Shown: in pieces, positions 1-64,000 of the stretch | Numbering within the stretch: position 1 is the stretch's first letter | Layout: every line of letters begins with the position of its first letter | NCBI GenBank assembly: GCA_021770845.1 | Contig: JAETQF010000010.1 | Location: 1 to 64,000 of the forward strand | Origin: Oscillospiraceae bacterium | GTDB taxonomy: Bacteria > Bacillota > Clostridia > Oscillospirales > Oscillospiraceae | Length of the DNA stretch: 64,000 nt | Direction of reading: 5' to 3' | Notes under the pieces: model-generated | Database searches by the model: none | Seen by the model: only the letters and a program-made list of their open reading frames with translations | What the model was told of the DNA's origin: nothing | Position numbers and translations under genes: made by a program

Positions 1-112
1 CAAGGCCACAAAAAAGTGACACAAAACAGAAAAATCCGCCCGAAACCAACGGTTTCAAGCGGATTTGTGGTGGACGATACAAGACTCGAACTTGTGACCT
101 CCCGCACGTCAA
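1..112 (-). repeat. Left att repeat: tRNA-Val 3' part with flank
   Basis: Positions 68-112 match 20178-20222, the 3' end of tRNA-Val including the T arm and CCA. Similarity continues outward through 1-67, which matches the tRNA terminator region at about 20125-20177. Identity stops just after 112, inside the anticodon loop. This is the pattern left by integration into a tRNA 3' end. Because the similarity also covers the side facing out of the element, a second related element may lie to the left of the window. Confidence 0.8.
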
Positions 113-309
113 CGCCGAGAGGAAACTTTTTTGTGTTATTTATAGTGATTTTTAACCGTTTCTATTCCACTTCAGTTGCTTTCTGATGCCGTTTAGCCGT
201 GCTGTTTCCGAGTGTTCCGAACGCGTCTGTGGTCAGTTATGTGGTCAAACGGAAAATGGGCCTCGCCGTCAACCGGTGAAGCCCGTTCTGATTTTGAACT
301 GGAAACAGG

Positions 310-340
310 GAAAAATTTACCACGCTGTAATCATAAAGGG
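310..340 (+). repeat. Dispersed repeat B, copy 1
   Basis: One of four direct copies of a roughly 31-bp motif containing the core ccacgctgtaatca. The others are at 1011, 14147 and 19971. This copy lies just downstream of the decayed HEPN gene, near the left end of the element. It could be an integrase arm site or another element-specific recognition site. The function is not shown by sequence alone. Confidence 0.6.
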
Positions 341-344
341 AGTG

Positions 345-592
345 TCAGGCTTCTTCGCCATAGCGCCCAGCCAAGTATTTTTCCACTTCCGCACAGAAGG
401 ACTCGGCTCCGGAAAACAGCGCATTCGTATCCGCAACCGAACAGATATAGAAATCCTCATAATCGCTGCATACGCCCGGTTATTGGCGGAAGCGTAGTCC
501 TTCGCGTCCATATCCCGTTTGGCGGATGCCAGCATCTCCTTTGCCTTCTGCAAACGATACCGGGACAGGTCGATCCTCGTAATATCAGGCAC
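345..592 (-). pseudogene. HEPN-domain toxin remnant, frameshifted with internal deletion
   Basis: The start reads as a normal HEPN protein (MPDITRIDLSRYRLQKAKEM, then YASANNRAY), the partner of the MNT gene just upstream. After about 45 codons the open frame becomes nonsense. The alternative frame from about position 460 downward reads YEDFYICSVADTN and ends EKYLAGRYGEEA-stop at 345, which is a typical HEPN C-terminus. The central part, with the usual RxxxxH catalytic region, is missing. The gene overlaps the end of the MNT gene by 8 bases, as in intact pairs. It is almost certainly inactive. Confidence 0.7.
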
Positions 593-926
593 TTATCCGC
601 ACCCCTTCCCGGTCAACATTGCGATAGAATGGTAATACGTTCACATTCTTGTTGAAATAATCCCGGTTTTCCACAATGGGGGACACAACAATCCCATAGT
701 CCAGCAAAAGCTCCGCGGCCAGATCCCCTATCTGCCAATTCCGCGCCGATATGTCCTGGCGTGGTGCGTCCACAAGGATCAGCACATCAATATCTGATCC
801 TGGTTCCGCATCGCCTCTGGCATAAGAGCCGAACAGGATGGCTTCAATTTGATTTTGAGGGAATAGGGACGCCATGCTGACGCACAGCTCCTCAATGATC
901 TTGTTCACTTCCTGCATTGTCCGCAC
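585..926 (-). CDS. MNT-family nucleotidyltransferase (antitoxin-type)
   Basis: This 113-residue protein has the minimal nucleotidyltransferase signature GSYARGDAEPGSDIDVLI at about residues 33-50, with the Gly-Ser and Asp-x-Asp residues that bind metal and nucleotide. Such proteins pair with HEPN toxins and in studied systems neutralize them, by AMP transfer in several cases. Start: GTG at 926 has GGAGG seven bases upstream; an in-frame ATG nine bases later is possible. The downstream HEPN partner is broken, so the gene is probably an orphan antitoxin in the left end of the element. Confidence 0.8.
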   Translation of the reverse strand: MRTMQEVNKIIEELCVSMASLFPQNQIEAILFGSYARGDAEPGSDIDVLILVDAPRQDISARNWQIGDLAAELLLDYGIVVSPIVENRDYFNKNVNVLPFYRNVDREGVRISA

Positions 927-1010
927 AAGGCACCCTCCTCTCCCGAAATTCCCTATCTGTTTGGATTTAGTCTACCACAGCGGGGCGCAAAATACAAGCG
1001 GCCCACATGC

Positions 1011-1042
1011 AAATCCTGCACCGCTGTAAACAATAAGGGGGT
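1011..1042 (+). repeat. Dispersed repeat B, copy 2
   Basis: A diverged copy of the repeat at 310, 14147 and 19971. It keeps the core cgctgtaa followed by an aataagggg-like tail. It lies in the spacer between the MNT gene and a small promoter/terminator unit. Confidence 0.45.
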
Positions 1043-1060
1043 TCTTCCGAATCGTTTCTC

Positions 1061-1089
1061 TCGACTTCCACCCTGAAGTGTGGTATGTT
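1061..1089 (+). promoter_or_regulatory. Candidate promoter of a short terminated transcript
   Basis: TCGACT at 1061-1066 and TATGTT at 1084-1089 are 17 bases apart, four of six matches to each sigma-A box. A ribosome site (aggagg, 1101-1106) and a perfect-looking terminator at 1155 follow. The unit therefore resembles a leader that usually ends before the resolvase gene. Confidence 0.4.
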
Positions 1090-1114
1090 ACGTTGCTTGA
1101 AGGAGGCGAGTGTT

Positions 1115-1207
1115 TTGGTTCGGCAGAGGAAGAACATCCATCAAAATCAAACTGAAGCGGCTGTTTCCCATCGTGGGAAGCAGCCGCTTTTCCTTCCTCT
1201 GAACTAA
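1115..1207 (+). other. Possible 30-residue leader peptide
   Basis: A TTG codon eight bases after aggagg opens a 30-codon frame beginning MVRQRKNIHQ and ending in TAA at 1205. The hairpin at 1155-1189 lies inside the frame, so translation would run through the terminator stem, as in attenuators. The peptide matches no family I know. The alternative GTG frame at 1110 is too close to the ribosome site. It could be a chance frame. Confidence 0.25.
1155..1191 (+). terminator. Intrinsic terminator or attenuator before the resolvase
   Basis: A 16-bp stem (1155-1170 with 1174-1189, one G-T wobble) with loop TCG is followed by a T-rich stretch. It stands about 80 bases upstream of the resolvase start. 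Confidence 0.75.
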
Positions 1208-1270
1208 TCTTATATTGTACAGAGCCACAGCTCCCCTAAAATGAAGCTATTACCAAAAAGGAGGAGCGTT

Positions 1271-1855
1271 ATGGGTACATACGGATACGTCCGGGTTTCC
1301 ACAAAGGAGCAGAACGAGGACCGGCAGGTCATCGCCATGCGGGAATTCGGGATTCAAAGCAACAACATTATCATGGACAAGCAGTCGGGCAAGGACTTTG
1401 ACCGCCCCGGCTACCAGAAGCTGGTACGCAAGTTGAAAGCCGGGGACACCCTTGTCATCAAGAGCATCGACCGGCTGGGGCGGAATTATGACGAGATCCT
1501 GGAACAGTGGCGGCTGCTGACCAAGGACAAACAGGTGGCCATCGTGGTGCTGGATATGCCCCTGCTGGACACCCGTCAGGGCCGGGATCTCACCGGCGTG
1601 CTGATCGCCGACATCGTCCTCCAGCTGCTGTCCTATGTGGCACAGACAGAGCGGGAGTTCAACCGCCAGCGGCAGGCGGAGGGGATCGCGGCGGCCAAGG
1701 CCAAGGGCGTCCACTTCGGGCGGAGGTTCAAAGATCGAGGCGAGAACTACGCGGATGTAATGTCCGCCTGGCGGCGGGGCGAGATCAGCGGCAGGGCGGC
1801 GGCCAGGAAGCTGGGCGTGGCCCACGGCACCTTCCAGCGGTGGTGCAAGGAGTAA
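1271..1855 (+). CDS. Serine recombinase/resolvase
   Basis: This 194-residue protein starts YGYVRVSTKEQNEDRQ, with the catalytic serine at residue 9 in the RVST motif. It continues with IKSIDRLGRNYDEIL (residues about 70-85) and ends with a short HTH of about 45 residues (ISGRAAARKLGVAHGTFQRW). The length and layout are those of Tn3-type resolvases/invertases, not of large serine integrases. It probably resolves multimers or inverts DNA of the element. ATG 1271 is chosen because aaggagg ends eight bases upstream; the ATG at 1241 has no such site. It may be controlled by the attenuator-like leader upstream. Confidence 0.9.
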   Translation: MGTYGYVRVSTKEQNEDRQVIAMREFGIQSNNIIMDKQSGKDFDRPGYQKLVRKLKAGDTLVIKSIDRLGRNYDEILEQWRLLTKDKQVAIVVLDMPLLDTRQGRDLTGVLIADIVLQLLSYVAQTEREFNRQRQAEGIAAAKAKGVHFGRRFKDRGENYADVMSAWRRGEISGRAAARKLGVAHGTFQRWCKE

Positions 1856-2163
1856 TTTGGACTGCAAAGCGTGGGTTGCAGTCCACCCAAAATGAGCTGT
1901 GTCTCTGGGTTAAAATCGCCGTTTTACACAACGGCCTATCGCCCTTTTCGCATTTTGAACGTGATAATTTTACCATATGACGCTAAAAAATGCAACAGGA
2001 AAGGTGGCTTATAACCCACACGTTGTAAGCCACAGGCCGCGGGCGCCCAAGCGGCGGACAACGCGGAATCAGAAAACAGAACGCCGCACCGCAAAAACGA
2101 AGGGCCGGCTGTCTTTGGTCGCGGACAGCCGGTCTTTTCACCTGTATAAAAATCTTCGCGCCC
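1856..2163 (+). other. Spacer without a supported gene
   Basis: Apart from the terminator at 2104-2137 I see nothing in this stretch. Weak open frames here have no ribosome site and no recognizable product. Confidence 0.5.
2104..2137 (+). terminator. Intrinsic terminator before the sigma-factor operon
   Basis: Stem 2104-2113 pairs with 2124-2133 (gccggctgtc against gacagccggt) and is followed by cttttc. It isolates the sigma operon promoter at 2164 from read-through. Confidence 0.7.
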
Positions 2164-2192
2164 ATAAAACCTCCCGGCCCGATCCTGTGTCT
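2164..2192 (+). promoter_or_regulatory. ECF-type promoter of the sigma operon (copy 1)
   Basis: The layout ATAAAACC, 14 bases, TGTGTCT is repeated with the same spacing at 4223-4251 before the downstream surface operon. It resembles bipartite ECF promoters with an AAAC-type -35 box, not sigma-A boxes. The inferred role is autoregulation by the ECF factor encoded just downstream. A CCCGATC/GATCGGG inverted repeat (2178-2184, 2205-2211) spans the -10 region. Confidence 0.6.
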
Positions 2193-2225
2193 GAATGGAT
2201 ATAAGATCGGGAAGGAGGCGGGGCC

Positions 2226-2366
2226 ATGACCCTGTTCACGTTCATCAAGCGGTGCCTGCGCGGGGAGGCGGCACGGACCGAGCCGGACTGCGCCAGGACA
2301 ATTCAAAAGATCCTGACAAAAACCCCATCAAAGGAGGAGGGAAATTCATGGAAAAAGCAGAACTGA
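2226..2366 (+). CDS. Small upstream ORF overlapping the sigma start
   Basis: A 46-residue basic peptide (MTLFTFIKRCLRGEAARTEP at its start) opens at ATG 2226, preceded by a very strong ribosome site (gaaggaggcg). It ends at 2366 and so overlaps the sigma-factor start (2348) by 19 bases in another frame. The sigma gene's own ribosome site lies inside this frame. The arrangement suggests translational coupling or a real small protein. I recognize no family. The strong ribosome site is the only positive evidence. Confidence 0.45.
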   Translation: MTLFTFIKRCLRGEAARTEPDCARTIQKILTKTPSKEEGNSWKKQN

Positions 2367-4189
2367 CCGCCCTGATCGTCAAGGCCCAGGCCGGCGACCA
2401 GGAGGCCATGGAGGAGGTGCTGCGCACCGCCCATACATCGGTGTCCTACCAGTGCCGCAAGCTGCTGCGGGACCCACGGGACGCGGAGGACATGACCCAG
2501 GAGGTGCTGCTCACGGTCTACACCAGACTGGACTCGCTGAAAACGCCGGAGGCGTTCTGGGGCTGGCTGAACCAGACCACCGCCAACCGCTGTGTCAACG
2601 CCCTGAAGCGCAACCATGTGGAGCTCCAGTTCGCCGAGGACGAGGAGGGCCACAGCGTGCTGGACAACCTGGAGGAGCTGGACGAGCAGCAGGTGCCCGA
2701 CAAGGCCCTGGACAACATCGAGACCACCCGGATGATCGAGGAGATCGTGGACGGCCTGCCGGAGGCCCAACGCCTGTGTACGCTGATGTACTACTACGAC
2801 GAGATGAGCGTCAAGGACATCGCCGCCGCCCTGGGCGTGCCGGAGAACACGGTGAAAAGCCGTCTGAACTACGCCCGGAAGGCCGTCAAGGAAAAGGTTT
2901 TGGACTACGAGAAGAAGGGCGTCAAGCTCTACGGCCTGTCCCCGCTGCCCTTTATGCTGTACTTCCTGCTCCACGCTGCCGAGGAGACCGCGGACAGCGC
3001 GGCGGCGGACATCATGGCGCAAAAGGCCATGGAACTGGGCGCGGCGGCAGCCGCCGGGGGAGAAGCCGCCGCCGCGGGCGGATCCACCGCTGCCGGAGGT
3101 ACAGCCGCTGGGAGCGCCGCTGCGAGTGGAGCCGCCGCTGCCGGAGGCGCCGCGGCCAAAGGGGTGTCGATCAAGCTGATTGCCGGGGCGCTGGCCACGG
3201 TGCTGACGGTAGGCGGGGGCGCGGCGGCGGTGGCCCTCACCCGGAACCAGGCGGAGCCGGAGCCCACCGCCGCCGTCACGGAGACCCTGCCGCCGGAGAC
3301 GGAGCGCCCCCCGGAGGAAACCGCCAGCCCGGAGCCCACCGGGACGCCGCCCGTGGAGGAGGAGCCCATCCCGGCGGAGCGGCTGGCCCTGCTGAACAGC
3401 ATTAAATATTACGGCAACCCGGCCCAGTGCCGCATGACGGTGGACCAGGCGCGGGCCTACGCCGAGGCCATCGAGACCCGAACCGCCGAGATCGTGCCTG
3501 TGAACGACTACGGCGCCGCGACCTGCCACGCGGCCCTCATCGACATCGGGGAAGGCAATCCTGTCCTTTTGCTGGCCTGCGGGACGAGTACCGACGGGTA
3601 TGGCGTCAGCGGAGACCCCGGCCCCGATTTCGTGCCCAATCCCGACTTGGACGGGTTTGTCGGCAAGCTGGAGGTCTGGCGGTACGCGGACGGGCAGGCG
3701 GAACGGGTCGCCGCCTGCCATGAGGTGTACTGGAAGGCGGGCGAGGGCTTTGTGTGCCAGACCCGCATAGGCGGGACAGAGGATGAGGACGGCAATGTCT
3801 TTCCTATGGAGGCCCAGGCCCATTACCTGGACTTCACCGCGGACGCCTACAGCGTGGAGGGCGGGACGCTCTCCCAATCCCCCATCGCCTCCGCGTCCGT
3901 TGCGGTCGATTTGATCGGGGAATACGGCGGCATCGCCCTCATTGACGGCCAGCCTGTCGGTCAGGCGGTGTGGCCTGCTTGGAGACAGCGATGGGCCGAG
4001 GGCGGCCAAACGTCCGTTGCCATCCCCCAGACCTATGGATTCTGGGAGCCGGAGGACGGCTGGACGACCATAGGCATCAGCTATGAGGCCATACTCGGCG
4101 GGTATGTGGACGACGGCATCCTGAACGTGACGACGGTCAGCCCGGGCGCGGACGCCGCCGTGATCCTGCGCCAATGCGCCGGGGAATAG
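2348..4189 (+). CDS. ECF sigma factor fused to a transmembrane segment and outer domain
   Basis: This is a 613-residue protein. Region sigma-2 spans about residues 8-90 (AEDMTQEVLLTVYTRL, then WGWLNQTTANRCVNALKR). Region sigma-4 spans about 133-190, with the HTH MSVKDIAAALGVPENTVKSR. An Ala/Gly-rich linker (230-272), one membrane helix (about 274-297), a Pro/Glu/Thr-rich spacer (300-340) and an outer domain of about 270 residues without a family I recognize follow. Normal ECF factors are about 180 residues and use a separate anti-sigma factor; here sensor and sigma are one chain. ATG 2348 follows aaggagg. By inference it senses an envelope or outside signal and activates the promoters at 2164 and 4223. 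Confidence 0.85.
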   Translation: MEKAELTALIVKAQAGDQEAMEEVLRTAHTSVSYQCRKLLRDPRDAEDMTQEVLLTVYTRLDSLKTPEAFWGWLNQTTANRCVNALKRNHVELQFAEDEEGHSVLDNLEELDEQQVPDKALDNIETTRMIEEIVDGLPEAQRLCTLMYYYDEMSVKDIAAALGVPENTVKSRLNYARKAVKEKVLDYEKKGVKLYGLSPLPFMLYFLLHAAEETADSAAADIMAQKAMELGAAAAAGGEAAAAGGSTAAGGTAAGSAAASGAAAAGGAAAKGVSIKLIAGALATVLTVGGGAAAVALTRNQAEPEPTAAVTETLPPETERPPEETASPEPTGTPPVEEEPIPAERLALLNSIKYYGNPAQCRMTVDQARAYAEAIETRTAEIVPVNDYGAATCHAALIDIGEGNPVLLLACGTSTDGYGVSGDPGPDFVPNPDLDGFVGKLEVWRYADGQAERVAACHEVYWKAGEGFVCQTRIGGTEDEDGNVFPMEAQAHYLDFTADAYSVEGGTLSQSPIASASVAVDLIGEYGGIALIDGQPVGQAVWPAWRQRWAEGGQTSVAIPQTYGFWEPEDGWTTIGISYEAILGGYVDDGILNVTTVSPGADAAVILRQCAGE

Positions 4190-4222
4190 CCCAAAAAGTT
4201 TTTTGAAAAATTTCCGGATTTT

Positions 4223-4251
4223 ATAAAACCCCACGGCGGGACGCCGTGTCT
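4223..4251 (+). promoter_or_regulatory. ECF-type promoter of the surface operon (copy 2)
   Basis: ATAAAACC, 14 bases, CGTGTCT gives the same boxes and spacing as at 2164-2192. Between the boxes lies the inverted repeat CACGGCG-gga-CGCCGTG (4232-4248), possibly an operator. No other promoter is evident down to 11892, so this site may drive the five genes from 4311. Confidence 0.6.
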
Positions 4252-4310
4252 ATATAAATCAGGAAGCCCGGAGAGGGCGGATCGTCAAGAAAAGAAAGGC
4301 GGAAGTAAAC

Positions 4311-4730
4311 ATGAAAATTGTAGGAATCGTTGTAAAAGCACTGATCGCCATCGCGGTTTTGATCAAGACGGGGATCGGCGGCGACCCGGGGGGCGCGTTC
4401 GTGCTCTTTGCGATGATCTATGGCCTGGGCACCCTGTACATCTGGCACTTCTCCACCCACAACATTTTCGTCGGGGCCGGCGGCCCGATGTCCCATGTCT
4501 GGGCCCTGATCGTCAATCTGTGCATCCCCCCGCTGATCGTTGTGGTTCCCGTGCTGCTCCTGAACATGATCCCCGGGGTGGGCACGATTCTCAGCGGCAT
4601 CATCCTCCTCGTCCTGTGCCTGGGCTGCCTGTTCTTCGATGTGCTGTACATTGTCCGGCTGTTCCAGCCGGATTTCCTGGCGGGCGTCCCGGATTTCTCC
4701 AAAAAGAAGGATGACGCCGACGGCGAGTGA
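4311..4730 (+). CDS. Small integral membrane protein, first gene of the surface operon
   Basis: This 139-residue hydrophobic protein has about four predicted membrane segments (roughly residues 4-20, 28-45, 66-86 and 90-112) and a charged cytoplasmic tail (FSKKKDDADGE). I do not recognize a family. It is the first gene after the ECF-type promoter at 4223 and is separated by 51 bases from the leucine-rich-repeat/SLH gene. Its position suggests a role in the envelope response or in handling the secreted proteins downstream. That is inference from context only. Confidence 0.65.
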   Translation: MKIVGIVVKALIAIAVLIKTGIGGDPGGAFVLFAMIYGLGTLYIWHFSTHNIFVGAGGPMSHVWALIVNLCIPPLIVVVPVLLLNMIPGVGTILSGIILLVLCLGCLFFDVLYIVRLFQPDFLAGVPDFSKKKDDADGE

Positions 4731-4781
4731 GGCGTTTCCCAAGAAAAGGCTTATAACATCAATCCAAGGAGGAAAAACATC

Positions 4782-6161
4782 ATGAAGCAAGCACTGAAAA
4801 AAGCCCTGTCCCTTGTCCTGGCCCTGACGCTGTGCATGGGTCTGGCCCTTCCCGCCTTCGCGGCGAAGCCCGACTTTGAGATCGCCGGCACCACCCTGAA
4901 AAAGTACAACGGCCCCGGCGGCAACGTGGTTATCCCCAGCGGCGTCACCACCATTGCCGACGGCGCGTTCCGGCGCAAGAATGCGGTGAGCAGCGTTACC
5001 ATCCCCAACAGCGTGACCAGAATTGAGAAAAGCGCGTTCTACCAGTGCGAGGGGCTGCTGCGCGCCACCCTGGGCGATGGCGTGACCAGCATCGGCAACA
5101 GCGCGTTCTACGACTGCACCAGCCTGGCAACCGTGGCCTTTTCCAGCGGCCTGACCTCCATCGGGGACAGCGCGTTCTCCGGCTGTTCCAGCCTGACCAG
5201 CGTGACCCTCCCCAACACCGTGACCAGCATCGGGAGCCACGCCTTTGCCAACTGCTCCAGCATGAAAAGCCTCACCCTGTCCAACAACCTGGTGAGCATG
5301 GGTCAGTGGGCGTTCACAAACTGCTCCAGCCTGACCTCTATCTTCGTCCCCGGCAGCGTCAAAACGATCCCGAAACACGCATTCTCCGGCTGCACCAGCG
5401 CGAAAAACATCACCATCTATGAGGGCATCACCACAATCGAGGCCAACGCGTTCCGCAGCTGCCCCAGCTTGACCCGCCTGACCCTGCCCTCCAGCCTCCA
5501 GGAGATCGGCACCACCGCTTTCTACGACGGAAAGGGCCTGCGGGATATCTACTACGGCGGCAGCGAGGAGCAGTGGAAGGCCGTCAGGGGTGTGAAATCC
5601 GACCTGTTCTTCAAGTCCCCCCTGGAGGACGCCGCCGTGCATTACAACAGCCCCATGCCCACCGTGCCCGCCAGCTTTAACGATGTCCGCATCAGCGAGT
5701 GGTACGCCGGGCCCGTGGCCTGGGCGTCCGGCCTGGGCATCGCCAACGGCACCGGCAACGGCAAATTCGATCCCACCCAGCCCTGCACCCAGGCACAGAT
5801 CCTCACCTTCCTGTACCGCGGCGCACGGGCGGACGAGGGCCCCTATGTGGCGGCTGACGGCTCCGATATGGCCGCCGCCGAGCAGTGGGCCAGGGAGAAG
5901 GGCATGATCGACAGCTCCTACGTGGGCAGCACCCTCTGCACCCGCGCTACCGCCGTCTACTTCATCTGGCAGGCCTTCGGTTCTCCCAACGCCTCCGGCA
6001 GCAGCTTCAAGGATATCCCCGCCGGGGCGGACTACGCCGCGTCCGTGTCCTGGGCGGTGCAGAAGGGCGTCACCGACGGCACCGGAAACGGGAACTTCTC
6101 CCCCAACAACGTCTGCAACCGGGGGCAGATCGTCACTTTCCTGTACCGGGCCTACAACTGA
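4782..6161 (+). CDS. Secreted leucine-rich-repeat (BspA-type) protein with SLH repeats
   Basis: This 459-residue protein begins with a signal peptide (cleavage near residue 27, after LALPAFA). Residues about 35-265 are BspA-type leucine-rich repeats (consensus IGDSAFSGCSSLTSVTLPNT). Residues about 300-459 hold three SLH-like repeats (FNDVRISEWYAGPVAWA, then NGTGNGKFDP) that would anchor it to wall polymers. Each SLH repeat carries a cysteine where most have none (PCTQ, LCTR, VCNR). The start follows ccaaggagg. The same SLH variant occurs in the CAP protein two genes downstream. BspA-type repeats commonly mediate binding or adhesion; the ligand is unknown. Confidence 0.85.
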   Translation: MKQALKKALSLVLALTLCMGLALPAFAAKPDFEIAGTTLKKYNGPGGNVVIPSGVTTIADGAFRRKNAVSSVTIPNSVTRIEKSAFYQCEGLLRATLGDGVTSIGNSAFYDCTSLATVAFSSGLTSIGDSAFSGCSSLTSVTLPNTVTSIGSHAFANCSSMKSLTLSNNLVSMGQWAFTNCSSLTSIFVPGSVKTIPKHAFSGCTSAKNITIYEGITTIEANAFRSCPSLTRLTLPSSLQEIGTTAFYDGKGLRDIYYGGSEEQWKAVRGVKSDLFFKSPLEDAAVHYNSPMPTVPASFNDVRISEWYAGPVAWASGLGIANGTGNGKFDPTQPCTQAQILTFLYRGARADEGPYVAADGSDMAAAEQWAREKGMIDSSYVGSTLCTRATAVYFIWQAFGSPNASGSSFKDIPAGADYAASVSWAVQKGVTDGTGNGNFSPNNVCNRGQIVTFLYRAYN

Positions 6162-6199
6162 GCGTCCGCCGCAGCTTTCAGAAAGGGATGAAACGAATC

Positions 6200-8080
6200 A
6201 TGAAAAAACGGATCACGGCAATGCTGCTGGCCCTGTGCCTGACGCTGGCCCTGCTGCCCGCTACGGCCAGCGCGGCGGGAGTGAACCCCGCGCCCTCCTA
6301 CAACAAGCACGGCCAGCAGTACACCAACAACCAGCGTTGGGCGGAAACGGTGAAGTCCCACCTGTTCGTCAACCCCTCTGGCAACCTGACCCGGGTGGAG
6401 TATTACAACGGCAAGGTGATCGTAGAGGACTACGACAGCAAGTTCCAGATCCAGTCCAACCGCTCCATCCCCATGGAGCTGCCCATCTGGGGCGGCTTCT
6501 ACGTCGGGGAGAGTTACAACTTCTTCATCTTCGGCCAGAAGAACCCGGAGCAGAGCAATGACCGGGAAGTGATCCGGGTGGTGAAGTACTCCAAGGACTG
6601 GCAGCGGCTGGGCGCGTGCAGCATCAAGGGGGCCAACACCTACGAGCCCTTCGCGTCCGGCAGCCTGCGGTGCGCGGAGTACGGCGGGCACCTCTACGTC
6701 CACACCTGCCACACCATGTATAACAACTCCCGGGACAAGTCCCACCACCAGGCCAGCATGACCTTCCACGTGGACGAAAGCACCATGCAGTGGGGCGGTT
6801 TTTACAATGTAGGCTTCTCCAACCAGGGTTATATCTATGTGTCCCACTCCTTCAACCAATTCATCCTCATTGACAACGAGGGCCACATGGTCACCCTGGA
6901 TCACGGGGACGCCTATCCCCGGGGCATCGCCCTGTTCCGCAACCACGCCAAGGCCGGGCAAGACAACCTGTTCGAGATGATATCGGACAGCCCGTTTGAC
7001 GAGAACTATGGTAAATACGGTACGTCGCGCCTGATGCAGAAAATCTCCGGCCCCGTCGGGTACAACGACACCGGCGTGGCCGTGGGCGGTTTTGTGGAGA
7101 CCTCCAGCGGCTATCTCGTGGCTTATAATTATACCGGCAATTACACCAGCAGCTCCGTGCCCCGGGAGCTCTACATGGCCTACGTCCCCAAGGAAAATAT
7201 AGAGGGTGCTTACATCAATCACTGGGGCTTTAAAAGCGGCGACTTTACCGACAAGAAGGACGTGAACATCTCCAACCCCCAGCTGGTGTCCACCGGGCTG
7301 GACGGGGGATATATGCTGTGGCAGCTGATGGAGCCTTACAGCAATTGGCACAATTCGGGCTTTGAGTCCAATCCCAGCGTGGACAAAAAGGTCTACTATG
7401 CCCGGTATCAGCCCACCGGCGGGATCGGTAAGTTCCGGGAGACGATCAAGGTCTCCGAGTGCGACGCCGAGCTGTCCGACTGCCAGCCCATCGTCTGGAA
7501 CGGCAAGGTGGTGTGGTACACCACCGGGGAGGGCGACAAGGTCGCCACCATCCCCACCTTCTATACGCTGGACGACAGCGGCGTCACGGCCCACAAGGCC
7601 GCCGCCGGGGCCGGGGCACCCGCCACCAACCTGGCCTATCCCAACACCCAGACCGTCCTGCTGGACGGCAAGCCCGTGACCTTTAAGACCTATGCCCTGA
7701 AGGATACCTTTGGAAACCCGACCAACTATATCCGCATCCGGGACATCGCCTACTACCTCAACGGCACCAAGGCCCAGTTTGAGGTGGACTGGTTTTACGG
7801 GTCGGTGAACCTGATCCCCGGCCAGCCCTACACCCCCAACGGCAGCGAGCTGTCCACGCCCTTCTCCGGCGCCCGGACGTACAAAATGGATTCGTCTACC
7901 ACGGATGTGAACAAGTTCTGGGAGCCGAAGCTGAAGCCTATCGTCCTCACCGATGACAAGGGCGGCGGTTACACCTACTACAAGCTCCGGGAGCTGGGCG
8001 AGGTGCTGGGCTTCAACGTGTCCTTTATCAATGGGCAGGTGGTCATCAACACCAACGAGCCATATTCCGACGCCCAGTAA
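6200..8080 (+). CDS. Secreted protein with C-terminal stalk (copper amine oxidase N-like) domains
   Basis: This 626-residue secreted protein has a signal peptide cleaved near residue 25 (LLPATASAAG). The middle (about 30-470) is a large domain of unknown fold, rich in Tyr, Trp and Asn, possibly a propeller. Residues about 480-626 contain one or two stalk-type domains (TVLLDGKPVTFKTYALKD, then YIRIRDIAYYLNG; VLGFNVSFINGQVVINT), the family named after the copper amine oxidase N-terminus. No catalytic signature is visible. ATG 6200 is preferred over 6188 because aaaggg then sits at a workable distance. It is the third gene of the surface operon. Confidence 0.75.
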   Translation: MKKRITAMLLALCLTLALLPATASAAGVNPAPSYNKHGQQYTNNQRWAETVKSHLFVNPSGNLTRVEYYNGKVIVEDYDSKFQIQSNRSIPMELPIWGGFYVGESYNFFIFGQKNPEQSNDREVIRVVKYSKDWQRLGACSIKGANTYEPFASGSLRCAEYGGHLYVHTCHTMYNNSRDKSHHQASMTFHVDESTMQWGGFYNVGFSNQGYIYVSHSFNQFILIDNEGHMVTLDHGDAYPRGIALFRNHAKAGQDNLFEMISDSPFDENYGKYGTSRLMQKISGPVGYNDTGVAVGGFVETSSGYLVAYNYTGNYTSSSVPRELYMAYVPKENIEGAYINHWGFKSGDFTDKKDVNISNPQLVSTGLDGGYMLWQLMEPYSNWHNSGFESNPSVDKKVYYARYQPTGGIGKFRETIKVSECDAELSDCQPIVWNGKVVWYTTGEGDKVATIPTFYTLDDSGVTAHKAAAGAGAPATNLAYPNTQTVLLDGKPVTFKTYALKDTFGNPTNYIRIRDIAYYLNGTKAQFEVDWFYGSVNLIPGQPYTPNGSELSTPFSGARTYKMDSSTTDVNKFWEPKLKPIVLTDDKGGGYTYYKLRELGEVLGFNVSFINGQVVINTNEPYSDAQ

Positions 8081-8137
8081 AGGGTTTATTATGCTTCGGA
8101 TATACCAATACCTCACCGGGTGAAGGAGTGGATCAAC

Positions 8138-10537
8138 ATGAAAAAATTACTGGGACAGCGGTTTTTGGCCTGCGCACTGGCACTCTGTCTGCTGCTGGGA
8201 ATTATGCCCACCACCGCCCTGGCGGCGAGCACTGAGGAATGGAACGCCATGAACGTAAGGCTGGATGCCGCCATTGCCGAAAATTTGCACATTCCCAAGG
8301 AGGTCTACGACGTCTCACAGCACACGTTGGTGGCCAAAGACGTCAGCGGGGGACTGGAACGAGAATATAATAACTGGCCGGAACGTTATGCCGCGCTCTA
8401 TGACGACGGCACCCTGCTGATCAGCTCCGACGGCAACGGCACGGCCGTTTCTATGAGTGCACCGGTCATAGATCACGCCAGCGAGGTAAAGCTGGTCATT
8501 TTGAGCGACCGGGTGGCGGTGATCCCCGGTTTTGATAACAGATATACCTCGCTGGAGACCATCGTATCCCTGTATGACAAGCCCCTGGAGACCGAACCGG
8601 CCACTACCTACGGACCGGGTGTGAGTTTTAACAACAAAATGTATCGGCCCCCGAACCTGAAAAATATCGTGATCTACGGAAATATTCCGCGCAGCGGTTC
8701 CGTCGCAGGCATTGAAAATCCCCTCAATATCTATTACCGCGACGGATATCCGGACTGGGAGGACGAGGACAAAAACTTCTTCCGGTTCCCATCTGCATTT
8801 TTGGGTGATGGCGCGAAATACGTCACCTTCCAGAAGTTTTGCAGCTACACCTACGACGGCGGCATCGACCTGGAGCACGGCAGCACGACGGCCCACAATG
8901 AGAAGGTATTGGACTATATCTCCTCCGCGGCGGAGCTGTACGACACCGTCAGCTTTTGCAGCAAATGCGGACAGGAGGTGGGGCGCGAGCACCACTATTC
9001 CGTGGGCGGCAAGCAGTATAATGACTACACCCCCAGGGAACTGACGGTGAATATGCCCACCGTGGACGAGATCAAAGCGTTTTTCGCGGCCCATCCCATC
9101 AAAAGCCAGACGACCTACACCCGCGCCCCGGCCTATGCCCAGGAACCCTATGACCTGGGGGCCTATGACGCCGCCACCCGCAAATCCATCATGAACGAGA
9201 TCAACCGTTACCGATTCGTGGCGGGCGTCCCGGCGGAATTGGAATACAATCCCACCTATGAACCGCAGGAGATGGCGGCGGCACTGGTGATGAAGGTTGG
9301 CAACCAGTTGAGCCACTCCCCGAAGCGCACCAACGGGCTGGAGAAGCCCCAATACGACGATATGCTGACACACCGCTGGATGTGGGGCGCCAACGGCTCC
9401 AACATCGCCAGCTGGGGCAATATCATGAGTGCCATCCAGGCGTTCATGTGGGATTCCGACGCATCCAACGTTCTGGCGGGCCTGGGGCACCGTCGGCAGG
9501 TCCTCAAATCCAACCTCCAGAACGTGGCTGCGGGGGAGGCCGGGGAATACGCCTGCCTCTTTGTGGAGCACACCAAAGGCGCCTCTGGCGGCTGGTACGA
9601 CCCCGTGGCGTGGCCCGCCCGGAATACGCCCACCAGCTATTTCGGCGGCCGCTGGTCCGTGGTCTACGGCGGGGCCAAGGAAAGCCTGGCCGGCCACAAG
9701 TTCCGCGTGGAGATTCTCTCTGAAGACGGAGACTTTTATTCCACGGCGGAGAGCGGTTCCAATACCGCCGTGCTGGTCTCGGACGGCCAGGTCAACTTCG
9801 GCCATACCCTGACCACGAATCCGGATACCATCTACTCCGTGGCCGTCTTTGACGACACGGCGAAGACCTTCATGACCTATGATGTGAGCTTCTTCGAGTA
9901 TACGGACGAGGGGCATTCGGGTTCCACGCCGGAACCGACGAAGCCGGACGAGCCCGCACCCGATCCTAAGCCGGAGCCTGAGCCCGATCCCAAGCCCGGC
10001 ACCACGCCGGAACCCGGCGGGAAGCCTGCCGCGTCCAGCTTCACAGACGTATCCAGCGGGGCATGGTATGCCGAGGCGGTGGATTGGGCGGTGGGACTGG
10101 ACATCACCAACGGCACTGGGAACGGGAGGTTTTCCCCCGCCCAGACCTGCACCCAGGAGCAGATCCTGACCTTCCTCTACCGGGCCGCCCGGGGCAGCGG
10201 CAAGGCCGACCCCAAGGACATGGTCCTGGCCGTTGACTGGGCCAGGGAAAAGGGCATGATCGACAGCTCCTTCACAGGCAAAGCCCCCTGCACCCGCTCC
10301 ACCGCTGTCTACTTCATCTGGCAGGCTTTGGGCAAAGAGTCCGCCAAGGCGGGCGGCTTCACCGACGTGCCCGCCAACGCCGCCTACGCCAAGGCGGTGG
10401 ACTGGGCGGTGGCCAATGGCGTCACCAACGGCACTAACGCCGCCCAGACCCAGTTCAGTCCCAATCAAGTGTGCACTCGGGGACACATCGTCACCTTTCT
10501 GCACCGGGCCTATGTGGAGGAGGCCCGCCTGAAATAA
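8138..10537 (+). CDS. Secreted CAP-domain protein with SLH repeats
   Basis: This 799-residue protein has a signal peptide (TTALAAS near residue 28). The N-terminal 260 residues are unassigned. A CSKCG pair at about residue 275 may bind metal. A CAP/SCP domain follows at about 340-480 (IMNEINRYRFVAGVPAEL, LGHRRQVLKSNLQNVAAG, YACLFVEH). A Pro/Glu/Asp-rich linker (about 600-625) leads to three SLH repeats at the end, with the same cysteine variant (TCTQ, PCTR, VCTR) as the LRR protein at 4782. ATG 8138 has aaggag nine bases upstream. It is a surface-displayed protein; the function of bacterial CAP domains is mostly unsettled. Confidence 0.85.
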   Translation: MKKLLGQRFLACALALCLLLGIMPTTALAASTEEWNAMNVRLDAAIAENLHIPKEVYDVSQHTLVAKDVSGGLEREYNNWPERYAALYDDGTLLISSDGNGTAVSMSAPVIDHASEVKLVILSDRVAVIPGFDNRYTSLETIVSLYDKPLETEPATTYGPGVSFNNKMYRPPNLKNIVIYGNIPRSGSVAGIENPLNIYYRDGYPDWEDEDKNFFRFPSAFLGDGAKYVTFQKFCSYTYDGGIDLEHGSTTAHNEKVLDYISSAAELYDTVSFCSKCGQEVGREHHYSVGGKQYNDYTPRELTVNMPTVDEIKAFFAAHPIKSQTTYTRAPAYAQEPYDLGAYDAATRKSIMNEINRYRFVAGVPAELEYNPTYEPQEMAAALVMKVGNQLSHSPKRTNGLEKPQYDDMLTHRWMWGANGSNIASWGNIMSAIQAFMWDSDASNVLAGLGHRRQVLKSNLQNVAAGEAGEYACLFVEHTKGASGGWYDPVAWPARNTPTSYFGGRWSVVYGGAKESLAGHKFRVEILSEDGDFYSTAESGSNTAVLVSDGQVNFGHTLTTNPDTIYSVAVFDDTAKTFMTYDVSFFEYTDEGHSGSTPEPTKPDEPAPDPKPEPEPDPKPGTTPEPGGKPAASSFTDVSSGAWYAEAVDWAVGLDITNGTGNGRFSPAQTCTQEQILTFLYRAARGSGKADPKDMVLAVDWAREKGMIDSSFTGKAPCTRSTAVYFIWQALGKESAKAGGFTDVPANAAYAKAVDWAVANGVTNGTNAAQTQFSPNQVCTRGHIVTFLHRAYVEEARLK

Positions 10538-10578
10538 AAACGGGTCGGAAAAATGCACATGAAAAGGAGTAAGCTGAC

Positions 10579-11892
10579 ATGAACAAACGCATTTCCGCGC
10601 TGTGCGCCGCTTTGGCGTTGACCCTCTCCCTAGCCGCCTGCGGCGGCAGTGGCGACACCCCTGCCCCCAGCCATGGCGGCGAGGGGAACGCCCCCTCCGC
10701 CGGCGTCCCGGCGGAGACTGCCAAGCCCGATGACAATCTGCCGGAAAAGGGTACCGATGCGTACTGGCTCGCCAGGGCTGCGGCCCTGGACGAGGCCAAC
10801 GCCCTCCAGAGCGGCCAGATTGGGAGCCTGTACAGCTGGTATTATGACGGCGAGGTGCTGGCAGTCCGGGGCAAGGGCACGCTGTACGATGTGGAAGTGA
10901 AGTCCACGTACGACACCCCTGATAATGTGGCCAACGTGCTCTCGAAGCTTCCCGAGGGCCCCGTCACGGTAGTTGTTGAGCCCGGCTGTATCGCCATGGG
11001 CGGCGCGTTCGGGGGGGATCTAAACACCGGTCGGGCTATCGATGTCATCATCGCGGACGGGGTTGTGGCTCTGAAGCACTCCACCTTCTATTTCTGCTCA
11101 GACCTGACAAAGCTCACCCTGCCCCAGAGCATCATCATCGTGGGGGAGAAAGTGTTTCGCTACTGCTCAAACCTGACGGAGATCACCATGCCGGACAATC
11201 TCATTTACATGGCCGGCGACGCGTTCAACGACTGCCGCAGCCTGAGCCAGATCCACTGGCGGGGTGAGACCTACGGTTCCTCCTACGACTTTCTGGAGGC
11301 CGTGAAGGCCGCCGGCATCCCCACCAAAGGCGACGCGCCCTACTTCGATCCCATGACCGGCGTCCTGAACGACGTCCATGTCCGCAGAGAAGACAACACC
11401 GTTTACGTCTCCGGCCAGGGGATGGTCCGCGGCAACGATTTGTACAATATTTTGCACAAGTATTCGATCACAACTGTGGTCATGGAGCCCGGCATCACCG
11501 GGCTCGAAGTCGGCCTCTTTTATAATTCGAAGGACCTGACTTCCATCACCCTGCCTGATGGTCTGCTCAGCATTGAGGGGTCGGCGTTTGAGGAAAACGA
11601 AAATCTGACCTCCATCACCCTGCCCGACAGCCTGGAGTTCATCGGTTCCAGCGCATTTAGTGGGAGCGGGCTGACCTCTATCGTCATCCCCGACAGCGTG
11701 ACCACGATGGAAAACCGCGTGTTCGCCAGCTGCCACGACCTGACGGAGGTGACGATCGGCAGCGGCCTGACCCAGTTTGACGCCTCCTGGTTTGATGGCT
11801 GCTGGAACTTGACCAAGGTGAAGGCCCCCAGCGGTATGCGGGAGGACGTCCTCAAATCCGGGATGGACGTGTCCATCTTCGAGTGGTATTAA
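10579..11892 (+). CDS. Leucine-rich-repeat lipoprotein
   Basis: This 437-residue protein has a lipobox (LSLAAC, cysteine at about residue 20) followed by a Gly/Pro-rich tether, so it should be lipid-anchored outside the membrane. Two blocks of BspA-type repeats (LTKLTLPQSIIIVGEKVFRY; LTSITLPDGLLSIEGSAFEE) cover about residues 110-210 and 270-420. Unlike its operon partners it has no SLH repeats. ATG 10579 follows aaaaggagt. It is the last gene of the surface operon and is followed by a G/C hairpin. Confidence 0.85.
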   Translation: MNKRISALCAALALTLSLAACGGSGDTPAPSHGGEGNAPSAGVPAETAKPDDNLPEKGTDAYWLARAAALDEANALQSGQIGSLYSWYYDGEVLAVRGKGTLYDVEVKSTYDTPDNVANVLSKLPEGPVTVVVEPGCIAMGGAFGGDLNTGRAIDVIIADGVVALKHSTFYFCSDLTKLTLPQSIIIVGEKVFRYCSNLTEITMPDNLIYMAGDAFNDCRSLSQIHWRGETYGSSYDFLEAVKAAGIPTKGDAPYFDPMTGVLNDVHVRREDNTVYVSGQGMVRGNDLYNILHKYSITTVVMEPGITGLEVGLFYNSKDLTSITLPDGLLSIEGSAFEENENLTSITLPDSLEFIGSSAFSGSGLTSIVIPDSVTTMENRVFASCHDLTEVTIGSGLTQFDASWFDGCWNLTKVKAPSGMREDVLKSGMDVSIFEWY

Positions 11893-11903
11893 GGCGGGAC
11901 ACA

Positions 11904-11929
11904 CGGGGGAAGGGGACACCCCTTCCCCC
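11904..11929 (+). terminator. G/C-rich hairpin after the surface operon
   Basis: GGGGGAAGGGG-aca-CCCCTTCCCCC forms a perfect 11-bp stem 12 bases after the stop of the lipoprotein gene. It lacks a clear T-run, so it may be a weak terminator or an mRNA 3' stabilizer. Confidence 0.45.
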
Positions 11930-11949
11930 GCCGCCGGAATTTGAACTGA

Positions 11950-12120
11950 GACGAGGTGCTTTCTATTGTCGCCAGCTACTGGCAGGTGTGCGGTGTTCCC
12001 CCTCCGGGATGCGGTCACAGCATACCCCTTGGTAGTTCACCTTGACGATGAAACACCTGTCGCAGCATTTGCACTTTTGAAACTCCACCTCGGCAGGATC
12101 AAATTTCCTGCCGGGGTTTT
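11950..12120 (-). pseudogene. Fragment of a DUF6076-like Cys-motif protein
   Basis: Reading leftward, VEFQKCKCCDRCFIVKVNYQ and then CCDRIPEGEHRT matches the Cys-rich C-terminus that I associate with DUF6076 proteins of Clostridia (KCxxCxxxF, then YCDR). The frame is disturbed after EHRT, and a shifted frame would read RTCQ-stop-LA. There is no start or N-terminal part. It is a remnant at the junction between cargo and the element backbone. Confidence 0.4.
12091..12120 (+). terminator. Intrinsic terminator
   Basis: CGGCAGGA (12091-12098) pairs with TCCTGCCG (12106-12113) and is followed by ggggtttt. It would stop rightward transcription from the surface operon. Confidence 0.55.
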
Positions 12121-12137
12121 CTAAGCTTCGTAAGCCA

Positions 12138-12857
12138 TTGCGAAAAGGCGGAATCGGTGTTAAAATGCAGGCAGAGGAGATGGGCGGATGGCGGACAGAC
12201 GAATCTATGCCGGGTACTACAGGCGGTATGACGGCAAAGGATGCCGACACGGATGAAGAAGTTGTGATCTGGACGCCAAATGTCTACTCGGATAAACGCG
12301 CCTATTACACCATGGGCAAACGAGCCTTCTGCGACTGCGTTTTTGTGGATGGCGTACGCCAACCGAAGTTCAAACGGCAGACTCAGATGCAAGTCACAGC
12401 GTCAGCGATGGAGAATTTTGAGGAGGATGGTTTCGTTCGCCCGGTGCGGAAAGCAGACGCTCACACCGAAGATGGATACGATGACTGGCACAGGCCCAGT
12501 GCCAGCTCCTACCACGAATATGCGAAGAAGCTCTGTGAAGATTATCGCTTCAGTCGGGCCAAGTATGCACTCTGCGTTACGGAAAAGCGGTACATCGGAA
12601 TATCAAAGGAGGACTTCCGGGAGCTAAAAAGCGACTTGCTCTTTTTGAAACACTGTTTGAAAACGGTGTTGAGCGACTACTCTGATTATTTTGAAGAACG
12701 CTTTGCGAAGGGGCTGTCCATCCGAAAGTACGCCCAGGCCCATGACCTAAACCGTGGAAGCGTGGATCATCTGCAGCGAAAATTCTTTGCGGCCCTTGCT
12801 CAAGCATTAAAAGAACGAGACGAAACAGACGGCAGGAGCCGTCTCCAAATCAAATAA
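12138..12857 (+). CDS. Sigma-70-region-4-like element protein, possibly frameshifted at its start
   Basis: The frame gives up to 239 residues. The first 60 are low in similarity to anything I know. The C-terminus (about 190-235, FAKGLSIRKYAQAHDLNRGS then VDHLQRKF) looks like an HTH of the sigma-region-4 type. The start is unclear: ATG 12138 and 12165 lack good ribosome sites. ATG 12188 has a good one (agaggag) but its frame (MADRRIYAGYYRRYDGKG) stops at 12256. A one-base shift near 12235 would join that start to the long frame. A terminator follows at 12874. Such proteins often sit beside mobilization genes and may regulate the element. Confidence 0.55.
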   Translation: MRKGGIGVKMQAEEMGGWRTDESMPGTTGGMTAKDADTDEEVVIWTPNVYSDKRAYYTMGKRAFCDCVFVDGVRQPKFKRQTQMQVTASAMENFEEDGFVRPVRKADAHTEDGYDDWHRPSASSYHEYAKKLCEDYRFSRAKYALCVTEKRYIGISKEDFRELKSDLLFLKHCLKTVLSDYSDYFEERFAKGLSIRKYAQAHDLNRGSVDHLQRKFFAALAQALKERDETDGRSRLQIK

Positions 12858-12873
12858 GTGCACGCAAATATGA

Positions 12874-12904
12874 AGCACCCGTCAGTGATGGCGGGTGCTT
12901 TTTA
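12874..12904 (+). terminator. Intrinsic terminator
   Basis: AGCACCCGTCA pairs with TGGCGGGTGCT (one mismatch) and is followed by TTTTT. It ends the sigma-like gene. Confidence 0.75.
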
Positions 12905-13050
12905 TGTCAAGATTATGTCAAAATCCAGCGAGCTCGGATACAAAAGTGGAGGGATCTGTCAGACGCCAAGAAATATTTGGATGAAGCACTTATAAAAAAT
13001 TCGTTCTCGCTGCCTACACAGTGAGGGAAAAAATTGAAGGGGTGAGATAC

Positions 13051-13260
13051 ATGAAGATCTCAAGCTACAAAAGCTATGATGAGCTGCCGCTGTTTCTCAA
13101 TGCGGCAACAATCGCAAAGGTGCTGGGTGTATCTCCATCCAGCGGTTACGAGTTGATGCACAAAAAGGATTTTCCTGTGCTGAGAGTCGGCAATCGGATG
13201 GTGGTGCCGAAGGAGGAGTTCATAGAGTGGGTGGAGCGGCACGCGGGAGGTCAGCAATGA
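13051..13260 (+). CDS. Excisionase-like helix-turn-helix protein
   Basis: This 69-residue protein has a MerR/Xis-type winged HTH: LPLFLNAATIAKVLGVSPSS, then YELMHKKDFPVLRVGNRMVV and PKEEFIEWV. This is the excisionase-type DNA-binding layout used by integrative elements to favour excision. ATG 13051 follows aggggtgag at good spacing. The stop overlaps the start of the next gene (ATGA), so the two are translationally coupled. The partner integrases are about 4 kb downstream. Confidence 0.85.
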   Translation: MKISSYKSYDELPLFLNAATIAKVLGVSPSSGYELMHKKDFPVLRVGNRMVVPKEEFIEWVERHAGGQQ

Positions 13261-14027
13261 GGGGCGCGTGGTCCGCGACAGCAGCGTTTCCCAATGAGTT
13301 CTGCTTGCCGCACGAAGTATTCAAACTCGGCCTGGGGCACGGGCCGATGCTGGTATATCTCTATCTGATCTGCCGTAAGAGCCGGAAGTGCAGCGCGGAC
13401 AAAATGGGCTGTGCCGTTATCGGTAAGACGGTTGGGCTGTGCGCAAAAACCGTGCGGACGCATCTGCGCACACTGGCTGACGCTGGGTTCATCAGGACAG
13501 AGCATCACGGACGGACCTTCTCCTACTCGCTGTGTCCCATCCAGGGAAAAGTGCGTGAACCCCATAACGCAGCGCCCCACAGCCGCTGGATATTCAAAAA
13601 GCAAGCCTGGCTCACCGGCGAGGTGTTTGACGCCGTGTTCCCTGTTCCCGTTGAGGTGTTCCAACTGGGCCTCAAAGCCAGTGAGCTGCTGGTGTACATC
13701 TACCTCCACTACCAAAAGGGTGTGCGGAGCGGACAGTGCTGGCCCAGTTACGCCACCATCGGCGCGGCGGTGGGTATGAGCCGGAAAACTGTTCAGAAAC
13801 ACATCGGGTGGCTGGTGGATAAAGGCCTAATTCAAGCGGAGGAAACCATGATCCGACGGAAGGACGGACGCCGCTGCAATGGCAACCTGCTCTATACGAT
13901 CAGGCCGATGGAGCAAGTGCTGAGGGAGCGCGAAAAGGAATCTCTCGCGCAATTGAAGCAGGCGGAGGCCCAGCACAAGTGGGAGCGGCGCTGCCAAGAG
14001 CGTGGCTGCCCCCGCTTCGCGTTGTAA
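13257..14027 (+). CDS. Replication-initiator-type protein with two winged HTH domains
   Basis: This 256-residue protein holds two related halves. Each opens with a FxLPxEVFxLGL-type stretch (residues about 9-25 and 123-140) followed by a winged HTH (CAVIGKTVGLCAKTVRTHLR; YATIGAAVGMSRKTVQKHIG). Tandem HTH proteins in this position of clostridial mobile elements are usually annotated as helix-turn-helix or replication proteins. It overlaps the excisionase gene by four bases. It could start DNA replication of the excised circle or control transfer genes; the sequence does not decide. Confidence 0.7.
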   Translation: MRGAWSATAAFPNEFCLPHEVFKLGLGHGPMLVYLYLICRKSRKCSADKMGCAVIGKTVGLCAKTVRTHLRTLADAGFIRTEHHGRTFSYSLCPIQGKVREPHNAAPHSRWIFKKQAWLTGEVFDAVFPVPVEVFQLGLKASELLVYIYLHYQKGVRSGQCWPSYATIGAAVGMSRKTVQKHIGWLVDKGLIQAEETMIRRKDGRRCNGNLLYTIRPMEQVLREREKESLAQLKQAEAQHKWERRCQERGCPRFAL

Positions 14028-14057
14028 GGCCCTTTGTGCCCCTCCTGTGCGCCGGGT

Positions 14058-14122
14058 GGCATCCGTACACCTCCCAGCCTTTGAAACGCGGTGTTGGCCC
14101 CCGTGTGGCCCACTGTGGGGGG
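14058..14122 (+). repeat. Repeat A, copy 1
   Basis: The segment resembles 16781-16852 over about 65 bases (gcatccgtacacc against gcgtccatacacc; ggtgttggccccc against ggcgttggcccct; gtggcccactgtgg against gtgggccgttgtga). These iteron-like units flank the mobilization block. Confidence 0.5.
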
Positions 14123-14146
14123 AACAGATCACGCAGGAGAAAAGCG

Positions 14147-14178
14147 GAAAGATTTACCACGCTGTAATCAGTAAGGGG
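14147..14178 (+). repeat. Dispersed repeat B, copy 3
   Basis: Nearly identical to the copy at 19971 (aagcggaaa, then ccacgctgtaatcagta). It lies 300 bases upstream of mobC. Confidence 0.6.
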
Positions 14179-14494
14179 CATCCCAAGCACGGGCCCAAGG
14201 GCAGCCCAGGCGTGATCCCCGCCGCAACCCAGTGAATGGCCGCGGCGGGGCGAAGGGCAGCGCAGAGGGCCGATTTAGGGCAAGCAGGATAAATTTACCT
14301 CACAGCTCTCCGCAGTGCGGACAGCCCCGCCGCAGTGCCGAGGGAGCGCCGAGTGAGGGCATTGCAGAGGCGGCCCGATGGAGGGATGCCCACCTTTTGG
14401 GTGGGGCAAGCATCGCGTCCGGCTATACGCCGCCCGCACTCGCCGGGGCGCTGCCCCGGCCCCCCTGCCCCCTAAAGGGGGAGAAAGGACATAA

Positions 14495-14809
14495 ATGCAG
14501 AAGAAAAAAACCGAGATTATCACCGCCCGTATGACCCCGGCAGACAAAAAAGCCATCCACCAGCGTGCCAAAGCCGTCGGCATGACCGTCACGGATTACC
14601 TCACCACCTGCGCACTGGGGAAAGCGATCATGCGCATGGACGGTCTGGACGATCTGCTCTCTGAGTTGAAAGCCCAGGGCCGCAACCTCAACCAGCTCAC
14701 CACCCTTGCCAACATGGGACGGATCACCGTCCTGCGCGGTGATGACCTCGTCCGCGAGTACACCCGGCTGCGCGATGCACTGGGTGCGTTAATCCGGGAG
14801 GTGCGCTGA
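14495..14809 (+). CDS. mobC: MobC-type relaxosome accessory protein
   Basis: This 104-residue protein has an N-terminal ribbon-helix-helix (TARMTPADKKAIHQRAKAVG) and the conserved MobC stretch LSELKAQGRNLNQLTTLANM. MobC proteins bind oriT and open DNA for the relaxase. ATG 14495 follows gggagaaagg. The stop overlaps the relaxase start by one base (TGATG), as expected for co-translated mobilization genes. Confidence 0.85.
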   Translation: MQKKKTEIITARMTPADKKAIHQRAKAVGMTVTDYLTTCALGKAIMRMDGLDDLLSELKAQGRNLNQLTTLANMGRITVLRGDDLVREYTRLRDALGALIREVR

Positions 14810-15801
14810 TGGCAACCTTCACCGCGATCCAATGCAAAAAGCAATCCGCCAGTTCCATGTGCGGCGTGATCGACTATGTGGAACAGGATAAGAAAACCCG
14901 CTGGGGCGACGCATGGTTGGTCACCGGGAGCGACTGCGTCCCCCAGTCCGCCTTCATCGAGATGCAGATGACCAAGGAGCGCTTTCACAAAACGGACGGC
15001 ACACAGTTCTACCACTTCGTCCAGTCCTTCTCCGCAGAGGACAACATCACACCCCAGGAGGTCAACGCCATCGGCCTGGAGTTCGCCCAGCGGCAGTTTC
15101 CAGGCTTCGAGGTGGTAATCGCTACCCACGTTGATACCGGCCATCTGCACAACCACATGGTGGTGAACAGCGTCAGCCACAAGGATGGACACAAGCTCCA
15201 TCAAAGCCCCAGCGACCTTCTGACGCACCGAAAAGTGAACGACGAGATCTGTCTCGCCCACGGTCTTCGGGTGCTGGACGAGTGCGAACTGCGTACCAAA
15301 AAGAGGCGCATGAAGCCCGGCGAATACCAGGCTGGCTTGCGCGGCGACAGCTGGAAGCTGGATCTGATCCAGGCCATCAACGAGGCGCTGGAGTATTCCA
15401 TCACCCGCGAGGATTTCATCACCAACATGGAGATGGAGGGTTACGAGGTGAACTGGGCCCCGAACCGGAAGCACATCACCTTCACCTGTCCCAACGGACG
15501 CAAGTGCCGGGACAGCAGCCTCCACGATGAAACCTTCCTCAAGGAAAATCTGGAGATGCTCCTCCTCTACCGTCAGACTACAGGCTTCCGCCCCACCACA
15601 CCGGAGCCGGAGGAGGGCTGGATGGGTGAATTAGCTGCCGGGTGGTTCCAGGTGGCAGCCGATCTGGAGCGCGACGAGGAATGGCAGCTCCCCGCGCCGC
15701 CCACCTGGACGGACAGCAAACAGCGCCGCAGAGAGGCTATCAAGAAAATGGCCATGGGCCAAAAGTTTAGCAACGACCAGCATTGGGAGCAAACCATGTG
15801 A
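14809..15801 (+). CDS. MobA/MOBP-type relaxase
   Basis: This 330-residue protein has the relaxase fold: a probable catalytic tyrosine in the N-terminal part (GVIDYVEQDKK, residues about 21-31) and the metal-binding histidine motif HVDTGHLHNHMVVNSV at about residues 106-121. It nicks and covalently holds the transferred strand at oriT. The C-terminal part is short; many relatives exceed 400 residues, so a C-terminal trim is possible. No coupling protein or secretion gene lies nearby, so it depends on another element for transfer. Confidence 0.88.
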   Translation: MATFTAIQCKKQSASSMCGVIDYVEQDKKTRWGDAWLVTGSDCVPQSAFIEMQMTKERFHKTDGTQFYHFVQSFSAEDNITPQEVNAIGLEFAQRQFPGFEVVIATHVDTGHLHNHMVVNSVSHKDGHKLHQSPSDLLTHRKVNDEICLAHGLRVLDECELRTKKRRMKPGEYQAGLRGDSWKLDLIQAINEALEYSITREDFITNMEMEGYEVNWAPNRKHITFTCPNGRKCRDSSLHDETFLKENLEMLLLYRQTTGFRPTTPEPEEGWMGELAAGWFQVAADLERDEEWQLPAPPTWTDSKQRRREAIKKMAMGQKFSNDQHWEQTM

Positions 15802-15977
15802 CCCCCGTAAAATCTGCGCCGCAGAAAACAATAAGAGGCTCGTCTGCTGTGCAATGTGCTTCGTTTGCGCCCCTGCTTTTCTCCGCGCCGCCGCCCCGAT
15901 TGTGCTTGACTTCCTGGCCCTCCTTCGGCATGGTTGTGTTTGCGAAACGCACAACAAAATTGAAAGGGGATCAGATC

Positions 15978-16676
15978 ATGAACAGGAAAAGGGAAGCGGT
16001 ATTTATGGGGCTCGGCATCCTCGCCGGCCTTACCCTGAGCGGCCCTGCCGTCCAGGCAGCGGACTATCTCACCGCCCGACCCAGCAGTCAGGCATTCTAT
16101 CTCAACGGACAGCAAACAGCCTTTACCGCCTACAGCATCAGCGGCAGCAACTATGTCCGGCTCCGGGATATCGGCAGGGCGGTGGACTTCGGCGTGACCT
16201 ATGATGCCGCCACCAACTCCGTCCACATTGACAGCAACCAGCCTTACCGAGAAGAACTTCCCGCCACACCGTCTGCCCCTACAGAAGAAAGTGTACAGGC
16301 CACTTTGGCGCAGCTCCGGAAAACCTATCCCACCGGGACAGTGTTCCCCACGCCCTACCGTTCCACCAGCGGCGGGCCCTACCACCGGGGTACCCACTGC
16401 TCCGGCTGGGCTACGCTGTGTTCAGACGCGGCGTTTGGCGACCTTCCATGGCGGAGAGTAGACAACCCAAGTTGGGAGCAGATCCGCTCCGGTGACCTGA
16501 TCCGCTATGACAACAGCGGAAACGGCCACGTGGTAGTTGTGATCAGCAAAACTGACGAGTACATCAAGGTCACCGAGAGCGGTCTCAACAACCATGCCCG
16601 CTGGGGCGGGCAGTACTTCAAGTGGTGGCTGGAGGAACAGCCTGGGTATACGCTGTACACACGCTACCCAGAATAA
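15978..16676 (+). CDS. Secreted stalk-domain protein with NlpC/P60- or CHAP-like peptidase domain
   Basis: This 232-residue protein has a signal peptide (cleavage near residue 26, AVQAAD). A stalk domain follows at about 35-90 (FYLNGQQTAFTAYSISGSN, YVRLRDIGRAVDF), similar to the one in the protein at 6200. A papain-like domain of the CHAP/NlpC type spans about 130-232, with a cysteine in GTHCSGWATLC and a histidine in GNGHVVVVI. This suggests cleavage of wall peptides or amide bonds. ATG 15978 follows aaagggga. Wall hydrolases can open a path for conjugation, but this one lies downstream of the relaxase without secretion genes. Confidence 0.7.
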   Translation: MNRKREAVFMGLGILAGLTLSGPAVQAADYLTARPSSQAFYLNGQQTAFTAYSISGSNYVRLRDIGRAVDFGVTYDAATNSVHIDSNQPYREELPATPSAPTEESVQATLAQLRKTYPTGTVFPTPYRSTSGGPYHRGTHCSGWATLCSDAAFGDLPWRRVDNPSWEQIRSGDLIRYDNSGNGHVVVVISKTDEYIKVTESGLNNHARWGGQYFKWWLEEQPGYTLYTRYPE

Positions 16677-16738
16677 GCACTCGCAGGCACAAATGGGCGG
16701 CGCTCCACACCTGCGGAACGCCGCCCAAGTGTTTTCCC

Positions 16739-16770
16739 CCGTGTTAGCCCCTGTATAGCGGTTTGTGACC
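16739..16770 (+). repeat. Repeat A, partial copy
   Basis: The unit gtgttagcccctgta, then gcggtttgtgac matches the core of the copies at 14090 and 16820 with a few changes. Confidence 0.4.
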
Positions 16771-16780
16771 ATCCCATAGA

Positions 16781-16852
16781 GCAGGGGGCGTCCATACACC
16801 TTGCGCCAGTGAGGCGCGGCGTTGGCCCCTTTGTGGGCCGTTGTGAGCGGCT
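16781..16852 (+). repeat. Repeat A, copy 2
   Basis: About 70 bases similar to 14058-14122, in the same orientation. It lies upstream of the integrase block. Confidence 0.5.
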
Positions 16853-16991
16853 GTGAATTGCACCACTGTCTACAAAGAGAAGCCCAGCGAAACGCCGAAA
16901 AAAGATGTGTCTGTTTTGATAACTTTTGCCGTAGCCCATGGCTGTTTCCGCCAACCTGTGGTATGGTGTGTCGCTACAGGAGGCGAGAATC

Positions 16992-17288
16992 ATGCGAAAT
17001 ACTTTGGAAGATCTCTACTACGGCAATATAGCACCCAACGCGCAGGACATGGCGCCCAATTCAGAGCTGAAGCGGGCAACAGACCGGGTGGCCCGTTTCG
17101 AAAAGCAGCTCACAGAGCAGCTCGACGAGGCTGGACAGGCGGTCTTGGCAAAGCTGATCGAATCACAGCAGGAAATTGACAGTATCACCGCTATGGAAAA
17201 CTTCATCCTGGGTTTTCGGCTGGGCGCCAAAATCATGATGGAGTGCATGGACAACAACGATGGCGATATTAGAACTGGAGGTGATTGA
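16992..17288 (+). CDS. DUF6809 family protein
   Basis: This 98-residue, largely helical acidic protein begins MRNTLEDLYYGNIAPNAQDM and ends with a helix pair (ENFILGFRLGAKIMMECMD). The MRNTLEDLYYGNI start is characteristic of the small DUF6809 family found beside recombinases in Clostridia. The function is unknown. ATG 16992 follows aggaggcgag. The stop overlaps the ribosome site of the next gene, so it is co-expressed with the integrases. Confidence 0.8.
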   Translation: MRNTLEDLYYGNIAPNAQDMAPNSELKRATDRVARFEKQLTEQLDEAGQAVLAKLIESQQEIDSITAMENFILGFRLGAKIMMECMDNNDGDIRTGGD

Positions 17289-17290
17289 CC

Positions 17291-18502
17291 ATGGCGAAGC
17301 GCAGACCATCCGGCGATGGAATGGTGCGAAAACGGGACGACGGCCGCTGGGAGGGCCGCATTGTGGTGGGGCACAAGGAGGGTGGCGATCCTATCTTCCA
17401 GTATGTCCTCGCAACCACGCAGAAAGCCCTTCTGCCCAAACTCCACCAAAATATTGAGACCTTTCGGGATGTGGAGCTGTGTGAGGACAGCCGCATGACC
17501 CTGGCCCAGTGGTTGGATCGCTGGTTGGACGAATATGCCGCCCCGCGCTTACGGGAAAGCACGATGAGCGGTTATCGGATGTACGCCGAGCAGTATATCA
17601 AGCCACGTCTGGGGAACAAGAAAATGAATTCCATCACCTCAGCGGATATCCAGCGGTTGTACACCAAGCTGAAAAAAGAGGGCCGGGTACATGAACACCC
17701 GGAGCATGGCCGCGCCCTCTCCGCCGGCACTGTCCGGCGCATCCACACCATGCTCCACCGCGCCCTAGGGGATGCTGTGAAAGCCCACATCATCCCACGC
17801 AACCCCGCCGAAGGACTGACGCTGCCGAGGTCGGACAGTCCGGCCAAGCGCGTCCTCACCGACAGAGAGCTGGACAAATTCATGGAGGCCATCCAAGCCG
17901 ACCCGCTCTGGCACGACTTCTTCTATACGGAACTCACCACCGGTCTGCGCCGGGGCGAGATCTGCGGCCTCCAGTGGCAGGACTTCGACAGCCGAACCGG
18001 GATGCTCCAAGTCAGCCGCACCCTGCACAGAAAGTCGGGCGGCGGGTTTGAAACGGGCGAAACGAAAACCGGGCGGGGGCGGCGCAAGATCCTACTCCCT
18101 CAGAGTACGGCGGATATGCTCCGGGCGCGCCAGGAAACGTTTCCTGGCAAGTGGATCTTCCCCAGCCCGTTCAAGCCCGAGCAGCCCGCAGCCCCCGACA
18201 TGGCCTATCGGCGTTTCAAATCCCTGCTGCGTGAGGCTGGGATCACCGAAAGCATCCCGTTCCATGCGTTGCGTCACACCTTTGCCACCCATGCGTTGGC
18301 CAGCGGGGTGGACGCCAAAACCCTGTCCGGCATCCTGGGCCACACCGATGCCACATTTACGCTAAACACCTACACCCACGTCACCGGCGATATGCAGAAG
18401 CAGGCCGCGGTAATTGTGGGAAACTTCATGAAGGACATTTTCGGAAAGGAGTTGAAACCGTGGCAAAGCGCAGAAAACGGGGCGAAGGAAGCGTCCACCT
18501 GA
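17291..18502 (+). CDS. Tyrosine integrase 1
   Basis: This 403-residue protein has an N-terminal arm-binding, AP2-like stretch (DDGRWEGRIVVG, about 18-30), a SAM-like core-binding domain (about 70-165) and a catalytic domain (about 185-380). The catalytic residues are Arg in TTGLRRGEICGLQW, His/Arg in HALRHTFATH, His in GILGHTD and Tyr in NTYTHV. All are present, so it should be active. ATG 17291 follows ggaggtg. Its last 43 bases overlap the start of integrase 2. Confidence 0.9.
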   Translation: MAKRRPSGDGMVRKRDDGRWEGRIVVGHKEGGDPIFQYVLATTQKALLPKLHQNIETFRDVELCEDSRMTLAQWLDRWLDEYAAPRLRESTMSGYRMYAEQYIKPRLGNKKMNSITSADIQRLYTKLKKEGRVHEHPEHGRALSAGTVRRIHTMLHRALGDAVKAHIIPRNPAEGLTLPRSDSPAKRVLTDRELDKFMEAIQADPLWHDFFYTELTTGLRRGEICGLQWQDFDSRTGMLQVSRTLHRKSGGGFETGETKTGRGRRKILLPQSTADMLRARQETFPGKWIFPSPFKPEQPAAPDMAYRRFKSLLREAGITESIPFHALRHTFATHALASGVDAKTLSGILGHTDATFTLNTYTHVTGDMQKQAAVIVGNFMKDIFGKELKPWQSAENGAKEAST

Positions 18503-19968
18503 GAAAGGACGGGCGCTGGGAGGGGCGGGTAGTGGTGGGCTACGACGACAAGGGCCTTCCCATCACAAAAAACGTGCTGGCAAAGACAAAAACGGCGTGT
18601 TTGGACAAACTGAAAGCCTTGCAAGAAACCTGTTCAGGGCAGCCAACAGAGAAGCTCCAGCCGGATATGACCTTCGGTGAATGGCTGGACTTTTGGTATC
18701 AAAACTATTCCAAGCCCAGGCTACGCCCCAAATCGCAGCTCGACTACGAAAACAGCATTTACAAGCACATCATCCCCGCGCTGGGTAAAATCCAACTATC
18801 CAAATTGACCGTCAACGATCTCCAGCAATTTTATGTACAGATGAAGAAAAACGGTCGCCTGATCCGCACCAAGGTTTACGGCGATGGCCTCTCGGATCGT
18901 ATGGTTCGTGCCTGTCACACCCGATGCCTTACGGCATTGGACCGCGCCGTGGCGGACGGTCTGATCCGTATTAATCCCGCCACCGACTGCAAACTTCCCG
19001 GACAGGCCCTCAAAGATATGAACCTGCTGACGCGGGAGGAAATGCAGCGGTTTCTCATCCAAGCCAAGGAGGAGGGGTACTACGAGCTGTTCCTGTTGGA
19101 GCTGGCCACGGGCCTGCGCCGGGGCGAGGTTCTGGCCCTCCAATGGGACGATCTGGACTTTGAAACCGGGGCACTTCATATCCAGCGCCAAGTCTACCGG
19201 GCCAACGGTGAGCTGGTAGTATCGATCCCCAAGACCAAAGCCGCCCTGCGTACCATCGCCCTACCACCCTCTTTGGTGGGTGTGCTTGAGGAATATCACG
19301 GACAAATCAATTCCCGCTGGATGTTCCCTTCTCCGGCAAAGGAGGACTCGCCCCTCGACCCGGCTACCGTTCGGAAGCGTCTCCAGACCATCCTGAAACA
19401 CGCGGGGTGCAGAAAAGTCCGCTTTCACGATCTGCGCCATCTTTTCGTGACCACGGCTTTGGAAAACGGAATGGATGTAAAAACCCTGTCCACCATTATT
19501 GGGCACGTCTCCGCAAAGACCACGCTGAATGTTTACACCCATGTCACTAACGCCATGCAACAGACTGCGGCGGCAAAAATCGACCAAGGAATCGGCAAAT
19601 GTAAGCCGCAGAACAAAGCCAATTTGGGCAGCAAAGGTTTACCCGCCCAAGCGCCTGACACGCACCCAGTGGCTACGTTTGAACCCTACAAAGGCAAAAT
19701 CCGCAAGCCGGGGACGGGGTGCGTAACGCAGATCAACGACCATCTCTGGGAAGGAAAATTTTCACCCAAGTGGCCCGATGGCAAAAAACACTCCCGCAGC
19801 GTATACGCCGACACCGAACCCGAATGTGAGGAAAAGCTGGCTGAGCTGATCCAGCAGATGAAAACGGAGATCGCGGAATCCAGACGCCTGACTGCAGAGG
19901 GAAAATGGGAAGAAGCCATGGCCCTGGCGGGACGGAAGAAAGCCCGGGGGACAAAGAAGGTGGTGTGA
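18460..19968 (+). CDS. Tyrosine integrase 2, tRNA-proximal
   Basis: This 502-residue protein starts at GTG 18460 behind aaaggag, inside integrase 1. The N-terminal arm domain (RKDGRWEGRVVVG), core-binding domain and catalytic domain follow: Arg in ATGLRRGEVLALQW, HDLRHLFVTT, IIGHVS and Tyr in NVYTHV, all intact. About 90 extra C-terminal residues include a second WEG-type arm-like stretch (INDHLWEGKFSPKW, about 440). It ends about 210 bases from the tRNA-Val att site, the usual place for the integrase that inserts the element. Both integrases are full length; which one acts at the tRNA is not shown. Confidence 0.9.
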   Translation: MAKRRKRGEGSVHLRKDGRWEGRVVVGYDDKGLPITKNVLAKTKTACLDKLKALQETCSGQPTEKLQPDMTFGEWLDFWYQNYSKPRLRPKSQLDYENSIYKHIIPALGKIQLSKLTVNDLQQFYVQMKKNGRLIRTKVYGDGLSDRMVRACHTRCLTALDRAVADGLIRINPATDCKLPGQALKDMNLLTREEMQRFLIQAKEEGYYELFLLELATGLRRGEVLALQWDDLDFETGALHIQRQVYRANGELVVSIPKTKAALRTIALPPSLVGVLEEYHGQINSRWMFPSPAKEDSPLDPATVRKRLQTILKHAGCRKVRFHDLRHLFVTTALENGMDVKTLSTIIGHVSAKTTLNVYTHVTNAMQQTAAAKIDQGIGKCKPQNKANLGSKGLPAQAPDTHPVATFEPYKGKIRKPGTGCVTQINDHLWEGKFSPKWPDGKKHSRSVYADTEPECEEKLAELIQQMKTEIAESRRLTAEGKWEEAMALAGRKKARGTKKVV

Positions 19969-19970
19969 AA

Positions 19971-20008
19971 AGCGGAAAAATATGCCACGCTGTAATCAGT
20001 AGAGGGTT
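19971..20008 (+). repeat. Dispersed repeat B, copy 4
   Basis: The best match to the copy at 14147. It lies directly after the integrase 2 stop and about 170 bases from the att core, where an integrase arm site would be expected. Confidence 0.6.
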
Positions 20009-20135
20009 CCCGTGCCGCCGGTAAGCTCAGCCATCCCCTCCGCCCCCAACCGGGGGCAGATTTTTTCTGTCTGTGGTCATTTATGTGGTCAAGGCCAAAA
20101 CGCGAAAAATCAATGCCGCAAAAAAGTGACGCAAA

Positions 20136-20175
20136 ACAAAAAAATCCGCCCGAAACCAACGGTTTCAGGCGAATC
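20136..20175 (-). terminator. Terminator of tRNA-Val
   Basis: On the minus strand a 15-bp stem with two or three wobbles or mismatches (20161-20175 with 20143-20157, loop of three) is followed by a long T-run. The same hairpin is present in the left repeat at about 34-65. Confidence 0.75.
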
Positions 20176-20177
20176 TG

Positions 20178-20254
20178 TGGTGGACGATACAAGACTCGAA
20201 CTTGTGACCTCCCGCACGTCAAGCGGATGCTCATACCAACTGAGCTAATCGTCC
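20178..20254 (-). tRNA. tRNA-Val (anticodon GAC)
   Basis: A full cloverleaf with encoded CCA: acceptor GGACGAT/ATCGTCC, D arm, anticodon loop TTGACGT (anticodon GAC) and T arm ending in AAGTTCGAGTCTTG. It is preceded by a strong promoter at 20296-20324. Its 3' 45 bases are repeated at 68-112, so it is the insertion site of the 20-kb element. Confidence 0.95.
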
Positions 20255-20295
20255 GGCTATGAACTTGTCCCTCTGCTCTCATCGGAACACGTCAT

Positions 20296-20324
20296 ATTAT
20301 AACCGCGCCGACGCCCCTTGTCAA
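20296..20324 (-). promoter_or_regulatory. Sigma-A promoter of tRNA-Val
   Basis: Minus strand: TTGACA (20324-20319), 17 bases, TATAAT (20301-20296). Both boxes match the consensus perfectly. The start would lie about 35 bases before the tRNA. Confidence 0.9.
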
Positions 20325-20379
20325 GGCTTTTTTCTCTCCCCTGTCCTCCCCTGCCCCCGTTCCCGCTTTCCGGGAAAAG

Positions 20380-20751
20380 CTGTTAGAGGTAAGGGACTAT
20401 CAGAAAGAGTGTAAGCGTCTATGTGGGAAGTGCTATAACAAGCAATACCTGGAGTACATCTGCGTAGATGAAATGGGCAACCTGATCTCTCCCCACTATT
20501 TAACATCCGCTTTTCCCAAACTGCTTGAAAAGAATGGGCTGCGGCGTATCAGATTTCACGATCTTCGCCATAGCTGTGCCTCACTTCTGCTGGCGAATGG
20601 CGTCCCGATGAAGCAGATACAGGAATGGCTGGGGCATAGCGACTTCTCGACTACTGCCAACGTCTACGCACATTTGGACTACAATTCCAAGCTGTCCTCT
20701 GCTGACGCTATGGTAAACGGATTGAGCGGTGCTTTGCAGGCAATCAAATAA
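20380..20751 (+). pseudogene. Tyrosine integrase C-terminal fragment
   Basis: Only the last roughly 120 residues of a phage-type integrase remain: FHDLRHSCASLLLANGVPMK, then WLGHSDFSTTANVYAHLDY with the catalytic His, Arg, His and Tyr. The core-binding domain and first catalytic arginine are missing, and no proper start precedes it. It lies just behind the tRNA-Val promoter, on the far side of the tRNA from the intact element. Confidence 0.8.
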
Positions 20752-20907
20752 CCCCCAGGCGTATTGCAGGTTACGAAGCCAATACGCCGCTACATAGTGG
20801 GTTCGAATCACAGCTTCATAGGCGGTTTAGGAGAGAACTACGCCGCTTCGGGAGAGAACCGGCACATAAATTCCCAATCACCATCCCTCAAAAAAGCGAA
20901 AAGAAAA

Positions 20908-20950
20908 GCCTACAAACGGCACAAAACCGCTTGTAGACTGAACTTTTTTG
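20908..20950 (+). terminator. Terminator-like hairpin
   Basis: GCCTACAAACGG (20908-20919) pairs with CCGCTTGTAGAC (20927-20938) with small mismatches, and TTTTTT follows at 20944. Confidence 0.5.
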
Positions 20951-21014
20951 GCTGGGGCGAACACTTTAGATGCCCTGTTTTGAGAGTGGATTTTAACCCT
21001 AACTGGAGTACAGC

Positions 21015-21245
21015 GAAGTAAATTCGCTATAAAAATGGTATCAGGTGTCTTTCCCCAATTGTGCAACCAGCTTTTACCGATTTGAGAGACCCCTTTATCA
21101 AAAAAGACAAAGCATACAGTCATTTCGTGTTTGCACGAAAATTGTTGGGTGGCATCAGCAACAATTCGGATTGCCTGCTCTTTTGGATAACCATAGGCGC
21201 CAGATAAAATCAATGGGAAAGCAACAGTCTTGAAACAATACTTAT
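21015..21245 (-). pseudogene. Macro-domain (ADP-ribose-binding) protein fragment
   Basis: Leftward translation gives KTVAFPLILSGAYGYPKEQA, then a helix and MTVCFVFFDKGVSQIGKSW. This matches the C-terminal third of Appr-1-p-processing (macro) domains, including the GxYGYP loop. No start or N-terminal part exists; the gene upstream (21242-22027) ends exactly where the missing part should be. I assign it from motif memory; a profile search would confirm it. Confidence 0.5.
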
Positions 21246-22027
21246 GAGTGGTTCATAAGTATCTGTTCAGACCTCATGTGTGGTTGGCATGCAATATCTA
21301 AGTAATATTCTAAATGATGAGTTGGTTGATATTTTTTAGTCCCTTTTGCAGTGTACAATATAAAAGCTCGTTCGCTTTGAGTATATTCGTCTAAGGAAAC
21401 CCCTTTGTCCCAATACAGATAATCAACTCTTGCCAATATTTTGGCAGTATGAATAGGGCAATGGACATAGGTAGCACTAATCTCTCTCGCTAATTGCATT
21501 TTCCAGTCTGGCATAGATGCAAGACTGGCATCTATGTTCGGTTTTGCAAAAAATAATTCTTTGCACTTCTTTAATTTATCAAAATCATTTGTTGATGTGT
21601 TCAACAGCAATCCTTCTGGCACGCATAAGCCACTTGCAAACTGGGCAATCCTTTTTTTTGCAAATCCTTTGGTTTTTGCGCTATAAACAACACCAAATGA
21701 AACGCCTAATACTACCGCAATATCCACCATACTGATTCCATAAACACACTTGATTGCATCAAAAATGTTAATTGATACGGGTCTCCCTTCATTATAGTCG
21801 TCAACAAGACGAGAAAAATCTTGATAGGAAATGTGACCGCCGTTGTAGGCCTCTCTCAGAAAACGAGGGGCAGTAGTTGTTTGATGCTCAAAGTATTTAA
21901 AACTTGCACCCCAATCATTACAACACTTGGTATCATCAGTGATTGGTTCTCCATACCGATAAACATTGCCAGATCCAGCACATATGCCTTCAAAGTTAAA
22001 CTCACAGGTACTACAGTCTTTCCTCAT
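21242..22027 (-). CDS. Unknown protein with N-terminal Cys cluster and HTH-like region
   Basis: This 261-residue protein has five cysteines in its first 35 residues (CSTC, IC, then CC), likely a metal site. An HTH-like segment follows at about 105-130 (SMVDIAVVLGVSFGVVYSAK). No catalytic motif is seen. ATG 22027 has a perfect ggaggatg ribosome site. The coding sequence is much richer in A/T than the flanks, a sign of transfer. It could be a regulator of a lost element; I do not recognize the family. Confidence 0.65.
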   Translation of the reverse strand: MRKDCSTCEFNFEGICAGSGNVYRYGEPITDDTKCCNDWGASFKYFEHQTTTAPRFLREAYNGGHISYQDFSRLVDDYNEGRPVSINIFDAIKCVYGISMVDIAVVLGVSFGVVYSAKTKGFAKKRIAQFASGLCVPEGLLLNTSTNDFDKLKKCKELFFAKPNIDASLASMPDWKMQLAREISATYVHCPIHTAKILARVDYLYWDKGVSLDEYTQSERAFILYTAKGTKKYQPTHHLEYYLDIACQPHMRSEQILMNHS

Positions 22028-22173
22028 TTTACATCCTCCTCATGTTTCCTTTTAGATTGTAGACCTTTCTGTATATGCATGTTATACCAGCCTACAGCAA
22101 TTTTGACAATTGTTATAATGGGCTCCTATCTATAAAAACAATGTTTAGCAGCCGATATATGCTACCAATAGAT

Positions 22174-23010
22174 TTACTCAGTTAGCAAAGATGGAGCAAG
22201 CTGATATGTTGCAGTTCCTGAGCCATCTACATCATTTTCAAAATATGTTCTATTGATGGAGATATAAATCGTATCTCTGCTGCGCTTTCCCTGTATGTCA
22301 GAATATTCAACATATAGAACAATGTATAAGTTTTCTGGCAAGGACGCACATTTCACAATTTCATGAATCAAAATCGAGTATGCCATTGGCAATGGGAGAG
22401 TATATGTTTCTGTTGCATCAGGCAACATATACATTAAGCGTGGGTTGCGCTCCATATTTGTAACAACGAGCCTTTCACCAAAGGAAAAGGCTACACTCTT
22501 GTCAAACGTGCAAAAATTTGATTTTGATGGATTGCACACTGATAGATAATCAGTCAAAAGGAGGAGATTATTTTGATCCCATTCGAAACAAATATCTCTG
22601 GCAGTACCAATACCTATATTTACAACTGTAAAACTTTCCAATTCCCCATTCGGAAATATCTTGACGGGTAGGCTGAATGTCCCTGTAATACTTCCGTCCT
22701 CGTTAACCTCATAGTTACCATCTGACTTTTTGGGTAAAGATAAAAGCCAATTTTCTTCACCATTAGCATCCCACGAAATTTGAAAATCTGCTGCATTCAT
22801 AAGAACTGATGGTTTGTAGGCGGCATCACGATCTTTTCGCATTTCATTGAGGGTTAGCAAAACTCCAACGAAAGATAAGCAGGCTATAACCGCCATAAAT
22901 ATTTGTATCATATCAGAAAGCAAAAAAGACAATCTCCTATTCCCTAACTCCATAGTTATCTCTTTGATATGAACTTTGCTTCGATTTTTACGCTGCCTAT
23001 TGTTGCTCAT
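22174..23010 (-). CDS. Membrane-anchored protein of unknown function
   Basis: This 278-residue protein has a basic N-terminus (MSNNRQRKNRSKVHIKE), one membrane helix at about 32-55 (IQIFMAVIACLSFVGVLLTL) and a large outer or cytoplasmic beta-rich domain. ATG 23010 is preceded by caggag at ten bases; a TTG ten codons earlier is weaker. It is A/T-rich like its neighbour. No family recognized. Confidence 0.65.
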   Translation of the reverse strand: MSNNRQRKNRSKVHIKEITMELGNRRLSFLLSDMIQIFMAVIACLSFVGVLLTLNEMRKDRDAAYKPSVLMNAADFQISWDANGEENWLLSLPKKSDGNYEVNEDGSITGTFSLPVKIFPNGELESFTVVNIGIGTARDICFEWDQNNLLLLTDYLSVCNPSKSNFCTFDKSVAFSFGERLVVTNMERNPRLMYMLPDATETYTLPLPMAYSILIHEIVKCASLPENLYIVLYVEYSDIQGKRSRDTIYISINRTYFENDVDGSGTATYQLAPSLLTE

Positions 23011-23052
23011 GTATTTGCATCTCCTGATAATATCTATCAATAGTACGCACGG

Positions 23053-23604
23053 TCATTTAAGCTGTCCGCGATTCAATGACAGTTCCAGCAATAGCATCTT
23101 AAATTCCGGCGCAACCCAAGAGGCAAACTCACAGGCGATCATGGGATGGGCAAAAGTTCCGCCGGATTTGCCCTGTTTAGAGGCGATACCAATTGCTTTC
23201 GTCCGCTCAATCCACAACTTTGGTGTCAATGTAAAGGAAGCCGCCTTCTTTTTCTTCAGCAGTTCCACATAGCCCGCTTCATTGTAATCAGGGTTATGTT
23301 CTTTCTCCCATAGATTCAAGAATGCCAGAGTATTTCCACTCCGTAGCCAACTCTGAATCACATATCCTGGCGCATCCTCATTGTGCGCTCGGGCAATTTC
23401 GGTAAGAGAAGTATAACCTTCATCCTGCTCCTCACCCTGCGGCACAGACGCTTTTCTGTGTGTGGTACGCTTCAACACTTCATCTTTACTCCGGCCATAA
23501 CCGGCGAAGCCAGAAAGCATATACCCATCAAGGTCATTTTCCCTTGCAATTCGCAGCATGATCCTATCCCGTTCTTCACAGGTGATGTTATCTGCCGCCA
23601 CCAA
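23053..23604 (-). CDS. KilA-N domain protein, probable N-terminal frameshift
   Basis: Residues about 65-180 form a KilA-N domain (SLTEIARAHNEDAPGYVIQS, then FTLTPKLWIERTKAIGIASK and FAHPMIACEFASWVAPEFK), a phage-type DNA-binding module. The first 60 residues (CEERDRIMLRIARENDLDGY) continue upstream in the same frame as VDLVGIGNLLEYL without a start. A GTG with a good ribosome site (aggtgagg) near 23672 begins MAEKEKLTL in another frame and stops quickly. A one-base shift near 23645 would restore a full gene. As it stands it may be silent or start internally. Confidence 0.65.
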   Translation of the reverse strand: MVAADNITCEERDRIMLRIARENDLDGYMLSGFAGYGRSKDEVLKRTTHRKASVPQGEEQDEGYTSLTEIARAHNEDAPGYVIQSWLRSGNTLAFLNLWEKEHNPDYNEAGYVELLKKKKAASFTLTPKLWIERTKAIGIASKQGKSGGTFAHPMIACEFASWVAPEFKMLLLELSLNRGQLK

Positions 23605-23727
23605 GTATTCCAGAAGGTTACCGATCCCGACTAAATCAACAGGGTGAGCTTTTCTTTCTCTGCCACACGCCTCACCTCTTGAGGCTATTGTAACAGATAT
23701 TTCGGAAATTGGAAATAGAAATTATAT

Positions 23728-24075
23728 TTAGAGCATGGAAGGCGAAACATAGCGGGTTGATCTGCGGGGCGAACCTGCCATGTCGTAGTCAATATTGCAT
23801 CGGGCAGATTTTGCAAACTGCACCTCTGTGAAAAGCTCAAAGCCAACAACAGCAATATATTTTGAGTTGGAAAGAAGATGGTCAACCGCCGCGCGAGTCC
23901 ATTTTGCTTTTCCTGTCGGAGAGGAGATCTGTTTTTTGTAAAGCATATCAACAACCTTTCCCAAACTGGCTCCGGCAAGGTAGTAGTCAAAAATCAGACG
24001 GACGATTTCAGCCTCATTTTCTTTGATCTCAAGTGTGCCGATAGAAGTCAAGTTAAAACCATAAGGGATTCTCAT
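23728..24075 (-). CDS. Stand-alone recombinase-domain protein
   Basis: This 115-residue protein (MRIPYGFNLTSIGTLEIKEN, then YYLAGASLGKVVDMLYKKQI and SSPTGKAKWTRAAVDHLLSN) corresponds to the central Recombinase domain of large serine recombinases. It has no resolvase catalytic domain. ATG 24075 has a perfect aaggag site, and the tail (ARCNIDYDMAGSPRRSTRY) looks like a natural end. Small genes of this kind occur alone in Clostridia; their role is unclear. It could equally be a fragment. Confidence 0.6.
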   Translation of the reverse strand: MRIPYGFNLTSIGTLEIKENEAEIVRLIFDYYLAGASLGKVVDMLYKKQISSPTGKAKWTRAAVDHLLSNSKYIAVVGFELFTEVQFAKSARCNIDYDMAGSPRRSTRYVSPSML

Positions 24076-24223
24076 GTTTCATTCTCCTTAAAAATAAAAT
24101 TTCCCATGTTTTTACCTCCAGACGGAGATAAAACATAGGAATAAGCCATAGATTACTTGTTGCCTGCGGTTATTTCACACAATAATTCGGCCGCTGTTTT
24201 GTGCGTTTCGCTGAGGAAATAGC

Positions 24224-24258
24224 AAAACCCGAGTATAGTCATGCTATACTCAGGTTTT
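24224..24258 (-). terminator. Terminator of tRNA-Ser
   Basis: A 15-bp stem (24224-24238 with 24244-24258, one C-A mismatch) ends in TTTT on both strands, so it could work in both directions. Confidence 0.75.
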
Positions 24259-24266
24259 GTCTAATT

Positions 24267-24355
24267 TGGCGCAGCGGGAGGGATTCGAACCCTCGTGGGA
24301 TTGCTCCCAAACTGATTTCGAGTCAGCCCCGTTATGACCACTTCGATACCGCTGC
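24267..24355 (-). tRNA. tRNA-Ser (anticodon CGA)
   Basis: Class II tRNA of 89 bases with encoded CCA: acceptor GCAGCGG/CCGCTGC, anticodon arm CTGACTCGAAATCAG (anticodon CGA), long variable arm and T arm GGGTTCGAATCCC. A 5' half copy lies about 155 bases upstream, at 24508-24548. Confidence 0.95.
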
Positions 24356-24709
24356 GTATATTTTTCGCAACATCAGCCCTCAAAAAGTGCCACGGAAAAA
24401 GGAGAGAACTGATGGAGAGAACTACAAAAATTTTTCTCCTTGATGATACCTCCAAAGCCTTGAAAAATCAAGGTTTTTTAGAAAGGCAGCTCCAAAGTGG
24501 TCACTCGTTTTCGAGTCAGGGCCGTTATAACCACTTCGATACCGCTGCTTCTATCGTTCGCCGACCGGGCGGATCGACCGCGCCCAAGTACCGCCCACGG
24601 CCTGTCAACCCCCACGCGGCTCACCCTAATAAAATACCCCATTCTCAGCCAAATGTCAATCCCCCGCTTCTCCCCGAACGCGGACTCCCCCCCTCCGGCC
24701 AGGCGGACG
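24356..24709. other. Gap with tRNA-Ser fragment and hairpins
   Basis: Besides the tRNA half at 24508-24548 the gap holds a hairpin CCTTGA-aaaa-TCAAGG followed by TTTTTT (about 24458-24480, plus strand). No gene is supported. Confidence 0.5.
24508..24548 (-). repeat. Duplicate 5' half of tRNA-Ser(CGA)
   Basis: Forty bases match the 5' half of the intact gene (acceptor, D arm, anticodon arm to ACTCGAAA) with three changes, then diverge inside the anticodon loop. The break point and the flanking palindrome (AAGTGGT, ACTCG-tttt-CGAGT, ACCACTT) suggest an old recombination site. Confidence 0.7.
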
Positions 24710-24740
24710 GCAAAGCCCCCGGCCTGGCCGGGGGCTTTGC
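24710..24740 (-). terminator. Hairpin ending the glycogen/glucose cluster
   Basis: A perfect 14-bp stem (GCAAAGCCCCCGGC / GCCGGGGGCTTTGC, loop of three) lies 20 bases after the pgi stop. The T-run is short. Confidence 0.6.
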
Positions 24741-24760
24741 TTCAGGCGTTTCTCCGTATC

Positions 24761-26023
24761 TCAGGGCTTGCCCAGCAGAGCAAACATATTCTTCTTGTAA
24801 GCCTCCACGCCGGGCTGGTTAAAGGGATTGACCCCCAGTACATGGCCGCTGATCCCGCAGGACAGCTCGAAGAAGTACAGCAGCTCCCCGAAGGCCCGCA
24901 CGCCCATCTTGTCCATCCGCAGCACCATGGAGGGCGCGCCGCCGTCCTTATGGGCGGCCAGGGTGCCCTGGAAGGCCATCTCCCGGACAAAGCTCAGGGG
25001 CTTGCCCGCCAGATAGTTCAGGTTGTCCCCGTTGTCGTCGCTGTAGGGAATGGCGATGTCACAGCCGGTGTCGTCCACATAGATCACCGTCTCAAACAGG
25101 TGGCGCTCCCCGTCCTGGATATACTGGCCCAGGGAGTGGAGATCGGTGGTGAACTGGGCGGAGGCGGGGAAGATCCCCTTGCCGTCCTTGCCCTCCGACT
25201 CGCCGAACAGCTGCTTCAGCCACTCGCCCACAAAGGAGTAGGAGGGCTCGTAGGTGCAGAACAGCTCGATCTTCTTGCCCTTGCGGTACAGCAGGTTCCG
25301 GGCGGCCACGTACTGCCACACCGGGTTGGACATATCCCGCTTGTCAAAGGCCGACATGGCGTCATGGGCGCCGCCCATCAACTCAGAGATGTCCGTACCG
25401 CCCACGGCGATGGGCAGCAGGCCCACGGCGGACAGCACGGAGAACCGGCCGCCCACGTCGTCGGGCACCACAAAGGTCTCCCAGCCGTTGGAGTCGGCCA
25501 GGGTCTTGAGGGCGCCCCGGGCCTTGTCGGTGGTGGCGTAGATGCGCTGATCGGCCTTGTCGCCGTACTGCTTCACCAGCAGCTCCCGGAACACCCGGAA
25601 GGCCACCGCGGGCTCGGTGGTGCCGCCGGACTTGGAGATCACGTTGATGGACCAGTCCCGGTCGTCGATGCGGCGGATCACGTTGTCCAACTCGTTGGGG
25701 CTGAGGGAGCAGCCCACAAAGCAGATCTCGGGGCCGTTGGAGGGGAACACCTCCAGGGCCGCCCGGGCGCCCAGGTAGGAGCCGCCGATGCCCACCACCA
25801 CCAGCACCTGGGAGTCCTCCCGGATCCTGGCGGCGGCCTTCTGAATGCGGGCAAATTCCTCTTTGTCGTAGTTCTCGGGCAGGCGCACCCAGCCGGTGAA
25901 GTCGGAGCCGGGGGCGGCGGAGTCGTACAGCTTGGCGTGGGCGGCCTCCACCTCGGGGGCCAGGGCGTCAATCTCCTCCCGGGAAACCACGCCCTCCAGG
26001 TTGGATAAGTCAAGTTTCAGCAT
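24761..26023 (-). CDS. pgi: Glucose-6-phosphate isomerase
   Basis: This 420-residue protein interconverts glucose-6-phosphate and fructose-6-phosphate in the cytoplasm. Visible motifs: VVGIGGSYLGARAALE (about 75-90), the sugar-phosphate-binding VISKSGGTTEPAVAFR (about 132-148), and FGESEGKDGKGIFPAS near 275. The length fits the short bacterial PGI class. ATG 26023 has taggagg eight bases upstream. It is the last gene of the leftward glycogen cluster, linking glucokinase product to glycolysis. A hairpin-rich spacer of 200 bases separates it from glucokinase. Confidence 0.95.
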   Translation of the reverse strand: MLKLDLSNLEGVVSREEIDALAPEVEAAHAKLYDSAAPGSDFTGWVRLPENYDKEEFARIQKAAARIREDSQVLVVVGIGGSYLGARAALEVFPSNGPEICFVGCSLSPNELDNVIRRIDDRDWSINVISKSGGTTEPAVAFRVFRELLVKQYGDKADQRIYATTDKARGALKTLADSNGWETFVVPDDVGGRFSVLSAVGLLPIAVGGTDISELMGGAHDAMSAFDKRDMSNPVWQYVAARNLLYRKGKKIELFCTYEPSYSFVGEWLKQLFGESEGKDGKGIFPASAQFTTDLHSLGQYIQDGERHLFETVIYVDDTGCDIAIPYSDDNGDNLNYLAGKPLSFVREMAFQGTLAAHKDGGAPSMVLRMDKMGVRAFGELLYFFELSCGISGHVLGVNPFNQPGVEAYKKNMFALLGKP

Positions 26024-26070
26024 GGATCAAATCCTCCTAATACAAGCAAAGAATGATAATACTGTTTCTT

Positions 26071-26212
26071 GATAAAAAGGTTAAAACCTTTTTATCGCGG
26101 CGCTTCGCGCCGCCGCGCCTGCGGCGCGCCAAGAAAAGTATTGACAACATTCTTGACGGCTTCGCCGTCGGGCCGCGTTCCGCGGCCCCATAAAACGGTT
26201 TCACCGTTTTAT
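26071..26212. repeat. Array of six short hairpins, four with TTC loops
   Basis: Perfect stems stand nearly end to end: 26071-26096 (12 bp), 26097-26113 (7 bp, ttc), 26114-26128 (6 bp, tgc), 26155-26169 (6 bp, ttc), 26170-26188 (8 bp, ttc) and 26190-26212 (10 bp, ttc). On the transcribed minus strand the loops read GAA, a very stable triloop when closed by C-G. The array fills the spacer between glucokinase and pgi. Confidence 0.85.
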
Positions 26213-26231
26213 GAAGAATTAGTATAAGGGA

Positions 26232-27146
26232 TTACACAGACTGGGTGAAAAACAGGGCCGCGCCGCCGAAAATGCCGGCGTTGTTCCCCAGCTGGGCCAG
26301 GGCGAAGCGCACCTCCCGGCAGGGCGGGAACACGTTCTTCTGGAACGCGGCCTCCACCGGATCCAGCAGCGCCCGGCCGGCGGCGGACACGCCGCCCCCC
26401 AGCAGGATGACCTCCGGGTTGACCACGCAGCCCAGGATGGCGGCGGCGGTGCCCAGGGCGGCGCCCGCCTCCTCGGTGACCCGCTTGGCGTTCTCGTCCC
26501 CGGCCGCCGCCGCGTCGTACACGTCCTTGGCGGTGACCTTCTCCATCTCCTTAAAGGGGGAGAACTCCCGGGCCGCCCGGATGATGCCGGTGGCGGAAGC
26601 GGTGACCTCCAGGCAGCCGTATTTGCCGCAGGAGCACTGCCACTCGGTGTGGAAGGGCATGGGCAGATGGCCCACCTCCCCGCCGCCGCCGGTGGCGCCG
26701 GACACAATCCGCCCGTCGCAGATCACGCCGCCTCCAATGCCGGTGCCCACGGTGAACAGCACCAGGTTGCGGCAGCCCTTGCCGCCCCCCTGCCACAGCT
26801 CGCCCAGGGCGGCCAGGTTGGCGTCGTTGGCCACCTTGACGGGCATTCCGGCGCGGCTGCCCAGCTCCCGGGCCACGTCCACGTCCCCCCAGCCCAGGTT
26901 GACGCACCCCCGAACCAGCGACTGGTTCAGCACCGGGCCGGGCACCCCCACTCCGGCGCCAATGCACATGGCGTCGGGGAAGCTGTCCAGCACCTGGCGC
27001 ATATTGGCGGCGATGTCGTCAAAGGCGGCGGTCAGCTCCCGCTGGGTGGAGAATTCCCGCTTTTCCAGCAGATCCCCCTCCTGGCCCACCAGTCCCAGCT
27101 TGACGGTGGTGCCGCCGATGTCGATGCCAAAGCATACCTGTCTCAT
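26232..27146 (-). CDS. glcK: ROK-family glucokinase
   Basis: This 304-residue protein phosphorylates glucose with ATP. The ATP-binding phosphate loop is at the start (FGIDIGGTTVKLGLV). The ROK signature with catalytic Asp is VANDANLAALGE at about 104-115, and the sugar/zinc motif is CSCGKYGCLEVTAS at about 170-183. The zinc Cys triad is complete. It lies between glgP and pgi, so glucose freed from glycogen can be recovered. ATG 27146 follows gaggttt. ROK proteins also include other sugar kinases and repressors; the context favours glucokinase. Confidence 0.88.
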   Translation of the reverse strand: MRQVCFGIDIGGTTVKLGLVGQEGDLLEKREFSTQRELTAAFDDIAANMRQVLDSFPDAMCIGAGVGVPGPVLNQSLVRGCVNLGWGDVDVARELGSRAGMPVKVANDANLAALGELWQGGGKGCRNLVLFTVGTGIGGGVICDGRIVSGATGGGGEVGHLPMPFHTEWQCSCGKYGCLEVTASATGIIRAAREFSPFKEMEKVTAKDVYDAAAAGDENAKRVTEEAGAALGTAAAILGCVVNPEVILLGGGVSAAGRALLDPVEAAFQKNVFPPCREVRFALAQLGNNAGIFGGAALFFTQSV

Positions 27147-27193
27147 GGCAAAACCTCCTCAAAATCGGGCCCAAGCCGCCCTCCGGCGGCGTC

Positions 27194-29590
27194 TTACTTC
27201 AGGTGCCAGATGTTGTCCGCGTACTCCTGCACCGCCCGGTCGGCGGAGAAGAAGCCCGCCTTGGCGATGTTCACCAGGGACATCTTATTGAACCGGGTCT
27301 TGTCGCCGTACAGGGCGGACACGTCCCGCTGGGCCCGGACATAGTCGTGGAAATCGGCCAGGCACATATAGGGATCGGCGGGCCCCTTCTGGTTGGTGGT
27401 GAGGGAGCGCACGATGTCGTCAAAATGCATTCCGCCGATGCCGCCCATGAGCAGATCCATGACGGCCTTCAGCTCCGGATCACCGTGGACGTACTCCATG
27501 GGGCGGTAGCCCGCGTGCCACAGGTCGTTGACCTCCTCGGTCTTGAGGCCGAACAGCACGATGTTGTCGTCCCCCACCTGCTCGTGGATCTCCACGTTGG
27601 CGCCGTCCAGGGTGCCCAGGGTCACCGCGCCGTTGATCATCAGCTTCATGTTGCCGGTGCCGCTGGCCTCCTTGCCGGCGATGGAGATCTGCTCGGAGAT
27701 CTCGGCGGCGGGGATGATGATCTCCGCCAGGGAGACGTTGTAGTCCTCCATGAACACCACCTTCAGCTTATCCTGCACGTCCGGGTCGTGGTTGATCATG
27801 TTGGACACGGACACGATGAGCTGGATGATCTGCTTGGCCATGATATAGCCCGCGGACGCCTTGGCGGCGAACACGAAGGTGCGGGGCTGGAAGGGCGCGC
27901 CGGGGCTGCGCTTGATCTCCAGGTACATATGGAGGATCTGCAGGACGTTGAGCAGCTGCCGCTTGTACTCGTGAAGCCGCTTGATCTGCACGTCGAACAG
28001 GGAGGTGGGTTCCACCACGATGCCGTTGCGCTTGAGGATCAGGTCGGCCAGCCGCTTCTTGTTGTTCAGCTTGATCTCCTGGAGGCGCTGGAGCACCTGG
28101 GCGTCGTCCTTATACTTGAGCAGCTTCTCCAGCTGGGTGCTGTCCTTGGTGAAGCCGTCCCCGATGAGCTCCTTGAGCAGGGCGGTGAGCTCCGGGTTAG
28201 CCTGGCACAGCCAGCGGCGGTAGGCGATGCCGTTGGTGACGTTGCAGAAGTGATCGGGCTCCATCTGGTAGTAGTCCCGGAAGATGGAGTTGGTGAGGAT
28301 CTCGGAGTGGAGCTTGGACACGCCGTTGACCTTGTGGCAGCAGGCCAGGCACAGGTTGGCCATGCGGATCTCATGGCGGCTGATCACCGCCATATACTCG
28401 ATCTTGCCCATATCGCTGCCGTAGAATTCCTGAAGCTCCATGCGCAGGCGGCGGTCGATCTCCATCACAATCTGGTACACCCGGGGCAGAAGCTGCTGGA
28501 ACAGATCCACGCTCCAGCGCTCCAGCGCCTCGCTCATGACGGTGTGGTTGGTGTAGGACAGGGTGCGGCAGGTGATGTCCCATGCCTTGTCCCAGGGGTA
28601 GTTGTGCTCGTCCACCAGCAGGCGCATCAGCTCGGGCACGCACAGGGCGGGATGGGTGTCGTTGATGTGGATGGACACCTTGTCGGGCAGATTGTCCAGG
28701 TTCTTGTTCTGCCGCAGGTGCTTCTTCAGAATGGTCTGCACCGAGGCGGACACCAGCAGGTACTGCTGGCGCAGGCGCAGCTTCTTGCCCTCGATGTGGT
28801 CGTCGGCGGGGTAGAGCACCTTGGAGATGACCTCGGCCATGGTGTCCCCCTCCAGGGCCTTGGCGTAGTCGCCCCGGGAGAAAGCGGACATATCGAAGCT
28901 GTTGGGGGACTTGGCGCTCCACAGCACCAGGGGGTTCACCGCCTCGCTGTCGTAGCCGGAGATATACATCATGTTGGGCACCGCCATGACGGACTGGAAG
29001 TCCACGTGCTTCACCCGGTACTTGCCGTTGTCCTCCCAGCCGTGGACGCTGCCGCCGAAGCGAACCTCCACCGCCTCGCCCTCGTGGGGCACCAGCCACA
29101 CATCGCCCATGTTCAGCCAGTCATCGGGGAACTCCACCTGCCAGCCGTCCACGATCTTCTGCCTGAAGATGCCGAACTCGTAGCGGATGGAGTAGCCCGT
29201 CATGGGCAGATCCAGGCTGGCGGCGGAGTCCATATAGCAGGAGGCCAGACGGCCCAGGCCGCCGTTGCCCAGCCCGGCGTCGGGCTCCATCTCATACAGG
29301 TCATGGATGTCCAGGCCGCACTTGTCCAGCGCCTTGGTGAACACGTCCTCCAGCCCCAGGTTGTAGAGGTTGTTCCGCAGGGAGGTGCCCACCAGGAACT
29401 CCATGGACATATAGTACACCTGCTTGCCCTGGCTCTTGCGGTAGAACTCGGCGCTCTTGCTGGCCAGCATCCCGTTGACCACGTAACACAGGGCGCGGTA
29501 CACCTGCTGGGGGGAGGCCGTCGTCATGGAGCAGCCATACCGCACCAGCAGCATCTCATCCATTTGCTTGATAATCTGTTTTTGATCCAT
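27194..29590 (-). CDS. glgP: Glycogen phosphorylase
   Basis: This 798-residue protein removes glucose-1-phosphate from glycogen chain ends. The family landmarks are ALGNGGLGRLASCYMDS-like (DAGLGNGGLGRLASCYMD, about 103-120), IHINDTHPALCVPELMRL and the pyridoxal-phosphate lysine motif EASGTGNMKLMINGAVTLGT near residue 645. ATG 29590 is chosen (MDQKQIIKQMDEMLL), preceded by aagaaggg; the longer frame upstream is leader DNA. It has its own promoter at 29721 and a strong leader hairpin. Confidence 0.95.
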   Translation of the reverse strand: MDQKQIIKQMDEMLLVRYGCSMTTASPQQVYRALCYVVNGMLASKSAEFYRKSQGKQVYYMSMEFLVGTSLRNNLYNLGLEDVFTKALDKCGLDIHDLYEMEPDAGLGNGGLGRLASCYMDSAASLDLPMTGYSIRYEFGIFRQKIVDGWQVEFPDDWLNMGDVWLVPHEGEAVEVRFGGSVHGWEDNGKYRVKHVDFQSVMAVPNMMYISGYDSEAVNPLVLWSAKSPNSFDMSAFSRGDYAKALEGDTMAEVISKVLYPADDHIEGKKLRLRQQYLLVSASVQTILKKHLRQNKNLDNLPDKVSIHINDTHPALCVPELMRLLVDEHNYPWDKAWDITCRTLSYTNHTVMSEALERWSVDLFQQLLPRVYQIVMEIDRRLRMELQEFYGSDMGKIEYMAVISRHEIRMANLCLACCHKVNGVSKLHSEILTNSIFRDYYQMEPDHFCNVTNGIAYRRWLCQANPELTALLKELIGDGFTKDSTQLEKLLKYKDDAQVLQRLQEIKLNNKKRLADLILKRNGIVVEPTSLFDVQIKRLHEYKRQLLNVLQILHMYLEIKRSPGAPFQPRTFVFAAKASAGYIMAKQIIQLIVSVSNMINHDPDVQDKLKVVFMEDYNVSLAEIIIPAAEISEQISIAGKEASGTGNMKLMINGAVTLGTLDGANVEIHEQVGDDNIVLFGLKTEEVNDLWHAGYRPMEYVHGDPELKAVMDLLMGGIGGMHFDDIVRSLTTNQKGPADPYMCLADFHDYVRAQRDVSALYGDKTRFNKMSLVNIAKAGFFSADRAVQEYADNIWHLK

Positions 29591-29662
29591 ATGATGATCT
29601 GATCCCTTCTTAACCGGCCCGGGGCCGGGAATTGACGAACTTTTCCAATTCTTCCCGAAAGA

Positions 29663-29696
29663 GCAGTCACAGCCCGCTCCCGCGGGCTGTGACTGC
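29663..29696 (-). promoter_or_regulatory. 15-bp hairpin in the glgP leader
   Basis: GCAGTCACAGCCCGC and its perfect reverse complement, with a four-base loop, lie between the glgP promoter and start. It could terminate read-through from glgA or attenuate glgP. The following tctttc is only weakly U-rich. Confidence 0.6.
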
Positions 29697-29720
29697 ACAG
29701 GGCGAGGTAAACGCCCGTTT

Positions 29721-29749
29721 ATTATATCACAAACAACTTCAATTTTGAA
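29721..29749 (-). promoter_or_regulatory. Promoter of glgP
   Basis: Minus strand: TTCAAA (29749-29744), 17 bases, TATAAT (29726-29721). It lies in an A/T-rich spacer downstream of glgA. Confidence 0.7.
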
Positions 29750-29822
29750 CTACTATTTTCACATTTTTGCCTTAACAATGAAAATGAAGAAAATAGGTCG
29801 GTAAATCTGGAAAATTCGCCGT

Positions 29823-31256
29823 TTACTCCATCATGGATCGGTAAATATCCCAATATTCCTGAACGGAACGCTTCCAGGAGCTGTCATAGGCCATCACGCT
29901 CTTTTGGAGCTGCACCCAATGCTCCTTGTCGTGGAACAGGCTCTCGCCCCGGCGCACCGCGTCCAGCATATCGTGGGCGTTGTAACTCTTGAAGGTGAAG
30001 CCGTTGCCCTCCCCCGTCTCGATGTTGTAGGCGGGCACGGTGTCGAACAGGCCGCCCGTCTCCCGGACGATGGGGATGGTGCCGTACCGCATCCCGATGA
30101 GCTGGGTCAGGCCGCAGGGCTCCTGCTTGGAGGGCATGAGCACCAGATCCGCCCCGGCGTAGGCCTGATGGGCCAGGGTGTTGTCGAACACGATGTTGGC
30201 CGACATCTTGGCGGGGAACCGGCCGGCATAGGAGCGGAGCATCTCCTCGTACTGCCACTCGCCGGTGCCGATGACCACCAGCTGGAGGTCGTCCCACATG
30301 AGGTCGTCCATCACCCGCTGAACCAGATCCACGCCCTTGTGCCCCACCAGCCGGGTGATCATGATCACCATGGGGACGTCCTCCCGGACGGCCAGACCCA
30401 GCCGCTCCTGGAGGAACTTCTTGTTCTCCGCCTTCTTTTCCAGGGTCTCCGCGTCGAATTTGGCGTAGATCAGCGGATCGGCGGCGGGGTTGAACACGTC
30501 GGTGTCAATGCCGTTTACCACGCCGCAGAGCTTGTAGCTGTGCTGGCGCAGCACGTCGTGGAGCCCGTGGGCGAAGTAGGGGTTCTGGATCTCGAAGGCG
30601 TAGGTCTTGGACACGGTGCTCACCCGGTCGGACACCAGGATGGCCGCCTTCATCAGGTTGGTGCAGGCGTCGAAGTGCATGGTGCCCTTCCAGTCCTCGG
30701 GCAGGCCCAGCACCTCGTCCACGAAGGAGTCGGGGAACCGGCCCTGGTACTCCATGTTGTGGATGGTGAACAGGGTGCGGATGGGCTGGTAAGACAGCAG
30801 GTGCATATAGTGGGCCCGGAGGAACACGGGCACCAGGGCGGTCTGCCAGTCGTTGGCGTGGATCACGTCGGGGTACCAGTTCAGGTGCTGGAGGGACTCC
30901 AGAATGGCCTTGGAGAAGAAGGCGAACCGCTCGCCGTCGTCGTAGTGGCCATAGCAGCCGTCCCGGTAGAAGTAGTATTCGTTGTCGATGAAGTAGTATT
31001 GGAGCTTTTTACGCTTGCTCACCGCCCGGAACAGGCCGGCGTACACGCTGCGCCAGGACAGGGGGACGTTGAAGTTGGTGATATACTCCAGCTCAAACTC
31101 CGGGTTGTCCTTGATGGCCTTGTAGTAGGGCAGAAACACCGCCACCTCGGTATTGGGCGACTCGGCCAGGGCTTTGGGCAGGGCGGCGGCCACGTCGCCC
31201 AGACCGCCGGTCTTGATATAGGGCGCGGCCTCGCTGGAGGCAAGCAGGATTTTCAT
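29823..31256 (-). CDS. glgA: Glycogen synthase (ADP-glucose)
   Basis: This 477-residue GT5 enzyme adds glucose from ADP-glucose to glycogen. The ADP-glucose motif KTGGLGDVAAALPKAL is at residues 15-30. The C-terminal half has the GT-B motifs VLMPSKQEPCGLTQLIGMRY and GGLFDTV. ATG 31256 overlaps the glgD stop (ATGA), giving coupled translation. It is part of the glgBCDA order typical of Clostridia. Confidence 0.95.
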   Translation of the reverse strand: MKILLASSEAAPYIKTGGLGDVAAALPKALAESPNTEVAVFLPYYKAIKDNPEFELEYITNFNVPLSWRSVYAGLFRAVSKRKKLQYYFIDNEYYFYRDGCYGHYDDGERFAFFSKAILESLQHLNWYPDVIHANDWQTALVPVFLRAHYMHLLSYQPIRTLFTIHNMEYQGRFPDSFVDEVLGLPEDWKGTMHFDACTNLMKAAILVSDRVSTVSKTYAFEIQNPYFAHGLHDVLRQHSYKLCGVVNGIDTDVFNPAADPLIYAKFDAETLEKKAENKKFLQERLGLAVREDVPMVIMITRLVGHKGVDLVQRVMDDLMWDDLQLVVIGTGEWQYEEMLRSYAGRFPAKMSANIVFDNTLAHQAYAGADLVLMPSKQEPCGLTQLIGMRYGTIPIVRETGGLFDTVPAYNIETGEGNGFTFKSYNAHDMLDAVRRGESLFHDKEHWVQLQKSVMAYDSSWKRSVQEYWDIYRSMME

Positions 31257-32374
31257 ACCGTTACTCCTTTACGAATGACCACCGGGTTGGACACAAGGCC
31301 CTTGAGCTGGGCGCCGTTGGTGACCGTCACCCACTTGTCCACCACCACGTTCTCCAGGCTGGCGCCCTCGCCCACCACGCTGCCCTGCATGATCACGCAG
31401 TTCTTCAGGGTGGCGCCCTTGCCGATCTTCACGCCCCGGGAGAACACGCAGTTCTCCGCCTTGCCCTCGATGATGCAGCCGTCGGCGATGACGCAGCTGC
31501 TGATCTCGCTCTCCACGCCGTAGTAGCAGGGCACCTCGTCGGTGACCCGGGTGAAGATGGGGCGGTCGCCCCGGAACAGCGGGGTGCCCACGGCGCTGTC
31601 GATGATGGACAGGCTGCTGTGGAAATACTCGTTCACGTTGCGGATGCGCAGCACCACGTCGTCCACCTGGTAGAGGTTGATGGACAGGCGGCCCCGGTTG
31701 AACTCGTGCTGGATGAAGTCCCGGAGGAAGTCATAGATGCCCCGGGAGGTGTAGTCCCGGATGACGTTGATCAGCAGCTCCCGGGAGATGATCATGTGGC
31801 CCATGCTGGCGTAGTCGCCGGGCTTGGCGGTGCAGTCCAGGGCATAGGAGGTCACCCGATGGCCGGCGTCGGCCCGCATGACGGAGACGTAGTTCCCCTC
31901 AGAGGGCTCCTCCTCCAGGGTGGCCAGCATGGTGATGTCGCAGCCGCTGGCGATGTGGGCCTCCAGGGCGGGGCGGTAGTCGATGTTGCACACCACATAG
32001 GCGTCGGCCAGCAGCACGTAGGGAGTGGTGGTGATGGTCTCCAGGTAGTCCAGGGCGTTGCGCAGATCGTCCAGCTTGCCCCGGTTGTTGGCGCCCACGT
32101 TCTCGGTGGCGAAGGGGGGCAGGAGCTGGAGGCCGCCGTTCTTCCGGTTCAGGTCGTACTGCTGGGCGTTGTTCAGGTGATCCATCAGGGAGTGGTAGTG
32201 CTGGGTGGCCAGCACGCCCACGTTGGTGATGCCGGAGTTGACCATGTTGGACAGCACGAAATCCACCAGGCGGTAGCGCCCGCCGAAGGGGATAGCGGCC
32301 ATATTGCGGTCATACGTAAAGGTGCCGAGCTCACCGGCGTACAGCTCGGAGAAAATAATACCAGTCATGTTCAT
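31253..32374 (-). CDS. glgD: GlgD, regulatory subunit of ADP-glucose pyrophosphorylase
   Basis: This 373-residue paralogue of GlgC has a nucleotidyltransferase N-terminal half (NMAAIPFGGRYRLVDFVLSN) and a left-handed beta-helix C-terminal half (repeats such as GKGATLKNCVIMQGSVVGEG). The GlgC-type catalytic start GGxGxRL is replaced by a divergent sequence, as expected for GlgD, which binds and activates GlgC in Firmicutes. ATG 32374 follows taaggggg. Confidence 0.92.
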   Translation of the reverse strand: MNMTGIIFSELYAGELGTFTYDRNMAAIPFGGRYRLVDFVLSNMVNSGITNVGVLATQHYHSLMDHLNNAQQYDLNRKNGGLQLLPPFATENVGANNRGKLDDLRNALDYLETITTTPYVLLADAYVVCNIDYRPALEAHIASGCDITMLATLEEEPSEGNYVSVMRADAGHRVTSYALDCTAKPGDYASMGHMIISRELLINVIRDYTSRGIYDFLRDFIQHEFNRGRLSINLYQVDDVVLRIRNVNEYFHSSLSIIDSAVGTPLFRGDRPIFTRVTDEVPCYYGVESEISSCVIADGCIIEGKAENCVFSRGVKIGKGATLKNCVIMQGSVVGEGASLENVVVDKWVTVTNGAQLKGLVSNPVVIRKGVTV

Positions 32375-32387
32375 GGTGGACGCCCCC

Positions 32388-33578
32388 TTAAACAATTTCC
32401 TTGGGCCTGATGACGGATCCGGCGGGGAGGGTCTTTTTGTGGCCCACCACGGTGATGCCCCAGTCCTCGTTGGGGCAGTTCTCCGGCCGCTCGCCGATCT
32501 TCACGCCCTCCTCAATGACGCAGCCCTCGCCCACGATGGCGTAGCTGATGTTGGCGCCCTTGCGCACCACGGTGTTGGGCATGACCACCGCGCCCACCAC
32601 AATCGCGCCCTCCTCCACCTCGCAGCCGGTGTAGAGGACGGAGTGCTCCACGCTGCCCCGGATGATGCAGCCCTCGGCCACAAAGGAGTTGGACACCTTG
32701 GCGCCGGGATCGATCCGGGTGGCGGGGGAGGCGTAGTTCCGGGCGTAGATGCGGAAGGTGGAGTCCCGCATATTGATGGGATCCGTGGGATCCAGCAGAT
32801 CCATATTGGCGTCCCACAGGCTCTCCAGGGTGCCCACGTCCTTCCAGTAGCCCTCGAAGGCGTAGGCGAACATGGGCCGGCCGTCCCGCAGGAAGGCGGG
32901 GATGATGTTCTTGCCGAAGTCGTTCTCCGACTTGGGGTCGGCCTCGTCGTCGATGAGGTACTGCTTCAGGGCGGCCCAGGTGAAGATGTACACGCCCATG
33001 GAGGCCAGATTGCTCTTGGGCTTTTTGGGCTTCTCCTCGAAGTCGATGATGGCGTCGTTGTCATCGGTGCTCATGATGCCCATGCGGGTGGCCTCGTCCA
33101 TGCTGACGGGCATGACGGCGATGGTGCACTCGGAGCCCTTCTCCTTGTGGAACTTCAGCATCTTGTTGTAGTCCATCTTGTAGATGTGATCGCCGGACAG
33201 GATCACCACGTACTCCGGGTTATAGCGATCCACGAACGGGATGTTCTGGTAGATGGCGTTGGCGGTGCCCTTGTACCAGGACTCGGTTTTGGACTGGGTG
33301 TAGGGCGGCAGGATGTGGGCTCCGCCCCAGTTCCGGTTCAGATCCCAGGGCTGGCCGTTGCCGATGTAGTCGTTCAGCTCCAGGGGCTGGTACTGGGTGA
33401 GCACGCCCACGGTGTCGATGCCGGAGTTGACGCAGTTGGACAGCGGAAAGTCGATGATGCGGTACTTGCCGCCGAAGGGCACCGCGGGCTTGGCGGTGTC
33501 CTGGGTCAGGCAGTACAGGCGGCTGCCCTGGCCTCCGGCCAGGAGCATGGCGATACATTCCTTTTTACGCTCGAACAA
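32388..33578 (-). CDS. glgC: ADP-glucose pyrophosphorylase, catalytic subunit
   Basis: This 396-residue enzyme makes ADP-glucose from glucose-1-phosphate and ATP, the committed step of glycogen synthesis. It has the catalytic [16 protein letters not shown] (11-26), [18 protein letters not shown], the [12 protein letters not shown] motif near 128, and a C-terminal beta-helix. The start is TTG 33578, with gggggag at ideal distance; the next ATG would remove the essential loop. It is separated from glgD by 13 bases. Confidence 0.95.
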
Positions 33579-33598
33579 GTTGATCTCCCCCTCAAGAA

Positions 33599-35698
33599 TT
33601 ACTTGGATTCCGGCTTGGCTTTTTTCGCGGCGGGCTTGCGGGTCTTGGGCTTGGCCTCCCCGGCCTCCGCCTTGGGCTTGGGGCCCGGCTTCTTCCGGGG
33701 CTTGGGCGCCTCCTCCGCCTGGACGGCGGCGGTCTCTGGGGCCGCGTCCCTGCGGGGCTTCCCGGCCGGGGCGGCCTTCTCCCCGGGCTCCTCCCCCCTG
33801 GCGTTCCGGAGCACGTGCCGCTCGTAGATCACCGTGGACAGGGCGGGCAGGGTGAGGGACACGGAGTAGGGCAGGCCGTGCAGTTCCTTCTTCTTTGCCT
33901 TGGCTGGGACAAGCTCCGTGCCCGCTCCGCCGTATTTCGCGTCGTCGCTGGACAGCACGGGGACATAGGAGCCGGACTTGGGCACGCCGATCTCATAGCC
34001 GGTGCGCTCCACGGGGCAGAAGTTGCACACCACAATGACCTCCTTGCCCTTCTCGTCGATGCGGCGGAAGGAGATCACGCTCTGGGCGTTGTCGTCGCAG
34101 GCAATCCACTGGAAGCCCTGCCAGTCGGTGTCGTTGCTCCACAGGGCGGGGTGATCCAGATAGTAGTGGTTCAGATCCTTCACATAGGTCTGGAGCTGGT
34201 GGTGCTTGTCGAACTCCAGCAGCATCCAGTCCAGCTGCTTCTTCTCGTCCCACTCGATGAACTGGCCGAACTCGCCGCCCATGAACAGCAGCTTCTTGCC
34301 CGGGTGGGTCATCATGTAGCCGAAGAAGGCCCGCAGCCCCTGGAACTTGTCCGCGTAGTCGCCGGGCATCTTGTTGATCAGCGAGCACTTGCCGTGCACC
34401 ACCTCGTCGTGGGACAGGGGCAGGACGAAGTTCTCCGAGAAGGCGTAGGTCAGGGAGAAGGTGATGTTGTTGTGCTTGCCCTTGCGGAACAGGGGATCGG
34501 TGGACATATAGTCGATCATATCGTGCATCCAGCCCATGTTCCACTTGAAGTTGAAGCCCAGGCCGTTGAATTCCTCCTTGGGCTTGGTGACGTTGGCGTA
34601 GGCGGTGGACTCCTCCGCCACCATAATGGCGTGGGGGTCGCAGGCGAAGGCGGCGGCGTTCATGTCCTGGAGGAAGGCCACCGCGTCCAGGTTGATGTTG
34701 GTGCCGTACTGGTTGGGCCGCCACTCGCCGCCCTGGCGGCCGTAGTCCAGGTAGAGCATGGAGGCCACCGCGTCCACCCGGATGCCGTCCACATGGAACT
34801 TCTCCAGCCAGTACACCACGTTGGAGATCAGGAAGGAGCGCACCTCGTTGCGCCCGTAGTCAAAGATGCGGGTGCCCCAGTCCGGGTGATCCCGGCGCAG
34901 GGGGTCGGCGGGCTCGTAGCAGTAGCCGCCGTCAAACTCGAACAGGCCGCACTCGTCCCGGGGGAAGTGGGCGCCCACCCAGTCGATGATGACGCCGATG
35001 CCCCCCTCGTGGCACAGATCCACGAACTTCATGAAGTCGTGGGGGGTGCCGTACCGGGAGGTGGGGGCGTAATAGCCGGTGACCTGATAGCCCCAGGAGG
35101 GGTCGTAGGGGTACTCGCTGATGGGGAGCAGCTCCACGTGGGTGTAGCCCATCTCCTTCAGGTAGGGCACCAGCTGCCTGGCACAGTCCACATAGGACAG
35201 GAAGTTTCCGTCCTCGTGCCGCCGCCAGGAGCCCAGGTGCATCTCATAGATGTTCACCGGGCTTTTCAGCACCTCCCGGCGGGCCCGGCCGCGGCGGTAG
35301 GCCTCGTCCGTCCACTGGAAGCCGTCCAGGTCGAACACCTTGCTGGCGTTGTCGGGCCGGGTGGCGGAGTGGGTGGCGTAGGGGTCGGCCCGGAACACGA
35401 AGGAGCCGTCGGGCCGCTCGATGTAGAATTTGTACTCGTCGTAGGTCTGGATACCGGGGATAAACCGCTCCCAGATGCCGGCGTCAATGCGCTCCATGGC
35501 GGGGGCCCCGGTGTCCCAGCCATTGAAGCTGCCCAGCACCCGCACGCTTTTGGCATGGGGGGCCCATACCCGGAAGACATAGCCCTCCTGTCCGTCCACC
35601 GTCTGTCTGTGGCAGCCCAGGAACCGGTAGGCGTCCCGGCTGGTGCCGCCGCTGAAGCGGGCGATGGCGTCGCTGAGTTGATCTGTTTTCTTCGACAT
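33599..35698 (-). CDS. glgB: Glycogen branching enzyme with Lys/Pro-rich tail
   Basis: This 699-residue GH13 enzyme makes alpha-1,6 branches. An N-terminal CBM48 (about 25-120) precedes the catalytic barrel with [13 protein letters not shown] (nucleophile Asp), MVAEEST (acid Glu) and [11 protein letters not shown]. After the normal end ([11 protein letters not shown]) comes a 65-70-residue tail of Lys, Pro and Ala ([14 protein letters not shown]), unlike most branching enzymes. ATG 35698 follows ttggagg. It is the first gene of the glycogen operon, behind a consensus promoter. Confidence 0.95.
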
Positions 35699-35781
35699 AT
35701 CGTGCCTCCAAACCTCCGCCGATTCGGGGCGGAACCGTGTAAATAATCCCGCACATCCTTGGACGTGCTATGATGCATTAC

Positions 35782-35810
35782 ATTATAACGTGCCTGGGAC
35801 ATAAAGTCAA
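35782..35810 (-). promoter_or_regulatory. Sigma-A promoter of the glycogen operon
   Basis: Minus strand: TTGACT (35810-35805), 17 bases, TATAAT (35787-35782). It lies 84 bases before glgB and drives glgBCDA. Confidence 0.9.
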
Positions 35811-35908
35811 GGTGCACAAAAAGCAAAAGGAAAAACCCGCCGAATATGTCATTGTATGCGAAATGCGGGGGAAAGGTTTTGAAAACCCCGAAAAAACGCC
35901 GGTTGGAC

Positions 35909-35937
35909 TTGCCAATTCCGGGATGCGGGCGTATAAT
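35909..35937 (+). promoter_or_regulatory. Sigma-A promoter of the MATE gene
   Basis: TTGCCA, 17 bases, TATAAT (35932-35937), about 67 bases before the MATE start and divergent from the glgB promoter. The spacer 35699-36004 holds nothing else I can support. Confidence 0.8.
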
Positions 35938-36004
35938 AGCCCCCGCGCCGCCGGATCCGGCGGCCGCCATCTGAAACTTTTTCGCGGGGAGGAGGCTGAG
36001 CACC

Positions 36005-37339
36005 ATGCTGTTTACCCGCCGCCAGGTCCTGTCCCTGCTGCTTCCCCTGATGCTGGAACAGCTCCTCTCCGGGCTCATGGGCATCGCGGACACCATGATG
36101 GTCACCACCGTGGGGGAGACCGCCATCTCCGCGGTGTCCCTGGTGGACGCGGTCAACGTGCTGATGCTCAATCTGCTCAGCGCCCTGGCCGCGGGGGGCG
36201 TCATCGTGTGCTCCCAGTACCTGGGCCGGGGGGAGGCCCCCAAGGCCGCCAACGCCGCCCGGCAGGTGCTGCTGGTGTCCCTGGGGCTGAGCCTCGCGGC
36301 CATGGGGGTGTGCCTGCTCCTGCGCCGAGCGCTGCTGGCCCTGATCTTCGGCGCGGTGGAGCCCGCCGTGATGGAGCAGGCGCTGGACTATTTCTTCCTC
36401 ACCGCCCTGTCCTACCCCTTCCTGGCCGCCCAGCAGACGGCGGCGGCGGTGTTCCGGGCGGAGGGCCGCTCCGCGCCCCCCATGGCGGTGGCGGCGGTGG
36501 CCAACGCCGTCAACATCGCGGGCAACGCGGTGCTGATCTTCGTGTTCCACCAGGGGGTGGCGGGCGCCGCCCTGGCCACCCTGTTCTCCCGGGCCCTCAG
36601 CGCGGTGGTGCTCCTGGCCCTGCTGCGCAGTCCCAAGCTCACCGTGTCCATCCGGGACTACCGCAAAATCCGCCCCGACCGGGCGGTCATCGGCACGGTG
36701 CTGCGGGTGGGGGTGCCCACCGGGGTGGAGAATGCCATGTTCCAGCTGGGCAAGCTGATGGTGCAGTCCACGGTGGCCACCTTCTCCACCGCCGCCATCG
36801 CCGCCCACGCCATGGCCCAGACCCTGGACATGGTGCAGAGTATGCCCAGCCTGGCCATCGGCCTGGGCCTGCTGACGGTGGTGGGCCAGTGCATGGGCGC
36901 GGGCCGCGTGGACGAGGCCCGGACGTATATCAAACGGTTCTGCCTGCTGTCCGAGGGGGCCATGCTGGTGATGAGCGCCCTGGTGGTGGCCTTCACCCCG
37001 CTGGTCACCCGGATCTCCCAGATGTCGCCGGAGAGCGCCGAGCTGACCTTCCGCCTGCTGCTCCTGATCAGCGCGGGCAAGCTGACGCTCTGGGTGCTGG
37101 CCTTCACCCTGCCCCAGGGGATGCGGGCGGCGGGGGACGTGCGGTTCGCCGCGGTTGTGTCCGCCGCGTCCATGTGGATCTTCCGGGTGGGGCTGTGCCT
37201 GCTGCTGTGCCGGGGCTTCGGCGTGGGGCTGTACGGCGTGTGGATCGCCTGGCTGGTGGACTGGCTGTTCCGCGGGGCGGTGTACGTGCTGCGGTTCCGC
37301 CGCGGGAAATGGACGGGCTTCCGGGTTCTGGCCCGTTAG
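36005..37339 (+). CDS. MATE-family efflux transporter
   Basis: This 444-residue integral membrane protein has about 12 helices in two similar halves, each of MatE type (MLEQLLSGLMGIADTMMVTT at the start; GVPTGVENAMFQLGKLMVQS in the second half). MATE proteins export cationic drugs or metabolites using Na+ or H+ gradients. The substrate is not predictable. ATG 36005 follows gaggaggc. It stands alone between divergent glgB and yebC. Confidence 0.9.
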   Translation: MLFTRRQVLSLLLPLMLEQLLSGLMGIADTMMVTTVGETAISAVSLVDAVNVLMLNLLSALAAGGVIVCSQYLGRGEAPKAANAARQVLLVSLGLSLAAMGVCLLLRRALLALIFGAVEPAVMEQALDYFFLTALSYPFLAAQQTAAAVFRAEGRSAPPMAVAAVANAVNIAGNAVLIFVFHQGVAGAALATLFSRALSAVVLLALLRSPKLTVSIRDYRKIRPDRAVIGTVLRVGVPTGVENAMFQLGKLMVQSTVATFSTAAIAAHAMAQTLDMVQSMPSLAIGLGLLTVVGQCMGAGRVDEARTYIKRFCLLSEGAMLVMSALVVAFTPLVTRISQMSPESAELTFRLLLLISAGKLTLWVLAFTLPQGMRAAGDVRFAAVVSAASMWIFRVGLCLLLCRGFGVGLYGVWIAWLVDWLFRGAVYVLRFRRGKWTGFRVLAR

Positions 37340-37377
37340 GGAAAAAACGGCGGCTGTGCCAGTTTTGCTTCCAGGGG

Positions 37378-37406
37378 TTGAAAACCGGCGGGAAGTGTGC
37401 TATATT
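37378..37406 (+). promoter_or_regulatory. Sigma-A promoter of yebC
   Basis: TTGAAA (37378-37383), 17 bases, TATATT (37401-37406), about 70 bases upstream of yebC. Confidence 0.8.
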
Positions 37407-37478
37407 GTTGGGTGAATTTTCTGCCCGACCGGGTTCAGAACCTGTTCACAACCTCACAATGAAGGGAACGATACCACC

Positions 37479-38204
37479 ATGTCAGGTCATTCCAAGTGGC
37501 ATAACATCCAGAAAACCAAGGGCGCGGCGGACGCCAAGCGCTCCGCGGCGTTCACCAAGATCGCCCGGGAGATCATCGTGGCCGTCAAGACCGGCGGCTC
37601 CGGCGACCCGGCCAACAACTCCCGGCTGGCCACCGTCATCGCCAAGGCCCGGGCGGCCAATATGCCCAACGACAACATCAAGCGCACCATTGAGAAGGCC
37701 GTGGGCTCCGGCAACGCCAACGACTACGAGTCCATCACCTACGAGGGGTACGGCCCCGGCGGGGTGGCGGTCATCGTGGAGACCCTCACCGACAACCGCA
37801 ACCGCACCGCCTCCGAGGTGCGCCACTACTTCGACAAGTTCGGCGGCAACCTGGGCGCCACCGGCTGCGTGTCCTGGTCGTTTGATCAGAAGGGCGTGCT
37901 GGTCATTGAGCGGGAGGATCTGGACGAGGAGACCGCCATGATGGACGCCCTGGACTGCGGCGCCGCCGACTTCGAGGCGGACGAGGACTGCTTCACCGTC
38001 TACACCACCCCGGACGACTTCGGCGCGGTGCTGGCCGCCATGGAGGAGAAGGGCTACGCCTTCGCCTCCGCCAAGGTGGAGATGGTGCCCCAGAACTACG
38101 TCACCCTGTCCGACGAGGCCGACATCAAGAACATGGAGAAGCTCATCGACATGATGGAGGACAACGACGACGTGCAGAACGTCTGGCACAACTGGGACGA
38201 GTAA
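37479..38204 (+). CDS. yebC: YebC/TACO1-family protein
   Basis: This 241-residue protein has the family start MSGHSKWHNIQKTKGAADAK and the conserved YEGYGPGGVAVIVE near residue 88. Members have been described as transcriptional regulators (PmpR) and, more recently, as factors that help ribosomes through proline stretches. All three domains are present at normal length. It is monocistronic, with its own promoter and a bidirectional terminator shared with proC. Confidence 0.92.
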   Translation: MSGHSKWHNIQKTKGAADAKRSAAFTKIAREIIVAVKTGGSGDPANNSRLATVIAKARAANMPNDNIKRTIEKAVGSGNANDYESITYEGYGPGGVAVIVETLTDNRNRTASEVRHYFDKFGGNLGATGCVSWSFDQKGVLVIEREDLDEETAMMDALDCGAADFEADEDCFTVYTTPDDFGAVLAAMEEKGYAFASAKVEMVPQNYVTLSDEADIKNMEKLIDMMEDNDDVQNVWHNWDE

Positions 38205-38247
38205 AAAAACAATCCCCCCTGCCCGCAGGCAGGGGGGATTGTTTTTT
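38203..38247. terminator. Bidirectional terminator between yebC and proC
   Basis: An A-run, a long stem (aatccccccTGCC with its complement, loop of four) and a T-run end both convergent transcripts. The proC stop lies inside its right arm. Confidence 0.9.
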
Positions 38248-39070
38248 ATTTGCCCAGTTCTGCGCTTCTCCGCCAGGAGGCCAGCACGGCGTCCATAGCG
38301 GCGGCCCGCAGCCCGTGGCGCTCCAGCTCCGCCACCCCGGCGATGGTGGAGCCCCCGGGGGAGCACACCTCGTCCTTGAGCTGGCCGGGGTGCTTCCCGC
38401 TCTCCAGCACCATGGCCGCCGCCCCCAGCACCATCCGGGCGGCGTACTCCACGGCCTGCTTTCGGGGCAGGCCGGCCATCACCCCGCCGTCCGCCAGTCC
38501 CTCGATATAGGGGTAGACAAAGGCGGGGCCGCACCCGGCAATGGCGGCAAACTGATCCATCAGCCCCTCGGGGATGCGCTCCACCGTCCCGGAGGCGGAC
38601 AGGATCTCCTCCACCCCCCGGACGCACTCCTCCCCCACCGCCTCCCCGGCGCACAGGGCCGTCATGCCCTTGCCCACGGCCACGCAGGTGTTGGGCATGA
38701 TGCGCACGATGGGCACATAGTACCCCGCACCCGCCAGATGGGGCCGCAGATCCTTGATGGTCAGCCCCGCCGCCATGGACACCGCCACCTTGTCCTCTCC
38801 CACCCGGTGCCGATCCCGGAGCTGGGGGCCAAGCTCCTCCAGCAGGGACGGCATCCCGTTGGGCTTCACGCCGAGAAAGAGGTACTCCGCCGCCCAGGCC
38901 GCGTCGGCGGCGCTGTCCACCACCTCGCAGCCCAGCTCCAACCCCAGGGCCTGGGCTTTCTCCGGCGTGCGGTTGAACAGCACCACCTGATCCGGGCCCA
39001 CCGCCCGGCAGGCCGCCCGGGCCAGTGCCCTGCCCATATTTCCAACTCCGATAAAGGCCGCCTTTTTCAT
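38246..39070 (-). CDS. proC: Pyrroline-5-carboxylate reductase
   Basis: This 274-residue enzyme makes the last step of proline synthesis with NAD(P)H. It has the Rossmann motif AFIGVGNMGRALA at the start, IKDLRPHLAGAG and MPNTCVAVGKGMTAL in the middle, and the C-terminal signature KDEVCSPGGSTIAGV near 230. ATG 39070 is used in place of the TTG one codon earlier, with gagggct upstream. It lies 24 bases behind leuA, so it probably shares the leucine T-box transcript. Confidence 0.93.
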   Translation of the reverse strand: MKKAAFIGVGNMGRALARAACRAVGPDQVVLFNRTPEKAQALGLELGCEVVDSAADAAWAAEYLFLGVKPNGMPSLLEELGPQLRDRHRVGEDKVAVSMAAGLTIKDLRPHLAGAGYYVPIVRIMPNTCVAVGKGMTALCAGEAVGEECVRGVEEILSASGTVERIPEGLMDQFAAIAGCGPAFVYPYIEGLADGGVMAGLPRKQAVEYAARMVLGAAAMVLESGKHPGQLKDEVCSPGGSTIAGVAELERHGLRAAAMDAVLASWRRSAELGK

Positions 39071-39094
39071 CAAAGAGCCCTCGCTTTCTAAAAT

Positions 39095-40795
39095 TTATCC
39101 GCCCAGCAGGGAACGGTTGATGGCGCACAAAATCGCCCGCAGGGACGCCCGGTTGATGTTGTGGCTCTTGCCCACGCCGAACACGTCCCGGCCGTCCGGG
39201 GCCTTCAGGTGGATGTAGCACACCGCCTGGGTGTCCGAGCCGGAGGAGATGGCGTGCTCCTTGTAGTCCACGAACTGGTAGCCCTCGATGTGCCCCTCGG
39301 GGAGGTCGTGGAGGGCGTTGAAGAAGGCGTCGATGGGGCCGTTGCCCTGGCCGTAGGCCTCCATGGTGTGCCCCTTGTACCCCACCTGGCCCACAAAGGC
39401 CACCCGGCTGGCGTCCCCGTGGCGGGCGTCCTCCCGGAAGGAGTGGCGCTCCAGCTGGTAGGTCTTGGGGACGGACAGGTATTCCTGGTCGAACAGCTGG
39501 AAAATCTGCTCCGGCTTCAGCTCCTTGCCCACCCGGTCGGACTCCTTCTGGACGACGGCGCCGAACTCGGCGTGCATGGCGCGGGGCAAATCGTAGCCGA
39601 AGTTCTGCATCATGACGAAGGCCGCCCCGCCCTTCCCCGACTGGGAGTTGATGCGGATGATGGGCTCGTACTGCCGCCCCACGTCGGCGGGGTCGATGGG
39701 CAGGTAGGGCACCTCCCACCGATCGGTGCCGCTCTCGTTCATATAGTGGATGCCCTTGTTGATGGCGTCCTGGTGGCTGCCGGAGAAGGCGGTGAACACC
39801 AGCTCCCCGGCGTAGGGCTGCCGCTCCCCCACCTTCATCTTGGTGCACCGCTCATACATCTCCCGCACCTTGTTGATGTCGTGGAAGTCCAGCTTGGGAT
39901 CCACGCCCTGGGTGTACAGATTCATGGCCAGGGTCACCATGTCCACGTTGCCGGTGCGCTCGCCGTTGCCGAACAGGGTGGCCTCCACCCGCTCGGCCCC
40001 CGCCAGCAGGCCCAGCTCGGTGGTGGCCACGCCGGTGCCCCGGTCGTTGTGGGGGTGGAGGGAGATGATGGCCCGCTCCCGCCCGGGCAGCTTCCGGATG
40101 AAGTACTCCAGCATATCCGCCAGCTGGTTGGGCATACAGTTCTCCACCGTGGTGGGCAGGTTGAGGATCACCTTGTTGTCCGCCGTGGCGTGGAGGTGAT
40201 CCAGCACCGCCCCGCAGATGTCCACGGCGTAGTCCATCTCGGTGCCCATAAACGATTCCGGGGAGTATTGGAAGCGCAGGTTTGTCCCCTGGGCAATCAC
40301 TGGCTGGGCCATCTCATAGATCAGATCCGCCGCATCGGTGGCGATCTGTGTAATCCCGTCCGTGTCCATGTGGAACACCACCTTCCGCTGGAGGGTAGAG
40401 GTGGAGTTGTAGAAGTGCAGAATCACGTTCTTGGCGCCCTGGATGGCCTCGAAGGTCTTGCGGATCAGGTGCTCCCGGGCCTGCACCAGCACCTGGATGG
40501 TCACGTCGTCGGGGATGTGGCCCCCCTCGATGAGCTCCCGGCAGATCTCGTATTCCGTCTCGGAGGCGGAGGGGAAGCCGATCTCGATCTCCTTCACGCC
40601 GATGTCCACCAGGGTGTGGAAGTACTCCAGCTTTTCCTCCAAATTCATGGGGTCGATGAGGGCCTGGTTGCCGTCCCGCAGATCCACCGAGCACCACACC
40701 GGGGCCTGGGTGATGGTCTTGTCCGGCCAGGTGCGGTTTTCGATGGGCTGGGGGGTGAAGGGGATGTACTTCTGGTATCCGGGCTTCAGGTTCAT
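39095..40795 (-). CDS. leuA: 2-isopropylmalate synthase, long type
   Basis: This 566-residue enzyme joins acetyl-CoA and 2-oxoisovalerate, the first step of leucine synthesis. Features: the catalytic-barrel start VDLRDGNQALIDPM, SLHPHNDRGTGVATTELGLL with metal-binding His residues, FGNGERTGNVD, and a C-terminal LeuA regulatory domain for leucine feedback. The length matches the LeuA type of about 560 residues found in actinobacteria and some Clostridia. ATG 40795 has aaaaggagg. Control: T-box leader immediately upstream. Confidence 0.93.
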   Translation of the reverse strand: MNLKPGYQKYIPFTPQPIENRTWPDKTITQAPVWCSVDLRDGNQALIDPMNLEEKLEYFHTLVDIGVKEIEIGFPSASETEYEICRELIEGGHIPDDVTIQVLVQAREHLIRKTFEAIQGAKNVILHFYNSTSTLQRKVVFHMDTDGITQIATDAADLIYEMAQPVIAQGTNLRFQYSPESFMGTEMDYAVDICGAVLDHLHATADNKVILNLPTTVENCMPNQLADMLEYFIRKLPGRERAIISLHPHNDRGTGVATTELGLLAGAERVEATLFGNGERTGNVDMVTLAMNLYTQGVDPKLDFHDINKVREMYERCTKMKVGERQPYAGELVFTAFSGSHQDAINKGIHYMNESGTDRWEVPYLPIDPADVGRQYEPIIRINSQSGKGGAAFVMMQNFGYDLPRAMHAEFGAVVQKESDRVGKELKPEQIFQLFDQEYLSVPKTYQLERHSFREDARHGDASRVAFVGQVGYKGHTMEAYGQGNGPIDAFFNALHDLPEGHIEGYQFVDYKEHAISSGSDTQAVCYIHLKAPDGRDVFGVGKSHNINRASLRAILCAINRSLLGG

Positions 40796-40830
40796 GGGGT
40801 TTTCCTCCTTTTGGATATGCGGGGGATCAC

Positions 40831-41124
40831 AAAACGCCCCCGACGGTTTGTCAGGGGCGAAATAAGCCTGCCGCGCCTGTCCGCGCAGCGCCTTTTGATT
40901 CCGCGGTACCACCCTAATTCCGCGCACGGTCGCCCGATGCGCGCTCCTGGCCTCCAGCAAGGCCGCGATCTGTAACGGGATCACCCGTCCAATCCTACTT
41001 GCGGGTTCAGATTGGCGGCTCCGGGGCCAGTATCCACGCGGCTTCCCCCGCCGGCTCCCACCAGCCGCCGGCTCTCTGAGGGGGGACGGGCCGCGTCCTT
41101 CTTCCCATCCACGCCTTTTGCTTA
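40831..41124 (-). promoter_or_regulatory. T-box leader (leucine) of leuA-proC
   Basis: The minus-strand leader carries the antiterminator box AGGGTGGTACCGCGG (40915-40901) and a terminator (40859-40835) followed by TTTT. Stem I shows AGAGA, and the specifier position reads CTG (41030-41028), followed by G. CTG is a leucine codon, which fits leuA. Uncharged tRNA-Leu would stabilize the antiterminator and switch the genes on. Confidence 0.9.
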
Positions 41125-41130
41125 AAGGTT

Positions 41131-41160
41131 ATTATACCGTGGGGGCGCGGCCCTTGTCAA
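41131..41160 (-). promoter_or_regulatory. Sigma-A promoter of the leuA T-box transcript
   Basis: Minus strand: TTGACA (41160-41155), 18 bases, TATAAT (41136-41131). Confidence 0.88.
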
Positions 41161-41200
41161 GGGGTATTTCCCCCGCCGCCGGTGAACTTCCCCGGGGGTA

Positions 41201-41229
41201 TTGAAACTTTCCCCTTTTTATGGTATAGT
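41201..41229 (+). promoter_or_regulatory. Sigma-A promoter of the gtr-like operon
   Basis: TTGAAA (41201-41206), 17 bases, TATAGT (41224-41229), divergent from the leuA promoter. Confidence 0.8.
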
Positions 41230-41311
41230 TACCCCGTTCGGGCTTCAGGCTCTTTTGTACATCCCGGGGCCGCCCCGCGGCTCAACCCGGAAACACAACC
41301 GGAGGATACCC

Positions 41312-41725
41312 ATGACAGAAAAAATCCGCGGCCTTATCGCCGCACACCGGGAACAGCTCGCCTACCTGGTGGTAGGCGTGATAACGACCCTCATCAACTA
41401 CGTGATCTACGCCCTGCTCACCGAGGGCCTCAGCGTCCACTACGCCGTCAGCAACGTCATCGCCTGGGTGGCGGCGGTGGCCTTCTCCTACTTCGCCAAC
41501 GGCAAGTGGGTCTACCGCTCCACCGCCCGCCGGGGCTGGCGGGAGGCCGGGGAGTTCGTCCTGTCCCGGCTGTTCTCCCTGGGGCTGGAGACGGTGCTGC
41601 TGATGCTGCTGGTGGATCTGCTCCACGTGGACAAGCTGGCGGCCAAGCTGCTGGTGGCGGTGGTTGTAGTTGTTGTGAACTACCTCACCGGGCTGCTGGT
41701 ATTCAAGAGAAAGAAGGGGGCGTAG
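41312..41725 (+). CDS. GtrA-family membrane protein
   Basis: This 137-residue protein has four membrane helices and the GtrA pattern (LAYLVVGVITTLINYVIYAL at the start, FSYFANGKWVYRS in the middle, VVVNYLTGLLVFK at the end). GtrA proteins are proposed to flip lipid-linked sugars across the membrane. ATG 41312 follows ggagg. It is the first of three genes in the order GtrA, GtrB-like and GtrII-like. Confidence 0.88.
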   Translation: MTEKIRGLIAAHREQLAYLVVGVITTLINYVIYALLTEGLSVHYAVSNVIAWVAAVAFSYFANGKWVYRSTARRGWREAGEFVLSRLFSLGLETVLLMLLVDLLHVDKLAAKLLVAVVVVVVNYLTGLLVFKRKKGA

Positions 41726-41728
41726 CCT

Positions 41729-42667
41729 ATGCTGTCCGTGGTCATTCCCGCCTACAACGAGGAGAAGCTCATCGGCCTGGCCGCCGGGCGGGTTGGCGGT
41801 CTCCTGCGGGAGGCGGGCATCCCCTACGAGCTGATCTTTGTGGACGACGGCTCCGCCGACCGCACCTGGGAGGAGATCGGCCAGGCCGCCCAGTCCGACG
41901 AGTGCGTGCGGGGGGTCAGCTTTTCCCGGAACTTCGGCAAGGAGGCCGCCATATTCGCCGGACTGGAGGCCGCCCGGGGCGAGTGCTGCGCGGTCATCGA
42001 CTGCGACCTCCAGCACCCGCCGGAGAAGCTGCCCGAGATGTACGCCCTCTGGCAGCAGGGCTGGGAGGTGGTCAACGGCGTCAAGGCCGACCGGGGGAAG
42101 GAGTCCGGCCTGCACACCTTCGCCGCCAACACCTTCTACCGGATGATGAGCAAGGCCGTCCGCATCGACATGGCCAGTTCCTCCGACTTCAAGCTCATGG
42201 ATCGCCGGGTGGTGGACGCCCTGCTGGGCCTGGGGGAGCGCAAGACCTTTTTCCGGGCCCTGACGGGCTGGGTGGGGTTCCGCTCCATCAACGTGGAATT
42301 CAGCGTGGCCGACCGGGCGGAGGGCTCCTCCCACTGGTCCACCCTGTCCCTGTTCCGGTACGCCTTCTCCAACATTGCCTCCTACTCCTCCGCCCCCATG
42401 CAGATTGTCACGGTGCTGGGGGTGCTCACCCTGATCCTGTCCCTGGTGCTGGGCGTCCAGACCCTGATCCGCTGGGCCCTGGGCCACGCCGCCGACGGCT
42501 TCACCACGGTGATCATCCTGCTGCTGCTCATCGGCAGCATCCTGATGATCAGCCTGGGCATCATCGGCTACTACATCGCCGAGCTGTTCATCGAGGTGAA
42601 GGCCCGGCCCCGCTACCTGGTGGCCAAGACCTGCGGCGGCCCCGCGGAAGGGAGATCTGAGGAATGA
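41729..42667 (+). CDS. GtrB-like glycosyltransferase (GT2)
   Basis: This 312-residue protein has a GT-A domain (LSVVIPAYNEEKLI, then FVDDGSADRTWEEI and VIDCDLQHPPEKLPEM with the DxD-type site) and two C-terminal membrane helices (about 230-290). This is the build of polyprenyl-phosphate glucosyl/mannosyl transferases. It would load a sugar onto undecaprenyl phosphate inside the cell. It is three bases after the GtrA gene and overlaps the next gene by four bases. Confidence 0.9.
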   Translation: MLSVVIPAYNEEKLIGLAAGRVGGLLREAGIPYELIFVDDGSADRTWEEIGQAAQSDECVRGVSFSRNFGKEAAIFAGLEAARGECCAVIDCDLQHPPEKLPEMYALWQQGWEVVNGVKADRGKESGLHTFAANTFYRMMSKAVRIDMASSSDFKLMDRRVVDALLGLGERKTFFRALTGWVGFRSINVEFSVADRAEGSSHWSTLSLFRYAFSNIASYSSAPMQIVTVLGVLTLILSLVLGVQTLIRWALGHAADGFTTVIILLLLIGSILMISLGIIGYYIAELFIEVKARPRYLVAKTCGGPAEGRSEE

Positions 42668-44247
42668 AGGACAAGCTGTTTTCCGCCGGGACGCTGAAGG
42701 ATCCCGGCGCCTTTCTGGGGGAGCTGTGGGCCCGGGTGCCCCGCTATATCCGCGTCACCTTCTGCTCCGCGCTGGTGATGGGCTTCGTAACCCATATGTA
42801 TATGTTCACCAACAAGTTCACCAACCACGACGACCTGAACCAGATGTTCTACGCCGACTACGGCGCCGCCTCCGGCCGCTGGCTGCTGCCCCCCATCCTG
42901 CGGCTGGACGGGAACTTCAGCATCCCCTGGCTCATCGGGGTGCTCAGCGTGCTGTGCATAGCCGGGATCGCCTGCTTCACCGTGGCCCTGCTGCGCATAC
43001 GCCGCCCCCTGGGCTGCGTCCTCACCTCGGCCCTCATCGCCGCCTTCCCCGCCTCCACCGCCACCTTCGGCTATATGTTCTCGGCGGACGCCTACTTCTT
43101 CAGCATGATGCTGGCCGCCGCCGGGGCCTATGCGGCTGTGCGCTGGGGCTGGCGGGGCAGCGCCCTGGGCGTGATCGCCCTCACCCTGTCCATGGGCATC
43201 TACCAGAGCTACCTCCCGGTGGCGGCGGTGCTGATGGTGGGGGCCCTGCTGCTGGAGGCGCTGGACGGTGAGCGCTCCTTCCAGGAGCTGTTCCTGCGGG
43301 GCCTGCGGCTGGCGGGCACCCTGGCCGCGGCACTGATCGTCTATATGATCATCGTCAAGCTCACCACCCGGAACACCGGCCTGACGGATTACGAGGGCAT
43401 CTCCGACATGGGCAAGCTGTCCCTCACGGAGCTTCCCAAGCTGATCTGGGCCGCCTACCGCAAATACTACTACTTCTTCCTGAAAAACGACTGGAACTGC
43501 CACTTCGGCTTTTTGAAGTACGCCTTCCTGCTCACCGGGCTGTGCTCCGCCGTTCTGGGGGCGCTGGTGCTGGTGCGGCGGAAGCTGGGCCCGGCCCGGA
43601 CGGCGCTGGCCCTGGCGCTGGCGGCGGCCTATCCCCTGGCTGGGGCGCTGATCTACGTCATGGTGCCCAACGGCTATGTCCACATCCATATGCTCTACGG
43701 GCTGGTCTATATTTTGATCGCCCCCATCGCCCTGGCGGAGTACGCCGCCCCCCTTCTGGCGGAGGGGAACGGGCGGCTGTTCCACGCGGCCGCCAGCTGG
43801 GTGCTCCTGCTGACCCTGGCCCTGACGGGCTATTCCTACGCCGTCACCGACAACAACGCCTACCTGAAGGCGGACATGGCCATGCGCCAGTGCGAGGCCT
43901 ACTCCAACCGGCTGCTGGAGCGGGTGGAGTCCTGCGAGGGCTACCAGCCGGAGATGGCCGTGGTGCTGGTGGGCAGCACCGTCCGGGAGGCTGGTCTCGA
44001 CCCCACGCCGGAGCTGGACTCGGCCCGCCTGGTGGGCATATTCAATCTGGGCGATCTGCGCACCTACTTCACCTACCGCCACTTCCTGCGCTATTACAAC
44101 GGCTTCACCGGCCCGGTCTTTACCGGCGACAGCGAGACGGCCGCCGCCCTGGCCGCCACGGAGGAGGTACAGGCCATGCCCTGCTACCCCCGGGACGGCA
44201 GCGTGCGGATCATCGGCGACAAGGTAGTGGTCAAGCTCAACGGCTGA
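42664..44247 (+). CDS. GtrII-like polytopic glucosyltransferase
   Basis: This 527-residue protein has about ten to twelve membrane helices. The N-terminal loop TNKFTNHDDLNQMFY-like (NKFTNHDDLNQMFYADYG) and ASGRWLLPPIL fit the GtrII family, which moves a sugar from a lipid carrier onto a surface glycan. The outer C-terminal domain lacks clear motifs. With the two preceding genes it forms a complete flippase/loader/transferase trio, best known from phage serotype conversion. The glycan modified here is unknown. Confidence 0.82.
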   Translation: MKDKLFSAGTLKDPGAFLGELWARVPRYIRVTFCSALVMGFVTHMYMFTNKFTNHDDLNQMFYADYGAASGRWLLPPILRLDGNFSIPWLIGVLSVLCIAGIACFTVALLRIRRPLGCVLTSALIAAFPASTATFGYMFSADAYFFSMMLAAAGAYAAVRWGWRGSALGVIALTLSMGIYQSYLPVAAVLMVGALLLEALDGERSFQELFLRGLRLAGTLAAALIVYMIIVKLTTRNTGLTDYEGISDMGKLSLTELPKLIWAAYRKYYYFFLKNDWNCHFGFLKYAFLLTGLCSAVLGALVLVRRKLGPARTALALALAAAYPLAGALIYVMVPNGYVHIHMLYGLVYILIAPIALAEYAAPLLAEGNGRLFHAAASWVLLLTLALTGYSYAVTDNNAYLKADMAMRQCEAYSNRLLERVESCEGYQPEMAVVLVGSTVREAGLDPTPELDSARLVGIFNLGDLRTYFTYRHFLRYYNGFTGPVFTGDSETAAALAATEEVQAMPCYPRDGSVRIIGDKVVVKLNG

Positions 44248-44293
44248 GCCGGCGGCCTCTCCCCTGATGTGTTACAAACGGCTCTGCGCCTAT

Positions 44294-44335
44294 GACAGGA
44301 GCCCCTCCGCTACGCGGAGGGGCTCCTGTCACTTT
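44294..44335. terminator. Terminator between the gtr-like operon and the XRE gene
   Basis: A perfect 17-bp stem (44294-44310 with 44314-44330, loop TAC) is followed by acttttg. It serves the convergent transcripts. Confidence 0.85.
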
Positions 44336-44841
44336 TGTTCACCGGAGGGCTTCGGATCTCCGTACACTCGGCCCTCCACATAGGCCATCATACGGTTTCG
44401 CAGCCAGCAAAATACCACGAGCCAGAAGGGCGAGATCAGCACCCACAGTTGATCAAAAGAGAGCCTCACAGACACGACGGCTCCAGCCAAGATACTGACT
44501 GCGATCAGCCAGACATTGTCCCGCAGCCACTTCTTTCTAAAAAAGTCCGTCCGCTCCTTGAGGTCAAAGCTGCTCTCCCGCACCGCCTCCACCAGGTTCT
44601 CATCCGCCCGCTTCCGGAGCTGCTCGTCGCTCAAGCGCTCCCCGGCCAGCAGCTCGTTGACGCTGACGCCCAGCAGCTCCCCCAGGGGGATCAGCAGCTC
44701 GATATCGGGCATATAGCTGCCCGTCTCCCATCGGGAGACGGTTTTATTGGTCACGCCCAGCTTTTGCCCCAAAGCCTCCTGGGTGAGCCCCCGCTCATGC
44801 CGCAGGGCGGCGATGAACTTCCCCACTTTGATCTGATCCAC
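44329..44841 (-). CDS. XRE-family regulator with two membrane segments
   Basis: This 170-residue protein has an N-terminal HTH (LTQEALGQKLGVTNKTVSRW, about 20-40). The C-terminal part has two hydrophobic helices (VWLIAVSILAGAVVSV and VLISPFWLVVFCWL, about 110-150). Membrane-tethered XRE proteins of this sort occur widely in Clostridia, with unknown signals. It starts at GTG 44841 behind aaaggagg. Monocistronic. Confidence 0.85.
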   Translation of the reverse strand: MDQIKVGKFIAALRHERGLTQEALGQKLGVTNKTVSRWETGSYMPDIELLIPLGELLGVSVNELLAGERLSDEQLRKRADENLVEAVRESSFDLKERTDFFRKKWLRDNVWLIAVSILAGAVVSVRLSFDQLWVLISPFWLVVFCWLRNRMMAYVEGRVYGDPKPSGEQK

Positions 44842-44910
44842 GCTGCTCCCTCCTTTGGGGAGATTCTACCACATCCCGGCCTGAGAATCACTCCCCACAG
44901 ACCGCGAATG

Positions 44911-45330
44911 TCAAAACCAGCGGGGATCTCCCCCCTGGAACCTCGGCTCCGGGCCGTCCTCATAGGGGTCATAGCGGTTCTCGTTGCAGCCGAACTCTTT
45001 CAAAAAGCGGATCCGTCCCTCCGCCGTCCAGCGAATGAGGCTCATACCCTCAAAGGCCTCCACTCGGCCGTCATCCATGCGGTTTTGGAACCGCCACTCC
45101 ACCACCGTCTGGTCATCCTTATGGAAAAACTGGCGGATATCCCACCGCAGGACAGTTCCCCGGGTGTTCCACTCCCGGAACCAGTGGCGGATTTTTTCCA
45201 GTCCGTGGTACTCCGGCCCCCAGCTCTCCACATAGACCGCATCCGGGGAGAAGATGTCCTCTATCCCTTGCTCCGACCCCTCCAACCACATTTTGAACCA
45301 CGCCTGTATGTTCTGTTCCCGTTCCTTCAT
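44911..45330 (-). CDS. SnoaL-like (NTF2-fold) protein
   Basis: This 139-residue protein has the layout of a small NTF2-fold protein: VYVESWGPEYHGLEKIRHWF and later VEWRFQNRMDDGRVEAFEGM. Members range from isomerases to binding proteins, so the role cannot be read. ATG 45330 is two codons before the recD2 stop region. It follows recD2 by five bases and is probably co-transcribed with it. Confidence 0.75.
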   Translation of the reverse strand: MKEREQNIQAWFKMWLEGSEQGIEDIFSPDAVYVESWGPEYHGLEKIRHWFREWNTRGTVLRWDIRQFFHKDDQTVVEWRFQNRMDDGRVEAFEGMSLIRWTAEGRIRFLKEFGCNENRYDPYEDGPEPRFQGGDPRWF

Positions 45331-45335
45331 GTCAA

Positions 45336-47564
45336 TCAAGCCTCCCGTCCCGTCTCTCGCAGCAACCGGGTGCGCAGGGCGGAGTACCGCCGGGTCTGCC
45401 GGTCGTTGGCCACCATCCGGGCCATCAGCTCGCCGTCCCCCACCAGGATGAACAGCTCCCGGGCCCGGGTGATGGCGGTGTACAGCACCCCCCGGGCCAG
45501 CAGGGAGGGCGGCACATCGCTGAGGGCCAGGATCACCGCCCGGTACTCGCTGCCCTGGGCCTTGTGGACGGTAACGGCGTAGGCGGGCTCCAGCTCCCCC
45601 AGCAGCTCCGGCGGGTAGGCCACCAGCCGCCCGTCGAAGGACACCGTGATCCCCCCGGCGTCCACCTCCAAAATGGTGCCGATGTCCCCGTTGAACACCC
45701 CTAAATCCTTGGCCCCGGTGGCGGGATCCTCCCAGAACAGGTCGTAGTTGTTCTTCACCTGCATCACCCGATCCCCCTCCCGGAAGATGAAGGGGCCGAA
45801 GGCCCGCTCCCCCTTGCCGTCGGCGGCGGGGTTCAGCGCCTCCTGGAGGGCACGGTTCAGCGCCGCCGTCCCCGCCCCCCGCTTCCGGGTGGGCGTCAAT
45901 ACCTGGATCTGCTCGGCGGGTATGCCCATGTTCTGGGGCAGGCGGGTCTGGCACAGCTCCACAATGGTGTCCACCGTCCGGGCCGCGTCCCGCCGGCCCA
46001 TGTAAAAGAAATCCTTCGATTTGTTTTTCAGCTCGGGGGCCGTCCCCCGGTTCACCCCGTGGGCGTTCATGACGATGGCGCTCTCCCGGGCCTGACGGAA
46101 GATCTCCGTCAGCGCCACCGCCGGCACCACCCCGGAGCGGATCAGGTGATCCAGCACGTTCCCCGGCCCCACCGAGGGCAGCTGATCCGGATCCCCCACC
46201 AGCACCAGCCGGCAGTCCCCCCGCAGCGCCGCCAGCAGCGCCGCCATGAGGGACACGTCCACCATGGAGGTCTCGTCCACAATGACCGCGTCCACCTCCA
46301 GGGGGTCGTCCTGGTTCTTGGTGAAGGCCAGCTGTCCGGTGTAGGGATCCAGCTTCGTCTCCAGCAGCCGGTGGATGGTCACCGCGTCCGCCCCGCAGGT
46401 CTCCCCCATGCGCTTGGCGGCCCGGCCCGTGGGGGCGGCCAGGGCCGTCTCCAGCCCCAGCGTCTCAAAGAGGGCCAGCACCCCCCGCAGGGAGGTGGTC
46501 TTGCCCGTCCCCGGCCCTCCTGTCAGCAGCATCACCTGCCGGGAGGCGGCCAGCTCCACCGCCGTGCGCTGCTGCTGGGCGTAGGTGATCCCCTGCTCCC
46601 GCTGGATGTTGTCGATGAGCCTGCCCAGCCCCTTGGGGGGCGCGATCTCCGCGCCGCACATCTCGCCCAAGCGCATGGCCACGTAGCACTCCGCCCCGTA
46701 CAGCCCCGCCGGATAGCAGGCCGTCACCCCGGCGATGTCCTCCCGCACCACCTCGCCCCGCTCCACGAGGGCGTCCAGCCCGGCGGTCAGGCAGTCCCCC
46801 TCCACCCCGATGAGGGCGGCGGTGGCGTTCAACAGCTTCTGCTCCGGCAAAAACACGTGGCCGTTGTCCGCGTTGTGATCCAGCTCAAAAATCAGGGCGG
46901 ACTCCACCCGCTGGGGGTCGTCCCCCGCCACCCCCAGCTCGATGGCCAGGGCGTCCACCTGGGAGAAGGGGATCTCCAGCGCCCGGTCGGCCAGCAGGTA
47001 GGGGTTGTCGTGCACCACGTCCACCGCGTAGTCCCCGAACCGCTGGTACAGCGGCATGGCGGCGGACAGGGGCAGCCTGTGCTCCGACAGAAACTCCGCC
47101 AGCCGGCGCATCCCCATCTTCTGCCGGAAGTCCTCCCCGATGGCCCGGGCCCGCTTGGGGGACACCCCCCGGATCTCGCACAGGCGATCCGGGTCGTTCT
47201 CGATGATCTCCAGCGTCTCCTCCCCGAAGTGATCCACGATCTGCCGGGCCAGCCCCGCCCGGATCCCCTTCACCGCCCCGGAGGCCAGGTACTCGAACAC
47301 CGCCTTCTCCCCTACCGGCATCCGGCGGCTCACCGTCTCCGCCTTGAACTGCTCCCCATAGCTGGGGTGGCGGCCCCAGGAGCCCTCCAGCTCCAGCACC
47401 TCGCCGGGGGCGGCCCCGGGCATACAGCCCACCACCGTGATCTCGCCCTTGTCCCCGCTGTCCAGCTTCAGCACCGTATAGCCGTTCTCCTCGTTGCGGA
47501 ACAGCACGGCGGTCACCGTGCCCTCCACCCGGTTGCTCCCTGTCTGCCCAGCCTCCGGCTCCAT
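45336..47564 (-). CDS. recD2: RecD2-type DNA helicase
   Basis: This 742-residue protein is a 5'-3' helicase of the RecD2/TraA group, working without RecB/RecC. It has an N-terminal OB-like and helix-hairpin region (about 1-190), Walker A LTGGPGTGKTTSLRG near 350, Walker B VIVDETSMVDVSL, and the C-terminal motif VTVHKAQGSEYRAVI near 685. ATG 47564 follows ggaggggg; the TTG eight codons earlier is weaker. Role in repair is inferred from the family. Confidence 0.92.
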   Translation of the reverse strand: MEPEAGQTGSNRVEGTVTAVLFRNEENGYTVLKLDSGDKGEITVVGCMPGAAPGEVLELEGSWGRHPSYGEQFKAETVSRRMPVGEKAVFEYLASGAVKGIRAGLARQIVDHFGEETLEIIENDPDRLCEIRGVSPKRARAIGEDFRQKMGMRRLAEFLSEHRLPLSAAMPLYQRFGDYAVDVVHDNPYLLADRALEIPFSQVDALAIELGVAGDDPQRVESALIFELDHNADNGHVFLPEQKLLNATAALIGVEGDCLTAGLDALVERGEVVREDIAGVTACYPAGLYGAECYVAMRLGEMCGAEIAPPKGLGRLIDNIQREQGITYAQQQRTAVELAASRQVMLLTGGPGTGKTTSLRGVLALFETLGLETALAAPTGRAAKRMGETCGADAVTIHRLLETKLDPYTGQLAFTKNQDDPLEVDAVIVDETSMVDVSLMAALLAALRGDCRLVLVGDPDQLPSVGPGNVLDHLIRSGVVPAVALTEIFRQARESAIVMNAHGVNRGTAPELKNKSKDFFYMGRRDAARTVDTIVELCQTRLPQNMGIPAEQIQVLTPTRKRGAGTAALNRALQEALNPAADGKGERAFGPFIFREGDRVMQVKNNYDLFWEDPATGAKDLGVFNGDIGTILEVDAGGITVSFDGRLVAYPPELLGELEPAYAVTVHKAQGSEYRAVILALSDVPPSLLARGVLYTAITRARELFILVGDGELMARMVANDRQTRRYSALRTRLLRETGREA

Positions 47565-47639
47565 GGCGGCCCCCTCCAATCCAAACAAACGTTTTACTGA
47601 TTATACCAGCATTTCCCGGCTCTTTCAACCCCCGGGCGC

Positions 47640-47672
47640 GGAAAAAGGGGCCGGACGATCCGGCCCCTTGTT
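47640..47672 (-). terminator. Terminator of the rex-SLH operon
   Basis: Minus strand: GGGGCCGGA-tcg-TCCGGCCCC followed by TTTTT, a few bases after the SLH gene stop. Confidence 0.85.
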
Positions 47673-47676
47673 ATCC

Positions 47677-48735
47677 TCATTGCCTGTCCAGCCAGCCCTG
47701 GAAGCGGTGCAGCATGGCGGCCACCTGGGCCCGGGTGGCACTGTCCCCCGGCAGCAGCTTCCCGTCGCTGCCGTTGAGGATCTTCGTCCCCACCGCCCAG
47801 GACATGGCGTCCCCCGCCCAGGAGGACACGCTCCCCGCGTCCGGGAAGGCGGACAGATCCCCCCGCTCCCAGGCGTTATGGCCCATCTGCGCCGCGTATT
47901 TGTAGAGCATCACGGCGATCTGCTCCCGGGTGACCTTCCCGTTGGGGTTGAAGCGTCCGCCGCCCACCCCCTCCACAATTTTCATTTGGGCGCACCAGGC
48001 GGTGCCGGGGGCGTACCACTCCCCCGCCGGCACGTCGGTGAACACCTGGGAGCCGCTCACGGGGGGCTCCCCCGCCAGCCGGTGGAGCACCGTGGTCATC
48101 ATGCCCCGCTCCATGGTGCCGTCGGGGCTGAAGCGTCCGCCGCCCACCCCCTGGAACAGGCCGTTGTTCACCACGAAGCGCACATCCTCATAGTACCATT
48201 CGTTCAGGGCCACGTCGGTGAAGGGCAGGGGAACCTGCCCCGTGCCCATCCGCCAGCGGCCCTCCGTCAGCCACCCGGCGGACTGGGAGGCCACCACCAC
48301 CTCCGCCTCCTCCGCCGCCAGGCAGCGGTGCCCGGCAGTCAGGGCCGCGCCGGGGGCCAGCTCCACCCCGGCGGTGGCGTCCACCAGCACGCCGGAGGTC
48401 ACATACCCGCTCCCCGCCGTCCAGATCAGCCCGGAGCCGGCGGACAGGCGCACGGCGGCGCCGTACTGCCCCGTTCCGGCCTGAAAGCCGCTGGACGTTG
48501 TCCAGCCGTCCGACGGGGCGGAGCCCTGCCCCGCCTTGTCCACGGCGTCGTTGTAGACGCCCTGGGTGTCCTGGGTGACCCATTGGGTGATAGAGGCCCT
48601 CAAATCGGTCAGCCAGGCCCCGTTTAAGTAGCTCAGCGAGATGAGCGAATCCGCCCCGCTCCCCGCCCAGGCCACGGTGGCGCAGCCCGCCAGCAGCCCC
48701 AGGGCCAGCAATTCGGCCAGCAATTTTTTCTTCAT
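47677..48735 (-). CDS. SLH-domain secreted protein
   Basis: This 352-residue protein has a signal sequence (possibly a lipobox, LLAGC at 14-18, or cleavage after AWA near 24) and a Ser/Gly/Ala-rich domain (25-165) of unknown function. Three SLH repeats fill the rest (FTDVALNEWYYEDVRFVV; GVGGGRFSPDGTMERGMM; FNPNGKVTREQIAV). These repeats lack the cysteines seen in the mobile element's SLH proteins. Its ATG overlaps the rex stop by four bases, so a redox repressor and a surface protein share one transcript. Confidence 0.85.
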   Translation of the reverse strand: MKKKLLAELLALGLLAGCATVAWAGSGADSLISLSYLNGAWLTDLRASITQWVTQDTQGVYNDAVDKAGQGSAPSDGWTTSSGFQAGTGQYGAAVRLSAGSGLIWTAGSGYVTSGVLVDATAGVELAPGAALTAGHRCLAAEEAEVVVASQSAGWLTEGRWRMGTGQVPLPFTDVALNEWYYEDVRFVVNNGLFQGVGGGRFSPDGTMERGMMTTVLHRLAGEPPVSGSQVFTDVPAGEWYAPGTAWCAQMKIVEGVGGGRFNPNGKVTREQIAVMLYKYAAQMGHNAWERGDLSAFPDAGSVSSWAGDAMSWAVGTKILNGSDGKLLPGDSATRAQVAAMLHRFQGWLDRQ

Positions 48736-49370
48736 ACAGGCTCCTCAGATATCATATAGCTCAGCGTCAGCAGGCTGTCGGCAAAGTGGACGTTCTCCAC
48801 CCGCACGCCGGACAGCTCCGACTCAGGCAGCTCCATGTTGGTGAAGTTCCAGATCCCCGCCACGCCGCAGGCGGCCAGCCGCTGGGCGGATTCCACCGCC
48901 ACCCGGGCAGGCACGGTCAGCACGCCCACGCTGGCGGAGCAGTCCGCCAAAAAGTCCTCCAGCTCGTCCATGTGGAGCACGGGCACGCCGCCCAGGGGGG
49001 CGCCCACCAGCTCCGGGTTCACGTCGAAGGCCGCCACCAGGCGGAAGCCGTTGGCGGCGAAGGGGAAGTTTTCAATCAGGGCGCGGCCCAGGTTGCCCGC
49101 CCCCAGGATGACAAGGGTGTGGTTCCGGTTCATGCCCAGAATCTCCGCCACCTCGCCCCGCAGCCGCTCCACATTGTAGCCGTAGCCCTGCTGGCCGAAG
49201 CCGCCGAAGCAGGACAGATCCTGCCGGATCTGGGAGGCGGTGAGCCCCATGGACTTGGCCAGGGCGCTGGAGGAGATGCGCACCGTCCCCCCCCGGTAGA
49301 GATCGTCCAGATGCCGGTAATACCGGGGCAGCCGCCGGATCACGGCGGAGGATATCTTTTCTTTTCTCAT
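48732..49370 (-). CDS. rex: Redox-sensing repressor Rex
   Basis: This 212-residue protein has a winged HTH (SSALAKSMGLTASQIRQDLS, about 32-51) and a Rossmann NAD(H)-binding domain (LVILGAGNLGRALIENF, about 85-102). Rex represses fermentation and respiration genes until NADH rises. The dimerizing C-terminal helix is present. ATG 49370. Translationally coupled to the SLH gene downstream. Confidence 0.93.
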   Translation of the reverse strand: MRKEKISSAVIRRLPRYYRHLDDLYRGGTVRISSSALAKSMGLTASQIRQDLSCFGGFGQQGYGYNVERLRGEVAEILGMNRNHTLVILGAGNLGRALIENFPFAANGFRLVAAFDVNPELVGAPLGGVPVLHMDELEDFLADCSASVGVLTVPARVAVESAQRLAACGVAGIWNFTNMELPESELSGVRVENVHFADSLLTLSYMISEEPV

Positions 49371-49545
49371 GGTTCAGCACACGCCCTTGGGGGTCCGTCT
49401 CCTCTGGCCTGCGGCCCCCCTTGGGGCTTGCGTCGGATCGGGCCGATAATAGTTTCTCCGATCATTTTACATGACACGGCCCCGCTTGTCAATTTCATTC
49501 CCGGAAAAAACCGATTTTTTCGACAGGTTCACCTGCTCCACCCAA

Positions 49546-49585
49546 CAGAAAGGGCGGAGGGAACCGCCCCTCCGCCCCGTCCGCC
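49546..49585 (-). terminator. Hairpin after the ClpP-like gene
   Basis: GGGCGGAGGG / CCCCTCCGCCC stem with a short T-rich end on the minus strand, 25 bases after the protease stop. Confidence 0.5.
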
Positions 49586-49609
49586 GGGACAAGCCGCCCG
49601 CCAGGAGCA

Positions 49610-50323
49610 CTATTCCTCCGCCCCGTTTTTCGCCGCCCGCATTTGGGCGTGGAGGCAGGCCAGCGCGTCGGACAGCCCGCCCAAATGGTCGATGAGCCCC
49701 ATCTCCACCGCCTCCTCGCCGTAGATCACGCTGCCCACGTCGGCGGCCATCTCCCCGGTGTTCAGCATCAGGTGCTCGAAGTCCTCCCGGCTGATCCGGC
49801 TGTTCCGGGTGACGAAGGCGCAGATCCGATCCTGAATCCGCTCAAAGTAGTGGAAGGTCTGGCTCACCCCGATCACCAGCCCGTTGAGCCGCACGGGGTG
49901 GATGGTCATGGCCCCGGAGGGGACGATGAAGGACTCCTTGGCCGCCACCGCCAGGGGCACCCCGATGGAGTGCCCGCCGCCTAAAACCAGGGACACCGTG
50001 GGCTTGGACATACCGGCGATCATCTCCGCGATGGCCAGCCCCGCCTCGATGTCGCCCCCCATGGTGTTCAGCAGGATCAGCAGGCCGCCCGCCTCGCGGC
50101 TCTCCTCCAGGGTGGCCAGCAGGGGCAGCACGTGCTCGTACTTGGTGGTCTTGGCCCCGTCCGGGGCCTCCTGGTGGCCCTCAATCTGGCCCACGATGGT
50201 GAGGGTGTGGATCAGGCCGTCCTCCGTTTTGACAACGCCGGAGCCCATGTCCACAATCTGCTGCTGGCCGCTGTCCGCCCCGCCGTCCCCCTGCTCCGCC
50301 GGCTTTGTTTCCTCGGTCATCAT
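49610..50323 (-). CDS. ClpP-like (TepA-type) serine protease
   Basis: This 237-residue protein has a ClpP/crotonase fold. It shows the oxyanion loop LLNTMGGDIEAGLAIAEMI, the nucleophile serine in LGGGHSIGVPLAVAA (about 125) and histidine in MTIHPVR. An N-terminal extension is polar. Relatives in Bacillus are called TepA or membrane-associated ClpP-class proteases. No signal peptide, so probably cytoplasmic. Either of two adjacent ATG codons can start it. Confidence 0.85.
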   Translation of the reverse strand: MMTEETKPAEQGDGGADSGQQQIVDMGSGVVKTEDGLIHTLTIVGQIEGHQEAPDGAKTTKYEHVLPLLATLEESREAGGLLILLNTMGGDIEAGLAIAEMIAGMSKPTVSLVLGGGHSIGVPLAVAAKESFIVPSGAMTIHPVRLNGLVIGVSQTFHYFERIQDRICAFVTRNSRISREDFEHLMLNTGEMAADVGSVIYGEEAVEMGLIDHLGGLSDALACLHAQMRAAKNGAEE

Positions 50324-50458
50324 AAAACGCCCCCTTTTCCGGATAGCTTTTCCGCAAAAGGGGGGTTTTATTTATCGCAGCTTTCGTTATCGGGCCCCGC
50401 AGGATATGGCTGCCGCCTGGGCCGTCAGCGAGCTTAAAGCTCGCGGGTCTAAGACCCT

Positions 50459-50490
50459 TTTGCCTACTTTTTCTCTCGAGAAAAAGCAGG
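50459..50490 (-). repeat. Palindromic repeat after the M18 gene
   Basis: The sequence gcctactttttctctcgag, then aaaaagcagg is shared with 54538-54568. It lies directly behind the aminopeptidase stop and would form a stem CTTTTTCTC/GAGAAAAAG, a likely terminator. Confidence 0.75.
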
Positions 50491-51900
50491 TCAGCCCTCA
50501 TATACCGCCTTGCAGGCGGCGTAAGTCATATAGCAGTCCAGCTTGGAGGTGACCTCAAAGGGGGAGTGCATACTCAGCACGGGCACGCCGGCGTCCAGGG
50601 TGTCGATGTTCCGATTGGCCATATAGCAGGCCACGGTGCCGCCGCCGCCCTTGTCGGTGGCGCCCAGCTCCGCCATCTGCCACAGCACGCCCCGGTCGTC
50701 CAGCAGGCGTCGGATATAGGCCACCGCCTCCGCCCCGGCGTCGGAGGCGCCGCCCTTGCCCCGGGATCCGGTGTACTTGCACAGGCCCACGCCGTAGTTC
50801 ACCCGGGCGGAGTTGTTCTTCTCGTACACCTCGGTGAAATTGGGGTCAAAGGCCGCCGTCACGTCGGTGGACAGGCAGAAGGACTTCTCCAGGCACACCC
50901 GCAGGGGCACCTTCTGGCTGGCGCACAGATCGCCGATGAAGGTCTCAAAGAAGGCGGACTGCATCCCGGAAACGCCCTCGGAGCCGATCTCCTCCTTGTC
51001 CGCCAGCACGCACACGGCGGTGCGCACCGGCACGCCCACCAGATCCAGCAGGGCCTTCAGCCCCGCGTAGCCGCACACCCGGTCGTCCTGCCCGTAGGCC
51101 CCGATGAGGGTGCGGTCGAAGCCGATGTCCACGGCGTTGAAGGCGGGGACGGCCTCGATCTCGGCGGAGATGAAGTCCGGCTCCCGGATGCCGTAGTGGT
51201 CGTACAGCAGCTTCATCACCGCCAGCTTCACCCGATCCTTGCCCTCGTCGTCCTTCAGGGGCCGGCTGCCCACCAGAATGTTCAGTGACTCGGCGGGGAT
51301 GGCCTCCCCCAGGGGCTTTTTGGACTGCTCCGCCCCCAGGTGGGGCAGCAGATCGTCGATGGTAAACAGGGGGTCGCCGGGGTGGGAGCCCACGGACACA
51401 TGGACGATGGATCCATCCTTCATGGCCACCACCCCCCGCAGCTCCAGGGGGATGGTCACCCACTGGTACTTGCGGATCCCGCCGTAGTAGTGGGTTTTCA
51501 GGAAGGCCAGCTCGCTGTCCTCATACAGGGGGGTGGGCTTCAGATCCAGCCGGGGGCTGTCGATGTGGGAGGCGCTGATGGACACGCCCTGATCCAGCGG
51601 CGCGGAGCCCATGACGGCCAAGTTAATGGCCCGGCCCCGGTTCACCCGGTAGACCTTCATCCCCGGCTGGAGCTCCATGCCCCGCTCGAAGGGGACGAAG
51701 CCCGCGGCCTCGGCCAGCTCTACGGCGTAGTCCACGCAGTCCCGCTCGGTCTTGCCCTTGTCCAGGAAGGTCTTGTAGCCCTCGCAGTAGTCAAGGGCCG
51801 CCTGCTCGGTGGCCTCGTCCACCACGTCCCAGCCGTTTTTCTTCTGGTTCAGCAGCGCCTCCCGCAGCTGCTGCCCGGTTGTCTTTTCCTTTTCTTCCAT
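50491..51900 (-). CDS. M18-family aminopeptidase
   Basis: This 469-residue metallo-aminopeptidase has the zinc ligands in SASHIDSPRLDLKP (about 108), DKEEIGSEGVSGMQ (about 290-303) and VLSMHSPFEVTSKLD near the end. It removes N-terminal, often acidic, residues from peptides in the cytoplasm. ATG 51900 follows aggagg. It is encoded just downstream of coaE with one base between. Confidence 0.93.
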   Translation of the reverse strand: MEEKEKTTGQQLREALLNQKKNGWDVVDEATEQAALDYCEGYKTFLDKGKTERDCVDYAVELAEAAGFVPFERGMELQPGMKVYRVNRGRAINLAVMGSAPLDQGVSISASHIDSPRLDLKPTPLYEDSELAFLKTHYYGGIRKYQWVTIPLELRGVVAMKDGSIVHVSVGSHPGDPLFTIDDLLPHLGAEQSKKPLGEAIPAESLNILVGSRPLKDDEGKDRVKLAVMKLLYDHYGIREPDFISAEIEAVPAFNAVDIGFDRTLIGAYGQDDRVCGYAGLKALLDLVGVPVRTAVCVLADKEEIGSEGVSGMQSAFFETFIGDLCASQKVPLRVCLEKSFCLSTDVTAAFDPNFTEVYEKNNSARVNYGVGLCKYTGSRGKGGASDAGAEAVAYIRRLLDDRGVLWQMAELGATDKGGGGTVACYMANRNIDTLDAGVPVLSMHSPFEVTSKLDCYMTYAACKAVYEG

Positions 51901-51901
51901 G

Positions 51902-52507
51902 TTATGAATCCTCCTTGCAAAGAATTGACTGAAATAGTGCCCGGGCCCTGGCCTCCAGCGCCTCCTTGTCCCCGTCGTTGCGCAGGGTGTGGTCGCAGCG
52001 TTCCTCGAACCAGGAGCTGGGCTTCTGGGCCGCGATCCGCGCCCGGGCGTAGTCCTCGGAGATGCCCTCCCGGGCCATGATCCGGCCCACCCGCAGCTCC
52101 TCGGGGGCGGTGACCGCCACGGTGGTATCGCACAGCGCCCCCGCCCCGCTCTCCAGCAGGGCGATGGCGTCCAGGGCGATGGCGGGGCGGCCCTCCCCCG
52201 ACCCCTGGGCGATGAGGCGGCGCAGCTCCGCCAGGATGTGCCGGTGGGTGATGGCGTTCAGATCCGCCAGCGCCTGGGCGTCCCCAAATACAATAGCACC
52301 AAGTTCCTTCCGGCGCAAGTCCCCAGTTTCCTCAAAAATGGATTCCCCGAACCGGGCCCGCAGCTCCTCCCGCAGGGGGGCGCTGGAGCGCAGCAGGTCG
52401 TGGTACACCGCGTCACAGTCCGCCACCGCCCCGCCCATGTCCCGGAGCACGTTGAGCACCGTGGTCTTGCCCGCCCCGGTGGGGCCGGTGATGCCGATGA
52501 CGATCAT
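51902..52507 (-). CDS. coaE: Dephospho-CoA kinase
   Basis: This 201-residue enzyme performs the last step of coenzyme A synthesis. It has the P-loop GITGPTGAGKTTVLN at residues 5-19, the CoA-binding DCDAVYHDLLRSS and the lid EGISEDYARARI. ATG 52507 overlaps the stop of the DUF4180 gene (ATGA), so the two are coupled. Confidence 0.93.
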   Translation of the reverse strand: MIVIGITGPTGAGKTTVLNVLRDMGGAVADCDAVYHDLLRSSAPLREELRARFGESIFEETGDLRRKELGAIVFGDAQALADLNAITHRHILAELRRLIAQGSGEGRPAIALDAIALLESGAGALCDTTVAVTAPEELRVGRIMAREGISEDYARARIAAQKPSSWFEERCDHTLRNDGDKEALEARARALFQSILCKEDS

Positions 52508-52863
52508 GCCTGCGCCCGCCCCAGCCAGGCCAGGGCCGCCGCCTCGTCGGGCTGGAAGCAGATGTGGCGGCCCTCGTTGCTCTCCCGGATGAAGTCCCGG
52601 AGGGGCTTGCTGGTGTAGCCCGAGAAGTCCCCCACGACGGCCAGCTTCATCTGGTAGTTGACGAATTTTTGCAGCACCTCCCCCGCCAGCCCGGTGGACA
52701 GGCGGAAGAAAGGCTCGTCGATCTGCTCCTTGTGGAGCACCATGGCGGAGCAGCCCGTCTCATAGCGCACCGTGGCCAGCAGATCCATGGCGGAGGGGCC
52801 GTCGGTGATGAGCACCCCCGGCTCCCGCACCATGGCAATTTGATTGTTTACCTCTATGTTCAT
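52504..52863 (-). CDS. DUF4180 family protein
   Basis: This 119-residue protein has the DUF4180 pattern (GVLITDGPSAMDLLATVRYE, then VNYQMKLAVVGDFSGYTSK and FIRESNEGRHICF). Function unknown. ATG 52863 is preferred: the longer TTG start has no ribosome site, though aaagga for 52863 is rather far (about 14 bases). Located between tsaC and coaE, overlapping coaE by four bases. Confidence 0.8.
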   Translation of the reverse strand: MNIEVNNQIAMVREPGVLITDGPSAMDLLATVRYETGCSAMVLHKEQIDEPFFRLSTGLAGEVLQKFVNYQMKLAVVGDFSGYTSKPLRDFIRESNEGRHICFQPDEAAALAWLGRAQA

Positions 52864-52882
52864 GTTGCGTCTTTGAATCCTT

Positions 52883-53518
52883 TCAAGTATTGTCAAGTTT
52901 TCCCGGCCCCAGCACAGCCTCCAGCTCCGCCCGGGCCAGCCCGCCCTGCCGCAGAATCCGGTAGGGCGTCACGGTGAGATCCAGGATGGTGGACTCCACC
53001 CCCACCGAGCAGGGCCCGCCGTCCAGTACAGCGTCGATCTTCCCGCCCAGCTGGGCCAGCACGTCGGCGGCGGACTTGGGGCTGGGCTGTCCCGACAGGT
53101 TGGCGGAGGGACAGGCCAGCGGCCTGCCCAGCGCCCGGATCACCGCCAGGGTGGCCGGGTGGTCGGGGCAGCGCACCCCCTGGGTAGCCCCCCCGGCGGG
53201 GACGATGGGGGGCAGGGTTCCCTTACCCCATAGAATCATGGTCAGCGGCCCGGGCCAGAAGGCCTCCGCCAGCTTGTAGGCGTCCGCCGGGATGTCCCGG
53301 CACACCCTCTCCACCATGGCCATGCCGTCCACCAGCACGTTCAGCGGCTTGGTCTCGGGGCGGCCCTTGGCGTCGTAGTTGGCCTGGACGGCCTTTTCCT
53401 GGGTGGCGTCGGCGGCCAGGCCGTACACCGTCTCGGTGGGCAGGGCCACCAGGCGGCCCTCCCGCAGGAGGGCGGCGGCGCTTTCAATCTCACCACTTGT
53501 CAGGCGCTGGGTGGTCAC
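52883..53518 (-). CDS. tsaC: L-threonylcarbamoyladenylate synthase
   Basis: This 211-residue YrdC/Sua5-domain protein makes threonylcarbamoyl-AMP for the t6A modification of tRNAs reading ANN codons. It has LVALPTETVYGLAADAT (33-49), KGRPETKPLNVLV, CPSANLSGQPSPKSAADV and ESTILDLT. It starts at GTG 53518 behind gaggga, 29 bases inside the upstream gene. The short C-terminus lacks the full Sua5 domain, so TsaC is the better name. Confidence 0.92.
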   Translation of the reverse strand: MTTQRLTSGEIESAAALLREGRLVALPTETVYGLAADATQEKAVQANYDAKGRPETKPLNVLVDGMAMVERVCRDIPADAYKLAEAFWPGPLTMILWGKGTLPPIVPAGGATQGVRCPDHPATLAVIRALGRPLACPSANLSGQPSPKSAADVLAQLGGKIDAVLDGGPCSVGVESTILDLTVTPYRILRQGGLARAELEAVLGPGKLDNT

Positions 53519-53795
53519 GGTTCTTCCCTCGCTTTCTGAGTTTGATGGTGGAGCTGATGGCCGCCGCCAGCATGAGGAGGAGCGGAAACACCGTCAACAG
53601 CGCAAGCACCCCTGCTACCCAGGCGTCCTCGGCCGCATAAGGGTTTTCCTCCACGCCCCATTCCATGATATACCGTGTCCTGTCGATCCATAAATATATG
53701 AAGATCCCTTCCAAAAGCGTAAGCAACGCCGCGATCAGCCAGCAAAAAGCGCAGCCGATCACGCCAAACGCCCTTTTCATCCTTTTCCTATCCAT
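53490..53795 (-). CDS. Small two-helix membrane protein
   Basis: This 101-residue protein has two hydrophobic helices (AFGVIGCAFCWLIAALLTLL, about 9-35; VAGVLALLTVFPLLLMLAAA, about 60-82) and a basic end. No family recognized. It directly abuts the phosphatase gene upstream and overlaps the tsaC start, so it is part of that operon. Confidence 0.6.
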   Translation of the reverse strand: MDRKRMKRAFGVIGCAFCWLIAALLTLLEGIFIYLWIDRTRYIMEWGVEENPYAAEDAWVAGVLALLTVFPLLLMLAAAISSTIKLRKRGKNRDHPAPDKW

Positions 53796-54443
53796 TTATT
53801 CTTCCATCAGCGCCAGCATTTGCTCCGGCTTGCCGATCACATGATCCGCCCCGGCCCCCTCCAGCTCCCGCCGATCCCGGAAGCCCCACAGCACGCCCGC
53901 CACCGCCAGACCGCCGTTTTTGCCGGTGAGCACGTCCACGTCGCTGTCCCCCACAAAGAGGGTGGTCTCCGGCTTCGCCCCCAGCCGCTCCATGAGGGCG
54001 CACAGCAGGGTGGGATCCGGCTTCACCGGCGCGTCGGGCAGGGCCCCCTGCACCGCGTCAAATATTCCCGGGAAATAGTGCTCCACCACCGGCCCCGCCA
54101 GGGCGTGGGCCTTGTTGGACAGCACCGCCAGCCGCACCCCCTGCCCCTTCAGCGCCGCCAAAAGCTCCGGTATGCCGGGGTAGGGGGCGGTCTTGTCCTC
54201 CTTGTGGGCGTCGTACCAGGCGGAGAATTCCGCCAGCACCTGGGCCAGCGTCTCCCCGTCCGTCCCGGCGGGGGCGAACCGCTCCACCAGCTTGGGGATG
54301 CCGTTTCCCACCATATGCTTGAACTCGTCCACCGTGTGGACGGGCCAGCCATGGGCCCGGCAGATGTGGTTGCCCGCGTCCGCCAGGTCGTCGATGGTGT
54401 TCAGCAGGGTGCCATCCAAATCAAAGATAACATGAGTATACAT
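53796..54443 (-). CDS. gph: HAD-family phosphatase, phosphoglycolate phosphatase-like
   Basis: This 215-residue protein has the HAD motifs: nucleophile FDLDGTLLNTIDDLAD (8-23), motif II LSNKAH, and motif III/IV VGDSDVDVLTGKN (about 167). The helical cap after motif I is of the phosphoglycolate phosphatase type. Substrate cannot be fixed from sequence; several HAD enzymes look alike. ATG 54443. Confidence 0.85.
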   Translation of the reverse strand: MYTHVIFDLDGTLLNTIDDLADAGNHICRAHGWPVHTVDEFKHMVGNGIPKLVERFAPAGTDGETLAQVLAEFSAWYDAHKEDKTAPYPGIPELLAALKGQGVRLAVLSNKAHALAGPVVEHYFPGIFDAVQGALPDAPVKPDPTLLCALMERLGAKPETTLFVGDSDVDVLTGKNGGLAVAGVLWGFRDRRELEGAGADHVIGKPEQMLALMEE

Positions 54444-54537
54444 AATCTTAAAATGCTCTTTTCATTTTGCAGTGTGTCCCGTTACCGACGCAAAACCCAA
54501 CGGTTTCAGACACTTTGGTAACGGCTTCAAGCTCTTT

Positions 54538-54568
54538 TTGCCTACTTTTTCTCTCGAGAAAAAGTAGG
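54538..54568 (-). repeat. Palindromic repeat at the end of prfA
   Basis: A 29-base near-perfect palindrome, CCTACTTTTTCTC-tc-GAGAAAAAGTAGG, followed by a T-run (tttttg, read leftward as CAAAAAG). It is shared with 50459-50490. It supplies the last codons of prfA (FSREKK) and probably its terminator. Confidence 0.8.
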
Positions 54569-55618
54569 TTCCGCCATCTGCCGTGCCTGATGGTCGGCCA
54601 CCAGCGCGTCGATGATCTCGTCCAGGTCGCCGTCCATCACGGCGTCCAGCTTGTACAGCGTCAGCCCCACCCGGTGGTCGGTAAGCCGCCCCTGGGGGAA
54701 GTTGTAGGTGCGGATCCGCTCGTTGCGCATCCCGCTGCCCACCTGGCTGCGGCGGTTCTCGCCGTACTCCGACTCAATGCGCTCCTGCTCCCGGTCGTAG
54801 AGGATGGAGGCCAGCAGCCGCATGGCCTTTTCCCGGTTCTGGAACTGGGATCGCTCCTGCTGGCACTCCACCACCGTCCCCGTGGGTTTATGGATGAGCC
54901 GCACGGCGGAGGAGGTCTTGTTGATGTGCTGTCCCCCCGCCCCGGAGGAGCGGAACACCTGCATCTCCACGTCGGCGGGGTTGATCTCCACGTCCACCGT
55001 CTCCATCTCCGGCAGCACCGCCACCGTCACCGTGGACGTGTGCACCCGGCCGCCGGATTCCGTCTCCGGCACCCGCTGCACCCGGTGGACGCCGCTCTCA
55101 AACTTCAGCCTTGACCAGGCCCCGTCCCCCTCGATGGTGAACGAGATCTCCTTCACGCCCCCCAGCTCCGTCTCGCTGGCGGAGTTGATCTCCACCCGCC
55201 AGCCCCGCTTTTCCGCGTACATGGTGTACATCCGGGTGAGGGAGTGGGCGAACAGGGCGGACTCCTCCCCCCCCACGCCCGCCCGGATCTCCAGGATCAC
55301 GTTCTTGCCGTCGTTGGGGTCGCGGGGCAGGAGGAGCACCTTGATCTCATGCTCCAGCCGCTCTATCTCCTCTTTGGCCTGGGCGATCTCCTGCTGGGCC
55401 AGCTCCTTCATCTCCGGGTCGCCCAAAAGGGCCTCCGCCTCCGTCAGATCGCTTTGGGCGCGGCACAGCGCCCGGTAGGCCGTCACCAGCGGCTCCAGCT
55501 CCTTCTGCTCCCGGTTGAGCCGGGACACCAGCTCGGGGTCGCTGTAAGTCTCGTTGGCGGCCAGCCGGGCCTCCAGCTCCGCGTAGCGCAGCTCGATATT
55601 TTTCAGGTTATCTGTCAT
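54542..55618 (-). CDS. prfA: Peptide chain release factor 1
   Basis: This 358-residue protein ends translation at UAA and UAG. The peptidyl-tRNA hydrolysis motif GGQ is in SSGAGGQHINKTSSAVRLIH (about 228). The anticodon-like PxT region is nearby, and RIRTYNFPQGRLTDHR (about 295) is typical of RF1. The extreme C-terminus (TFSREKK) is encoded by a repeat element, not by family-conserved sequence. ATG 55618. Confidence 0.95.
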   Translation of the reverse strand: MTDNLKNIELRYAELEARLAANETYSDPELVSRLNREQKELEPLVTAYRALCRAQSDLTEAEALLGDPEMKELAQQEIAQAKEEIERLEHEIKVLLLPRDPNDGKNVILEIRAGVGGEESALFAHSLTRMYTMYAEKRGWRVEINSASETELGGVKEISFTIEGDGAWSRLKFESGVHRVQRVPETESGGRVHTSTVTVAVLPEMETVDVEINPADVEMQVFRSSGAGGQHINKTSSAVRLIHKPTGTVVECQQERSQFQNREKAMRLLASILYDREQERIESEYGENRRSQVGSGMRNERIRTYNFPQGRLTDHRVGLTLYKLDAVMDGDLDEIIDALVADHQARQMAEPTFSREKK

Positions 55619-55636
55619 GGCTCCACCTAACTTCGT

Positions 55637-56290
55637 TTATCGGTCAAACAAAAACGACTTCACCAGCGCCAGCGGCTCTCGGAAAAACATCTGCACCCGG
55701 GAGGGGGCGTGGCTCACCGGCGCGGCCAGGGTGGAAATATACTGGTCGCCGTACACCTCGTCCCGCAAAATGCCGGTGCGCACCCGATCCCACAGCATCT
55801 CGATCCGGGCCAGATGGAACCCGCTGGACACCAGCAGCACATCATCGGTCAGATCCCACCCCTCCCGCTCCATGAGGGCGAAGGTGTTGTTGATATTCTG
55901 CCAGGTGTTCCGGGACTGATCCTCCATCCAGATCCGCTCCCCGTCCACCCCATGATCGGTGAGGTAGTCGTACATGGCCTGGGCCTCCGACATATGCTCG
56001 TCGTCCCCCTTGCCGCCGGTCACCACGATCCGGATATCCGGGTGATCCTCCAGATAGTCCAGCGCCGTGTCCAGCCGATCCCGGAGGAGGATGGACGGCC
56101 CGTCCCGGCGCACCTGACAGCCGAAAATCACCATGACCTGGGGGTCGCCCGCCATCCTGTCCCGGCTGTGCAGGCCGATATACACCTCCAGCGCCCCGAA
56201 GGCCAGCAAGCCGAGGATCACCAGCACCAACAGGGCGGTCAGCCACCTCCGGCCCCGGCTCCTGCCCCGATAACTGGCATACTCTTTCAT
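55637..56290 (-). CDS. YdcF/DUF218-family protein, membrane-anchored
   Basis: This 217-residue protein has a basic N-terminus and one membrane helix (WLTALLVLVILGLLAFGALE, about 16-37). A DUF218 domain follows (VIFGCQVRRDGPS, VVTGGKGDDEHMSEAQAM, EDQSRNTWQNINNTFALM). Relatives act in envelope processes such as vancomycin sensitivity, with an unsettled biochemical role. ATG 56290. Lies between an ABC-F gene and prfA. Confidence 0.88.
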   Translation of the reverse strand: MKEYASYRGRSRGRRWLTALLVLVILGLLAFGALEVYIGLHSRDRMAGDPQVMVIFGCQVRRDGPSILLRDRLDTALDYLEDHPDIRIVVTGGKGDDEHMSEAQAMYDYLTDHGVDGERIWMEDQSRNTWQNINNTFALMEREGWDLTDDVLLVSSGFHLARIEMLWDRVRTGILRDEVYGDQYISTLAAPVSHAPSRVQMFFREPLALVKSFLFDR

Positions 56291-56294
56291 CTTC

Positions 56295-58199
56295 TTACGA
56301 CCCCCTTGCGTCCTCTAATTCCGCCGCCAGCCGCTCCCACTCCCCGTAGAGATGGGCCAGCTCGTCCTCCAGCCGCTCCCGCTCCGCATACACGTCCTGG
56401 AGCTTCAAATAGTCCGACGCGGCCTCCTCCGCCTCCTGGGCCAGCTCGTCCAAACGCACCTCCGCCTTTTCCACCGCCCGCTCGGCGGCCCGCACCTGCT
56501 TTTCCAGCTCCTTGGTGCCGCCGGGGCGGCGGGGCTTGTCCTCTTTGGGCTTTTCCGGCTCGGGGGCGGTTTTCGCGTTTTTGAGCTGCTCCTGCCGCTC
56601 CCGGAAGGCCCGGAACTCGCCATAGGTGCCGTGGAAGTCGGTGATCTGCCCGTTTTCCAGCATCCACACCCGGGTGGCGAACTTCTCGATAAAGTAGCGG
56701 TCGTGGGAGACGAACAGCAGATTGCCGCCGTACTCCTCCACCGCCTCCTCGATCCACTCCCGGGAGTCGATGTCCAGGTGGTTGGTGGGCTCGTCCAGAA
56801 TCAGCAGGTTGATCCGGCTGTCCATCAGCATACACAGGCGAAGCCGGGACTGCTCCCCGCCGGACAGGGCGGACACCTGCTTGAACACGTCCTCCCCCCG
56901 GAATTTGAAGGCCGCCAGCCGATCCCGGGCCTCCTGGGTGGAGCAGTTCTGGGCGTAGAGCATGGTGTCCACCAGGTTGCGGTCGGGCCGGTCGAAGTGG
57001 ATGATCTGGGGCAGGTAGCCGATCCGGATGGACGGCCCCAGGTAGATGGAGCCGGAGTCCGGGGCCTCCTCCCCCATGATGAGCCTGATGAAGGTGGACT
57101 TACCGGTGCCGTTGTCGCCCAGCAGGGCGATCCGCTCGCCCCCCGCCACCTCCAGGTTGATGTGGTCAAACAGGGTGCGCTCCCCGAAGGACTTCTTCAG
57201 CTCCGTCACCACCAGGGCCTCGTCCCCGTGGAACTCCCGCTCGCCGAAGCGGGTGGCCAGCTTTTTCTCCTTGGTGGGCTTGTCCGTGGTGCGCATCCGC
57301 TCGATCCGCCGCTCCATGTTGATGGCCCGGCGGTACTGCTTGTCGTTGCCCTTGAAGGCCCACATACGCATCTGCTCCGCCGCGGCCTCCAGCTGGGCGA
57401 TCTTGGCCTGCTCCTTCTCGTACTGCTTCAGCCGCTCCTGATAACGGCGCTCCTTCTCCTCCACGTAAAAGGAGTAGTTGCCGGAATAGAGCTCCGCCCT
57501 GCCGTCCTGGATCTCCGCCACCCGCTTCACTACCTTGTCCAAAAACCAGCGGTCGTGGGAGATGGCCAGCACCGTGCCCTTGAACCGCTCCAGGTAGCTC
57601 TCCAGCCACTCGGTGGCGTTGAGATCCAGGTGGTTGGTGGGCTCGTCCAGCAGGAGGATGTCGGTGTCCTCCAAAATCAGGCGGGCCAGGTTGATCCGGG
57701 TCTTTTCCCCGCCGGACAGGGCGTCAAAGGGGCGGGAGCGCATCCCGTCCCCAATGCCCAGGCCGTTGCAGACCTTATTGAGCCGGGTCTCGGCGTCATA
57801 GCCGCCCCCGGCCTCGAAGGCGGCGGTGAGCTTGTCGTACCGGGCCAGCACCCCGGGGTCGTCCCCGTCGGCCATTTTCGCGGCCAGCTCCGCCAGCTCC
57901 GCCTCCATGGCGTGGAGGGGGGCGAAGGCGGTGTCCAGCACGTCCCGGACGGTGTAGCCCTCGGGATACACCGGGATCTGGGAGATGAGCCCCAGCCGCT
58001 TGCCCGGGGCGATGGACACCGTGCCCTCGTCCGGATCCACCTGGCCGGTCATCATGCGGAAGATGGTGGTCTTGCCCGCGCCGTTCCGGCCCAGCAGGCC
58101 CACCCGCTCCCCCTGGTCGATCTGGAGGGAGAAGCCGTCCAGTATCCGTTTGCCGACCTCGAACTCCTTGACGAGGCCGGTCAGCTGTATGTCAATCAT
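56295..58199 (-). CDS. ABC-F family ATPase
   Basis: This 634-residue soluble protein has two ABC domains: Walker A GLLGRNGAGKTTIF and signature LSGGEKTRINLARL in the first; LLGDNGTGKSTFIRL and LSGGEQSRLRLCML in the second. The linker (about 245-310) is the P-site tRNA-interacting motif, and a charged coiled coil (about 550-634) closes the chain. ABC-F proteins act on ribosomes, in translation rescue or antibiotic protection. It cannot be assigned to a resistance subgroup here. Confidence 0.92.
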   Translation of the reverse strand: MIDIQLTGLVKEFEVGKRILDGFSLQIDQGERVGLLGRNGAGKTTIFRMMTGQVDPDEGTVSIAPGKRLGLISQIPVYPEGYTVRDVLDTAFAPLHAMEAELAELAAKMADGDDPGVLARYDKLTAAFEAGGGYDAETRLNKVCNGLGIGDGMRSRPFDALSGGEKTRINLARLILEDTDILLLDEPTNHLDLNATEWLESYLERFKGTVLAISHDRWFLDKVVKRVAEIQDGRAELYSGNYSFYVEEKERRYQERLKQYEKEQAKIAQLEAAAEQMRMWAFKGNDKQYRRAINMERRIERMRTTDKPTKEKKLATRFGEREFHGDEALVVTELKKSFGERTLFDHINLEVAGGERIALLGDNGTGKSTFIRLIMGEEAPDSGSIYLGPSIRIGYLPQIIHFDRPDRNLVDTMLYAQNCSTQEARDRLAAFKFRGEDVFKQVSALSGGEQSRLRLCMLMDSRINLLILDEPTNHLDIDSREWIEEAVEEYGGNLLFVSHDRYFIEKFATRVWMLENGQITDFHGTYGEFRAFRERQEQLKNAKTAPEPEKPKEDKPRRPGGTKELEKQVRAAERAVEKAEVRLDELAQEAEEAASDYLKLQDVYAERERLEDELAHLYGEWERLAAELEDARGS

Positions 58200-58332
58200 G
58201 GGTTATTTTTTACTCCTCATTTCGTCGGAGCAAGCTCCATATCCCTCGCTTCCGCCTACGGCGAAAGCTCGCTCATTTCGCTGCTCCTCCTCTCCCCATC
58301 GAACCCGCTGCGCTGGGCTTCGACGGGGCCCC

Positions 58333-59724
58333 CTATTCTGGTATATTTTCCAGCAAAAAGTCCACAATTTTTTCAAACTCCATGGAGCGGGACGCCTTCA
58401 CCAAAATAGTGACCCCCGCCCGCAGCTCCCGGAGCAGGGCGTTTTTCGCCTCCCCCACCGTGGGGTAGTAGTCCGCCTGCTCCAGCCCCGCGTCCCGGGC
58501 GCCCTCCGCCATGAACCGGGCCAGATCCCCGATGGCGATGAGCCGATCCGCCCCGGACTGGGCAAAGCAGCCCCCCACCGCCCGGTGGAACTGCTCCCCG
58601 CCGGGGCCCAGCTCCTTCATGTCCCCGACGACGGCCACCTTCCGGCGCTTCTGGCCCGCGTCGCCCAGCACCGCCGCCGCCGCCCGCATGGACTGGGGGT
58701 TGGCGTTGTAGGCGTCGTTCAGGATCACAATGTCCCCCTTGCAGCGGACAATATTCATCCGCATCTTGGTGGGCAGGAAGGCCCCGATGCCCCGGACGAT
58801 CTCGTCGGGGGCCATGCCCATGGCCTCCCCCACGGCGGCGGCCATGAGGGTGGGGTAGATCATGTGGCTGCCCAGGGCGGGGATGTCCGCCTCAAACTGG
58901 CTTTTAGGCGTCTTGATCCGGCAGGACAGGTGGCTCCCGCCGTCGCTGTTCAGATCAAAGGCGGTGTAGTCCAGCCCCTCGCCGCTGCCCACAAACACCG
59001 TGCGCTGGGCCAGCGTCCCCCGGAGGGTGGCCAGCAGGGGGTCGTCCCCGTTGAGGACGGCCAGCCCGCCCTTCTTCAGGTGGGGGAAGATCTCGCACTT
59101 GGCCTTGAAGATGTTCTCCCGGCTGCCCAAGTTCTCGATGTGGGCGTCCCCGATGTTGGTGACGAGGGCCATGTCCGGCTCCACCAGCCGGGCCAGGTTG
59201 TCGATCTCCCCGGCGTGATCCATGCCCAGCTCCACCACGCACACCTCATGCCCCTGCTCCAGCTTCAGCAGGGTGAGGGGCACGCCGATGTCGTTGTTGA
59301 AGTTCCCCTCCGTCTTGTGGACGCGGAATTTCGCCCCCAGCACGGCGGCCACCATGTCCTTGGTGGTGGTTTTGCCCACCGAGCCGGTGATGGCGACGAA
59401 GGGGATGGGGAACAGCCCCTTATAATACCGGGCCAGCTCCCACAGGGCGCGCTGGGTGGAGCGCACCTTGATGTAGAACTTCCCGGGCAGATAGCTCTCC
59501 CGCTCCCGGGCGGTAAGGCAGCCCGCGGCCCCCGCCTCCAGGGCGGAATTGATGAAGGAATGGCCGTCGAACCGCTCCCCCTCCAGGGGGATGAACAGGC
59601 AGCCCGGGGTGATGCTCCGGCTGTCGGTGCACACGTCCGCCGCCCCGGCGTCCAGATCGGCAAAGTCCCCCAGCAGGGTGCCGTCCACCGCCTCCAGCAG
59701 CTGTCTCAGCGTCAGCTTCTCCAT
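58333..59724 (-). CDS. murF: UDP-N-acetylmuramoyl-tripeptide--D-Ala-D-Ala ligase
   Basis: This 463-residue Mur ligase adds D-Ala-D-Ala to the peptidoglycan precursor. Motifs: TDSRSITPGCLFIPLEGERF (domain 1), ATP loop AITGSVGKTTTKDMVAAVLG (about 107-126), VVELGMDHAGEIDNLARL and ILNDAYNANPQSMRAA. ATG 59724. It lies just downstream of ddl, which makes its dipeptide substrate. Confidence 0.95.
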   Translation of the reverse strand: MEKLTLRQLLEAVDGTLLGDFADLDAGAADVCTDSRSITPGCLFIPLEGERFDGHSFINSALEAGAAGCLTARERESYLPGKFYIKVRSTQRALWELARYYKGLFPIPFVAITGSVGKTTTKDMVAAVLGAKFRVHKTEGNFNNDIGVPLTLLKLEQGHEVCVVELGMDHAGEIDNLARLVEPDMALVTNIGDAHIENLGSRENIFKAKCEIFPHLKKGGLAVLNGDDPLLATLRGTLAQRTVFVGSGEGLDYTAFDLNSDGGSHLSCRIKTPKSQFEADIPALGSHMIYPTLMAAAVGEAMGMAPDEIVRGIGAFLPTKMRMNIVRCKGDIVILNDAYNANPQSMRAAAAVLGDAGQKRRKVAVVGDMKELGPGGEQFHRAVGGCFAQSGADRLIAIGDLARFMAEGARDAGLEQADYYPTVGEAKNALLRELRAGVTILVKASRSMEFEKIVDFLLENIPE

Positions 59725-59782
59725 AATGGCGCTCCTCTCTCCCGGAAGGGGGCGGCAGGGCCCGTTCCCCCTCCCCTGTCGA

Positions 59783-60829
59783 TCATGTTCCGGCCTCCCG
59801 GGCCTTCAGGGATGCGTTGATAATGCGCTCGCACAGCTCGCCGTAGCCGATGCCCGCCGCCGCCGCCTCCTGGGGCAGCAGGCTGGTGGGGGTCATCCCC
59901 GGCAGGGTGTTGATCTCCAAAAACCAAGGGGTGCCGTCCTGGGTGACGATGAAGTCCGCCCGGGAGTACACCGACAGGCCCAGGGCGTGGAACACGGTGA
60001 GCGCCGCCTCACCCAGCCGCTTCTCCCACTCCTCCGGGATGGGGGCGGGGCAGATCTCCTCCGCCGCCCCGGGCTGGTACTTGTTCTCGTAGTCGTAAAA
60101 GCCCTCCTTGGGGATGATCTCAATGGAGGGCAGGGCCCGATCCTCCAAAATGCCCACCTGGATCTCCCGGCCGGCGATGTACTGCTCGATGACGCACACG
60201 CCGCCGCAGGACAGGCCGTCCTCCAGGGCGGCGGGCAGCTCCTCCCGCTCCCGGACGATGGACACCCCGATGGACGAGCCGGAGGCCACCGGCTTCACCA
60301 CGCAGGGCAGCTCCAGACGGGCCGCCAACGCGGGGATATCCTCCGCTGTATACCGGATCAGCCCCCACTTGGGGGTCTGGACGCCCAGGGGGGCCACCAC
60401 CCGCTTGGTGAGATCCTTGTCCATGGCGATGGCGCTGCCCAGGTGGCCCGCCCCGGTGTAGGGGATGCCCAGCAGGTCAAAGGCCGCCTGCACCCGGCCG
60501 TCCTCCCCGCAGGCCCCGTGGAGGCCCAGGAACACCACGTCCGCCAGCCTGCACAGCTCCAGCACCCCGGGGCCGAACTGGCCGATCCCCCCGGACCTCC
60601 GGGCGGCCTGCACCGCCGCCAGATCCGGGGCCTGCCGCCCGATCCGGGTGAGCTCCTCCGGGATGGGGGCGTCAAACAGGGCCGCGGGATCCTCCGCCGT
60701 GCCCAGGTACAGATCAATCAGGGCCGCCTGGTGCCCCCGCTCCCGCAGGGCGGCGCACACCTTGCAGCCGCTGGACAGGGACACGTTGCGCTCCGGGCTG
60801 AGCCCCCCCGCCAAAATTACGAGTTTCAT
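59783..60829 (-). CDS. ddl: D-alanine--D-alanine ligase
   Basis: This 348-residue ATP-grasp enzyme makes D-Ala-D-Ala for murF. It has an N-terminal domain (LAGGLSPERNVSLSSG), FLGLHGACGEDGRVQAAFDL, LPCVVKPVASGSSIGVSIV for ATP binding, and the C-terminal WFLEINTLPGMTPTSLLPQE. The lysine/tyrosine choice that marks vancomycin-type D-Ala-D-Lac ligases was not resolved, but genomic context fits normal Ddl. ATG 60829. Confidence 0.93.
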   Translation of the reverse strand: MKLVILAGGLSPERNVSLSSGCKVCAALRERGHQAALIDLYLGTAEDPAALFDAPIPEELTRIGRQAPDLAAVQAARRSGGIGQFGPGVLELCRLADVVFLGLHGACGEDGRVQAAFDLLGIPYTGAGHLGSAIAMDKDLTKRVVAPLGVQTPKWGLIRYTAEDIPALAARLELPCVVKPVASGSSIGVSIVREREELPAALEDGLSCGGVCVIEQYIAGREIQVGILEDRALPSIEIIPKEGFYDYENKYQPGAAEEICPAPIPEEWEKRLGEAALTVFHALGLSVYSRADFIVTQDGTPWFLEINTLPGMTPTSLLPQEAAAAGIGYGELCERIINASLKAREAGT

Positions 60830-61065
60830 AGCAGTTCTCCTTATTTCATGTGGCGTTCCACCTATATTTTATGCTGGAAAGAAAATTATACCACATCCAC
60901 CGGGGGGAAACAAGTGGGAGGGCGGATTTTGCCCAAACGGAGCGCCATGAGGGAGCCTTCCCCCGCCGGCGGGCCGCCCCGCGCCGCTGTCCGGTTTACG
61001 GCAAAGCGGGCGGGGATCTTCACAATCCCCGCCCGCTGGCGCTTGCGGCACAACCGTTTCTTCCC

Positions 61066-61674
61066 TCAGCCCCGCCGGACGGACGCCCACTGGTAGGGCT
61101 TCTCCAGCGGCCAGGACAGGCCCAGCTCCGGCAGCTCCAGGGGCTTTTCGCCCTCCCTGTAGTACCAGATGTCCAGATTGTCCGGGTCGCCCGGGGCGAT
61201 GACGTAGTAGTTCTGGAGCGTTTTCTGAATGCTGTCCAGAATGGTCTCCGCCAGCTGCTCCGCGCTGTACATATGGAACTCGTCCTTCTGGGGCTCCGGC
61301 GGCCCCTGGAACAGCGCCGAGCGGTCGGCCAGGCACACGCTCATGCCCCCCTTGCCGTCCGTCACCGGCTCAGCCAGGGTCAGATCCCAGCCGGTGAGAT
61401 CCCCGATCCCCTGGATCAGCGCCTCCGGCGCCAGCTCCCCCTCGTGCTCCAGGGGGTACTCCCGGAAACCGCCGGCCTTGGTGCCGATGTACAGCACCGC
61501 GGGCCGATCCGCTATCGCGGGCTGGCTGGGCTCCGCCGTGGGGGTGGGCTGGGCGGGGGCGGCCGTCTCCGTGACCCCAGGGGACGGGGCGTCCGTCCCG
61601 GCCGGGGCGGCGGCCTGACAGGCCGCCAGCGTTCCGCACAGCAGCACACACAGTAGCAGGCTCAGTTTTTTCAT
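61066..61674 (-). CDS. Lipoprotein, possibly GerMN-type
   Basis: This 202-residue protein has a lipobox (GTLAACQA, cysteine about 19) and a Pro/Thr/Ala-rich tether (20-55). The C-terminal domain VLYIGTKAGGFREYPLEHEG, then LAETILDSIQKTLQNYYVI, vaguely recalls GerMN domains of spore germination lipoproteins. That assignment is weak. It ends 19 bases after a polar stop region; the 230-base gap to ddl holds no gene. Confidence 0.7.
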   Translation of the reverse strand: MKKLSLLLCVLLCGTLAACQAAAPAGTDAPSPGVTETAAPAQPTPTAEPSQPAIADRPAVLYIGTKAGGFREYPLEHEGELAPEALIQGIGDLTGWDLTLAEPVTDGKGGMSVCLADRSALFQGPPEPQKDEFHMYSAEQLAETILDSIQKTLQNYYVIAPGDPDNLDIWYYREGEKPLELPELGLSWPLEKPYQWASVRRG

Positions 61675-61707
61675 GATGGTTCCGCTCCTTTCCCGCGGGG
61701 CGCGGGC

Positions 61708-62115
61708 TCAGCAGTCCACGGTGATGTTGTCGGTGCCATGGGCCTCAAACTCATCGATGTAGGCGTCGATGCGCTGGGCCAGCTCGTCGTAGTTGCTCTC
61801 GTCGATGGGCACGTCGTCCATATCCCGGCGGGCCAGATCCTCCGCCAGGATCTCGAAGAACACGTTATTCTCATATTCCATAATGGCCTCGTGTATGCCC
61901 CCCTCGGCAAAGGCCCGGGAGGGGATCACCTCGCCCTGGTAGGTCTCCGCCAGGGAGGGCATCCCCTCCTGGGCGGCCCGGGCAAAGAGCAGGCTCTCCA
62001 CCTCGTCATAGTCCTTGAACCGATCCTCGCCCCGGGTGGAATTGAGAATCCAGTTCCCGATGTATACCAAATCCAGCAGCCGGCGCAGCTGCTTGCGTGT
62101 CAGCTCCAATTCCAT
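61708..62115 (-). CDS. Acidic cytoplasmic protein of unknown function
   Basis: This 135-residue, mostly helical acidic protein (MELELTRKQLRRLLDLVYIG at the start, DMDDVPIDESNYDELAQRID near the end) has no signal peptide or known motif. I do not recognize the family. It is encoded 33 bases upstream of the lipoprotein gene and may be co-transcribed. ATG 62115 follows gaaggaggg. Confidence 0.7.
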   Translation of the reverse strand: MELELTRKQLRRLLDLVYIGNWILNSTRGEDRFKDYDEVESLLFARAAQEGMPSLAETYQGEVIPSRAFAEGGIHEAIMEYENNVFFEILAEDLARRDMDDVPIDESNYDELAQRIDAYIDEFEAHGTDNITVDC

Positions 62116-62273
62116 CTTCAGCCCTCCTTCGGCCTGGTTCGCGCCGGGAGCGCCCCGCGCCCCCTGATCCCCTCTATTTTATACGCCCCCCACCCCATTT
62201 GTCAATGGGCATACTTGGCGCGGCCCGGGCATATAGTGAACAGGCCAACACATGATGACGGAGCGTGATACCA

Positions 62274-62888
62274 ATGGATGAATTCAGAGGGGAAAACAAA
62301 ATCCTGCTGCGGGGGCAGGCGGCGGCCTCGCCCGTCCTCTCCCACCGGAACCACGGGGTGGACTACTACGTGTCGCCCCTGCGGGTGCCCCGGCTGTCCG
62401 GGGTGGACGACGTGCTCAACCTGATCACCGCCGACCCCGACCCTGCGCTGTGGGCCCAGGGCCGGTGGATCGAGGCGGAGGGGGAGGTGCGCTCCTACAA
62501 CAACCGCTCCGGCCAGGGCAGCAAGCTGGTGATCACCGTGCTGGTGCGATCCGCCCGCCCCGCCCCGGTGGAGGAGGGGGAGAACCGCCTGACCCTGGCG
62601 GGGGCGCTGTGCCGCAAGCCGGTGGCCCGGCGCACCCCCCTGGGCCGGGAGATCTGCGACCTGCTGCTGGCCGTCAACCGGCCCTACGGCCGGGCGGACT
62701 ACTTACCCTGCATCGCCTGGGGCTCCCTGGCCGCCCACTGCGGCGGGCTGGACGTGGGGGATAAGCTCCGGCTGGAGGGGCGGCTGCAAAGCCGCCAGTA
62801 CCACAAGCTCATCGACGGGGAGCAGGTGGAGCGAACGGCCTTTGAGATCTCGGTGATGAATCTGCTGGGCGACGAGGATCAGGCGTAG
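62274..62888 (+). CDS. Single-stranded-DNA-binding-like protein with two OB folds
   Basis: This 204-residue protein has two halves that each look like an SSB-type OB fold: ILLRGQAAASPVLSHRNHGV (residues 11-30) and LTLAGALCRKPVARRTPLGR, then YLPCIAWGSLAAHCG and LRLEGRLQSRQY (about 107-185). The second half matches SSB/PriB best. It lacks the acidic DDDxPF tail of replicative SSB, so it is an accessory protein. ATG 62274 follows cggagcg. Its end overlaps the convergent udg gene. Confidence 0.75.
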   Translation: MDEFRGENKILLRGQAAASPVLSHRNHGVDYYVSPLRVPRLSGVDDVLNLITADPDPALWAQGRWIEAEGEVRSYNNRSGQGSKLVITVLVRSARPAPVEEGENRLTLAGALCRKPVARRTPLGREICDLLLAVNRPYGRADYLPCIAWGSLAAHCGGLDVGDKLRLEGRLQSRQYHKLIDGEQVERTAFEISVMNLLGDEDQA

Positions 62889-63451
62889 GCTTCGGGGCAC
62901 AGTTCCCGGATCTTGGCCCGGATCTCCCGCAGATCCGCGAAGGTGTCCGGCTTCTTGGTGGGATCCCGCAGCAGGGCGGCGGGGTGGTAGATGGCGGTGT
63001 ACAGCACCCCGTCCTTCTCCTCCCACTGGCCGTGCTCCTTGGTGATGCGGTAGTCCGGCTTGATGAGCCGCATGGCGGCGATCCGGCCCAGGCACACCAC
63101 GATCTTCGGGCGGATCAGCTCCATCTGCTCCCAGAGGTAGCCGATGCAGGCGTCCTGCTCGGTGTTCAGCGGATCCCGGTTCTTGGGCGGGCGGCACTTG
63201 ACGATGTTGGTGATGTAAAAGTTTTTGTCCCGGCTGAGCCCCACCAGGCCCAGCATCTCGTCCAGCAGCTGGCCGCCCCGGCCCACAAAGGGCTCCCCCT
63301 GGAGATCCTCGTTCTCCCCGGGGCCCTCCCCGACGAACATGATCTTCGCGTCCCGGGGGCCCTTGCCGAACACCACGTGGGTGCGGGTGTCCGCCAGGGC
63401 GCACTTCTGGCAGCCCAGGCAGCGGCGCTCCAATTCTTCCCAATTTGCCAT
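62879..63451 (-). CDS. Uracil-DNA glycosylase, family 4 (4Fe-4S)
   Basis: This 190-residue repair enzyme removes uracil from DNA. It has the active-site motif GEGPGENEDLQGEPFVGRGG (41-60) and the second motif YHPAALLRDPTK near 155. Four cysteines (11, 14, 86, 102) fit the iron-sulfur cluster of family 4. ATG 63451. Its 3' end overlaps the SSB-like gene by ten bases in convergent orientation. Confidence 0.93.
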   Translation of the reverse strand: MANWEELERRCLGCQKCALADTRTHVVFGKGPRDAKIMFVGEGPGENEDLQGEPFVGRGGQLLDEMLGLVGLSRDKNFYITNIVKCRPPKNRDPLNTEQDACIGYLWEQMELIRPKIVVCLGRIAAMRLIKPDYRITKEHGQWEEKDGVLYTAIYHPAALLRDPTKKPDTFADLREIRAKIRELCPEAYA

Positions 63452-63538
63452 GGGGTTATCCCTCCTGTGTGTAGGTTCTTTGGGTATTGTACCATATTTT
63501 TTCCCATGGGGCTACTGGAATTTTTGGAGAATCCCCGC

Positions 63539-63567
63539 TTGACACGGGGAACAACAGGGCGTATCAT
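63539..63567 (+). promoter_or_regulatory. Sigma-A promoter of the second T-box transcript
   Basis: TTGACA (63539-63544), 17 bases, TATCAT (63562-63567). Confidence 0.88.
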
Positions 63568-63573
63568 AGGCAC

Positions 63574-63855
63574 AACAAGCCAATATCCAAAGGCATCGAC
63601 GAAGACCGCCCCTCACGGCGTCCGACAGAGAACGCGGGCCACCGACTGAAAGCCCGCCCCGGAAAGACGAGATGGCGCAACGCTTCCGAGCCGACGGTTC
63701 GAACCCCCAAGGGCGGGGGCGTAGGGCCGTCCGTCCTCCCCACGTTACCGGGGCTCGAGAGAGGTCCCTTGCTGGAGGGGCAACGCGGGTGGTACCGCGG
63801 ATTCAGTTGTTGATTCCGTCCCGGACTGTACGTTTGTACAGTCCGGGATTTTTCT
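63574..63855 (+). promoter_or_regulatory. T-box leader, specifier uncertain (perhaps Asn)
   Basis: The leader has AGAGA in Stem I, the antiterminator box CGGGTGGTACCGCGG (63786-63800) and a terminator (63820-63831 with 63836-63847) followed by a T-rich stretch. Aligning it to the leuA leader puts AAC (63679-63681, followed by G) at the specifier position, which would mean asparagine. A TGG nearby (Trp) is an alternative reading. The regulated gene lies mostly outside the window. Confidence 0.85.
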
Positions 63856-63917
63856 TTATTCCGTAGGGGCGGGCTTGCCCCGCCCGCCAGATTTCAACAA
63901 AGAAAGGGTTGAATGTT

Positions 63918-64000
63918 ATGAAGTTCGTCACTGGCGCAAGCAAACAACCGACTGTCTGGCAAGACCTCGCGGGGGGCGGGCGGAATAACCGGCCCGTCGC
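63918..64000 (+). CDS. Start of a gene cut by the window edge
   Basis: ATG 63918, nine bases after aaaggg, opens a frame (MKFVTGASKQPTVWQDLAGG) that runs off the window end. It is the first start after the T-box terminator, so the T-box should control it. The product is not recognizable from 27 residues. The G/C-rich end of the frame resembles intergenic repeat sequence, so the start may even be false. Confidence 0.4.
   Translation, partial: MKFVTGASKQPTVWQDLAGGGRNNRPV

What the first reader, a model, noticed from the sequence alone, without database searches (positions are those of the whole stretch)
2348..4189. One-chain ECF sigma factor with its own membrane anchor and outer sensor
Sigma-2 and sigma-4 regions, an Ala/Gly linker, a single membrane helix, a Pro-rich spacer and a domain of about 270 residues are in one reading frame. 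Classic ECF factors need a separate membrane anti-sigma factor, and none is seen here. Either the chain is cut by regulated proteolysis to free the sigma part, or it acts from the membrane. On a mobile element this makes a portable signalling module.
Basis: partly seen in the sequence, partly recalled or inferred. Interest (0 to 1): 0.75.

Follow-up and report, generated by a model that had tools for sequence, protein, structure and literature searches.

The report
Membrane-tethered sigma factor with swappable sensor
A bacterium carries, on a mobile element, a single protein that joins a gene-switching sigma factor through the membrane to an outside domain; sequence evidence suggests that it switches on itself and a neighbouring set of surface-protein genes, and related Clostridia have the same design with exchanged outside domains.

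Summary
Window 2348-4189 encodes 613 residues: ECF sigma-2 and sigma-4, a conserved helical stretch, an Ala/Gly linker, one membrane helix, a Pro/Glu spacer and an outer domain without a Pfam or NCBIfam match. Of 81 related Clostridia loci read (the closest of 511), 77 have the membrane helix; sigma halves all match each other, outer domains form 32 clusters in 74 members. (1) A 46-codon ORF overlaps the sigma start; relatives lie directly upstream in 36 of 79 loci. (2) TAAAAC-N17-TGTCT occurs exactly twice in the 2.48-Mb assembly: before this pair and before five adjacent membrane/surface-protein genes. (3) A sibling species has the same resolvase and relaxase flanks around a different sigma/secreted-protein cassette with another -10 element. 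Most likely this is an autoregulated, membrane-held sigma, freed by proteolysis, driving its neighbouring surface genes; promoter activity, release and sensing are inferred. 42 of 79 members show neither promoter class. Known in kind: ECF48/52/53 and IutY, but no zinc anti-sigma motif here. Membership of clostridial group ECF262 could not be tested.

The parts
2163..2194 (+). Promoter-like element 1, CATAAAACC-N16-TGTCTGA, upstream of the small ORF and the sigma gene
2226..2366 (+). Small ORF, 46 aa, own AAGGAGG; overlaps the first codons of the sigma gene in another frame
   Evidence: no Pfam or NCBIfam match
2348..4189 (+). Membrane-tethered ECF sigma factor, 613 aa
2441..2614 (+). Sigma region 2 (residues 32-89)
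   Evidence: Pfam PF04542
2729..2884 (+). Sigma region 4 (residues 128-179)
   Evidence: Pfam PF08281
2915..3061 (+). Conserved post-sigma-4 segment GVKLYGLSPLPFMLYFL... (residues 190-238), two predicted helices of middling confidence
   Evidence: alignments, model
3062..3163 (+). Ala/Gly linker, predicted without regular structure
   Evidence: sequence, model
3164..3247 (+). Membrane helix (residues 273-300), with nearly invariant Lys276
3254..3367 (+). Pro/Glu/Thr-rich spacer
   Evidence: sequence
3374..4186 (+). Outer domain, 271 aa, no known family; its N-terminal part recurs in secreted proteins and in family members L071 (twice) and L067
4222..4253 (+). Promoter-like element 2, TATAAAACC-N16-TGTCTAT, before the adjacent genes
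4311..4730 (+). Predicted small membrane protein, 139 aa, first gene after element 2
4782..6161 (+). Secreted BspA-type LRR_5 protein with S-layer homology domains
6188..8080 (+). Protein with signal-like N-terminus, no Pfam match; DNA of its C-terminal part resembles a secreted-protein gene in L038
8138..10537 (+). Protein with signal-like N-terminus and S-layer homology domains
10579..11892 (+). Lipoprotein-like LRR_5 protein
1241..1855 (+). Resolvase (left flank shared with the sibling element in G002)
14809..15801 (+). MobA/VirD2-type relaxase (right flank shared with the sibling element)

Best explanation
This is a membrane-held ECF sigma factor whose own C-terminal half takes the place of a membrane anti-sigma factor. 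The sigma half sits inside, the helix at 273-300 crosses the membrane, and the outer domain stands beyond the spacer. While tethered, the sigma half is kept from promoters, by being held at the membrane and probably by the conserved segment after sigma-4. An outer event lets a site-1 protease cut the outer part and an RseP-type M50 protease cut in the membrane; the soluble sigma then reads TAAAAC-N17-TGTCT promoters, that is its own unit (small ORF plus sigma) and the adjacent five genes for membrane, S-layer and leucine-rich surface proteins. Shown by sequence: layout, family, the two elements, the small ORF, the exchange of cassettes. Inferred: that the elements are promoters of this sigma, that the five genes form one operon, topology, proteolytic release, and the nature of the signal.
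For: Sigma core intact and matched to solved ECF factors. G191 and L194 (GxKL after sigma-4) and K276 (start of the helix) are 90% or more constant in 71 aligned members. TAAAAC-N17-TGTCT occurs exactly twice in the 2.48-Mb assembly, 2.06 kb apart, at this locus; no other site of the window reaches matrix score 14. 33 of 79 upstream 450-nt regions carry the element (score>=16) against 29 of 1485 random windows of the same loci. Beyond the 300 nt before the sigma genes there are 37 more sites at score 19 (5 of them 306-427 nt before a sigma start), 0 in all in Markov shuffles; reversed matrix 6 over all positions against 57. Spacing: 53 sites at matrix gap 16, 0 to 4 at each of 12 other gaps. 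First genes after such sites: 21 of 26 with a predicted membrane segment against 250 of 573 ORFs in all, p 9e-5. One sub-clade has AAAACC-N17-CACTAT instead: 13 sites in seven loci (11 without a genome seen twice); 6 of these were not among the regions from which I read the pattern; permuted patterns mean 0.07, maximum 1. The assembly encodes M50 proteases. Precedent for release of a fused sigma: IutY (PMC8999054, passages).
Against: 42 of 79 members show neither class within 450 nt; the loci L166, L167, L168 with the nearest same-family relatives have no class-1 site at score 14. The matrix was trained on part of the same upstream regions. With one mismatch allowed the element has 11 matches in the genome and its backward control 18, so only the two exact matches carry weight. 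Element 2 contains a 7-bp hairpin that could be part of a terminator-like structure. No cleavage site is evident and nothing here measures proteolysis; M50 proteases are in all 14 control genomes too. Outer domains resemble a product of their own neighbourhood in 1 of 74 members, 0.8 expected.
Confidence: 0.62

Rival explanations
1. The chain is not cut. It works as a full-length membrane-bound sigma, as ToxR-type membrane transcription factors do: the outer domain changes the conformation of the inner half, and RNA polymerase is recruited at the membrane.
For: A single chain with a long linker without predicted structure that could give reach; no obvious cleavage motif next to the helix in the family (by eye, no systematic search).
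Against: I recall no sigma factor that works from the membrane; the one fused case with tested activation, IutY, is released by proteolysis (PMC8999054).
Confidence: 0.2
2. The small upstream ORF encodes the real regulator: a soluble two-helix partner that holds the sigma half, the membrane part serving only as location or as the trigger that displaces it.
For: Relatives directly upstream in 36 of 79 loci; 26 of the 36 were seeds of the profiles, 10 were not, two of these weak. Found ahead of an extra gene in L065 (E 5e-13, not a seed), L100, L106, L073. Codon-position differences 299/224/434 for positions 1/2/3 over 21 pairs. Presence goes with an own-type promoter, 25 of 36 against 12 of 43, p 3e-4, relatedness not corrected for.
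Against: 43 of 79 lack it in place; the codon counts come from pairs chosen for protein similarity; in L127 it stands 4.2 kb from the sigma, before another gene; no family matches it. The two helices are my reading of the sequence, not a prediction.
Confidence: 0.3
3. The outer domain is not a sensor. The fusion only parks the sigma at the membrane, and it is switched on by turnover or by failure of protein export.
For: Outer domains vary widely (32 clusters in 74 members) and include repeats such as LRR_5 in 7 of 76, RCC1 in 2, Big_2 in 2.
Against: Outer parts are kept long; some show weak likeness to wall-related families (PdaC-like in L067, E 3e-5 but 25.5 bits under the cut-off of 29.1; IseA-like in 1 of 76).
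Confidence: 0.15

Closest known systems
ECF48, ECF52 (SCO4117) and ECF53 of Actinobacteria
   Same: Sigma-2/sigma-4 and membrane part in one chain; SCO4117 has a Pro-rich stretch and an outer domain; release by proteolysis proposed (PMC8999054, passages read)
   Different: Described with a zinc-finger (likely ZAS) domain and one or two helices; here residues 185-300 hold no Cys and one His. Clostridia instead of Actinobacteria; exchanged outer domains; small upstream ORF
IutY of Pseudomonas putida (ECF243)
   Same: Sigma fused to a membrane part; per the review the only fused case with tested activation, by Prc and RseP (PMC8999054)
   Different: [quoted passage not shown] fused to a membrane anti-sigma factor
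ECF262 (Ruminococcus albus SFB89493.1) and ECF288 (Blautia producta)
   Same: Clostridial ECF groups listed among those with regulatory extensions, mechanism class 'Others' (PMC8999054 tables, section 25 read); the review names cysteine-rich extensions for ECF288
   Different: Could not be compared: the classification paper is not held and no group sequence or model was at hand. This family may be, or overlap, ECF262
SigI/RsgI of Clostridium thermocellum
   Same: Several paralogous systems that sense different substrates, with RseP cutting in the membrane helix (PMC12203970, start of abstract in a search listing)
   Different: Two proteins, sigma and membrane anti-sigma (recalled); here one chain of ECF type
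SigW/RsiW and SigV/RsiV of Bacillus
   Same: ECF systems of Bacillota; SigW is the nearest solved sequence (5wuq, E 1.3e-17)
   Different: Separate anti-sigma factor; a likeness of the outer domains of L067 and L070 to that of RsiV is only hinted at (domain make-up of RsiV recalled)

Membership tests
ECF (group 4) sigma factors | Sigma region 2 and region 4 over curated cut-offs, no region 3 match | tested here: met
   Pfam r2 38.5 (24), r4_2 49.9 (25.7); NCBIfam sigma70-ECF 87.2 (42.9); structure match
ECF (group 4) sigma factors | Own promoter with AAC-containing -35 and GTC-type -10 (consensus recalled) | tested here: inconclusive
   Such an element lies twice in the locus and before the sigma in 33 of 79 members; 42 of 79 have neither class; promoter activity not tested
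ECF48/52/53-type fused sigma | C-terminal membrane helix in the sigma chain | tested here: met
   77 of 81 family loci
ECF48/52/53-type fused sigma | Zinc-finger (ZAS) motif between sigma-4 and the helix | tested here: not met
   No Cys in residues 185-300 and a single His (sequence); no anti-sigma family among the Pfam matches
ECF262 / ECF288 | Sequence grouping in the 2021 ECF classification | not testable with these tools
   Paper not held; ECF262 found in one relevant paper only
IutY-type (ECF243) | Activation by proteolysis (Prc, RseP) | not testable with these tools
   M50 proteases are encoded; cleavage needs the bench
Classic ECF with separate membrane anti-sigma | Anti-sigma gene next to the sigma gene | tested here: inconclusive
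   Neighbours are a resolvase, the small ORF and a 139-aa membrane protein; no anti-sigma family matched, but an unrecognised one, or one elsewhere, is not excluded

The most novel reading that the evidence does not exclude
The inhibitor is split in two: the small protein from the overlapping upstream ORF and the helical pair after sigma-4 together form the anti-sigma clamp, half free and half tethered. The outer domain, which mobile elements exchange as a cassette with its surface-protein genes and its own promoter class, breaks the clamp. This would be a transferable signalling cartridge with a two-piece anti-sigma domain.
Probability: 0.15. Interest if true: 0.86.

Novelty: new variant of a known kind. 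Interest (0 to 1): 0.66.

Why it matters
If right, it is a one-chain signalling family of Clostridia (77 tethered members among 81 loci read; 511 relatives of its sigma-4 stretch in one capped scan) whose output can be read from sequence: a 28-base element marks candidate targets. That makes the control, and perhaps the signals, of many uncharacterised surface proteins testable. Exchange of cassettes on one mobile backbone, with a different -10 class in each, gives a natural experiment on how sigma and promoter change together. The small overlapping ORF asks whether such tethered sigmas have a partner that gene callers miss.

Full report

A family. Among 99 related genomes the search returned 29 loci besides the own; 6 of them (L009-L014) have the same layout. 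Where their titles name a group they are Oscillospiraceae, Lachnospiraceae and other Clostridia or Bacillota. One more came from the viral contigs. Of these 81, 77 have a predicted membrane segment after residue 190; L082, L090 and L135 end with their contigs, L137 has none at the threshold used. As the 80 were chosen by similarity to the query, this does not say that all 511 are fused. In 71 aligned members G191, L194 and K276 are at least 90% constant.

Exchanged outer domains. In 74 complete members all sigma halves find each other (2701 of 2701 pairs, again chosen by similarity), but only 98 of 2701 pairs of outer parts do, in 32 clusters. Of 150 pairs with sigma identity of 60% or more, 89 show no outer similarity. 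Pfam on 76 outer parts: LRR_5 in 7, RCC1 in 2, Big_2 in 2, and WG, PdaC, IseA, A2M and FG-GAP in 1 each, the window's none. The N-terminal part of the window's outer domain recurs twice in L071 and once in L067, and in 4 of 148 other related genomes, one of them with a secreted protein (L038).

Promoter-like elements. Upstream regions share ATAAAACC and TGTCT. The exact pattern TAAAAC-N17-TGTCT occurs twice in the 2.48-Mb, 82%-complete assembly, at 2165 and 4224 of this window; with one mismatch there are 11 matches against 18 for the backward control, so only the exact ones inform. A two-block matrix, trained by iteration on 80 upstream regions, exceeds the 97th percentile of shuffles in 28 of 80 (partly circular). 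Beyond the 300 nt before sigma starts there are 37 more sites (5 of them 306-427 nt before a sigma start, one the window's second), against 0 in Markov shuffles of the 80 sequences; the reversed matrix gives 6 over all positions against 57. Spacing is sharp: 53 sites at gap 16, 0-4 at each other gap from 10 to 22. 33 of 79 members have the element within 450 nt, against 29 of 1485 random windows. In the 64-kb window no other site reaches score 14. First genes after the other sites carry a predicted membrane segment in 21 of 26 cases against 250 of 573 ORFs (p 9e-5; the baseline includes spurious frames). In the window element 2 precedes five genes: a small membrane protein, an LRR_5/S-layer protein, a secreted-looking protein without a family, an S-layer protein and an LRR_5 lipoprotein-like protein.

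A second class. I read the pattern from five upstream regions, so six of the eleven sites are independent. They stand before the small ORF or the sigma, or before other genes that look secreted; these were not scanned for domains. 42 of 79 members have neither class within 450 nt, and L167 and L168 have no class-1 site at score 14.

The small ORF. In the window 2226-2366 codes for 46 residues behind AAGGAGG and ends inside the sigma gene. Three profiles from 26 seeds find it directly upstream in 36 of 79 loci, 10 of these not seeds and two of the ten weak. Elsewhere 25 rows are listed, most weak; strong ones are L065, 1361 nt upstream (E 5e-13, not a seed), and L127, 4.2 kb downstream; L073, L100 and L106 have it ahead of an extra lipoprotein or membrane gene. 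In 15 members of the window's group Cys10 is invariant. Differences at codon positions 1, 2, 3 sum to 299, 224, 434 over 21 pairs, as in a translated gene, though pairs were chosen by protein similarity. Presence goes with an own-type promoter (25 of 36 against 12 of 43, p 3e-4, relatedness not corrected). No family in Pfam or NCBIfam claims the window's. In 149 related genomes 7 match at E 0.01; own, G002, G034 and G101 are strong.

Mobile context. The left flank (968-1886, resolvase) is 87% identical and the right flank (pieces of 14016-15595, relaxase) 82-91% identical to contig C83 of the sibling species G002. The stretch between shares only patches (sigma part 69%, a few of about 120 bases or less at 74-86%): G002 has its own small ORF, a gene that by eye encodes leucine-rich repeats, a different tethered sigma (L009), other secreted-looking genes and the second promoter class. 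The relaxase has 12 further places at 73-90% in the genus; of 11 loci read only G002 carries a tethered sigma. The cassette is thus cargo, present in a minority.

Mechanism. Shown by sequence: layout, family, elements, small ORF, cassette exchange. Inferred: that this sigma reads these elements, topology, release, signal. I favour two-step proteolysis because it is the tested route of the fused sigma IutY (PMC8999054); that the assembly has M50 proteases is weak, as all 14 control genomes have them. Action from the membrane and regulation by the small protein stay open. The boldest reading is a two-piece anti-sigma clamp of the small protein and the post-sigma-4 helices.

Comparison. In kind it is a one-chain ECF sigma with a membrane extension, as ECF48, ECF52, ECF53 and IutY. 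It is not filed under ECF48/52/53: those are described with a zinc-finger domain, and residues 185-300 here hold no Cys. ECF262 and ECF288 are clostridial groups with extensions and ECF262 could include this family; the classification is not held. Hence 'new variant of a known kind'.

Noticed in passing
window 317-926 (-): Two overlapping small genes that by eye look like a nucleotidyltransferase (MNT) with a HEPN partner, a common toxin-antitoxin type; judged by motif from memory, not searched.
   Followed up: no
L166 (G002:C83) 2158-5861: Sibling element with a small ORF, a leucine-rich-looking gene and a different tethered sigma between the same resolvase and relaxase; element of the second promoter class at 2099.
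   Followed up: yes
L065, L073, L100, L106: The small ORF is followed by a lipoprotein-like or membrane protein gene and only then by the tethered sigma: a three-gene version of the unit.
   Followed up: partly
L072, L080, L120, L125 upstream of sigma: These members without an own-type element have a sigma-A-like TTGACA/T...TANANT match instead (not tested against chance), which may mean constitutive supply in some branches.
   Followed up: partly
L042, L044, L046, L047, L051: Other ECF factors of the same order have long C-terminal parts without a membrane helix by my threshold (frames of about 510-880 aa), apparently other extension groups.
   Followed up: no
L092:8022-8507: The only member of 74 whose outer domain resembles a product encoded next to it (52% over 151 aa).
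   Followed up: no
window 4232-4248: A 7-bp perfect hairpin (CACGGCG/CGCCGTG) lies in the spacer of promoter element 2 and runs into its -10 part.
   Followed up: no
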